From a virus, in the IMG/VR virus record IMGVR_UViG_3300046170_000090, positions 1 to 33,157 of that record: a DNA stretch of 33,157 bases; one strand, written 5' to 3'. Below, piece after piece: positions 1 to 33,157 of this stretch. Numbering within the stretch: the first letter of the stretch is position 1; the number at the start of each line of letters is the position of its first letter. Position numbers and translations under genes: made by a program. A model generated the notes under the pieces. That model was not told the DNA's origin, ran no database searches, and saw nothing but the letters and a program-made list of their open reading frames with translations.

Positions 1-90
1 ACAGCTTCTAAAGGTGATTTGTTTACTTTTAGATATAACGGTTCTAAGTGGTTAGAAGTAGGCAGGAATCAAAACTTAACATTAAGCTAA
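1..90 (+). CDS. C-terminal end of a tail/virion protein (5' truncated by window edge)
   Basis: Frame 1 is open from the first base to a TAA at 88-90 and encodes about 29 residues with the segment GDLFTFRYNGSKWLEVGRN, followed by a short polar end. Short aromatic and glycine-containing endings of this type are common in phage tail fibre or tail appendage proteins, and the next genes are tail fibre genes. The start lies outside the window, so the family cannot be named. The following ATG at 92 comes immediately after the stop, as expected in a tail operon. Confidence 0.55.
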   Translation, partial: TASKGDLFTFRYNGSKWLEVGRNQNLTLS

Positions 91-91
91 T

Positions 92-451
92 ATGGCAGAT
101 ATTAATCTAGGAGTCGGTGGAGCTAACTCAGCAGTTGCTGGTGGGTATGAGATTGAGAACTCTGTGAAGCTTAGAGCAAGACAATCCTGAATGATTTAAC
201 AGAGGTCATGATGGTGCTGGAATACTTTGGTAGCATTACTGCAACAGATCCAACAAGCTTAACAACTGCTACATTTTCTTGTTGGGTTAAAAGAACTGAC
301 AATTGGATGCTAGTGGTTATCAATGCTATCTGTATTTGTATTCAGGTATGCTCGGCTAGATATGCAGTCTTATGCTTGGTTTTGAAAACGACCAAGCTAA
401 GATGTATTCAGGCGATAGTTCTTTTAATAGCGCTTATCCGTTTAACAAGCA
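92..451 (+). pseudogene. N-terminal part of LamG-type tail fibre gene, broken by several frameshifts
   Basis: An ATG at 92 opens MADINLGVGGANSAVAGGY and runs to a TGA at 188-190. The expected continuation of a LamG/concanavalin-like domain then appears piecewise in other frames: RGHDGAG near 200, TTATFSCWVKRT near 260-297 (frame 1), GFENDQAKMYSGDSSFN near 380-430 (frame 3), and FRDTSAWYHIS from 458 (frame 2, the long intact frame). Phage LamG fibre proteins normally carry a pattern like SCWVKR...FRDTSAWYHI..RFDST in one frame. At least three frame changes are therefore needed within about 270 bp. This is either a badly sequenced stretch or a decaying N-terminus; the downstream frame is clean for 380 codons. 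Confidence 0.6.
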
Positions 452-1597
452 ATGCAGTATTTTAGAGACACTTCTGCTTGGTATCATATTAGTCTTTTCA
501 GATTTGACTCTACTGATAGCACAGCAGCCAACAGATTAAGATTATATGTAAATGGCGAAGAACAAACTTGGTCTACAGCACCAAATATAACTCAAGATGG
601 TCATATAACTTTTGCAGCTATTGGGGGTCCGACATGGCATGCTTGGGGTCAAAATTATGGCTACTTTAGTCCTACAAACTTTTTTTCAGGCTATTTAGCA
701 GAAGCACAATATATAGATGGTCAAGCATTAGCACCAACAGAGTTTGGTGAAACAGATAGTGATTCAGGTATTTGGAAACCTAAAGAATATGACGGAACTT
801 ATGGTAACGCTGGTTACTATTTAGACTTTGAAGATTCATCAAATTTAGGTAATGATGTATCAGGTAATGGGTTTGATTTTGATTTAACTAACATCACATC
901 AGCCGACCAAGCAACTGACACGCCTACTAATAATTTTTGTATTATGAATGTTAATTCAAGAACAAACTCAGATATTGCTACTTCGCAGGGTGGAACTAAA
1001 GTAGCTAATAGTGGCTCATCAATTTGTTCTATGAACGCAACAATGGGTGTATCAAGTGGTAAATGGTACTGGGAATGTAGATTTGCAAATGACCCCGGCA
1101 ATACAAATACAGTTTTTGTTGGCATTGCAGCAGCTAATGACCCATATGTTCCACACAATAGCAACAATTATTTAGGTCAACAAACAGGTTATGGTTCAAT
1201 AGGTTGGTATTTTGTTAATGGTGGTATTTACAATGGCACAGGAACTTGGACTGGTCCGGGCTACGGAAACATTATTATGTTTGCCTTAGATATGGATAAT
1301 TTAAAATTATATTTTGGTAAAGAAGGTACATGGCAAAATAGCTCTAATCCTGAAACTAATACAAATGGAATTGATATTGCAACTTCTTTTACCAGCTTAT
1401 CAGGCGGTACAGATATTATTTTACCAGCAATATCAGTTGCAGGTGGAGATAACATGGATAGTATGAATTTTGGTGGGTTTGCAAATTATACACAATCAAG
1501 TGCAGCATCAGACGAAAATGGCTACGGAACTTTTGAATATGCACCCCCATCAGGCTACTACGCCTTATGCACTAAAAACTTAGCGGAGTACGGATAA
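452..1597 (+). CDS. Tail fibre protein, LamG-like then SPRY-like domains (main intact frame)
   Basis: This 381-residue frame starts inside a domain rather than at a natural start: residues 4-35 (FRDTSAWYHIS ... RLRLYVNGEE) are the second half of a LamG/concanavalin-like jelly roll whose first half lies upstream in other frames. Residues of about 195-360 contain GKWYWECRF, a hydrophobic VFVGIAAA strand, IIMFALDMDNLKLYFGKEG and IILPAISVAGG. This is the SPRY-like pattern found repeatedly in marine phage fibre proteins. The likely role is surface recognition on the virion. The next gene begins 2 nt after the stop. The true product probably starts at 92, so this coordinate range is only the readable part. 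Confidence 0.75.
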   Translation: MQYFRDTSAWYHISLFRFDSTDSTAANRLRLYVNGEEQTWSTAPNITQDGHITFAAIGGPTWHAWGQNYGYFSPTNFFSGYLAEAQYIDGQALAPTEFGETDSDSGIWKPKEYDGTYGNAGYYLDFEDSSNLGNDVSGNGFDFDLTNITSADQATDTPTNNFCIMNVNSRTNSDIATSQGGTKVANSGSSICSMNATMGVSSGKWYWECRFANDPGNTNTVFVGIAAANDPYVPHNSNNYLGQQTGYGSIGWYFVNGGIYNGTGTWTGPGYGNIIMFALDMDNLKLYFGKEGTWQNSSNPETNTNGIDIATSFTSLSGGTDIILPAISVAGGDNMDSMNFGGFANYTQSSAASDENGYGTFEYAPPSGYYALCTKNLAEYG

Positions 1598-1598
1598 T

Positions 1599-2672
1599 AT
1601 GGCTTATACAAATATAGACGACCCATCAGCACATTTTCAGACTGCTTTATATACTGGTAATGCAGGAAATCAAACTATTACCAATGATGGTAACAGCGAT
1701 TTACAACCTGATTTGGTTTGGCTAAAAAGCAGAACTTTTACAAGTGTTCATCTTTTGCAAGATTCAACAAGAGGTGATAATGGTACTGTTTATTATTATC
1801 TTCAACCTGATAGTACCGCAGTAGAAGCAGTACAAACAGATGGAGATGGGATAACTTCTTTAAATAGCGATGGCTTTTCTCTTGGTTTTGGTAACTCAAA
1901 TAGTTGGAATCAAAGCGGAAATACCTATGTAGGATGGCAATGGAAAGCCAATGGTGGTACGACCTCAAGCAATACGGATGGCAATACAACTACTACAGTT
2001 CAAGCTAATCAAGATGCTGGGTTTAGTATAGTTACTTACACAGGCACAGGTTCTAGTAGTCAGACAATGGGGCATGGACTAGGAGTTACTCCTAACATAG
2101 TTTTAACAAAAGCTAGAGGTCCTATTGCAAGAGCTTGGTCATTTAACGGCAATGTTGGTGGTTTAATTTATGGCACAAACAAACTGACTTTAAATCAGTC
2201 TACTGCTTTAACAGCGGATACCGATGAGATTACAGCAGCCAGTTCTACAACTTTTACTGGTGGTGGAAGTAATGGTACAAATGCAAATAACAGCACTTAT
2301 GTAGCCTACTGCTTTGCAGAGAAACAAGGTTACAGTAAGTTTGGCGGTTATAAATCTAATGGCAGTGCAGATGGACCATTCGTTTACACAGGATTTAAAC
2401 CTGCTTTTGTAATAATAAAAGCTTCAACAGCTAAACCTTGGGTAATGAAAACAGCAGCTATTTCAGAAAATCCAATAAATGAGATACTTTACCCTAATTT
2501 GACTAATGCTGAAGGTTCAGACGGACTTATAGATTTTGTTTCAAATGGATTTAAAGTTAGAGAAGGTCCTGATGCAAATATTAATAATAGTTTAAGCAGT
2601 GAATATTTTTACATGGCATTTGCAGAAAATCCATTCGTAACATCAACAGGAATCCCAACAACAGCGAGGTAA
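1599..2672 (+). CDS. Tail fibre/receptor-binding protein, DUF7483-like
   Basis: A 357-residue, Ser/Thr/Gly/Asn-rich protein with no membrane segment. Motifs include DLVWLKSR (about 37-44), LLQDSTRG, YVGWQWKANGGTTSSNTDG (about 110-128), FSIVTYTGTGS and GHGLGVTPNIVLTKAR, then YVAYCFAEKQGYSKFGGYKSNG and DGPFVYTGFKPAFVIIK near 265-280. This repeated GWQWKANGG / VAYCFAE / GFKPAFVIIK pattern is characteristic of a beta-rich fibre family in marine phages and metagenomic viruses. Family naming is from memory. It follows the LamG fibre gene by 2 nt and is followed by another small tail gene, so it is probably a distal fibre or receptor-binding subunit. Confidence 0.75.
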   Translation: MAYTNIDDPSAHFQTALYTGNAGNQTITNDGNSDLQPDLVWLKSRTFTSVHLLQDSTRGDNGTVYYYLQPDSTAVEAVQTDGDGITSLNSDGFSLGFGNSNSWNQSGNTYVGWQWKANGGTTSSNTDGNTTTTVQANQDAGFSIVTYTGTGSSSQTMGHGLGVTPNIVLTKARGPIARAWSFNGNVGGLIYGTNKLTLNQSTALTADTDEITAASSTTFTGGGSNGTNANNSTYVAYCFAEKQGYSKFGGYKSNGSADGPFVYTGFKPAFVIIKASTAKPWVMKTAAISENPINEILYPNLTNAEGSDGLIDFVSNGFKVREGPDANINNSLSSEYFYMAFAENPFVTSTGIPTTAR

Positions 2673-2675
2673 ATT

Positions 2676-2942
2676 ATGTGGGCTTTAGTAGAATCAGATA
2701 ACGTAACACAAGTCTTTACAAGACCTAAAGGTATGACTATAGGGGAAGTTAATTACCCTAGCAATATCTTTATGCTTTGGACAGCTTCAGAACTTGAAGC
2801 CTTAGGGATTTATGAAGTCGTTATCGACAACACAAACTTAAAAGATAAAGAGTATTACATTAATACCAATCAAAGCTTTGACTTTGCAGATGGCGTTGTA
2901 ACAGCTTCATACGGTGTGGCAACTGCTAAAGGCTGTAGATGA
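2676..2942 (+). CDS. Small tail-associated protein, N-terminal half (split from the next ORF)
   Basis: An 88-residue frame beginning MWALVESDNVTQVFTRPKGM. In related marine phages a protein with this N-terminus continues for about 200 residues, with a C-terminal half like the one encoded from 2939. Here the frame runs out at CR* shortly after VTASYGVATAKG. Reading on in other frames gives AVDDVY and then DEDETDGLGTEGDVKQVG, so two small indels around 2930 and 2955 would restore one protein. It lies immediately downstream of fibre genes and may be a fibre-associated or chaperone-like factor; the function is not known. Confidence 0.65.
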   Translation: MWALVESDNVTQVFTRPKGMTIGEVNYPSNIFMLWTASELEALGIYEVVIDNTNLKDKEYYINTNQSFDFADGVVTASYGVATAKGCR

Positions 2943-3289
2943 TGTCTACCGATGAAGACGAGACCGATGGTCTTGGTACTGAAGGTGATGTAAAGCAGGT
3001 AGGTATTCGTCAAGGTCATAAAGACATTATAAACTCTCAAGCCGGTGGTATCTTACAACCCACTGATTGGATGGTTATCAGAGCTGCAGAAGGCGGTACA
3101 GCAGTACCAAGCGATATAGCAACTTGGAGAGCTGCAGTGCGTACAAAGTCTAATGACATGTGTACAGCTATTGATAATGCTGCAGACGTAGATGCTTTAG
3201 CAGCTTTATACACTTATACAAATACAGGCACAGAAGAGTCTCCAATAATTGAAAGACCTTTAGGTGAGTTTCCAGAACTAGGAGAATAA
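2939..3289 (+). CDS. Small tail-associated protein, C-terminal half
   Basis: A 116-residue frame overlapping the previous one by 4 nt. Its first four residues (MMST) are probably artefactual. The body contains DVKQVGIRQGHKDIIN, ILQPTDWMVIRAAEGGTAVP and IATWRAAVRTKSNDM, ending in RPLGEFPELGE. The block TDWMVIRAAE...W R..VR.K..EM is the typical C-terminal part of small proteins encoded next to phage tail fibre genes. The region is best read as the second half of the gene starting at 2676. No enzymatic motif is visible. Confidence 0.65.
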   Translation: MMSTDEDETDGLGTEGDVKQVGIRQGHKDIINSQAGGILQPTDWMVIRAAEGGTAVPSDIATWRAAVRTKSNDMCTAIDNAADVDALAALYTYTNTGTEESPIIERPLGEFPELGE

Positions 3290-3290
3290 C

Positions 3291-3533
3291 ATGGAACTAT
3301 CAGCATATATCATTTGGAACGTTTTTATAACTTTAGTCTTAGCTCCTATCTGGTTTCAGATTAGACAGCACACTTCAGAGCTTAGAAGACAAGATATATT
3401 GCTGAACAAAACACGTGAAGGTATTGCGAAAGATTATGTAACCAAAGATGAGCTAAGAAACGATATGACAATCATCATGGAAAGAATGGATAAAATTAGT
3501 GAAAAGCTTGACAAACTCTTTGAAGTTAAGTAA
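3291..3533 (+). CDS. Small membrane-anchored coiled-coil protein
   Basis: An 80-residue protein with one N-terminal membrane segment (about residues 5-22, IIWNVFITLVLAPIWF) followed by a charged helix with heptad-like spacing from about 45 to 78 (LRNDMTIIMERMDKISEKLDKLFEVK). The architecture resembles XhlA-like or spanin-type small lysis/tail accessory proteins, but no family signature proves this. It begins one base after the preceding stop, within the tail gene run and ahead of the internal virion genes. Confidence 0.6.
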   Translation: MELSAYIIWNVFITLVLAPIWFQIRQHTSELRRQDILLNKTREGIAKDYVTKDELRNDMTIIMERMDKISEKLDKLFEVK

Positions 3534-3555
3534 AATAGGTATATAGGAAATAAGA

Positions 3556-5895
3556 ATGTCAAAAAGAAGAAACAGAAAAAGAAGTGGTGGAATTGTTAGA
3601 GAAGACTATACTAAAGGCGGTAGAGTTAATTATCAACGTGGAAGAAAGGTTCTAGTAGATAAAGAAACTGGTGAGGTTATAGAAAGGTCTATTCCAAAAA
3701 ACAATCAAAGAAAAGGTAATGCACCTCTTGTAGATGGTGGTGGTAAACCTTTTACCCCCGGAGTTACAACTCCTCCAACACCAACACCGGCACCAACACC
3801 GGCACCAACCCCTACACCAACACCTGCACCTACCACAGCCCCAACACCGGCACCTACACCAGCCCCTGAAGCTGATGTAACTCCTGCACCAACTCCTGCT
3901 CCTACTGAAACCCCAGAAGAAAAAGCAGCAAGATTAGCAGCAGAAGAACAAGCTAAATTAGATGAAGAAGCTAGGTTAGCTGAAGAAGCTAGATTAGCAG
4001 CTCTTGCAGCAGAAGCTGAACGTATTAGAAATTTACAACAAACTGAACAAGAATCTGAGTTTAATCAAGAACGTAGAGCTAGAATGATTGAAGTAGGTAA
4101 AGGTGCTCAAGACATGGCTCGAGGTGTGTTACCTGAAACTCTTCCTAAAATTCCTGATCCTAAAAAAATTGATAGAGCAGACACAGAGATAACTCCTGAA
4201 CAAGCAGCCGAGTTACAAATGCAAACAACTCAGGAAGCTAGAGCAGCTACATTAGGTGCTATATCTCCTGAACAAGTCAGTACAATTGATGATGTTTCTA
4301 AAGCTGCAGCACCTAAAGCTTTTGAAGCTGCTACTATTCTTGCAGATGATGTAGCTAAAGTTCCTACTAATGCAGTTGTTGAAGCTGCTGTTGGGAATGT
4401 TTCAGATGAAGTGTCTGATACGTTAGCTAAAGCTGCTGGAGTACAAGCAACTCCTAAAATTGATGCTGCTGAAGTTGAAGTGTTACCGGGAGCTTTACAA
4501 GAAAGAGTTGTAGGAACTATTAGTAAAGAAGCTAAAGCTACTGCTGCTAAAGTAGCTGGTACATCTTTAGCTAAAATAACTCGTGCTAAAAAACAATTAC
4601 GTAGTGCTGGTTTAAGTGAAGACGAAATTTCAGAAATTGGTAATGACCCTGAAGACTTAGAAGCTAGATTAACTGACTTTACTGAAGAACAAAGAGGTAT
4701 TATAGAAGGATTACCTGAAGAAGCTTTGGTATCTACACAGATAAATGGTTTATTAGAAGGTATGGAAAATGGTGAAATACCTATATGGGCTAAACCTGCT
4801 GTTTCATCTGTTGAGCAAATGTTAGCTCAAAGAGGTATGTCAGCATCTACTGTAGGAAGAGATGCATTGTTAAATGCTATTATGACTTCTGCTTTACCTA
4901 TAGCTCAATCTAATGCTCAAGCGATACAACAAAGCGTGACACAACAAAAATCTATTGAAGCTACAGCAGCTTTAAAAGATGCAGAAATGGCACAACAAAC
5001 AGCTTTGTTTAATGCTCAAAATGTATTTCAATTAGACATGGCTCAGTTTAGTGCTGATCAACAAAGGTCTATTAATAACTCTAAGTTTTTACAAACAGCT
5101 AGTTTGCAAAATGCTACGATGGAACAACAAGGTGTTATGCAAGATGCTATATTAATGTCTCAAAGGAACTTAGCAGAAGCTGATCAAAATACAAAACTTG
5201 CTATTACTAATGCTCAAGCGTTCTTACAAATGGACCTTGCTAATTTAAATAATGAACAACAAGCTAGTGTATTAAAAGCTCAACAAACTCAACAAAGATT
5301 GTTAAGTAATCAAGCTGCTGAGAATGCTGCGTTACAATTTAATGCAACAAGTCAAAACCAAGTCAATCAATTTATGACTAGTGTTCAGCAACAAAACGAA
5401 CAGTTTAATGCTAATCAATTAAATTCAATGGCTCAATTTAATGCTGCTGCTGAGAATGCTGCAGAAGCTAGAAGAGTTGCTAACGAGTTACAAGTAGAAA
5501 CAATTGAAGCTCAGTTGGCTACAGATGTTTCAAAGTTTAATTCACAACAAGATTTTGCAAGAGAACAGTTTAATACACAAAACGCAACAGTTATTGCTCA
5601 GTCTAATGTTGAATGGAGACGTAAAGCTAATACTGCGGACACTGCTGCTTTTAATGCAATGAATCAACAAAATGCACAGAACATGTTTAACTTAACATCA
5701 GCAGCTAATAATTTTTTATGGCAAGAACTAAGAGATGAAGCAGACTTTGCATTTAAAAGATGGGATAACGATCAGCAACGTAAGGCTTCACTTCTTATTG
5801 CTGCATTAGGTAACGAAGCTGGAGTAGGTAAACAAGATGTATGGGATGATAGTTTACAAGCTATCTCAAGTATCTTAGAAGGCTGGTTAGATTAA
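3556..5895 (+). CDS. Large virion protein with Pro/Thr-rich linker and Gln/Asn-rich helical body
   Basis: A 779-residue protein. Residues 1-35 are very basic and contain YTKGGRVNYQRGRK. Residues of about 71-120 are a Pro-Thr-Ala repeat tract (PTPAPTPAP type). Residues 118-165 are a charged Ala/Glu/Arg coiled coil. Residues of about 430-760 are a long helical region rich in Gln, Asn and Ala with recurrent NAQ and QFN spacing. There is no enzymatic motif. Position between tail genes and other large virion genes, plus the long repetitive helix, suggests a structural or internal (ejected) virion protein. The Pro-rich tract may be a flexible linker. Functional equivalence to T7 gp14/15/16 is inference. 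Confidence 0.6.
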   Translation: MSKRRNRKRSGGIVREDYTKGGRVNYQRGRKVLVDKETGEVIERSIPKNNQRKGNAPLVDGGGKPFTPGVTTPPTPTPAPTPAPTPTPTPAPTTAPTPAPTPAPEADVTPAPTPAPTETPEEKAARLAAEEQAKLDEEARLAEEARLAALAAEAERIRNLQQTEQESEFNQERRARMIEVGKGAQDMARGVLPETLPKIPDPKKIDRADTEITPEQAAELQMQTTQEARAATLGAISPEQVSTIDDVSKAAAPKAFEAATILADDVAKVPTNAVVEAAVGNVSDEVSDTLAKAAGVQATPKIDAAEVEVLPGALQERVVGTISKEAKATAAKVAGTSLAKITRAKKQLRSAGLSEDEISEIGNDPEDLEARLTDFTEEQRGIIEGLPEEALVSTQINGLLEGMENGEIPIWAKPAVSSVEQMLAQRGMSASTVGRDALLNAIMTSALPIAQSNAQAIQQSVTQQKSIEATAALKDAEMAQQTALFNAQNVFQLDMAQFSADQQRSINNSKFLQTASLQNATMEQQGVMQDAILMSQRNLAEADQNTKLAITNAQAFLQMDLANLNNEQQASVLKAQQTQQRLLSNQAAENAALQFNATSQNQVNQFMTSVQQQNEQFNANQLNSMAQFNAAAENAAEARRVANELQVETIEAQLATDVSKFNSQQDFAREQFNTQNATVIAQSNVEWRRKANTADTAAFNAMNQQNAQNMFNLTSAANNFLWQELRDEADFAFKRWDNDQQRKASLLIAALGNEAGVGKQDVWDDSLQAISSILEGWLD
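3766..3915 (+). repeat. Pro/Thr-coding tandem repeat tract
   Basis: Imperfect tandem units of CCAACACCGGCA type within the 779-aa gene. Codon variation between units is present, but runs of identical units (around 3780-3810) make slippage and length change likely. Confidence 0.7.
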
Positions 5896-5907
5896 GAGGA
5901 AAATATT

Positions 5908-6936
5908 ATGGGAAAATTAAGAAAGATTGGAAAGAAAATAGGTAGAGGAATTAAAAGCGTAGGTAAAAAATTTAAAAAAGGTTTAGGTAAAATTGCTAAA
6001 GCCTTTGGTAAATTAGGTCCTATCGGTTCTATTGCTTTATCTTTTATGTTGCCGGGAATAGGTACGTGGATTTCTAGCGTAGCTCAAGGCAGTAGCTTTC
6101 TTGCTCCTATTGCTCAAGGTTTAGTCAACGCTGGTAATTTTGTAAAAAATGGAGTAGGTAAAGTTTTTAATAGAGTAACTGATGCTATCGAATACAGCAT
6201 GAACAAAGTAAGTTCTTTTGTTGGTGGTGAGGGTATGGTAGGTAGTAACTTTAGAAACTGGGTAAGCGAAACAACTGGTGGGTTTGTTGAACCTTCAACA
6301 GAAGGTATTCAAGATATGTCAATCCCAGCAGATACAAAAGTATTAAAAACTCCGGGTGGTAAAGAAATGACATTTGAAGTTCCTGAAACTACTATTAGTG
6401 CAGAAGCTCAAGTAGGTATTGGTGGACCTAAAATGCCTAAACCACCTAAAGGTATGAAAGACCCTGTGTTTGTAGATGGGATAGATACTGATTTAAAAGC
6501 AGGATTTTATGAACAAGCTGAATTAGATACGTTTTATACAGGTCAAACAACAACATCACCAATTAGTGAGTCAATAAAACCAACAGGTAGATCAGGGCTT
6601 TACACAGAAAAAATAAAAACTTCAGAAGGCTTAACACCTCCTAAACCCGGAGGTAGTTATTTCCAAAGATCAAAAGGTGCTTATAAAGTAGTTGCTCCCG
6701 TTACTGCTGCTGGAGCATCAATTCAAGCCAGTGAAGATGCAGAAAAGTTTGCAAAAGAAATGGCTCAAAAACAACAAGCTGAATACTTTGCAGATGTTGC
6801 ACAAAGCACATTAATGAAACGACCTGACCCTACAACCAACTATATAGATTTTAACAATCCAAATCCAAGTACTCAAGATTTATATAATTTAACAAATGGG
6901 TATGGTGCAAATGCATACGGTGAAATTTTAACTTAA
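5908..6936 (+). CDS. Virion protein with cationic amphipathic and hydrophobic N-terminus
   Basis: A 342-residue protein preceded by a good ribosome-binding site (AGAGGAAA, ATG at 5908). Residues 1-36 are a Lys/Gly-rich amphipathic stretch of alternating GK(K/R) and hydrophobic positions, resembling a cationic membrane-active peptide. Residues of about 37-75 are hydrophobic and Gly-rich (GPIGSIALSFMLPGIGTWIS), compatible with membrane insertion. The rest is soluble, Pro/Thr-rich and of unknown fold. In this position, between other virion proteins, a membrane-interacting ejection protein comparable in role to T7 gp14 is plausible but not shown. Confidence 0.6.
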   Translation: MGKLRKIGKKIGRGIKSVGKKFKKGLGKIAKAFGKLGPIGSIALSFMLPGIGTWISSVAQGSSFLAPIAQGLVNAGNFVKNGVGKVFNRVTDAIEYSMNKVSSFVGGEGMVGSNFRNWVSETTGGFVEPSTEGIQDMSIPADTKVLKTPGGKEMTFEVPETTISAEAQVGIGGPKMPKPPKGMKDPVFVDGIDTDLKAGFYEQAELDTFYTGQTTTSPISESIKPTGRSGLYTEKIKTSEGLTPPKPGGSYFQRSKGAYKVVAPVTAAGASIQASEDAEKFAKEMAQKQQAEYFADVAQSTLMKRPDPTTNYIDFNNPNPSTQDLYNLTNGYGANAYGEILT

Positions 6937-6946
6937 AGGAATAATT

Positions 6947-7552
6947 ATGGCGACAAGACCAACACCACAAAATTTAAAAGACGTATTGTTTGAAGCACCT
7001 ATTACAGGGCAATCTTTAACTAATCCCCCTGATCAAGCTTATCCTTGGGAACAACCACCAGAAATGACATCTGTTAAAGAAGCTAGAGAAAAAATATTTT
7101 TAGACTTATTAGAACCTCAAAGACTAAAAGGCGTTCAAGATTTAATGTTAAACGATATCTCTGTAAACACAATAGCAGAAGTAGTTTTAACAGAAGGATT
7201 TAGAAAAGGTAAGTTTAATCCTGATATGATGTTAAACTTATTAGAGCCTACTATGTTTATGCTTATGGCTATAGCAGAAAAGTCAGGTATAGAACCTATT
7301 GTAGATAGTGATGGTGAAGGTTTTGAAGACGAAGACGAAGAGGTTGTACAGGATGCTGTCAACGCAAGAAACCAAGACATGCAAAAAAGAAAAGGCTTTA
7401 GAGATGTTCGAGTTAAAACGATTCAACCTACTGCTGTTGGTAAGGATATTCAAGACAGATTAGAAAAACTAGATACTTCTAAAATACGAGCAAGTTTATT
7501 ACAGAAACCTGCACCAGACACAAGGAAAAATTTATTAGAACCATCGGAGTAA
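6947..7552 (+). CDS. Virion-operon protein of unknown function
   Basis: A 201-residue protein in the run of virion genes, with start ATG 6947 after AAAGGAATAATT. It is mostly helical in appearance, with a hydrophobic helix near 105-115 (PTMFMLMAIAEKSG), a strongly acidic stretch at about 125-135 (GEGFEDEDEEVV) and a basic C-terminal third. Small proteins with the pattern FRKGKFNPDMMLNLLEP..FMLMAIAE are found beside internal virion genes of marine podoviruses. No function is recognised. Confidence 0.6.
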   Translation: MATRPTPQNLKDVLFEAPITGQSLTNPPDQAYPWEQPPEMTSVKEAREKIFLDLLEPQRLKGVQDLMLNDISVNTIAEVVLTEGFRKGKFNPDMMLNLLEPTMFMLMAIAEKSGIEPIVDSDGEGFEDEDEEVVQDAVNARNQDMQKRKGFRDVRVKTIQPTAVGKDIQDRLEKLDTSKIRASLLQKPAPDTRKNLLEPSE

Positions 7553-7555
7553 CAC

Positions 7556-9271
7556 ATGGCAGAAGATTTAAATAACATATTTCAAGATTTTGAAAACAAA
7601 AGTGTAGAAGAACTTGGTTCATCTTTACTAAGTAGACAAGCTGAGATAAATAAAAAACAAGCTAAAGAAGCTAAGAAGGCTAAAAGAATAGGGCAGACAT
7701 TAGCTTTGATTGGTGTTGGTCAAAAGATATTTAAAAATTCTTACAATAAAAGAATGAAAGAATTAGACAAACACGAAATGTTTTTGTTGTCTAATAACGA
7801 TAGTCAAGCTAAAGAAGTTGCACAGCTTGGAAGAATTATGCAGTATATGCCTGATGCTGAGTGGGCTGAGAAAAATAAAGCTTTAGATATTGATTCTAAA
7901 GTAAAACTGTATTTAGACGAGTATGATGGTGATGGTCTCGCTGTTAAGTTTAAACCTGTTATTGATGGTTTAATTGAACAAGAAGTAGGTAAAGACCAGT
8001 TTAATGCTTTTAAAGCTAATACCGATACGTATGAAACAGCCTATGATGGTGCTTTACATGAAGTTTTAAAAAATTATTTAGATACAAACCCAGATACAGG
8101 TAAAGCAAATTATTTAACTTTTGAAGATGAACTAAGAGATGTTTTACAAAAAAAAGATATGGATCGTTTAGATTTATTTAGACGAGCTAGGTCAATATCT
8201 GCTTATGATTTAACTCAAGCTGAAAAAAGAATTATTGCTGAACGTAAATTACAATATAGAAATAGAGGAATATTTAATACTATTAAAGACGGTCTAGCTC
8301 AAGTTGGTTTAAGAAACCAAGAAAAAGGTGGATTAAATCTTTTTAAAAATATTGAAGAAACTCAATTAGCCGGTGGTAATTTAAACGATGTATTAAATAA
8401 TTTAGACTTAGGAGGTCTTATTATTGGTGCAGTTGATAAGAGTATGGGTGAATATAGAAATACATTTGAATCTATGACAGACCTTGCTCGAGGAGATGCT
8501 AAATTATATGAACGAGCTGCTGCAAATTTAGATATATTTGATACTAATATTCGTAGAAAAAGAATTTATGATTCAGATAATAAATATAAAATGACTATAG
8601 GTAGAAATAGTTGGTATAAGTTTGCTGATGATATTATAAGAGACCCAGTAATGAAAGATGAGTGGGTAAGTGATATTGCTGGTATGTCGTTAGCATTTAA
8701 AAATGATGTTGATTTTGCAGAAAGAGTATATATAGGTGGTTTAGAAAAAAGTGGTATTGATTATAGCGAAGAAGATATAAAAGAATTTAGAAAAAAAATA
8801 AGTTCTAGTGAAAGATATAGGTTTGATATTGCAACAGCTATTACTGCTCAAAGAGGTTTTAGACCCGGTAAAGTAAAAACAACTTTGGGAGTCATTCCGT
8901 GGAATGCAGCAGAATATTACGATCCTAGTACAGATGAAAAAATTTATGAAAGATATGAATATAATAGATACAATGGAGATATTCCTGCTGTATTAGGTGA
9001 GGGTATTACTTTTAAAAATGATAAATATATGACTGATGAAAGTTGGAATTCTATGAATACACAAGCAAAACAAACATCTTTTGACTTAAAGTTTAAACAA
9101 ATAGCTGTCTCTCCTGATATATCTGGCAGAGAAAAACTTATAATGTTTGAAAAATTATTTAATGATGTACCTAATCCATACGATGCAACTTATGAAGAAT
9201 ATGTAGAAAACATAGCACCTCGAGTAGTTCAAGAAATTATAGGTTTTAAAAGTAGAAGATTTCAAGGTTAA
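7556..9271 (+). CDS. Large virion protein, likely internal core/ejection protein
   Basis: A 571-residue protein starting 4 nt after the previous stop. It begins with an acidic helix, then a basic Ala/Lys-rich coiled-coil segment (about 30-50, NKKQAKEAKKAKRIGQT) and a hydrophobic turn (ALIGVGQKIF). The remainder is charged and helical with many Tyr/Asp/Lys residues and no recognisable active site. Its place just upstream of the 1258-residue protein is where internal core proteins sit in T7-like and marine podovirus genomes. The role assignment is from context only. Confidence 0.6.
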   Translation: MAEDLNNIFQDFENKSVEELGSSLLSRQAEINKKQAKEAKKAKRIGQTLALIGVGQKIFKNSYNKRMKELDKHEMFLLSNNDSQAKEVAQLGRIMQYMPDAEWAEKNKALDIDSKVKLYLDEYDGDGLAVKFKPVIDGLIEQEVGKDQFNAFKANTDTYETAYDGALHEVLKNYLDTNPDTGKANYLTFEDELRDVLQKKDMDRLDLFRRARSISAYDLTQAEKRIIAERKLQYRNRGIFNTIKDGLAQVGLRNQEKGGLNLFKNIEETQLAGGNLNDVLNNLDLGGLIIGAVDKSMGEYRNTFESMTDLARGDAKLYERAAANLDIFDTNIRRKRIYDSDNKYKMTIGRNSWYKFADDIIRDPVMKDEWVSDIAGMSLAFKNDVDFAERVYIGGLEKSGIDYSEEDIKEFRKKISSSERYRFDIATAITAQRGFRPGKVKTTLGVIPWNAAEYYDPSTDEKIYERYEYNRYNGDIPAVLGEGITFKNDKYMTDESWNSMNTQAKQTSFDLKFKQIAVSPDISGREKLIMFEKLFNDVPNPYDATYEEYVENIAPRVVQEIIGFKSRRFQG

Positions 9272-9279
9272 ATTTTAAT

Positions 9280-12200
9280 ATGTCAATTCCTTTAACTAGA
9301 AAATATCAAAATATTTACGATAAACTTGTAAATCCACAAACGGAAGAAGAACAAGAAGCTAAAGAAAACGAAGAGTTAGCTTCTATTTATGCTCGTTTAC
9401 ATGGTGGAGCTACTTCTAAACAAGAAGAACCGTTAGGTTATGAAACTAATATAGGTCAAATTTACAATAAAATAGATCAAGGTGTAGGTGTACCCTCCAT
9501 TAGGACTGGTAAAAAAAGTTTAACAGACCTTGCAAATGATGATGAGTTTTCTAAAACTTCGCAAAGATTTTTAGAAAGTATTGGTTCAAACGATAATATA
9601 TTTGAATACTTAAGAGATGCTGAATACAGTTTAAGCTCTGCTATTGTTAGGGCTAAACAAGCAAATGACTGGACAGAACAGCAACAACAAGACTATAGTT
9701 ACTTAACACAACAATTTCAAAATTCAAACTTAAAAGGTGTTAAAGAACACTTAGGATTAATTAAAGATTTAGGCATTGATATAGTTTTTGATCCTTTAAA
9801 TGCTTTGGCTTTATTATTTTCAGTACAAACTGGTGGTGCAACTTTAGCAGGTAAAGCTGCTTTAACTGAAGCTGCTAGACAAGGAACTAAACAATTAATA
9901 ACACAATCTGTTAAGAGTGCTAAACCATTAGCTGCAGTAACAGCAGCAGAAGGAGCTACTTGGACAGGACTACACGATTATTTTTTACAAGATATCGAAG
10001 TAGATACAGACATGATTGATAACATAGATTTAAATCAAACTGCGTTCTCAGGGTTGTTAGGTGGTTTAACTGGTGGTATTTTAGGCGGTGGGATAGGTGC
10101 TGGGGTAGCTGCTCGTCAAGGTTCAAAGTATGCTAAGTTTGTTGAAAAAGAATTTAAGTATGCTAATAATTCTGATATAGATTTTGTAGGTCCCAGAACT
10201 AGAGAAGAAGTAGAAACAGATTGGAAAATTGATCAAGAATTAAATGTTGAATCAACTTTAGGTCCTGAAGGAGAAGTTACAGAAGAAACAATTGCCAGAA
10301 TTGATAAATCTAAGCCAAGTGTTAGAACCGGTTTAAACTTTTTATTTGGTAAATCTACGTCTGAAATGGTACAGTTTGTAGAAGACGAACCTTTAATAGG
10401 AAACTTTTTAAGAAAACTAAGATATGATTGGGATGCTGGTATTTTAAAGGAAGGTACTGAAGGAGCTACTAAAGCTAAACTAGCAGATGGTACTGAATCG
10501 GTTAGTACATTCGGTGAGTTTTATGGAAGACTTCATGGTAAATATATCCCAGCACTAGCTAAAATTTTTGATCCTATTGGATACAGTGGTTTTTTTGGTA
10601 AACTAGAATCTAAATCTAATAAAGTTTTAAATATTTTATTAAGTGATAAAAACTTGACAGTTAATAATGTAGATAATAAAATTGTAAATGGTCAATTTTC
10701 ATACAAACAAATGACTAGAGTGGATGGTAAAAATGTTGTAGATCAAACTTCGATAGATGTCAGTCCTGATATAATTCAAGCTTATAAAGGTTTAAGAAAT
10801 TTATTAGATGAAGGATATGTAGATGCAAATACTGTTGGATTATTTAGAACTGGAACAATTAGAAAAGCTGGTTTCTTTCCTAGATTATATAAGTATGACC
10901 AGTTAGATCAAAACAAAGAAGAGTTTGCAGATATATTAATTGCTAAAGGACATGCTAACCCTGTTAATGAAAAAGATTTAATTGATGTAGAAATTACTAA
11001 CGTAGATGGTAGTACTTCAATTGTACAGGGTAGTAGGAAAGGTCAGCTTGGTAAAGATGAAGAAATTTTTAAAGATGCTAATGGACAAGGAATGGACTTT
11101 TTAGATTTAGCAAACGGTGATGAAGCTGTAGCTAAACAATTAAAAGCTTACAAAATTATAGATGATATGTTAGCTGAAAGACATACTCCATTTGAACTAA
11201 GAGTAAAAGGAAAAAGTAATTCTACTGGGTATTTACAACCAAGAAGATTTGTAGATATTGAAGACTGGGAAATTTCTAAGTTTTTAGAAGATGATGTAGA
11301 AGTTATTTTAACGAATTACTTTACAAATTTATCACAATCAATAGCACGTAAAAAATATTTTGGTGCAACATTAGCTGAATTTAATAAATTAGAATTAGCA
11401 CCTATTATAAATAGAATGTTATCTGCAAAAAATAAAGATGGATCAAAAAAATATAGTAGAGCAGAAATTGATAAAGTTCAAAATGGATTAACTAGGATTT
11501 ATAGTAGAGCTACAGGTTTAGAAACATTTAGTAATTCACAATTAAATAAAAATAAATATTTAAGAAAAATTAAAGATGGTATTATTTTAAGTCAACAAGC
11601 ATCTTTACTTCCATTTGCTACTTTATCTAGTATTACTGAGCCTTTAATTTTATTATCAAGAGCTGGTGGTACTGACGGTCTTAATGTCGTTCAAGATATT
11701 GGATCAGCTATGAAAACTCAAACTGGTGCAAGTTTTGATAGGCTATTTAAGGCTATTGAAAGATCAACTGGAAAAACTACAAAAGGATTTAAAGATGTAA
11801 CCGATGAAGCGTGGGACGAAATACATCAAACAGGTTTAGCTTTTGAACAAGCTGTTATGGAAAGAATTGAAGGTTTAGCAGGGGAAGCAATAGAAAGTCC
11901 TACTATGAAAAAAATGCAAGAATTCTTTTTTAACAGTAATATTTTAGCTCCTTGGACTAAAGCAGTTCAACTAGCATCGTTTAATACTGGTAAAAGAATT
12001 ATTAAACAACATGCAGAAAAACTAGCTACAGGAAAAACTTTATCTGGTTCTACTCTTAAGACATCAGAAAAAAAACAAGTTATAAAAGAACTAAGACAGT
12101 TAGGTATTGATGAAAATGAAGCAGTTACTTGGTATAAAAAATCATTAGATCAAAATGGTTTATATGATGATAGTTTAGCTAAAGGTATAAACGGTAACGG

Positions 12201-13056
12201 TAACGAAACTTTTTATTCTGAAAGTATGCTGGGTGGTGCAAATAGATTTACTAAAGAAATTATTTTAAATCCTAGAGCAGCAGAAGCAAATAGACCTGAT
12301 TGGTTTAGCAGACCTGATGCTCAATTTTTAATTCAGTTTGCTGGTTACCCTACAGTCTTTAATAATACTATATTAAAAAGATTTATTAATGAGTTTTCTC
12401 CGGTAGCTAGAGATAAAAATAAAAAGTATGGTTTAAAGTACAATGAAGGTTTTGCACATACAGCACCTAAAATTGCTATGACTACTATACTTATGACAGC
12501 AGTTGCTCATATAGGTAATGAAATACGAAGCAACGGTAAAGCTACAGTAGATTACGATACTGGAAAAGAGAAACCTGAAGGAGAAATACTAGGTGCTGCT
12601 GTTAGGCGTTGGGGTGGTTTCGGTCCGTTTGATTATGCTTATCGGTATAGAGAAGAAGACGAAAGAAATGTAGGTCCAATCACTTCGGTTATGAAAGCTG
12701 TGGGTGGTCCTTTTCCTCAAGATATTTTAGATTCAGTTTTATATCGAAAAGGTTTTGGAGAATTTTTAGTTCCAAATGCACCTTACTATGGAGCTTATGA
12801 TAATATATTTGGTGAAGGTACTAAAAAGAAATTAAGAGCTATGGCTAGAGGAACGTATAAAAAAGAAGAGCCAAGTAACGAGCCTTTATTTAAATACTCT
12901 AAAGGTGGTATAGTTAAGAACGTACCTAATGTAACTGATGAGCCTGATGAAATGCAAAGCAGAGTAACTGGTGAGCCTTTTAACAGTACTGCAGAGTTTG
13001 TACAAGACGAAGAAGACCGAGCATTAAAAGCTCAAATGGAAGGACTAGGACTATGA
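9280..13056 (+). CDS. Very large internal virion protein (1258 aa)
   Basis: The longest gene in the window. It has a Glu/Gln-rich N-terminus, a Gly/Ala hydrophobic region around residues 165-200 (FDPLNALALLFSVQTGGATL), another Gly-rich hydrophobic stretch at about 255-275 (GLLGGLTGGILGGGIGAGVA), long charged helical regions, and a C-terminal segment YSKGGIVKNVPNVTDEPDEM at about 1206-1225. Giant helical proteins with Gly-rich hydrophobic patches near the end of the structural operon are typical internal core/ejection proteins (role of T7 gp16). No lytic transglycosylase motif is evident, so a peptidoglycan-cleaving domain is not claimed. It overlaps the next gene by 4 nt (ATGA). Confidence 0.7.
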   Translation: MSIPLTRKYQNIYDKLVNPQTEEEQEAKENEELASIYARLHGGATSKQEEPLGYETNIGQIYNKIDQGVGVPSIRTGKKSLTDLANDDEFSKTSQRFLESIGSNDNIFEYLRDAEYSLSSAIVRAKQANDWTEQQQQDYSYLTQQFQNSNLKGVKEHLGLIKDLGIDIVFDPLNALALLFSVQTGGATLAGKAALTEAARQGTKQLITQSVKSAKPLAAVTAAEGATWTGLHDYFLQDIEVDTDMIDNIDLNQTAFSGLLGGLTGGILGGGIGAGVAARQGSKYAKFVEKEFKYANNSDIDFVGPRTREEVETDWKIDQELNVESTLGPEGEVTEETIARIDKSKPSVRTGLNFLFGKSTSEMVQFVEDEPLIGNFLRKLRYDWDAGILKEGTEGATKAKLADGTESVSTFGEFYGRLHGKYIPALAKIFDPIGYSGFFGKLESKSNKVLNILLSDKNLTVNNVDNKIVNGQFSYKQMTRVDGKNVVDQTSIDVSPDIIQAYKGLRNLLDEGYVDANTVGLFRTGTIRKAGFFPRLYKYDQLDQNKEEFADILIAKGHANPVNEKDLIDVEITNVDGSTSIVQGSRKGQLGKDEEIFKDANGQGMDFLDLANGDEAVAKQLKAYKIIDDMLAERHTPFELRVKGKSNSTGYLQPRRFVDIEDWEISKFLEDDVEVILTNYFTNLSQSIARKKYFGATLAEFNKLELAPIINRMLSAKNKDGSKKYSRAEIDKVQNGLTRIYSRATGLETFSNSQLNKNKYLRKIKDGIILSQQASLLPFATLSSITEPLILLSRAGGTDGLNVVQDIGSAMKTQTGASFDRLFKAIERSTGKTTKGFKDVTDEAWDEIHQTGLAFEQAVMERIEGLAGEAIESPTMKKMQEFFFNSNILAPWTKAVQLASFNTGKRIIKQHAEKLATGKTLSGSTLKTSEKKQVIKELRQLGIDENEAVTWYKKSLDQNGLYDDSLAKGINGNGNETFYSESMLGGANRFTKEIILNPRAAEANRPDWFSRPDAQFLIQFAGYPTVFNNTILKRFINEFSPVARDKNKKYGLKYNEGFAHTAPKIAMTTILMTAVAHIGNEIRSNGKATVDYDTGKEKPEGEILGAAVRRWGGFGPFDYAYRYREEDERNVGPITSVMKAVGGPFPQDILDSVLYRKGFGEFLVPNAPYYGAYDNIFGEGTKKKLRAMARGTYKKEEPSNEPLFKYSKGGIVKNVPNVTDEPDEMQSRVTGEPFNSTAEFVQDEEDRALKAQMEGLGL

Positions 13057-13934
13057 CAATTAAAAATGATATGGACAGGCTACAGTATCGTAAAGGTGGC
13101 TTACTTAAATTACTTTTAAAAAAAGGAGATACTTTATTTTCTATTGCTAGAGATAATGAATTAAGTATCGCTGAGTTATTAGAAGTAAACCCACAAATTA
13201 AAAACCCTGATGAGATTTATGCAGGAGATAATCTTTTTATACCTAGTAAAAGCAAAGCACCTGTAGCAAAAGAGCCTTCAAAGCAAGAAAGTTTTTTAAG
13301 TGTATTCAGAAAAAAAGCTAAAGAAGTTGCACGTAAGTTTAAACGAGATGATATCAAACTTCCAGAAACTGCAGAGCCTGAATTAAGAAAAAGAATACTA
13401 CCAATTAATATGAGACAACTAGCCTATGATGTTTTTGGTGGTGATGATGATTTAACTGAAACTGATTTAAGTCCTGAAGAATATGCTGCTGCAAGAGAAA
13501 TAGCTATTAATGCAAGAAAACGTCAATCTGATACTATTTCATATAAAGATTATCAAACAGTTCCTGAAGGAATGAAAAGTGTTTATGATGACCCTGCTTA
13601 TGCTGATGTTGGTGGTAGTATTAAAGGTTCTCAAGGTGTAATAAAAAAATCTTTTAATGATCCAAAGTATGCTTTAAAAACTACAATAGGACAAGCTCGT
13701 TTAACTACCAATGACAAAGGAGAAACTATCTTAGAAGATCAATACAATTTTAATGAAAAATCTTGGAAAGATAGAAGCTTTAGTATTGAAGGAGTAAAAA
13801 CTTTTTTAGGAGATATGAGTAATGTTCTAAAACAACCAGAGTATTTTGGTCCACGTATGTTAGGTTCATATCTTGGAAGTGGTCCGGGTGAGGGGAGCAT
13901 GGTTAGAATTAATTTAGGAAAACTAGAGTATTAA
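13053..13934 (+). CDS. LysM-domain virion-associated protein
   Basis: A 293-residue protein translated from an ATGA overlap with the 1258-aa gene. Residues of about 22-65 form one LysM domain (KKGDTLFSIARDNELSI, AELLEVNPQI, GDNLFIPSK), a peptidoglycan-binding fold. Just before it is YRKGGLLK, resembling the YSKGG motif at the end of the upstream protein. The C-terminal 200 residues are unassigned; the last 40 are Gly-rich. It lies between the internal virion genes and the lysozyme. It may anchor a virion protein to peptidoglycan during entry or belong to the lysis set; the sequence does not decide this. Confidence 0.7.
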   Translation: MTIKNDMDRLQYRKGGLLKLLLKKGDTLFSIARDNELSIAELLEVNPQIKNPDEIYAGDNLFIPSKSKAPVAKEPSKQESFLSVFRKKAKEVARKFKRDDIKLPETAEPELRKRILPINMRQLAYDVFGGDDDLTETDLSPEEYAAAREIAINARKRQSDTISYKDYQTVPEGMKSVYDDPAYADVGGSIKGSQGVIKKSFNDPKYALKTTIGQARLTTNDKGETILEDQYNFNEKSWKDRSFSIEGVKTFLGDMSNVLKQPEYFGPRMLGSYLGSGPGEGSMVRINLGKLEY

Positions 13935-13935
13935 T

Positions 13936-14030
13936 ATGAACATTGAACAATGCAAAGCAGAGATTAAACGCCACGAAGGGCGAAGTCCTAGAGATTTATA
14001 TGGATAGTTTAGGCTCGAAAACTTTAGGAG
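13936..14030 (+). pseudogene. Lysozyme N-terminal part, split by two single-base frame changes
   Basis: The ATG at 13936 opens MNIEQCKAEIKRHEG and the frame then closes at a TAG at 14005-14007. Skipping one base at about 13981 continues as EVLEIYMDSLGSKTLGVGH in another frame, and skipping one T at 14059/14060 joins the frame that continues to 14387. Together they rebuild a T4-type muramidase N-terminus with the catalytic Glu (residue 14, RHEG), Asp (MDSLG) and Thr (KTLGVGH). Both changes are single extra bases, which favours sequencing error over decay. Confidence 0.7.
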
Positions 14031-14387
14031 TTGGTCACCTATGTCAACCAAACGAACCTTGAATATGATTGGGAAGTTGGTACTTCTGTTATACAAGCAG
14101 TTGTAGATAAATACTTTACCATAGACTTTGATAAGCATTATGCAGAAGCTATACATGTGTTTGGAGACAAGGAAGCTTTTTATAAACTACCTGAAAAGAT
14201 ACAGCACGTGTTAGTCAACATGTGTTTTAACTTAGGTGGTACAAGACTTTCAAAGTTTCGTAACATGTTGAAAGCTTGTAGAGAACACGACTGGAATAAA
14301 ATGGCTGCAGAGATGCAGGATAGTCGCTGGTTTACTCAAGTAGGTAGACGTAGCATTGAGCTACAACAAATTGTATTAGATCAATAA
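14031..14387 (+). CDS. Phage lysozyme (T4-type muramidase, GH24), C-terminal part
   Basis: This 118-codon frame holds most of a phage lysozyme. Its first ten residues are out-of-frame noise; from EYDWEVGTSV onward it shows the family pattern VVDKYFTIDFDKHYAEA, LPEKIQHVLVNMCFNLGGTRLSKFRNML and RSIELQQIVL. The full gene should run 13936-14387 (about 150 aa, normal for small phage endolysins). The enzyme cleaves the MurNAc-GlcNAc bond of peptidoglycan at the end of infection. It is followed at once by a small gene and a holin-like gene, consistent with a lysis cassette. Confidence 0.85.
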   Translation: MVTYVNQTNLEYDWEVGTSVIQAVVDKYFTIDFDKHYAEAIHVFGDKEAFYKLPEKIQHVLVNMCFNLGGTRLSKFRNMLKACREHDWNKMAAEMQDSRWFTQVGRRSIELQQIVLDQ

Positions 14388-14623
14388 TGTTATTATACAC
14401 AGAGAAACAATTAGATAAAGCTTACAGAATAGATTGTAAAGCTCGTACTAAATGTAATGAGCCTTGGGTACAACGAGAAGATTTCAGACCTTTATATGAA
14501 GATTTACTTGAGTCGTATATGATTGCTTACAGTGAAGATAATATATTAGGTGCTGATATACCTGAATATTTAATAGAGTCTGTAAATGATTTACTTGAAT
14601 CAACACTCACACTAGGAGATTAG
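14387..14623 (+). CDS. Small protein in the lysis region, unknown function
   Basis: A 78-residue protein whose ATG shares one base with the lysozyme stop (TAATG). It is acidic, with no membrane segment and the pattern KQLDKAYRIDCK...WVQREDFRPLYEDLLESYM. Similar small proteins occur between lysozyme and holin in marine phages. Coupled translation with the lysozyme suggests a lysis-time product, but no function is recognised. Confidence 0.6.
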   Translation: MLLYTEKQLDKAYRIDCKARTKCNEPWVQREDFRPLYEDLLESYMIAYSEDNILGADIPEYLIESVNDLLESTLTLGD

Positions 14624-14624
14624 A

Positions 14625-15092
14625 ATGAAAAAATTAAAAAGCATATTAGGTACTTTAGCCCCAACTCTTGGTGCTGCTATTGGTGGTCCAATAGGAGGAC
14701 AAGCTGGTCAGATACTAAGTAGTGTTTTAGGTGTAGCTAACAACCCAAAGTCTATTGAACAGGCTATGCAAAATCTTACAGCCGAGCAGATGGTTGAACT
14801 TAAGAAAGCTGAAAAGGACTTTGAAGTTCAAATGAAAGAACTTGATGTAGATATCTATGCATTAGAAGTTGATGATAGAAAAGATGCAAGGACTAAATTC
14901 TCAGGTGACTGGACTCCTACAGTTTTAGGAACTTTGTCAATGACAGGATTCTTAAGTTACATCTTTTATATTACAGCTTTTCCTGTACCCGACTCAAGCG
15001 ATGATATTGTCATGTTAATTATTGGTTCACTCACAGGTATCGCAACTGCTGTAATAAGTTTTTACTTTGGCTCATCAAATAAGGATAAATAA
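14625..15092 (+). CDS. Holin-like protein (3TM/GTA-type)
   Basis: A 155-residue protein. Its N-terminus is Gly/Ala-rich and hydrophobic (about residues 8-36, GTLAPTLGAAIGGPIGGQAG), followed by a charged helix with ELKKAEKDFEVQMKELDVDI and DDRKDART, then two C-terminal membrane segments at about 100-117 and 127-149. This order (Gly-rich N-terminus, charged helix with a D-R-x-DAR-like motif, two transmembrane helices) matches the 3TM holin family found in phages and gene transfer agents. Location next to lysozyme supports pore formation at lysis. Confidence 0.75.
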   Translation: MKKLKSILGTLAPTLGAAIGGPIGGQAGQILSSVLGVANNPKSIEQAMQNLTAEQMVELKKAEKDFEVQMKELDVDIYALEVDDRKDARTKFSGDWTPTVLGTLSMTGFLSYIFYITAFPVPDSSDDIVMLIIGSLTGIATAVISFYFGSSNKDK

Positions 15093-15172
15093 TGACCAGA
15101 AGGTCTATGAATCAAGATTTCTTTTTACCAATAATCATATTAAGTTTATTGACGTTATCGTATTTAACTTAG
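15092..15172 (+). CDS. 26-aa single-span membrane peptide
   Basis: The ATG at 15092 overlaps the holin stop (TAATG) and encodes MTRRSMNQDFF followed by a hydrophobic segment of about 13 residues, ending at TAG 15170-15172. Basic N-terminus plus one hydrophobic helix and tight coupling to the holin gene suggest an auxiliary lysis peptide (antiholin or spanin-like). Its 3' end overlaps the end of the convergent gene by 9 nt. Confidence 0.5.
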   Translation: MTRRSMNQDFFLPIIILSLLTLSYLT

Positions 15173-15394
15173 TAACCTTGCATTTAAATGAGCTTCAATC
15201 TCATTATGAATCTTATCAAGCTTAGTAGTCGCTTCTCTTAGCACAGTTTTCAAAGTATTATACTCTTCAGGTGTAAAAAACTTTTCTAAATCTTTTATAT
15301 CTGTGCTGGTTCTTTCGGTGACCAGCTTACCAGTTAAGTCATAAAACAAAGTATAGCTTACAAGCTTTGCTTCTGTGCGTTTAGTTCTGCTCAT
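15164..15394 (-). CDS. Small protein after nrdB, unknown function
   Basis: Start chosen at the ATG at 15394 (MSRTKRTEAK), which overlaps the 3' end of nrdB out of frame and has AGGA about 6 nt upstream; a longer frame from 15409 is possible. About 76 residues with a beta-like start (KLVSYTLFYDLTGKLVTERT) and a helical C-terminal half. Terminal gene of the leftward operon; its stop overlaps the convergent + strand gene. No family recognised. Confidence 0.6.
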   Translation of the reverse strand: MSRTKRTEAKLVSYTLFYDLTGKLVTERTSTDIKDLEKFFTPEEYNTLKTVLREATTKLDKIHNEIEAHLNARLLS

Positions 15395-15857
15395 CACCAA
15401 TCCTTGCAAAACTTATTTTGTCTTGTCTACCACGTAGTCCTGCTTTCATGTAAGAAGTAGCACGACCTTCAAAGAAGTTCTGATGTTCAACACCCATAAC
15501 TTCATCCAACCAACCTAGAGGATTCTCACGTTGGTCATAGTTTGTTTTAAGACCAAGCTGTAGTAATCTTCTATCAGCTATGTATCTATTGTAAGCATAC
15601 ATATCTTTCTTTGTAAGACCTTCAAGGTCTCCCATATCAAACACTAGGTCTAAGAATTTATCTTCTAGTGTTACCATCTGTCTACAAATCTCGTAGAGTT
15701 CTGCTTTAAAATCATCTGTCCATATATCTATGTTCTCTTGAATAAACTCTCTGAACAGTTTAGTCATAGCTTCAACGTGCATAGACTCATCACGTATAGA
15801 GTAAGTAACTATCTGTCCCATACCTTTCATCTTGCCGAACCTTGGAAAGTTTAACAA
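15381..15857 (-). CDS. nrdB: Ribonucleotide reductase class I small subunit, C-terminal part (frameshifted)
   Basis: This frame carries the second half of the diiron subunit: LNFPRFGKMKGMGQIVTYS, then RDESMHVEAM, which supplies the last Glu and His iron ligands (E238/H241 of the E. coli protein), and a helical C-terminus ending ARIGDEQN. Its apparent start MLNFP is internal to the domain. Skipping a single C near 15868 joins it to the upstream frame through LF-SSFAILLNFP, the normal family sequence. The full product would be about 328 residues, in the usual range. It reduces ribonucleotides together with NrdA to supply dNTPs for phage DNA synthesis. Confidence 0.88.
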   Translation of the reverse strand: MLNFPRFGKMKGMGQIVTYSIRDESMHVEAMTKLFREFIQENIDIWTDDFKAELYEICRQMVTLEDKFLDLVFDMGDLEGLTKKDMYAYNRYIADRRLLQLGLKTNYDQRENPLGWLDEVMGVEHQNFFEGRATSYMKAGLRGRQDKISFARIGDEQN

Positions 15858-15867
15858 GATTGCAAAG

Positions 15868-16365
15868 CTACTGAAACAACTGTAGTCCTTCTGTAAAGGC
15901 TGAATAGACTGCTAAAGTTTTTGCAATACTCTTCTTATCTTTCTTGATGGTCTTGATGTTATGTACGTACTCGTGTTTATCTGCCATTTCTTCGTACTCT
16001 GCAAAAGCTTTGTACTCTATCTCAGGCATACCAACTGTATCAAGGAGTAAGCTGTAAGCATGTTGATGGATAGACTCCATGTTTGCAAACGAACCCATCA
16101 TCATTCTAGCTTCAGGCTTTCTAAAGATACGCATGTATCTATCAACATAACCTGCACCAACATCTACATCAGATTGAGTAAACAATCTAAATATTTGTGT
16201 AAGTAAGTTCTTTTCTTTTGAATCTAACTCTTGCCAATCTTTTACATCTGTATGTAGTGGTACTGACTCCGGCATCCAATGCATTTGGTTTTGTAAGACA
16301 TAGTAGTCAAACATCCATGGGTTGTCGAAAGGTTTGTAGTAATCTCTTGTATCTAATAAACTCAT
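15868..16365 (-). CDS. nrdB: Ribonucleotide reductase class I small subunit, N-terminal part (frameshifted)
   Basis: 165 residues beginning MSLLDTRDYYKPFDNPW. It contains QSDVDVGAGY (the first Asp ligand region), NMESIHQHAYS, where E-x-x-H are iron ligands and the Tyr four residues after the His corresponds to the radical-bearing Tyr122, and AFTEGLQLF with the third Glu. The frame then ends with Q* because of a one-base shift just after TTGTTT. The start ATG overlaps the stop of the 59-aa gene upstream (ATGA). Presence of the Tyr supports a tyrosyl-radical class Ia-type enzyme. Confidence 0.88.
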   Translation of the reverse strand: MSLLDTRDYYKPFDNPWMFDYYVLQNQMHWMPESVPLHTDVKDWQELDSKEKNLLTQIFRLFTQSDVDVGAGYVDRYMRIFRKPEARMMMGSFANMESIHQHAYSLLLDTVGMPEIEYKAFAEYEEMADKHEYVHNIKTIKKDKKSIAKTLAVYSAFTEGLQLFQ

Positions 16366-16541
16366 CTGTTCTCCTCGTTAAATTTCTTAACTAAATATTT
16401 TAAATTTTCAATTACGTATCCTGCGTAATCTTGTGTTTTTGAGAATGGGTCTTTATGTTCATCACAATAATCTAACCACATCCTACTTGTAAAGCCAGCA
16501 AACTTCTGACTAAACACTTTGTCAAAGTCTGATTGTTTCAT
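16362..16541 (-). CDS. 59-aa protein between nrdA and nrdB
   Basis: ATG at 16539-16541 and stop at 16362-16364, beginning MKQSDFDKVFSQKF and ending VKKFNEENR. It is a compact charged protein with two Tyr-rich helices (WLDYCDEHKD; YAGYVIENLKYLVKKF). It overlaps nrdB by an ATGA. No function recognised; position within the reductase cassette suggests co-expression with it. Confidence 0.65.
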   Translation of the reverse strand: MKQSDFDKVFSQKFAGFTSRMWLDYCDEHKDPFSKTQDYAGYVIENLKYLVKKFNEENR

Positions 16542-16542
16542 A

Positions 16543-16686
16543 TTAATCCTTTGGTAAATAAACTATAACAGCAGAGTTACATTTAGGACAACTTAAATTA
16601 GTTTCCATAATATACTCATCGTTCTCATCTTCTATGTCGTGATCTCCACCCCATATCAATTCTGTTCCACAGTGCCAACAACCCAT
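16543..16686 (-). CDS. 47-aa zinc-ribbon protein in the nrd cassette
   Basis: ATG at 16684-16686, one base from the nrdA stop, and stop at 16543-16545. It begins MGCWHCGTELIWGGDHD and continues ETNLSCPKCNSAVIVY, giving two CxxC knuckles 29 residues apart, a typical zinc ribbon. Small proteins with CWHCG.ELIWGGDHD are common beside ribonucleotide reductase or replication genes in marine phages. Function unknown; it could be a nucleic-acid-binding or protein-protein adaptor. Confidence 0.75.
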   Translation of the reverse strand: MGCWHCGTELIWGGDHDIEDENDEYIMETNLSCPKCNSAVIVYLPKD

Positions 16687-16687
16687 A

Positions 16688-18580
16688 CTATCCCTCACAA
16701 GCTATACATTCAGCATCGTCTAATTTAATACGCTGAACTTTAATGTTTACGTTCTCTGCATTTCTAGCAGCATTAGTTCTAAAGTAATACAAAGACTTTA
16801 ATTTGTTCATCCCATACCAGTGAACATCATTGACGTACTGCATATACTCATCGTGTACTTCCTGTGACTCTGTAGCCTTTGGAAGTGTAAAGAAAAGATT
16901 AACGGATTGTGCTTGACAAATAAACTCTTGTCTTTTAGCAGCATGTTCGATAATCCATATCTGATCTATCTCATTAGCAGTCTTAAATATTTCTTTCTCT
17001 TCGTCTGTTAATATCTCTAGATGCTGTACAGAACCTTCGTTACCTGCAATGTCTTTCCACAATGCAGTCAACTCATCTTTCTTTAAACCTTTATCCTTGA
17101 GAAGTTCTTCTAGGTATTTGTTCTTAACTTGGAAAGAACCTGAGAGAGTTTTGTGCGTATAGACGTTAGCACGATATGGCTCAATCGAAGGAGATGTCCC
17201 ACCACAAATAATACTAGAGCTGGCATTAGGAGCAACAGCCAAAAGATGAGCATTCCTCCTCCCACTACCACTGACATCAGGTGCTTCCCCACGTTGGTCA
17301 GCAAGGTTTTTAGAAGCTCGTAGTGCTTGTGTTTTAATGTATTTAAAAGCCTTATAGTTGAAGCCCGTAGCGAAGATACCTTCAAAAGGAATGTTGCGTG
17401 ATTGGAGATACGAATGGAAGCCCATCGCACCGAGACCCAACGACCTTTCTCTATAAGCAGAGTAGGCAGATTTAACAAAGCCTTCCTTGCCCGGTTTAAT
17501 ATGTTTTTGAAATCTTTTAAAGTTTGCATTGTATTCTCCTAGGTTGTCTGTATCGACAGCGTTATCAATGTAATGTTGAAGCACGTTGTCTAGCATGGTT
17601 ATTAAATCTTCAATGAACATAGGGTTTTCTGACCATTCATCAAAGTATTCTAAGTTGACAGAAGATAAACAACATACTGCTGTTCTCTCTTCGTTAGTAG
17701 GTAAAGTAATCTCAGAACAAAGATTGCTCTGTTTGATTTCTAATCCTAAATCTTTCTGTTCTTTAGGTAAAGCTTCATTACATCTATCGATGTTGACCAT
17801 GTAAGGCTCACCTGTCTCTGCTCTAGCATTAATGATCTGCCACCACAAGTCTCTAGCATTTACAATCTTAGTAGGCTCGTTAGTCTTAGGATCAATCAAT
17901 CTAAAGTCTGCATCTTCTTCAACAGCTTTCAAGAACTCATTGGTAATGTTAATACCGTTATGAAGATTAAGATTCTTACGATTAATATCTCCACCGGATT
18001 CTTTACGCATGTTAATGAACTCTTCAATCTCTGGATGAGATATGTCCATATATGCAGCATAAGAACCACGTCTTGTTGTGCCTTGATTAAAGGCTAACAT
18101 CTGTGAATCTACGACATGAATGAAAGGAATTGAACCAGTAGAACGACTGCCGTGAGTAGTAGATATACCGTTACTCCTAATGTCACCCCAATATCCACCA
18201 ATACCTCCACCCGAAGATGCCAACCATATATTTTCATCATAGTGATCTGATAAACCAGTCCTGCTATCAGGTACATAATTAAGGAAACAGCTAATAGGAA
18301 GCCCACGACTTGTTCCCCCGTTACTAAGTATAGGAGTGCTAAACATGAACCAGCAATTGGAACTGTAGTGATAAAGCCTTTGAGCCAATTCAAAGTCTGT
18401 GTTACCTTTGTATGTAGCTGCGAAGACTGCTGCTCTTGCGAAGGCTTCTTGTGCATGTGTTTCTTCATCCCATAAATACCTATCTTTTAATGTGTCAAGA
18501 CTAAACTTGTCTAATAGTTTTTCATTACTATAATTAATTTTTATACCAAGATAATCCTTGATACCTACTTTATCTTCCAT
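16688..18580 (-). CDS. nrdA: Ribonucleotide reductase class I large (catalytic) subunit
   Basis: A 630-residue protein. STPILSNGGTSRGLPISCFLN contains the first redox Cys; SNLCSEITLPT gives the thiyl-radical Cys and catalytic Glu; CCLSSVNLE carries the partner Cys; LKSLYYFRT holds the Tyr-Tyr radical relay; the C-terminal ECIACEG is the CxxC shuttle tail. GTSPSIEPYRANVY is the usual C-terminal barrel motif. It lacks an N-terminal ATP cone (the protein starts close to the barrel), so allosteric activity control is probably absent, as in many phage enzymes. The start at 18580 has an AAAGGA ribosome site and overlaps the upstream membrane gene by 11 nt. Confidence 0.95.
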   Translation of the reverse strand: MEDKVGIKDYLGIKINYSNEKLLDKFSLDTLKDRYLWDEETHAQEAFARAAVFAATYKGNTDFELAQRLYHYSSNCWFMFSTPILSNGGTSRGLPISCFLNYVPDSRTGLSDHYDENIWLASSGGGIGGYWGDIRSNGISTTHGSRSTGSIPFIHVVDSQMLAFNQGTTRRGSYAAYMDISHPEIEEFINMRKESGGDINRKNLNLHNGINITNEFLKAVEEDADFRLIDPKTNEPTKIVNARDLWWQIINARAETGEPYMVNIDRCNEALPKEQKDLGLEIKQSNLCSEITLPTNEERTAVCCLSSVNLEYFDEWSENPMFIEDLITMLDNVLQHYIDNAVDTDNLGEYNANFKRFQKHIKPGKEGFVKSAYSAYRERSLGLGAMGFHSYLQSRNIPFEGIFATGFNYKAFKYIKTQALRASKNLADQRGEAPDVSGSGRRNAHLLAVAPNASSSIICGGTSPSIEPYRANVYTHKTLSGSFQVKNKYLEELLKDKGLKKDELTALWKDIAGNEGSVQHLEILTDEEKEIFKTANEIDQIWIIEHAAKRQEFICQAQSVNLFFTLPKATESQEVHDEYMQYVNDVHWYGMNKLKSLYYFRTNAARNAENVNIKVQRIKLDDAECIACEG

Positions 18581-18761
18581 TTTGTTTCCTTTCTTTTAAC
18601 CACAGCCAAATAAAAAATAAAATTAAAGCTGGTTGTAAAAATACAAAGATTACAATATTAGCCAACATATATCCTAAACCAGTTATATCTCCTATAACTT
18701 CTAAGACATATACACACCAATAAAAAAAATCTTTTATGATTGGTCCTAAATATTCTTTCAT
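18570..18761 (-). CDS. Small two-span membrane protein
   Basis: 63 residues, mostly hydrophobic, with segments at about 10-30 and 33-53 (MLANIVIFVFLQPALILFF) and a positively charged tail KERKQNGR. The ATG shares one base with the stop of the upstream gene, and its end overlaps nrdA. Short membrane proteins in phage replication operons are frequent but of unknown role. Confidence 0.65.
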   Translation of the reverse strand: MKEYLGPIIKDFFYWCVYVLEVIGDITGLGYMLANIVIFVFLQPALILFFIWLWLKERKQNGR

Positions 18762-19036
18762 TATAAATTTTCTGTGTCGTGTACGTAAAGCATTATTATA
18801 GCATAGTGTAATATTTTAAGCAAGTCTTTTCTGTTCTTTCCTTCTTTATTTCCATAGCGTTTAGCATACTTCATAATATTACCAAGACTAAAACCCTCAC
18901 CGTGTCCCGAATCAATAATAACATCGGTAGCCTGATATTTATCGGATGCATAATGCTGACTGTATGTAGCATCAATGTATCCTTTAAGCTCTTGTAATAA
19001 TTTGTCTTCATTAAATTTATAATTATTCTGTTTCAT
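18761..19036 (-). CDS. DUF3310-like (SaV-like) protein
   Basis: Start chosen at the ATG at 19036 (MKQNNYKFNEDK), preceded by GGAATGGAAAA within the end of the endonuclease gene; a longer frame reaches 19105 but overlaps that gene further. Product of 91 residues. The core Q-x-DVIIDSG..EGFSLGNIMKYAKRYG and RKDLLKILHYAIIMLYV matches the DUF3310 pattern seen in many phages (a Y..D.I..hhF.hGNh.KY..R.G core and a KA..YL helix). The family is widespread in replication modules; its biochemical role is unknown. Confidence 0.7.
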   Translation of the reverse strand: MKQNNYKFNEDKLLQELKGYIDATYSQHYASDKYQATDVIIDSGHGEGFSLGNIMKYAKRYGNKEGKNRKDLLKILHYAIIMLYVHDTENL

Positions 19037-19460
19037 TTTTCCATTCCTTCGGTAAAGTTTCTTCACTATACCATGTAAAGTTATTTGTTTCTGCCCATTC
19101 AGCATGTGTTCTTTTTGTTCCGTCTTTCCTAACCTTGGCTCCCGGCATAGGAGAGAAAGGCTTTTGAAATAAAAAGATTAGCTCAGTATTTCTAGGTAAT
19201 GCTTTTCTAATATGTATATATTTACTGTACTCAGCATGGTCCCAAAACCTACCTTTAGCTTCTAGTAGTATTGTTTTACCATCTATTTTTCTAACAAAGT
19301 CAGCTTCGTATTTGTGTTCAACAACATATTGTATGACATCCCAGTGGTGTTTCCAGTCTTGAAGTATGCCTAAGTGAATGTCATACTCCCACCGACTATC
19401 ATAACCTTTGGGTACGTTAATCTTTTTAGGTCTCGGTTTTCTTGGTACTCTTCTAGGCAT
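19023..19460 (-). CDS. Endonuclease I (Holliday junction resolvase, T7 gp3-like)
   Basis: 145 residues. SRWEYDIH carries the first acidic residue, HKYEADFV the Asp, and LLEAKGRFW the Glu-x-Lys, together the PD-(D/E)XK active site of T7 endonuclease I. The basic Pro-rich N-terminus (RRVPRKPRPKK) and the C-terminal HAEWAETNNFTWYSEETLP are family-typical. In T7 this enzyme resolves branched DNA and degrades host DNA for nucleotide recycling, which fits its place between the exonuclease and the ribonucleotide reductase. It overlaps the exonuclease gene by 8 nt. Confidence 0.9.
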   Translation of the reverse strand: MPRRVPRKPRPKKINVPKGYDSRWEYDIHLGILQDWKHHWDVIQYVVEHKYEADFVRKIDGKTILLEAKGRFWDHAEYSKYIHIRKALPRNTELIFLFQKPFSPMPGAKVRKDGTKRTHAEWAETNNFTWYSEETLPKEWKNETE

Positions 19461-20331
19461 TGATAAACCTATGAGTTATCTCTTCAACCTTAGGTTCTCT
19501 TACTGTCTTAGTAAGATAAGATAAACCTTTAGAGTATTCAAAGACTCTCAAACCTTGACCATCGTTAGCATCTTTATGACACTCAAACTTATGAGGACAC
19601 CACACACAACCTCTAGCAATTTTAAAGTTGCCTGATGTACCTTCAGGGATAGGCTCGTAACAAAAGTCAGGAATAGTCTTGCCTTTTATTTCAGACTTAA
19701 CCTTATTTATTTTAGCACTCACGTTGGGTTTGTCAAGCTCTTGAGGTTTAAAAAGTGCTAATTCTCCTGTTTCTTTATTGATTGCTAAGAATCCACCGTT
19801 ACTTGTACCTTCTGCTTTTTCATATCCAGCAAGTTGAGCCATGTAACCAAACGGGTCATCCTCTGCAAGAGTACCGTTCTTAAACTTTTGAAATGCATAA
19901 TTAGATGCTGACTTGATATCAACAACTTCACCATCTATCTTACAATCCATGTGTCCAAGAATACCATTTACTTTAATTTCTTTTTGTTCATCAGTAACTT
20001 CATGACCACCAAGCTCTGTTAAAAACAACACAACTCTTTCAAGTAAATGTCCATACAAAAACTTAATCATTGTCGGTGCAGTGAATCCTTTTTGTTCTCG
20101 TTCAGAGTTCATGTCAAACCATAGTTGCCTGTTAGGTTTTCCTATGTTAGACATTCTAAGTATAGGCTTACTTGTTGGTCTTGGTGTAAGCCAATCTCTT
20201 AAAGCTTCCTTCATGTAATTGCCAAAGTCTTCTATCTGTTTGTCAGTCACATCGAGAGCTTTATTCTGACCAAGTAATTCTACTTTATCGTAGATGTCTT
20301 GAACTACCGTGTCAAGCTGTTTCTTTTTCAT
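19453..20331 (-). CDS. PD-(D/E)XK exonuclease (RecB/Cas4-like)
   Basis: 292 residues. Motifs: LRMSNIGKPNRQLWFDMN near 60-77; KFLYGHLLERVVLFL (GHhhE) near 95; ILGHMDCKIDGEVVDIKSAS near 123-142 with the catalytic Asp and D-x-K; QLAGYEKA near 166; and three Cys in ARGCVWCPHKFEC near 250 that, with another Cys, could bind an Fe-S or zinc centre as in Cas4/AddB-type nucleases. It probably plays the role of T7 gp6 exonuclease (primer removal, host DNA degradation). Start ATG 20331 has GAGGAA upstream and lies 20 nt inside the end of the GIY-YIG gene. Confidence 0.85.
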   Translation of the reverse strand: MKKKQLDTVVQDIYDKVELLGQNKALDVTDKQIEDFGNYMKEALRDWLTPRPTSKPILRMSNIGKPNRQLWFDMNSEREQKGFTAPTMIKFLYGHLLERVVLFLTELGGHEVTDEQKEIKVNGILGHMDCKIDGEVVDIKSASNYAFQKFKNGTLAEDDPFGYMAQLAGYEKAEGTSNGGFLAINKETGELALFKPQELDKPNVSAKINKVKSEIKGKTIPDFCYEPIPEGTSGNFKIARGCVWCPHKFECHKDANDGQGLRVFEYSKGLSYLTKTVREPKVEEITHRFINA

Positions 20332-20854
20332 ATTGTTCCTCAGTTATGCTATCAATTAATTTTGTCGCATCTTTTATTTTCATTTTAAACCACTCACCGT
20401 TTCTATCTTCAGCTTTTGTTTCGCACAGTTTATGTGCTTTCAATTCAGCCTTTCTTCTATTTTTAAAATACTTTGAATGTTTTAGTTCATAGTCTCTGTA
20501 AGGACTAGAGGTTTGGTATTGATTACATCTATCTTTGGCATCAATAGCCATTCCAATTTTAACCCAGCCTTTCCAAGCTTTATTAGTAATGACATAAACT
20601 TGTCCTTCTTTGGTTAGTTTATACTTGGCTAGAGAACTAAACGCAGCATCTTCAAAAGTCTTATATCTTCCCGGTTTATGTAGAGGGTGAGACCTTGAAA
20701 TATATTCTCCGTTTACATACATGTTTGAATCTAAATATGTTATATAACAATCTTTACAAATATAGTCTTTTCTTTTTAAACGGTGTTCGTCATAGTTTTC
20801 ATTTAAAACCAACTCAACACTACAATGGTTACAGTTTTTATTAATGTGTTTCAC
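20312..20854 (-). CDS. GIY-YIG-type (T5orf172/MUG113-like) nuclease with N-terminal zinc finger
   Basis: 180 residues from a GTG at 20854 with AGGAGG 8 nt upstream, inside the end of the polymerase gene. Residues 8-37 contain CNHC and CKDC, a zinc-binding pair. Residues of about 93-165 form a T5orf172-like GIY-YIG fold: GQVYVITN, WVKIGMA, DRCNQYQTSSP, RKAELKAHK and NGEWFKM; the Arg and Glu correspond to expected active-site residues. Free-standing GIY-YIG nucleases in phage replication genes are often homing endonucleases, so this may be a mobile gene inserted between polymerase and exonuclease. A structural role is possible. Confidence 0.75.
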   Translation of the reverse strand: MKHINKNCNHCSVELVLNENYDEHRLKRKDYICKDCYITYLDSNMYVNGEYISRSHPLHKPGRYKTFEDAAFSSLAKYKLTKEGQVYVITNKAWKGWVKIGMAIDAKDRCNQYQTSSPYRDYELKHSKYFKNRRKAELKAHKLCETKAEDRNGEWFKMKIKDATKLIDSITEEQYEKETA

Positions 20855-22586
20855 TCCAATCTCCTCCTATTTTATATTCACCATCAAGAGGACATCTCAT
20901 TTTAAAATGTTCTCCTGCCTGTTTTAAACTATCTACTGCCAATTGTCCCACTTTGTTAGCGTTACATGATGGTACTTCAATCTGCCATTCGTCATGTATA
21001 TTAGCAACAAACTTATGTGGTACACCACTGAGTCTAAGCCTAGCATCTAATATTTCTAATCCTTTCTTCATGACAATAGCACCACCACCCTGAAGTAAAC
21101 TGTTTAAAGCAGCGTGTTCACTTCGTATGTATATCTTCCTACCATCTAATCCTTTAAGGAATCCTCTTTTTGCAGCTCGTTGAACCTTGTCCTTAAGAGC
21201 TTTAAGTGTGGGGAGATTGTCGAAAAAACGATCTTTAAGTTCCCTACCTTTTTTTCTTGATCCTCCAACCACACTTCCAATCTTTGCATCTCCTGCTCCG
21301 TATACGAGTGCATAGATGAAAGTCTTTGCTGTATCTCTTGATTCAAGCCCTGCAAGTTTTTGATTAGTTGTGTGTATGTCTCCGTTGACAACTTCATTTA
21401 TATAATCCTCATCGTTCATATAGTGTGCTAACATTCTAAGTTCTAATCCTGAAGCATCAACTCCAAGTAAAACATTACCTTCATCTACAGTCCAACATGC
21501 TCTACAATCTTTACCATAAGGACTGTATACTGCTGGTACTTGAGCTACGTTTGGGTGGTTGTGAGACATGCGACCAGTAATGGTTCCGTTAGGAATTACT
21601 GAGCCATGTACCCTACCATCCTCTTCAACTGCATCCAACCAAGATTGTATCTGAGCAATACGCTTTTGATACAACAAGAAGTCTGCAATAAGTTTAGCTT
21701 CATGTATATGTGTAATCTTTTTAAGTGTACCTTCATCTACAATCGGCTGACCTGTAGGTGTAAATCTATTTGGTTTCCAACCAAAGTCTATTAAGTATTC
21801 ACCAATCTGTTTACGACTGCCAAGATTAAAAGGTTTAAGTTCTTGTCTCATAAACGGTTTACGACTGCCACTTTCAATTAGTTTGTTGTATTCTTCAGCA
21901 GTCAAACCTGACTTAGATAACTCACCATCCTTTTTAATTTTTGGTGTCACTAATTTAACATCAGTCATTTTAGGTTTGAACGTACTTTGTACTTCGCTTG
22001 TTACTTCATGCATTTTAGCTTTAAGATCAGCTAATAATATTGTAGCCTTACGTTCATCAAACTTAAATCCGTTATTCTCTTGGTCAGATATAATAGATGC
22101 TATCCTATGTTCAAGATCAATTGATTCATCACTAAACCCAGTTTGTTCTCTAAGTAAAGCAAAGTAAACTAACTCATTTAACCTCACATCGTTACAGCAG
22201 TACTCAAGCATCTGTGGTGTGTACTCATCAAAGTCAATAGGTTGTTCTTGCTTTGCAAAGTTTACACGGTAACCCCACGTCTTTAAACTGTGACCGTTCT
22301 CACGGATAGGTTGATATAGCCTAGACATAACAAGAGTATCTTCAATGTTCTTATGATACAGATCAACACCTGTTAGTTTTTTAAGCACAGCTAAATCAAA
22401 ACGTATGATGTTGTGTCCAATTAAAGTATCGGCTTGTTTTAAAAACTCAATACCTTCCTCAAGTTTATGAGGTGGAAACTTATGTAATGGACCATCAACT
22501 TCCTTGGCTACAATACAATGTAGCTTTGTAGGTTTTAAACCATCACATTCGATGTCAAATATAATTTTAGAATTCTGTGTTTTCAA
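20841..22586 (-). CDS. DNA polymerase, family A (T7-like) with 3'-5' exonuclease
   Basis: About 581 residues if started at the TTG at 22586, which has AGGAGG 6 nt upstream; ATGs further upstream (22628, 22688) lack a clear site and extend deep into the helicase gene. Exonuclease motifs: IFDIECDGL (Exo I), GHNIIRFDLAVL (Exo II), EYCCNDVRLN (Exo III). Polymerase motifs: A, LLGVDASGLELRMLAHYM; B, RDTAKTFIYALVYGAG; C, VANIHDEWQIEV. The residue equivalent to E. coli Pol I Phe762 is Tyr, as in T7. It replicates the phage genome with the adjacent helicase-primase and SSB. Slightly shorter than T7 polymerase (704 aa). Confidence 0.93.
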   Translation of the reverse strand: MKTQNSKIIFDIECDGLKPTKLHCIVAKEVDGPLHKFPPHKLEEGIEFLKQADTLIGHNIIRFDLAVLKKLTGVDLYHKNIEDTLVMSRLYQPIRENGHSLKTWGYRVNFAKQEQPIDFDEYTPQMLEYCCNDVRLNELVYFALLREQTGFSDESIDLEHRIASIISDQENNGFKFDERKATILLADLKAKMHEVTSEVQSTFKPKMTDVKLVTPKIKKDGELSKSGLTAEEYNKLIESGSRKPFMRQELKPFNLGSRKQIGEYLIDFGWKPNRFTPTGQPIVDEGTLKKITHIHEAKLIADFLLYQKRIAQIQSWLDAVEEDGRVHGSVIPNGTITGRMSHNHPNVAQVPAVYSPYGKDCRACWTVDEGNVLLGVDASGLELRMLAHYMNDEDYINEVVNGDIHTTNQKLAGLESRDTAKTFIYALVYGAGDAKIGSVVGGSRKKGRELKDRFFDNLPTLKALKDKVQRAAKRGFLKGLDGRKIYIRSEHAALNSLLQGGGAIVMKKGLEILDARLRLSGVPHKFVANIHDEWQIEVPSCNANKVGQLAVDSLKQAGEHFKMRCPLDGEYKIGGDWSETH

Positions 22587-24228
22587 ATGTTTCCTCCTCG
22601 GTAACTTCAAATAGTCTACCGGTTTCATTATTGTAGCGTAGGCTACATGCCAATCCTGTATCACCTGTGTACCTTGATTTGAGCACACGAACTTTTGTAG
22701 TATTGGCTTCGTCTTCGTTGTCAGATTGTTGGTTACGTTCTAGTGCAATCACACAATCAGATAACTGTGCTATGCCTTGAGAACCTTTTAGATGAGACAG
22801 TGATACTTCAATGCCTTGTTCATGTCCTTTGTCACCCGATGCTCTACGTAAATGAGATACAAGTATCATACCTACACCAGTCTCTTCAACAAGACTTCGT
22901 AGTCTGTTCATAAGTGAATCAATACCTCGTCTCTCATCACCTTCTGCTAATACATTAACTAACATGTGTAAGTGATCTACGACAACCCATTTACATTCAC
23001 ACCCAACAATAATATATCTCAGCTTAGAAAATATCTCATCGATATCAGTAGCACCAAGATGAGCATGAATAAATACACGACCTTTTGGTATTACTTTGTC
23101 AAACAAAGCAGTCAGTTGTTCTTCACTATACTGTTCTCGTCTCTCATTGAGATACACTCTATCATTAGCTTCAATGGATATAATACCATCAGCAGTTCGT
23201 AGCCAGTTCTCTTCAAGAGCTACAATACCTACGTTGTCTTCTGTGTTCTTGATCAACCAGTGTTCTAACTCACGAGTAACACTAGACTTACCAAGCCCTG
23301 TTCCACCTGTCAAAGTAACAAGCTCACCTTTACGCATTCCATATAGTTTCTTGTTAAGACCTTCCCAAGGATAGGCAATGCTCTCCTTAGTCTCTCTATG
23401 TAACCACTCAGATTTTTGAGTAGATAAATCCATAATGCCTGAGGGTGTATAAGTTCTAGCTTCCCACCATGCAGACATAAACGCTTGGAACTTCTTCTGT
23501 CGAAGCATGTCATTAGCATCTTTACATCCTGTAGGCAGTGAAACTATCTTAGCTTTACCGGGTTTTAGTATACGAGCAACCTTCATAGCTGCTTCTTTAC
23601 CTGCCTTGTCGTTGTCAAAACATAGTACTACATTCTCAAATGACTCAACAAACTCAATGCTTTCTCGGATATCTTTAACAGCACCCGATGCACCACGCTT
23701 TAACGAGACACATGCCCACTTGGATTGCATCAACTCATAAGCAGCCATAGCATCACATTCACCTTCAACGATTGTTAGGTACTTACCACCAGTATTTCGG
23801 AACAACTGTTCCCCAAATAACCCAGTGCCTTCATACGTACCTGCAAATGAAAAGTTCTTGTTATCTACAAATCTAGTTTTAGTTCCTACAACTTCGTTAC
23901 CATTAAAGAATGGGTAGATATGTTGAGCAACTTTATTATCTGAACTTACTACACGTCTTACTCCATACTTCTTAGCTGTGTCTTCAGAAATACATCTGTC
24001 TGTAAGAGCACCAAAGCTACCACTGTATGTGTTTAAAAACGTATTACTAAGTTTTGGTTTGGGATTTGTGTCCATAATTTTACCATCACAAGCATCAACA
24101 TAATTAGGAAAGTGTGTCTCACAGCTAAAGCAATGAGCAGACTTGTCCTCGTTCATAGACACAGGGTCAGACCCACCACATGACGGGCATGGTAGTTTGT
24201 GTCGTACAAATTTACTTTGTTCTTGCAT
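22567..24228 (-). CDS. Primase-helicase (T7 gp4-like)
   Basis: 553 residues. An N-terminal zinc-binding domain has Cys at 14, 17, 33 and 36 (CPSC...CFSC). The TOPRIM primase region shows LTIVEGECDAMAAYEL and VVLCFDNDKAGKEAA. The RecA-like helicase core has Walker A GGTGLGKSS (around residue 295), Walker B WVVVDHLHML, then ILVSHLRRASGDKG and LKGSQGIAQLSDCVIALERN, and ends with RVLKSRYTGDTG. This matches T7 gp4, which unwinds the fork and makes primers on the lagging strand. RBS AGGAGATAGA precedes the ATG. A GC-rich hairpin lies just upstream of the gene. Confidence 0.94.
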   Translation of the reverse strand: MQEQSKFVRHKLPCPSCGGSDPVSMNEDKSAHCFSCETHFPNYVDACDGKIMDTNPKPKLSNTFLNTYSGSFGALTDRCISEDTAKKYGVRRVVSSDNKVAQHIYPFFNGNEVVGTKTRFVDNKNFSFAGTYEGTGLFGEQLFRNTGGKYLTIVEGECDAMAAYELMQSKWACVSLKRGASGAVKDIRESIEFVESFENVVLCFDNDKAGKEAAMKVARILKPGKAKIVSLPTGCKDANDMLRQKKFQAFMSAWWEARTYTPSGIMDLSTQKSEWLHRETKESIAYPWEGLNKKLYGMRKGELVTLTGGTGLGKSSVTRELEHWLIKNTEDNVGIVALEENWLRTADGIISIEANDRVYLNERREQYSEEQLTALFDKVIPKGRVFIHAHLGATDIDEIFSKLRYIIVGCECKWVVVDHLHMLVNVLAEGDERRGIDSLMNRLRSLVEETGVGMILVSHLRRASGDKGHEQGIEVSLSHLKGSQGIAQLSDCVIALERNQQSDNEDEANTTKVRVLKSRYTGDTGLACSLRYNNETGRLFEVTEEETFENTEF

Positions 24229-24248
24229 TCTATCTCCTTTAGAAAAGT

Positions 24249-24270
24249 GGCTAGGCTTTTACACCTAGCC
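24249..24270 (-). terminator. Intergenic hairpin (attenuator or partial terminator) before primase-helicase
   Basis: GGCTAGG at 24249-24255 pairs perfectly with CCTAGCC at 24264-24270 over an 8-nt loop; on the - strand it is followed by ACTTTTC. It sits between the 80-aa gene (stop at 24278) and the helicase ribosome site. The short T-run makes a partial terminator or a processing/stability hairpin more likely than complete termination, which would let SSB be made in excess of helicase. Confidence 0.6.
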
Positions 24271-24277
24271 GAGTTAT

Positions 24278-24520
24278 TTATTTTGAAGATTCTTTGTCAG
24301 TCTCTTCGGCTGGTTCAACTATAGCTTCGTCTCTCGCCTTGAGTAACTCTTCTAAGTTAACTCGGTGGGTTCGACTTGCAAAGTCTAAGGCTTCAATGAC
24401 AACCTGTAAAGTACCAACCTTCTGTACAACAACAGTTGCTTCTTGCTTTACAGCATCGTCACTAATATTATTGACATCAAAGTTTGTTGTACCATCGTCA
24501 TTGTTAATAGTAATAATCAT
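24278..24520 (-). CDS. Conserved phage protein downstream of SSB, unknown function
   Basis: 80 residues, acidic at both ends. It starts MIITINNDDGTTNFDVNN and has a central helix VVQKVGTLQVVIEALDFASR, ending EPAEETDKESSK. The ATG overlaps the SSB stop by one base. No catalytic motif; its tight coupling to SSB suggests a replication accessory role. Confidence 0.65.
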   Translation of the reverse strand: MIITINNDDGTTNFDVNNISDDAVKQEATVVVQKVGTLQVVIEALDFASRTHRVNLEELLKARDEAIVEPAEETDKESSK

Positions 24521-24936
24521 TAGAACTCCTCTCCATCAGATAGGAATTCATCACCATCACCATTCTTGTAAGGCACAAGATCGGTAATCATTACTGCCTG
24601 TAAGTCTAATCCTTGATAAGGACCATACTTACCTTCGCCACTATACTCATTAAACTGGACCTTAATCTTTGATCCATTTCCAACAGCAGTTGTGACTTCC
24701 TGCTTGTCTGAGTCTAACAAACGAGGTGCAGGTCTAACCATTCCGTTAGGACCATTTACTTTTCGTTTGATAATTAAAGCTGGACCTTCATCCATCTGCT
24801 TTACTTTGTGTCCACGAGATGCAAAGTCATTTGCAGTCTCATCATCAACCACTAGGTTGACAGTGTACACGGGGTCGAATGTCGTATTGGGTGTAGTTAT
24901 ACTTGCCCAGTACGCAGTTCCTTCTAATATAGCCAT
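24520..24936 (-). CDS. Single-stranded DNA-binding protein (T7 gp2.5-like/DUF2815-type)
   Basis: 138 residues with an OB-fold-like beta pattern: MAILEGTAYWASITTPN, FDPVYTVNLVVDDE, ALIIKRKVNGPNG and IKVQFNEYSGEGKYG. The C-terminus is an acidic tail ending in Phe (GDGDEFLSDGEEF), the feature by which T7 gp2.5-type SSBs contact polymerase and helicase. It is expressed from AAAAGGAGG 6 nt before the ATG, a strong site, and lies directly downstream of the strong promoter at 25082-25110 and upstream of the primase-helicase. Confidence 0.85.
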   Translation of the reverse strand: MAILEGTAYWASITTPNTTFDPVYTVNLVVDDETANDFASRGHKVKQMDEGPALIIKRKVNGPNGMVRPAPRLLDSDKQEVTTAVGNGSKIKVQFNEYSGEGKYGPYQGLDLQAVMITDLVPYKNGDGDEFLSDGEEF

Positions 24937-24951
24937 ATGCGTTTCCTCCTT

Positions 24952-25071
24952 TTATAGCTTTGTTGTGAAGTTGGGAGAGTTTTGAGTAACTACTCTCGGA
25001 GTTACAGACTGTGCTGTACCAAACCATTCGTTCAATTGGAGATAGAGGGCTTGATGTGTTTGGTTACTCAT
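24952..25071 (-). CDS. Possible 39-aa leader peptide upstream of SSB
   Basis: ATG at 25069-25071 and stop at 24952-24954, encoding MSNQTHQALYLQLNEWFGTA and 19 more residues, mostly Thr/Gln/Asn. There is no Shine-Dalgarno, but the -10 box of the promoter ends at 25082, so the predicted transcript would begin about 4 nt before this ATG (near-leaderless). The ribosome site for SSB overlaps its end. It may be a real small protein or only a spacer. Confidence 0.4.
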   Translation of the reverse strand: MSNQTHQALYLQLNEWFGTAQSVTPRVVTQNSPNFTTKL

Positions 25072-25081
25072 TGTGATACAC

Positions 25082-25110
25082 AGTATAACAGAATCAGTCT
25101 TGAATGTCAA
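25082..25110 (-). promoter_or_regulatory. Sigma70-type promoter for the SSB/replication operon
   Basis: On the - strand TTGACA (25105-25110), a 17-nt spacer and TATACT (25082-25087), with TG one base before the -10 (extended -10). It lies inside the 3' end of the preceding gene and points at SSB, primase-helicase, polymerase and onward. The -35 and spacer are consensus and the -10 differs by one base, so strong recognition by host RNA polymerase is expected. Confidence 0.75.
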
Positions 25111-25315
25111 GCAAAATATCTTCCATACTTATCACAGGGTTTTCAAATAAAGTGACCAGGAATTTTTCTCCATCCTTCTGCACTTCATAAGCAGCTTTAC
25201 TTTCATAAAACTCTTGATAGTTTTCAGCTACATAAGCTTCAAACTTTCTCAGTTCGTCTCTATCAAAGATAGCTGTCTCTCCATCAGCCATCATCCTTTC
25301 GTATATGTAGTTCAT
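25094..25315 (-). CDS. Small acidic protein, unknown function
   Basis: Start set at the ATG at 25315 (MNYIYERMMADGE) because GGAGG lies 4 nt upstream and the ATG overlaps the previous stop (ATGA); an in-frame ATG at 25339 is less supported. 73 residues, helix-rich, with DRDELRKFEAYVAENYQEFYES and an acidic end MEDILLDIQD. No family recognised. Its 3' end carries the replication-operon promoter. Confidence 0.65.
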   Translation of the reverse strand: MNYIYERMMADGETAIFDRDELRKFEAYVAENYQEFYESKAAYEVQKDGEKFLVTLFENPVISMEDILLDIQD

Positions 25316-25809
25316 GCAACCTCCTGTGTTGTCCACCATATAGGCTTAGTTCTATTGCGTTCCCATTTGGCATAGTGTTTTTCGTTAATGCAGTAATCAC
25401 GATAAGCAATAATAGCATCTTCATTTTTATACTCCTCAGGCATAGCCTGTGCTAATGGTGTCATGCTTGTATGTGTAATGTTGTCGGGCATCTTACTCAA
25501 TGGTTCTTCTAGCTTGACAACACTTGCATGTTTCCTACCGTACCTGTATTCATACTCTGAACCCAGTGCTAGGAAGTGTCGATACAACCATGAGTAGTTA
25601 GAGCTAGATTTTCTAGCCCATATAGTACATGGGTGATTCCAGTATGCACGTTTGTAAAGTCCATTAGCATCTGCATACTCATCACCATCTAGTTCTCGGT
25701 GTGCAGTACATAACATCTGTGCTGTTTCAAGTGGCATCTTGACTAACATCTTATCAGGCTGTGCTTCTGCTGATATAGTAGGACACTCATCAAAATAAAA
25801 TATGTTCAC
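25312..25809 (-). CDS. Conserved phage protein (MNIFY..P type), unknown function
   Basis: 165 residues: MNIFYFDECPTISAEAQPDK, VKMPLETAQMLCTAHREL, RAYWNHPCTIWARKSSSNYS, WLYRHFLALGSEYEYRYGR and LAQAMPEEYK...AYRDYCINEK. The same string of motifs is found in a widespread phage and bacterial protein family, where annotations vary and I know of no established activity. Conserved His/Asp/Lys and Arg residues hint at an enzyme acting on nucleotides or DNA, but this is only suggestive. Confidence 0.65.
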   Translation of the reverse strand: MNIFYFDECPTISAEAQPDKMLVKMPLETAQMLCTAHRELDGDEYADANGLYKRAYWNHPCTIWARKSSSNYSWLYRHFLALGSEYEYRYGRKHASVVKLEEPLSKMPDNITHTSMTPLAQAMPEEYKNEDAIIAYRDYCINEKHYAKWERNRTKPIWWTTQEVA

Positions 25810-25997
25810 TCACCACCCTCAATTTCAAATGCTTCATTAAGATGATACAGTAAATCTGCTATGGCATGTACCTCTTGGATATCTATACCACCGTACTCAA
25901 ACAAACTAGTAACTCCACTTCTAGATTTACGATAGTTCTTTTTAATCCATTCCAAATGTCTTGCTGGAATTTTAACTGTTATTTTTTTCTCGTTCAT
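25806..25997 (-). CDS. Small basic/acidic protein, unknown function
   Basis: 63 residues, MNEKKITVKIPARHLEWIKKNYRK..., with a beta-strand-like start and a C-terminal helix IADLLYHLNEAFEIEGGE. The stop overlaps the next start by 4 nt. The N-terminus resembles a ribbon-helix-helix strand (KKITVKIPARHLEWI), so a small DNA-binding protein is possible; confidence in that is low. Confidence 0.6.
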   Translation of the reverse strand: MNEKKITVKIPARHLEWIKKNYRKSRSGVTSLFEYGGIDIQEVHAIADLLYHLNEAFEIEGGE

Positions 25998-26143
25998 TTA
26001 CCTTGCCCTCGATATTTTTTGAAGTTGCTTTTCTTATTCTTGTTCATGGTAGAGAAAGCAACATTACCTCTACCTTGACTTGTCTTCTTACCTCTGCCTT
26101 GTGTAGCAGAAGTATATGTACTCTTAGTCCATGTCTTCGCCAT
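25994..26143 (-). CDS. 49-aa very basic protein with repeated QGRG motif
   Basis: ATG at 26141-26143, stop at 25994-25996. Sequence features: MAKTWTKSTYTSATQGRGKK, a second QGRG, then KNKKSNFKKYRGQGK. It contains many Lys/Arg and no acidic residue, so it is likely to bind nucleic acid. Similar tiny proteins ending in RGQG are frequent in marine phages. It overlaps both flanking genes slightly. Confidence 0.65.
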   Translation of the reverse strand: MAKTWTKSTYTSATQGRGKKTSQGRGNVAFSTMNKNKKSNFKKYRGQGK

Positions 26144-26336
26144 ATCTATTCTCCTCTATGGTTGCTCTGCGTTTGTCTCGGTACTCTGTAACTCTTCGAC
26201 CATCAGCATAGTCAACGATTTGTTTATACCATAAACCATCTTTGTATCTTGTGTCAATACCTACAATTTGTTTAGCTTGTTTTTCTAATTCAAGAATCTC
26301 TCTTTGCTGTTGGACAGCATCATCATGTTGTGTCAT
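26124..26336 (-). CDS. Small charged protein, unknown function
   Basis: 70 residues with an N-terminal helix (DDAVQQQREILELEKQAKQI) and a middle segment IDTRYKDGLWYKQIVDYADG. It overlaps its neighbours by 14-20 nt on each side. No recognisable family. Confidence 0.55.
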   Translation of the reverse strand: MTQHDDAVQQQREILELEKQAKQIVGIDTRYKDGLWYKQIVDYADGRRVTEYRDKRRATIEENRYGEDMD

Positions 26337-26532
26337 CTTGTTCCCTCTGTTTTTTAAGTTCCATCAACTCATCCCATTTGTAAAACTTCTTAGTCTCTGC
26401 ATCCCAAAAGTTTCCACGCTGTACTCTTGGTGGTATGTGGGGTTCTATCTTATCATTATCAATCAAGTACATGTACAAAGTTGTCATTGACAAAAGCAAG
26501 ACAACACCTACTACTACCAACATAAATTCCAT
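26323..26532 (-). CDS. Small single-span membrane protein
   Basis: 69 residues: one N-terminal membrane helix (about 3-22, FMLVVVGVVLLLSMTTLYMY), then a soluble charged tail with RVQRGNFWDAETKKFYKWDE. Likely N-out or N-in anchor with cytoplasmic tail; function unknown. Confidence 0.6.
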   Translation of the reverse strand: MEFMLVVVGVVLLLSMTTLYMYLIDNDKIEPHIPPRVQRGNFWDAETKKFYKWDELMELKKQREQDDTT

Positions 26533-26533
26533 A

Positions 26534-26779
26534 TTAGTTTTCTCCTACACTGAAAAACATCTCAATGTTTTTAGGTAATTTATTTCTTAAGTTTCTTAGC
26601 TCAGTAATATCTTCTTCAAACTCCCAAGTTTCTTGAGTGTCTGTATTACCTATGTTAAAAAGTTTTTGAACACCTTCAATTTTAACCATGTTATCTACAG
26701 CACCCTCAACAGTACGAGAAAAAGTTTTTAAAATTGTTCGTTCATTGTCTAGTTCGACATCCATAATATATTCTTCCAT
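26534..26779 (-). CDS. Small protein, unknown function
   Basis: 81 residues; the possible internal start MDVELDNERT (6th codon) would shorten it by 5. Contains ILKTFSRTVEGAVDNMVKIEG and an acidic end. Its first base is shared with the upstream stop. Confidence 0.55.
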   Translation of the reverse strand: MEEYIMDVELDNERTILKTFSRTVEGAVDNMVKIEGVQKLFNIGNTDTQETWEFEEDITELRNLRNKLPKNIEMFFSVGEN

Positions 26780-27069
26780 TAAAATCTCCTATCTAAATAT
26801 TTGTGTTGTTCTTTTTCGTTTACTTCTGCAAGTTCTTTGTATGTTTTTATATGTGGATTAGCTTTCAATACTTTCATTATCCACTTGTCAGACATAAAAG
26901 ATAAATGCATTTGACGATTACCAAAGGCATGAGTCTGATCGGGCATAAGTTCCTCAACATTGTTTACAGTAATTACTTTGCCTTGGTCTTCAGGTAATAT
27001 AGATTGAAGCCACTCAACCTGTAAAGGTTTGATAAGCTTACGAAGTTTTTTGATTTGTTTACTATTCAT
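26779..27069 (-). CDS. Small protein, unknown function
   Basis: Start chosen at the ATG at 27069 (MNSKQIKKLRKLIKPLQ), which overlaps the stop of the DUF3846-like gene by an ATGA; a longer frame from 27123 is unlikely. 96 residues, basic N-terminus, then a mixed fold with MPDQTHAFGNRQMHLSF and C-terminal YKELAEVNEKEQHKYLDRRF. Confidence 0.6.
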   Translation of the reverse strand: MNSKQIKKLRKLIKPLQVEWLQSILPEDQGKVITVNNVEELMPDQTHAFGNRQMHLSFMSDKWIMKVLKANPHIKTYKELAEVNEKEQHKYLDRRF

Positions 27070-27413
27070 TGCCAAGCCTTGAACTCCATGTATGGTTCTT
27101 CTCTGTGTCCTTCGGGTAACCATTCAATAGATTCAATGACATCTTCCAAAGGAATGTCGGCATCTGTGCTTTCTCCTTCATCATCATGTTTTAATATTAA
27201 AGCTTTACCTGCTAGGTTTCTGTCTTCAAATCTAAAAAATCTTTGATTAGATTTTAGCAGACCTTCATCATCTACATACATATCATGTTGATCACCCATG
27301 TAAACTACATCAAAAGTTCTACAACCTATGAGGTCATAGATTTCTCTAAAGTCCCCACCATATACTGCTTCTTTGACTGTCTCGTCAAATGGATTTACTA
27401 AAATTACTCGCAC
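27066..27413 (-). CDS. DUF3846-like protein
   Basis: 115 residues. MRVILVNPFDETVKEAVYGG, then DFREIYDLIGCRTFDVVYM, a YVDDEGLLK segment and NLAGKALILKHDDEGE match the DUF3846 pattern of phage proteins (MR.h.V.P...h......, IxxLVG.hhE.h, hYVDDEG..KG...N, hhGPhlh...D). No biochemical function is established for this family as far as I know. Confidence 0.7.
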   Translation of the reverse strand: MRVILVNPFDETVKEAVYGGDFREIYDLIGCRTFDVVYMGDQHDMYVDDEGLLKSNQRFFRFEDRNLAGKALILKHDDEGESTDADIPLEDVIESIEWLPEGHREEPYMEFKAWQ

Positions 27414-27639
27414 TTGTTATCTCCTTAAATTTAACTCCAAGCAGTTTGTGTATCCTGTCCTCAAACAAGCTGACTTGATCTATCACTGCTTCTTGTTCTT
27501 TTGTTGTCATGGTTTCCCAATCATCTATAAAGTCTAATGGATTATGTTTCAACCCATCAAACACCTTCATCAAATAATCTGATATGGTGTGTTTAGCTTT
27601 TACCTTTGCTGTCACCTTAATCTTGTTGTATTGTATCAT
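27385..27639 (-). CDS. Small protein, unknown function
   Basis: 84 residues: MIQYNKIKVTAKVKAKHTIS, then helices around HNPLDFIDDWETMTTKEQEAVIDQV and DRIHKLLGVKF. Overlaps the DUF3846-like gene by 29 nt. No family recognised. Confidence 0.55.
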   Translation of the reverse strand: MIQYNKIKVTAKVKAKHTISDYLMKVFDGLKHNPLDFIDDWETMTTKEQEAVIDQVSLFEDRIHKLLGVKFKEITSASNFSKSI

Positions 27640-27650
27640 AAAAAGTTTCC

Positions 27651-27956
27651 TTAGTCAATAGACACATACTTAAAAGGTTTAACAGACATCATGTTTTCCA
27701 TAAAGAATTGTCTGTAATCCCCATCATTATTAATACAACCACCAACCAAGATTTCATCATCATCGTTGTATTTAATATCTGATACAGTCAACAGCATTCG
27801 TTGTTCATGCTCACCTGTTTCAATCTTGTGGTATTTAAACATCAAACCATACCCATTAAAGAATGCTTTTGATATTGCTTTTTCCATAATGTTAACAGCT
27901 TTTTTAAAATCTTCTACTCTTTTAGCAGAGTCTTCTTTGTTATAGTATTCATTCAT
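27651..27956 (-). CDS. Small protein, unknown function
   Basis: 101 residues. Features a Lys/Glu-rich N-terminal helix (AKRVEDFKKAVNIMEKAISK) and a beta-rich second half (GLMFKYHKIETGEHEQRML, EILVGGCINNDGDYRQFF). It overlaps the coiled-coil gene upstream by 8 nt. Confidence 0.55.
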   Translation of the reverse strand: MNEYYNKEDSAKRVEDFKKAVNIMEKAISKAFFNGYGLMFKYHKIETGEHEQRMLLTVSDIKYNDDDEILVGGCINNDGDYRQFFMENMMSVKPFKYVSID

Positions 27957-28185
27957 TGGTTAGTTCCTCCAGTTTATCTTGTAGTTCTTGAATAGTATCT
28001 TGTAAGTCTTCAACAGTTTCTCTTAACTCAACGACTTCTGAGTTTAAATCTATGATATCGTCTTGTGCATTATCAATGCAAGACTCTACATCTTCTTGTC
28101 TAAAGGTTAAGTCTCCAATCCTATCAGCTATTTTTTCATCTAGCTTTTCTAAGTCTGTTGGTTTTGTTTCGTTTACTGCATACAT
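27949..28185 (-). CDS. Small acidic coiled-coil protein
   Basis: 78 residues, almost entirely one heptad-repeat coiled coil from about residue 10 to 76 (DLEKLDEKIADRIGDLTF, VVELRETVEDLQDTIQELQD, KLEELTNE). Probably an oligomerisation or adaptor protein. Start ATG 28185 shares a base with the preceding stop and has GAGGAC upstream. Confidence 0.65.
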   Translation of the reverse strand: MYAVNETKPTDLEKLDEKIADRIGDLTFRQEDVESCIDNAQDDIIDLNSEVVELRETVEDLQDTIQELQDKLEELTNE

Positions 28186-29045
28186 TATATTGTCCTCGCA
28201 TTTATTAAATCAATTACAAAGCCTGAAGTATCCTTCTTGGCTTCACCTTTTTCGATAAGACCGACCACCACCTGAGACTCATCAAGAAATCTCATGTCGT
28301 GCTTGTCCCCATCAATTACTTTCAAACCTTTAAACATTTTAGGTAGAGCATCACGAAAGACTACTGCTATGTTGTTCGATACTTTGTCGAACAGAGTAGC
28401 ATACTTATCATTAGCTTCGGAATAACTCCAAGTCAAATGATAGTTAGGTATGTGCTCTACCTTCCTAGTTGGGATTTTTGTATAGTCATAGAACTGTATC
28501 TGTGGAAACATGGCAAAGATGTTTTCATGTCCATCAATCTCAATAGTTTCCCATTGAATATCACTTGTACCATTAAGACGTAGGGCAGGTTTTTTACCAA
28601 GCCTATCACATTCCTTCAAGAATTTATTTACGTCTTGTACAAGCTGTCTCATGAACTCCTGCTGGTCGTTTAAGAACAATAGAGTTTTTCTAACTCTAGC
28701 CTTTCGAACATTAGAGAATTTACCCATACCTGCTGTGTCTAAACATGGCTCACTGCACTTGGCAATCTTAGCATAAGGACATACAGTTCTCTTACCATCT
28801 GCTTCATCATCAGAAGCTAGATAAATTATCCGACTAAAGTATTTGTCTGATAGCTTGTTGCTCTTTTCAATCTTGGTGCTACCACTAGATAGCAAATTAT
28901 ATTTAGGCATCTTCAGTCTCCTTTGTTCATTCCATAACCACATTCCAAAATCATAGCCTTGTTTATACATACTAGAGTTTTTGTTTTCATCAGAAACACC
29001 TAACAACAAAGCATCTGCTACTCCATCTTTAAAATCTTTATACAT
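28185..29045 (-). CDS. GP88-like protein
   Basis: 286 residues. SRIIYLASDDEADGKRTVCP..., CPYAKIAKCSEPCLDTAGMG, then RKARVRKTLLFL, LRLNGTSDIQWE, and FPQIQFYDYTKIPTRK match, by pattern, the phage family called gene product 88 (cysteine-rich N-terminal region, RLNG.SD, and Y.YTK motifs). The paired Cys could hold a metal or Fe-S centre, and the motifs recall radical-SAM-like proteins, but no CxxxCxxC is present, so an enzymatic claim is not made. Function unknown. It overlaps the upstream gene by 8 nt, and the coiled-coil gene follows at once. Confidence 0.65.
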   Translation of the reverse strand: MYKDFKDGVADALLLGVSDENKNSSMYKQGYDFGMWLWNEQRRLKMPKYNLLSSGSTKIEKSNKLSDKYFSRIIYLASDDEADGKRTVCPYAKIAKCSEPCLDTAGMGKFSNVRKARVRKTLLFLNDQQEFMRQLVQDVNKFLKECDRLGKKPALRLNGTSDIQWETIEIDGHENIFAMFPQIQFYDYTKIPTRKVEHIPNYHLTWSYSEANDKYATLFDKVSNNIAVVFRDALPKMFKGLKVIDGDKHDMRFLDESQVVVGLIEKGEAKKDTSGFVIDLINARTI

Positions 29046-29268
29046 CTTGACTCTCCTTTGCCATGTGTTCTAAATCTTGAGTTGATACTGCTTGACTACA
29101 ATGCTGAGATAAAAACTCAATCATTGCATAGGGTAAAGGTATATCAATATTGTCATAGCAATACTGTAGGCAATCAGCTTCTAAGTCTGGTCGACTGTCA
29201 AGTACCCATAGTTCATGCACATTATCTCTCATGTTGTCCATGATAGTGCTGTTTACATTGTTGCTCAT
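29038..29268 (-). CDS. Small protein behind leader motif copy 1
   Basis: Start set at the ATG at 29268 (MSNNVNSTIMDNMRDNVHE), preceded by GGAGA five bases upstream; the in-frame ATG at 29280 contributes that GGAG. 76 residues, Cys-containing (LQYCYD, QHCSQ), no known family. Its 5' region carries the conserved stem/pseudoknot motif at 29291-29324. Confidence 0.6.
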   Translation of the reverse strand: MSNNVNSTIMDNMRDNVHELWVLDSRPDLEADCLQYCYDNIDIPLPYAMIEFLSQHCSQAVSTQDLEHMAKESQDV

Positions 29269-29290
29269 AAGTTTCTCCATAAAAATTAAG

Positions 29291-29324
29291 TGGTAGTTTT
29301 TTGTGTAGGACTACCAACCTACAC
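29291..29324 (-). promoter_or_regulatory. Leader RNA motif copy 1 (possible H-type pseudoknot)
   Basis: On the - strand GTGTAGG pairs with CCTACAC (plus coordinates 29318-29324 with 29303-29309), and the loop TGGTAGT (complement 29310-29316) can pair with ACTACCA (complement 29291-29297) across an A5 linker. Connecting loops are 1, 0 and 5 nt, classic H-type geometry. It ends about 20 nt from the start codon and may control access to the ribosome site. Confidence 0.5.
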
Positions 29325-29477
29325 CTAATCATATTTTATACTCATACTCTAGGTACTGATGAGTCTTTGTAGTTAGTGCATGGTGGTTTAGTTCTCATTT
29401 ACTTTTATCCTTAACTCGCACTTCAGACATATAAGACCAGTGGGATTTTACAAAGGCTCACTCCTAACTACAAAACT
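29325..29477. other. Intergenic region with 11-bp inverted repeat
   Basis: No gene seen. TTTGTAGTTAG (29366-29376) is repeated inverted as CTAACTACAAA (29464-29474), enclosing about 87 bp with smaller nested pairings (AGTGC 29375-29379 with GCACT 29418-29422). A -10-like TATAAA on the - strand lies just upstream of leader copy 1. Could encode a structured RNA or a regulatory site. Confidence 0.4.
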
Positions 29478-29750
29478 TTACTTGGTTATTGTACAAACAT
29501 ATTTGTTTTCAAGTTCAGGGTGTTGATATAAAGAGTATCTACCTCTGGCATATTTACCGACACTTACACAAGCTCTCATCTTATCTTTTTTATCAAGAAC
29601 AAACCAATCACCTGCTGACATAGAACCTATTAAATCTCTCCAAAAAGATTTAGGGTTGGTTTTTCTAGGAGGTGCTTTTCTATTTGTAACAATTTCAAAG
29701 TTTGGTAATGTAATTTTCTTTTTACTACTTTTGGCATAATATATCTCCAT
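29478..29750 (-). CDS. Small protein behind leader motif copy 2 (possible 5' frameshift)
   Basis: 90 residues: TLPNFEIVTNRKAPPR, then SFWRDLIGSMSAGDWFVLDK and CVSVGKYARGRYSLYQ. The last block is a common signature of small phage proteins. The ATG at 29750 has no ribosome site; instead its GGAGA serves an ATG at 29737 in another frame (MPKVVKRK...), which joins the TLPNFEIV frame if one A is restored in the A5 run near 29722. The true N-terminus is probably MPKVVKKKITLPNF. Function unknown. Confidence 0.6.
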   Translation of the reverse strand: MEIYYAKSSKKKITLPNFEIVTNRKAPPRKTNPKSFWRDLIGSMSAGDWFVLDKKDKMRACVSVGKYARGRYSLYQHPELENKYVCTITK

Positions 29751-29773
29751 TTATTATGTGGGTTAAAATTAAA

Positions 29774-29806
29774 TGGTAGTTTTTTAGTTCCGAAGATAAC
29801 TACCAA
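29774..29806 (-). promoter_or_regulatory. Leader RNA motif copy 2
   Basis: Complement carries TTGGTAGTT, a 13-nt insert with a UUCG-type hairpin (TCTTCGGA), an A-rich linker and ACTACCA (complement 29774-29780). GGTAGTT/AACTACC can form a 7-bp stem. Same conserved pieces and same position before a start codon as copies 1 and 3. Confidence 0.5.
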
Positions 29807-29823
29807 CTCCTCCAACAGCAACA

Positions 29824-29852
29824 TAACTATCGGTTTTTTAAGTGCCTGTCAA
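29824..29852 (-). promoter_or_regulatory. Possible weak promoter before leader copy 2
   Basis: Consensus TTGACA (complement 29847-29852) followed after 17-18 nt by TAGTTA/AGTTAT, a poor -10. Position upstream of the leader motif supports a promoter; the weak -10 leaves it uncertain. Confidence 0.35.
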
Positions 29853-29879
29853 CACTTTCCTAGTTTTTCCTTACACAAA

Positions 29880-30305
29880 CTAGGCTGTGATAGACATGGG
29901 AGTACCATATCTAATACGATTCCAAAGTCTTCCTAAGAAAGAAGTCTCTGCATAGTATTGAATCTCATCAATGATATCCAAAGTATCTTGGACATCAAGA
30001 TTAGATGCTACCTCAAGTATCTGCATACCTTTGTTAGACTTAGTCACAGGTATCTTCTGAGCAAAGTATAGGGCATTGCTTTCATGCACCTCATCTTTTT
30101 GCTTGTAGACTGATACCTTTTCATGATGATAAGAATTGAAGGTCTTACCAGTATCATTACCAAACCTATCTTGATAGGCTCTAACTCTTACAATATTAGC
30201 ACCAAACTTATTAGCTTGATTCCATACTGCTTGAATCATAGGTGATGCATTACGAATGCTTTCAGTAGTTTGACTACCATTTTTGCTGTATATCAATTTT
30301 GACAT
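29880..30305 (-). CDS. Protein behind leader motif copy 3, unknown function
   Basis: Start set at ATG 30305 (MSKLIYSKNGSQ), which has GGAGA 5 nt upstream; the in-frame ATG at 30317 overlaps that site. 141 residues: NASPMIQAVWNQANKFGANI, VRAYQDRFGNDTGKTFNSYH, VASNLDVQDTLDIIDEIQYY and a C-terminal FLGRLWNRIRYGTPMS. No motif known to me. Confidence 0.6.
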   Translation of the reverse strand: MSKLIYSKNGSQTTESIRNASPMIQAVWNQANKFGANIVRVRAYQDRFGNDTGKTFNSYHHEKVSVYKQKDEVHESNALYFAQKIPVTKSNKGMQILEVASNLDVQDTLDIIDEIQYYAETSFLGRLWNRIRYGTPMSITA

Positions 30306-30334
30306 ATCTATCTCCATAGTTTATTAAGGTTAAT

Positions 30335-30380
30335 AAAGGTGGTAGTTTTTGCAGAACTACCAAACTGGTATACCACCTTT
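30335..30380 (-). promoter_or_regulatory. Leader RNA motif copy 3 with 10-bp outer stem
   Basis: AAAGGTGGTA (30335-30344) and TACCACCTTT (30371-30380) form a perfect 10-bp inverted repeat. Inside it, TGGTAGT (30340-30346) pairs with ACTACCA (30356-30362). The two stems share bases, so they are mutually exclusive, as in a switch. Lies about 30 nt upstream of the start codon. Confidence 0.5.
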
Positions 30381-30643
30381 GTGTTTATTTATACTCAACT
30401 TGGATATACAACTCCCATTGAGTTCTAGTTATTTGTACCCATCAACTAGCAACTGGGTATTTCAAAGACAAATCTATAGCGTATGTCTAAGTCGGGAGAG
30501 TACATGCAGTTTTATTATTTAGTTATCTTTACTGGTGTTTCTCTGTTAACCCTGAATACAAAGTGATATTATTTTATCTGATCTATTGTCAGCTCTTTTA
30601 CTTTATATCTTAAATTTATTGAACCTGTCTCGATTCGCTTAGA
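30381..30643. other. Intergenic region, no gene seen
   Basis: AT-rich, non-coding in all frames beyond short ORFs. A 6-bp hairpin TACCCA/TGGGTA and a -10-like TATAAA on the - strand near 30390 are visible. It would be the long 5' leader of a transcript from the promoter at 30644-30672. Confidence 0.4.
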
Positions 30644-30672
30644 AGTTTGACACACCTCGAAGCGAAAGTCAA
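30644..30672 (-). promoter_or_regulatory. Promoter P2 with overlapping operator-like inverted repeat
   Basis: TTGACT (complement 30667-30672), 17-nt spacer, CAAACT (complement 30644-30649). The inverted repeat TTCGCTT (30634-30640)/AAGCGAA (30660-30666) brackets the -10 and abuts the -35, as expected of a repressor site. Shares the string AAACTTCTAA with the promoter at 30905-30933. Confidence 0.55.
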
Positions 30673-30686
30673 GCTCATGTATAATT
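30651..30686. repeat. 36-bp direct repeat, copy A
   Basis: Nearly identical (2 differences) to 31698-31733: CACACCTCGAASCGAAAGTC followed by AAGCYCATGTATAATT. Both copies contain the complement of TTGACT at the same place, so it is a repeated promoter upstream element. Copy A overlaps the 3' end of the 59-aa gene. Confidence 0.8.
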
Positions 30687-30854
30687 GTCTAAATCTAATT
30701 GAGAGTCTTGTATTTCTTTCTCAACATCTCTATTAGCTTTGATACTATCTTCTTGAAGTTCTATTGTAGACTCTATAAAATCTACAATATCAAAATGATC
30801 TTTATCATCATGATATGAACTTGAAGTAGTAGTTAAAGTATTTTCTAATGACAT
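30675..30854 (-). CDS. 59-aa acidic protein, unknown function
   Basis: ATG at 30852-30854 with AGGAGAAAATT upstream, stop at 30675-30677. Sequence starts MSLENTLTTTSSSYHDDKDH and continues with a charged helix VDFIESTIELQEDSIKANRD. Very acidic, no Cys. Small acidic early proteins can be host-takeover factors, but nothing specific supports that here. Confidence 0.65.
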   Translation of the reverse strand: MSLENTLTTTSSSYHDDKDHFDIVDFIESTIELQEDSIKANRDVEKEIQDSQLDLDNYT

Positions 30855-30904
30855 AATTTTCTCCTATAAATTAAATTTTTATTGAACCCTGAAAAACTTT
30901 TAGA

Positions 30905-30933
30905 AGTTTAACAGGTCTGAAAGGCTTTGTCAA
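30905..30933 (-). promoter_or_regulatory. Promoter P1 (sigma70 type)
   Basis: TTGACA (complement 30928-30933), 17-nt spacer, TAAACT (complement 30905-30910), directed at the 59-aa gene whose ATG is about 50 nt downstream. The -35 is consensus; the -10 matches at four of six positions. Confidence 0.65.
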
Positions 30934-30953
30934 GACCTAATTATAATTAAAGA

Positions 30954-31337
30954 TTAATAAATCTTTATAACTGAAGTTGGATATTCTTTACAGGTATTCA
31001 TCATATCTGTAAGTAATTTCATAGCAGTATCTACACTACCATGACCATTCTCAGGATTATATTCTTTTTCTGCCCAATTTTTAAACCAATCATGATTTAT
31101 ATCTGATTGATTAAATGTTCTAACAGCATTGTTTAAAACAAACCAAGCATCTTTACCAAGCATACCATAAAAACCATTGATACCTACTTCACCCAAACCC
31201 TCATCTTCAAAGTTCAAAAACTGTCTAAAGAATTTAGATAAATTCCAAGTGTGATTAAACTCAGCAACAGTTCTGTTAAAAGTATCATCACCACGAACAT
31301 CTTTATATTCGATTTCAAATTTAATATCATAACTCAT
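30954..31337 (-). CDS. Early protein, unknown function
   Basis: 127 residues with a ribosome site AGGAGAAAATT. MSYDIKFEIEYKD, WNLSKFFRQFLNFEDEG, GFYGMLGKDAWFVLNNAVR and HGSVDTAMKLLTDMM are the visible blocks. The alternation suggests an alpha/beta fold. No match recognised. Confidence 0.65.
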   Translation of the reverse strand: MSYDIKFEIEYKDVRGDDTFNRTVAEFNHTWNLSKFFRQFLNFEDEGLGEVGINGFYGMLGKDAWFVLNNAVRTFNQSDINHDWFKNWAEKEYNPENGHGSVDTAMKLLTDMMNTCKEYPTSVIKIY

Positions 31338-31351
31338 AATTTTCTCCTAAA

Positions 31352-31639
31352 TTAAATTGTTTCAATTACCCAAACAGTTCCCATCTCCATTGTATTATCA
31401 TTAAGATAATCAAATTTAGATGCTAACTTTACCCAAGAATTTTTGAAGTTCTTGTATAACATAGCTCTATCCTCTTTGAACGAATAGACTTCTTGATACC
31501 TATAACCCTCTGATTTTAGGTATCTTTTTGCTTTCTCTTGATCATTGAAGCTAACAATAATTCTATGTTTAGCTTGTTTGACTTGATCAAATTTATTTTG
31601 AGCCAAGGCTCTGTCAGATTTATTCAATCGTTTTTTCAT
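31352..31639 (-). CDS. Early protein, unknown function
   Basis: 95 residues, basic: MKKRLNKSDRALAQNKFDQV, then KHRIIVSFNDQEKAKRYLKS and SWVKLASKFDYLN. RBS TTTGGAGATAAATT. The strand-helix pattern RIIVSFND..KAKRYLKSEGYRY could be a small RNA- or protein-binding fold; no family named. Confidence 0.6.
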   Translation of the reverse strand: MKKRLNKSDRALAQNKFDQVKQAKHRIIVSFNDQEKAKRYLKSEGYRYQEVYSFKEDRAMLYKNFKNSWVKLASKFDYLNDNTMEMGTVWVIETI

Positions 31640-31666
31640 AATTTATCTCCAAATAAATATTTTGAA

Positions 31667-31680
31667 TCGGCTTGTGCCGA
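31667..31680. promoter_or_regulatory. Small GC-rich hairpin in the leader of the 95-aa gene
   Basis: TCGGC (31667-31671) and GCCGA (31676-31680) with a 4-nt TTGT loop, standing out in AT-rich DNA, about 30 nt upstream of the start codon. Role unknown. Confidence 0.45.
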
Positions 31681-31690
31681 ATGCTTTTAC

Positions 31691-31719
31691 ACTTTCCCAC
31701 ACCTCGAACCGAAAGTCAA
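31691..31719 (-). promoter_or_regulatory. Promoter-like P3 (repeat copy B)
   Basis: TTGACT (complement 31714-31719), 17-nt spacer, GAAAGT as a poor -10. Same upstream sequence as P2. The -10 is weak, so activity would depend on a regulator or it may be vestigial. Confidence 0.35.
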
Positions 31720-31733
31720 GCCCATGTATAATT
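31698..31733. repeat. 36-bp direct repeat, copy B
   Basis: Matches 30651-30686 with two differences. The neighbouring sequence on both sides is unrelated, so only this promoter module has been duplicated or conserved. Confidence 0.8.
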
Positions 31734-31783
31734 AGTAAAATATAAAAAAATTAATAAAAGTTTTTATTATTTTATGTACCTTT

Positions 31784-31813
31784 TTATAATTTTTACTGTA
31801 CCTTTTGTGTCAA
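31784..31813 (-). promoter_or_regulatory. Promoter for the 95-aa/127-aa gene pair
   Basis: TTGACA (complement 31808-31813), 18-nt spacer and TTATAA (complement 31784-31789); a 17-nt spacer gives ATTATA. It is embedded in very AT-rich DNA and directed at the gene starting at 31639 with a leader of about 140 nt. Three phased repeats lie immediately upstream. Confidence 0.6.
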
Positions 31814-31854
31814 TTATGTTACAATTATGTTACATTTTGTAATAATTATGTGAC
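31812..31854. repeat. Three helically phased AATTATGTKAC repeats
   Basis: AATTATGTTAC at 31812-31822 and 31823-31833, and AATTATGTGAC at 31844-31854. Start-to-start spacing is 11 and 21 bp, about one and two helical turns, so the copies face the same side of the DNA. They abut the -35 box of the promoter at 31784-31813. Likely binding sites for an activator, repressor or initiator. Confidence 0.65.
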
Positions 31855-31962
31855 ATTTTAGTTAAAATCGCCCTCAACTACCGACCCAAGCTTATAATTT
31901 TCCCCTATAATAATTTATTTAGATAGATAAATATTTAATTAACTATTTATTTAGAGGGTATG
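31855..31962. other. AT-rich intergenic DNA, no gene seen
   Basis: Contains almost no G or C between 31900 and 31955 apart from CCCC near 31909, with repeated CTAAATAAAT-type strings on the - strand. Candidate DNA-unwinding element when taken with the adjacent phased repeats. Confidence 0.4.
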
Positions 31963-32067
31963 GGCTCTTTAAAACACCACACTTCAAGAAAGTTTAGGTG
32001 TCAAAGCCCCCACCAAGGTAAAGAGCCACAAAACCTGTGAGACTTTAGGCTCATGTGAGGTTTTGTG
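31963..32067. ncRNA. Structured intergenic element (possible regulatory RNA)
   Basis: Three nested or adjacent pairings: GGCTCTTT (31963-31970) with AAAGAGCC (32020-32027); ACACC with GGTGT inside it; and CACAAAACCT (32027-32036) with AGGTTTTGTG (32058-32067). The elements lie in series, unlike random AT-rich DNA. Strand and function are unknown; it lies between a terminator and a promoter. Confidence 0.4.
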
Positions 32068-32089
32068 ATTATAACCCGACTTTGAAGTC

Positions 32090-32129
32090 AAAAAAAATCC
32101 CCAAAGTATATTGAATACTTTGAGGATTT
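32090..32129 (-). terminator. Rho-independent terminator after the 121-aa gene
   Basis: Arms 32095-32109 and 32115-32129 pair 14 of 15 positions around a 5-nt loop. Read leftwards, the hairpin is followed by eight U (A-run 32090-32097). It starts 10 nt after the stop of the gene at 32140, so the two right-most genes form their own transcription unit. Confidence 0.8.
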
Positions 32130-32139
32130 AGAAGTTTGA

Positions 32140-32505
32140 TTATGAACTAGCTTTCGCTGGTGCTACATAATCATTAGCTGATTTTACTAAAGCTTTAGCA
32201 AAAGCTCTATCAAACTTCTGCGATTCTTTAGCATTATGTATCATTTCAGATACTTTATTTTTAGTTAATGATTTATTAGCTGGAATAAAAGTATTATAGC
32301 AATGAATCGCTAATTTACCTTTCAAAGGACCAGCTTTTAAACCAAAGTTAATATAATCATTATTAGCATCAAGCTTTTTCATAGATTTAGTGATGCTCTT
32401 TTTGAGTACATCACGATATAAAGCTATGAGATAATTTACTTGCCTATCGGTAGCCATGCCATCTTTATTAGCTTGAATGCTTTCGTGTGTTGTTTTATAT
32501 TCCAT
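32140..32505 (-). CDS. Early protein, unknown function
   Basis: 121 residues, basic and Lys/Ala-rich. Blocks: ATDRQVNYLIALYRDVL, NDYINFGLKAGPLKGKLAIH and NKVSEMIHNAKESQKFDRAF. The T-x-x-Q-x-x-YL helix occurs in many small phage proteins of unknown role. RBS AAAGGAGAAAATT. Ends in a short Ala/Ser tail. Confidence 0.65.
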   Translation of the reverse strand: MEYKTTHESIQANKDGMATDRQVNYLIALYRDVLKKSITKSMKKLDANNDYINFGLKAGPLKGKLAIHCYNTFIPANKSLTKNKVSEMIHNAKESQKFDRAFAKALVKSANDYVAPAKASS

Positions 32506-32686
32506 AATTTTCTCCTTTGTTATTTGAAATATTAGTTAAGCTTTCCATAACTTTATAGTTATTAGAAAACACCTTCAATCTGCTTTGGTTAAGATATATG
32601 ATAATATCCAAAGCTTTCATGACTGATTGACACTCATAAGACTTTTGAGTCTCTGTGTCGTAAATATGTATAATTAAATGATTCAT
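32495..32686 (-). CDS. Small early protein, unknown function
   Basis: 63 residues, MNHLIIHIYDTETQKSYECQ..., beta start then helix MKALDIIIYLNQSRLKVFS. RBS CAGGAGAATAAC. First gene of the right-most leftward unit; overlaps the next gene by 11 nt. The pattern (strand, Y, then helix with IIIYLNQS) is unassigned. Confidence 0.55.
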   Translation of the reverse strand: MNHLIIHIYDTETQKSYECQSVMKALDIIIYLNQSRLKVFSNNYKVMESLTNISNNKGENYGI

Positions 32687-32709
32687 GTTATTCTCCTGTT
32701 TATAACTAA

Positions 32710-32737
32710 ATTATACATGAATGAATAATGGTTTCAA
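32710..32737 (-). promoter_or_regulatory. Promoter for the right-most gene pair
   Basis: TTGAAA (complement 32732-32737), 16-nt spacer and a consensus TATAAT (complement 32710-32715), about 24 nt upstream of the ATG at 32686. First promoter of the leftward early region. Confidence 0.65.
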
Positions 32738-33157
32738 GTATCAAGTGCTTGAGTTTTGAGTTATCTTGTGAAACCAGATAATCTCAAAAGTTTTATAGAT
32801 TTTTTAGCAGCCAGTACGAGTCTTCGAAGTCCTGGCAAGTGTAACGACTAAAAAATCTGTAAACACTTGAGACTTTGAAAGCTTATGAATTTCATTAACC
32901 AGTTATTAACAGGAGAACATGTACATCTATACATACTTTTAAGACTCAAAAGTCGCATAATCAATCAGTCATGAACTTAGGAAAGCTTGAAGACTTTGAA
33001 GACTAAAAGAAACTATATAAAACAACACTAAAGATGCTACCGATAGGCTATGAACTTCAGTACTTATAAGGACTTCAGAGTCTTTAAGGTGTATATTTGG
33101 CTATTGTTGACAGACTTCAAAGTCTATGGGGTGGTGGGCAGGAGACCATACCCTATA
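32738..33157. other. Non-coding right end with palindromic repeats
   Basis: No credible gene in 420 bp. Holds a nested inverted repeat (32797-32858) and several GACTTYRAAGTC-like palindromes (32943-32954, 32992-33003, 33071-33082, 33112-33125). Candidate origin, packaging end or regulatory region. Confidence 0.5.
32797..32858. repeat. Nested inverted repeat (cruciform-like)
   Basis: AGATTTTTTAG (32797-32807) and CTAAAAAATCT (32848-32858) form an 11-bp outer stem; GCCAG (32810-32814) and CTGGC (32832-32836) an inner one; the apex contains the palindrome CTTCGAAG. It does not behave as a simple terminator because it is long and branched. Confidence 0.65.

Follow-up and report, generated by a model that had tools for sequence, protein, structure and literature searches.

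The 33,157-bp window analyzed here is an entire IMG/VR record. The genes recognized in this record encode a primase-helicase, a PolA-type DNA polymerase, an endonuclease, a Cas4-type exonuclease, and a ribonucleotide reductase. The nearest cultured primases are those of the Pelagibacter phages HTVC104P, HTVC103P, and HTVC115P (45-46% identity), and the gene order SSB, primase, polymerase, ribonucleotide reductase is common to the window and HTVC115P. RNA polymerase, sigma factor, and DnaA were not recognized among the searched proteins of the record, a tRNA scan of the record found none, and Rfam gave nothing near a gathering score. Searches with PHROGs and Pfam recognized no initiator, helicase loader, or Rep gene in the record, in agreement with an earlier sequence-only reading, which had recognized no initiator gene in the window. 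The records of some relatives reach 51-55 kb and no head or terminase genes were recognized in the window, so the window is probably a fragment of a larger genome. In a search for a near-identical cultured phage, neither blastn of 31000-33157 against 50,697 phage records nor tblastn with a homologue of the 95-aa protein described below returned anything. The small subunit of ribonucleotide reductase is divided between two adjoining open reading frames (15868-16365 and 15381-15857, within 15381-16365), for which a frameshift, an intron, and a sequence error are candidate causes.

The features of the locus are collected in Table 1. Structure models of the 95-aa and 121-aa proteins that border it have pLDDT values of 75 and 72, respectively, and a PDB fold search with both models gave nothing at E<=0.001. 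Neither protein could therefore be named as an initiator, and no DNA-binding fold was recognized in either neighbor. Beyond the locus, the start of the 121-aa gene and the region of a 63-aa gene recur at the right end of the record as a decayed, inverted copy (32433-32807 and 32848-33057), in which at least six pairs of complementary 13-22-nt arms mirror one another in order around ~32,800-32,830. A GACTTTGAAGTC-like palindrome is present in many copies near this end, within 32078-33125 (32078, 32640, 32942, 32992, 33113, and others).

Table 1. Features of the array locus, with positions in the window
Feature	Position	Strand	Remarks
95-aa gene, downstream of the array	31352..31639	-	alpha/beta model; query for finding relatives
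Small CGGC hairpin, 5' leader of early transcript	31667..31680	-	also in relatives
Conserved leftward promoter position	31691..31719	-	TTGACT (31719-31714), 17-bp spacer, degenerate -10 GAAAGT (31696-31691)
AT-rich easily melted stretch, 92% AT, candidate unwinding element	31728..31787	.	second least stable 60-mer of the record
Two GGTACA elements, 22 bp apart	31775-31780, 31797-31802 (31775..31802)	-	in several relatives too
Five-unit phased array	31802..31855	-	TGTCACATAAT, TATTACAAAA, TGTAACATAAT, TGTAACATAAT, TGACACAAAAG, left to right in early-gene direction
Weak, doubtful sixth unit TTTAACTAAAA	31856..31866	-	chain search restricted to 10/11-bp steps
G box GGGTCGGTAGTTGAGGGCG	31869..31887	-	conserved next to arrays of all types; consensus over 37 loci
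AT-rich easily melted stretch past the G box, 88% AT	31893..31952	.	least stable 60-mer of the record
121-aa gene on the upstream side of the array	32140..32505	-	all-helical model; 89-93-aa proteins at the same place in other relatives

The sequence AATTATGTKAC occurs exactly at 31812, 31823, and 31844 on the plus strand, with spacings of 11 and 21 bp, just as the sequence-only reading had described. No further copies were found in the window with up to one mismatch allowed, and three copies at this tolerance is an ordinary count window-wide (shuffled mean 2.83). What is unusual about the copies is their clustering and phase, not their number. The repeats are real, but the array that contains them is longer than had been described, with five units and a weak sixth. 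The five units follow one another in steps of 11/10/11/11 bp, counts that are partly set by construction because the segmentation permits 10- and 11-bp steps only, and the periodicity rests on self-similarity and on lag-11 scans. Self-similarity at lags of 11, 21, and 32 in 31795-31865 was above that of 500 dinucleotide shuffles (P about 0.002), and the wider stretch 31760-31870 gave a P of about 0.004 against dinucleotide shuffles. The top lag-11 stretch of the whole record, at 31792, scores 0.62, and the next scores 0.48. Phased DnaA boxes (TTATNCACA) are absent from the array of the window, and TTATnCACA occurs in the window only at 1486 and 14393, both outside the array.

The sides of the array hold the two least stable 60-bp stretches of the 33 kb, so that the extreme AT-richness noted earlier is present on both sides. 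The left-hand stretch sits between the array and the conserved promoter, and the right-hand stretch is set apart from the array by the GC-rich box at 31869-31887. An early promoter whose -35 element touches the repeats had also been proposed. The elements exist (TTGACA, 16, AATTAT at 31813-31786), but such a pattern gave 19 matches in the scanned region compared with 20.4 in shuffles, and the -35 is lost in the close relative L114. The conserved promoter lies instead at 31719-31691, about 90 bp further along, and features TATAAT at the -10 position in relatives such as L140 and L147.

Relatives were defined as viral loci that encode a homologue of the 95-aa gene, 25 at first and 70 with an alignment, and the presence and type of an array were assigned by reading the upstream DNA of each locus. 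An array is found upstream of the homologue in 48 of the 70 loci (38 distinct and 10 near-duplicates). The other 22 are without an array; some of these are cut short, and L158 among them has a degenerate version. The comparison with related phages suggested by the sequence-only reading thus revealed that most keep the array and that its loss in close relatives is mostly not seen, with the exception of L112, which encodes a 95-aa protein that is 90% identical and has a G box with no array after it. The layout in the relatives features the G box on one side of the array and a TTGAC-N17 promoter with the hairpin on the other. The consensus of the G box over 37 loci is GGGC.G...TTGAGGGCGA, and the box is often doubled.

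Four forms of the array were found: the units of the window (A+), the same units inverted (A-), DnaA boxes (D), and a mixed form in which inverted units are followed by DnaA boxes (M). Arrays were scored for their match to the window array, which served as the reference, against shuffles. Direct matches were found at nine loci (L114 96, L138 94, L140 84, L147 78, L173 72, L152 70, L153 70, L150 62, and L156 52) and inverted matches at seven (L122 88, L163 84, L113 74, L120 72, L116 64, L172 64, and L174 58), while the DnaA-type L146 (39) and L165 (35) were not above their shuffles (maxima 46 and 47). Of the 16 window-type or mixed loci tested, 7 have an array that is inverted with respect to the early genes, and in L122 the promoter-side flank is unchanged in orientation though the array is inverted. 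On a gene tree of the 95-aa protein (38 rows and 79 columns, with many weak branches), the four labels require at least six changes, and the split between window-type and DnaA-containing arrays requires at least three. The A- loci L163 and L172 are placed inside the DnaA-type clade, and A+ and DnaA-type arrays adjoin the same 89-90-aa upstream gene. The occurrence of the array in both orientations, together with at least six changes of type, argues that it is not tied to one promoter geometry.

The relative L081, with proteins that are 83% and 65% identical, features two TGTTACAATTA arrays about 120 bp apart (9650-9955) that flank its least stable DNA. These arrays lie between early genes and not at the usual locus, which would fall beyond the end of the contig. 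No comparable array was found in HTVC104P. The early/late junction of L110 (5127-5272; HTVC104P 54126-54271) has A/T tracts in 10-11-bp phase and contains the least stable DNA of that piece, without a DnaA or TGTNACA array. L129, a relative without an array, has different, longer repeats (ATTCACGATTGCGTGGCAAATAT) upstream of its early promoter at ~1980-2130, and an unrelated-looking viral contig, L087, carries nine tandem TGTTACAAT units at ~1290-1410.

The DnaA boxes of the D-type relatives are TGTGGATAAC, with sites 2 bp apart, and such boxes were read at 13 distinct loci of the D type and 4 of the mixed type. Clusters of two or more TGTGNATAA in a span of 120 bp were found in 22 of the 70 loci, compared with a shuffled mean of 0.1 and a maximum of 1. 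The 11-bp phase of these arrays places the 9-mers two bp apart in a single direction, and the same spacing and direction are given for the DnaA boxes of E. coli oriC in the available part of PMC4451416. A wider scan revealed phased three-unit DnaA arrays in at least 120 stretches of viral contigs, which suggests that the use of DnaA by phages may be common. Among the matches listed, 119 such stretches were read; at least five boxes fall within ~700 bp in 56 of them, and in 19 a nearby 60-bp stretch is at least 85% AT. The DnaA array of L363 has a leftward early gene on one side and, on the other, rightward genes read as terminase-type. In L363 (1728-2000), L390, L341, L378, and similar contigs, phased DnaA boxes, a GC-rich run, and a triplet-periodic stretch occur in succession, the last of which we take to resemble a DnaA-trio unwinding element.

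Duplex stability was compared at 36 of the 38 typed loci, with L115 and L121 left out because they do not have a standard G box. At 26 of the 36, the 60-mer with the lowest stability in the locus is no more than 250 bp from the array (A+ 12/12, A- 6/7, D 8/13, and M 0/4). The sequence-only reading had also named GC skew as a check, and the skew does switch sign at the array in four 20-kb genome pieces. Gene direction also switches ~1.7-2.3 kb from the array, and for this reason third-codon skew was compared on same-strand genes at 26 loci, a set that leaves out near-duplicates, loci with too little upstream sequence, and five loci that are either a near twin of the window or from the same record as L181-L184. 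Upstream genes give G666:C779 (binomial p=0.003) and downstream genes G1554:C1192 (p=5e-12), p-values that are optimistic because the genes are related by descent. By locus, G is below C upstream in 17 of the 26 and above C downstream in 24 of the 26; the skew on the upstream side is weak and comes from two gene families.

From what is observed at the locus, we infer that 31690-31960 has an even chance of serving an uncultured marine podovirus-like phage as its replication origin, which makes this the most likely of the readings considered. It is favored by an array that is significant, unique in the record, and at the same place in 48 of the 70 relatives, and by its replacement in many of these by DnaA-box arrays with the spacing and direction of E. 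coli oriC. The same reading is favored by an array that is found in either orientation next to a fixed promoter-side flank and that has changed type at least six times, by the melting minimum near the array in 26 of 36 loci and the record-low stability of the flanks in the window, by the change of skew sign at the array in both the long pieces and the third-codon comparison, and by the two arrays that flank the least stable DNA of L081. Of the two possibilities that the sequence-only reading had offered, an array for a regulator and iterons for an initiator together with an unwinding element, the comparison favors the second. Counting against an origin are the failure to recognize an initiator or helicase loader in the record, the lack of a melting minimum at the array in all four mixed and 5 of the 13 D-type loci, and the weak upstream skew from two gene families, with G<C in 17/26 loci. 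The loci without such an array (L112, the 22 of 70, and HTVC104P) and the match of the window units to bacterial Pho boxes also count against it.

In the proposed mechanism, a protein would line up along the 11-bp-phased units, which share one face of the DNA, and would help to melt the flanking AT-rich DNA, which would let the primase-helicase and DNA polymerase of the phage load. In many relatives the binder would be host DnaA, as suggested by arrays in which DnaA boxes all point one way at two-bp spacing. The units of the window differ (TGTNACATAAT), and their binder may be a host PhoB/OmpR-type regulator or an unrecognized phage protein.

The main rival to an origin, which we consider somewhat unlikely, is that the array is a multi-unit Pho-box-like operator through which a host PhoB/OmpR-family response regulator would control phage transcription, a reading that would tie infection to phosphate status and in which DnaA would likewise act as a transcription factor in the DnaA-type relatives. 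The Pho box is an 11-bp direct repeat, and tandem 11-bp TGTNACA-type direct repeats are present in the array of the window. This is the main rival because the same units occur at phosphate genes of Methylophilaceae: tandem TGTNACANAAW was found in 5 of 100 genomes of this family, once just upstream of phoB (with PhoB above the cut-off) and three times between genes read as pstS and phosphate permease, so that four of the five are at phosphate genes. The tandem was also found in 8 of 21 SAR86-family genomes, where a reversed control pattern gave 0 matches. The SAR86-family sites adjoin small secreted proteins, a receptor-like gene, and others, and four SAR86 genomes have a single strong PhoB-like gene without such a box in its promoter. 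These tandems in both families, four of them at phosphate genes, make a PhoB/OmpR-type protein a good candidate for binding the units of the window. The geometry of a Pho box, with a fixed orientation and a -10 element ~9-10 nt downstream of the last heptamer, was seen only in L122 (once) and L081 (twice, at both arrays), where a -10-like hexamer follows the last heptamer by 9 nt in an activator-like manner that counts against an origin. A simple activator is disfavored by the inversion relative to the early genes in 7 of 16 tested loci, by the lack of a -10 at a fixed distance in the A+ group of the window, and by the conserved promoter that lies ~90 bp further on, and the replacement of the units by DnaA boxes in relatives also speaks against a Pho operator. 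CtrA and MtrA are members of the OmpR family. Both are named in the accessible text of PMC8488378 and serve as precedents for response regulators at origins.

An operator for an unrecognized phage-encoded repressor or activator of the early operon is improbable. The array does lie upstream of the first conserved early promoter, and there are several small early genes, including that of the adjoining 121-aa helical protein, but neither neighbor has a recognized DNA-binding fold, the A+ and DnaA-type arrays share their 89-90-aa upstream gene, and an array of DnaA boxes requires no protein from the phage. A packaging (cos/pac) site, to which the terminase small subunit would bind, is very improbable, even though the G box is conserved and often doubled and L181-L184 have a gene read as that of the terminase small subunit ~1.7-2.3 kb from the array, since two small genes lie between the array and the terminase; additionally, we know of no packaging role for DnaA boxes. 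A CarH/LitR operator was rejected on its motif, as inspection found TnnACA missing in four of the five window units.

Returning to the origin, a further and rather unlikely extension is that it is host-programmable, with a fixed scaffold of G box, melting DNA, and promoter and an exchangeable, flippable array through which different host proteins license replication. If this were true, some phages would be licensed by DnaA, others by a PhoB/OmpR-type regulator of the phosphate response, and those with mixed arrays by both; phage replication would be linked to the cell-cycle or phosphate state of the host, and the type of array would predict the licensing host protein of each phage. The start of replication in phages without their own RNA polymerase or a recognized initiator is poorly known in uncultured marine lineages, and no paper on such arrays in these phages was found in the open-licence literature. 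With the rest of the setting constant, a switch of the array between DnaA boxes and Pho-box-like units would be a natural experiment on what an origin requires.

The locus resembles several known systems. Iteron origins of the P1 oriR and lambda ori type have units of about 17-22 bp. The window shares with them phased direct repeats that adjoin AT-rich DNA, and in the mixed arrays L174-L180 iteron-like units stand together with DnaA boxes; unlike iteron origins, the units of the window are 10-11 bp, no Rep- or O-like gene was recognized, and the units are exchanged and inverted between relatives. The CarH/LitR operator is also built of direct repeats of 11 bp in tandem, among which a -35 element can fall, with a unit of nnnnTnnACAn in the available part of PMC9304148; on inspection, a single unit of the window array fits this form, the one that bears TTGACA. 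The likeness to the Pho box of PhoB extends from the 11-bp direct repeats to the TGTNACA core, and one window unit, TGTCACATAAA, is identical to a unit at the OM43 phoB promoter. The array differs from a Pho box in that it has at least five units, occurs in either orientation, has no conserved -10 spacing in the group of the window, and is interchangeable with DnaA boxes. Unlike E. coli oriC, the window array has no DnaA boxes, and the phage has its own primase-helicase, a conserved G box, and no recognized DnaA gene. The D-type relatives, on the other hand, are like oriC as described in the available part of PMC4451416, with directly repeated DnaA boxes that point one way at 2-bp spacing, a mixture of strong and weak sites, and easily melted DNA alongside.
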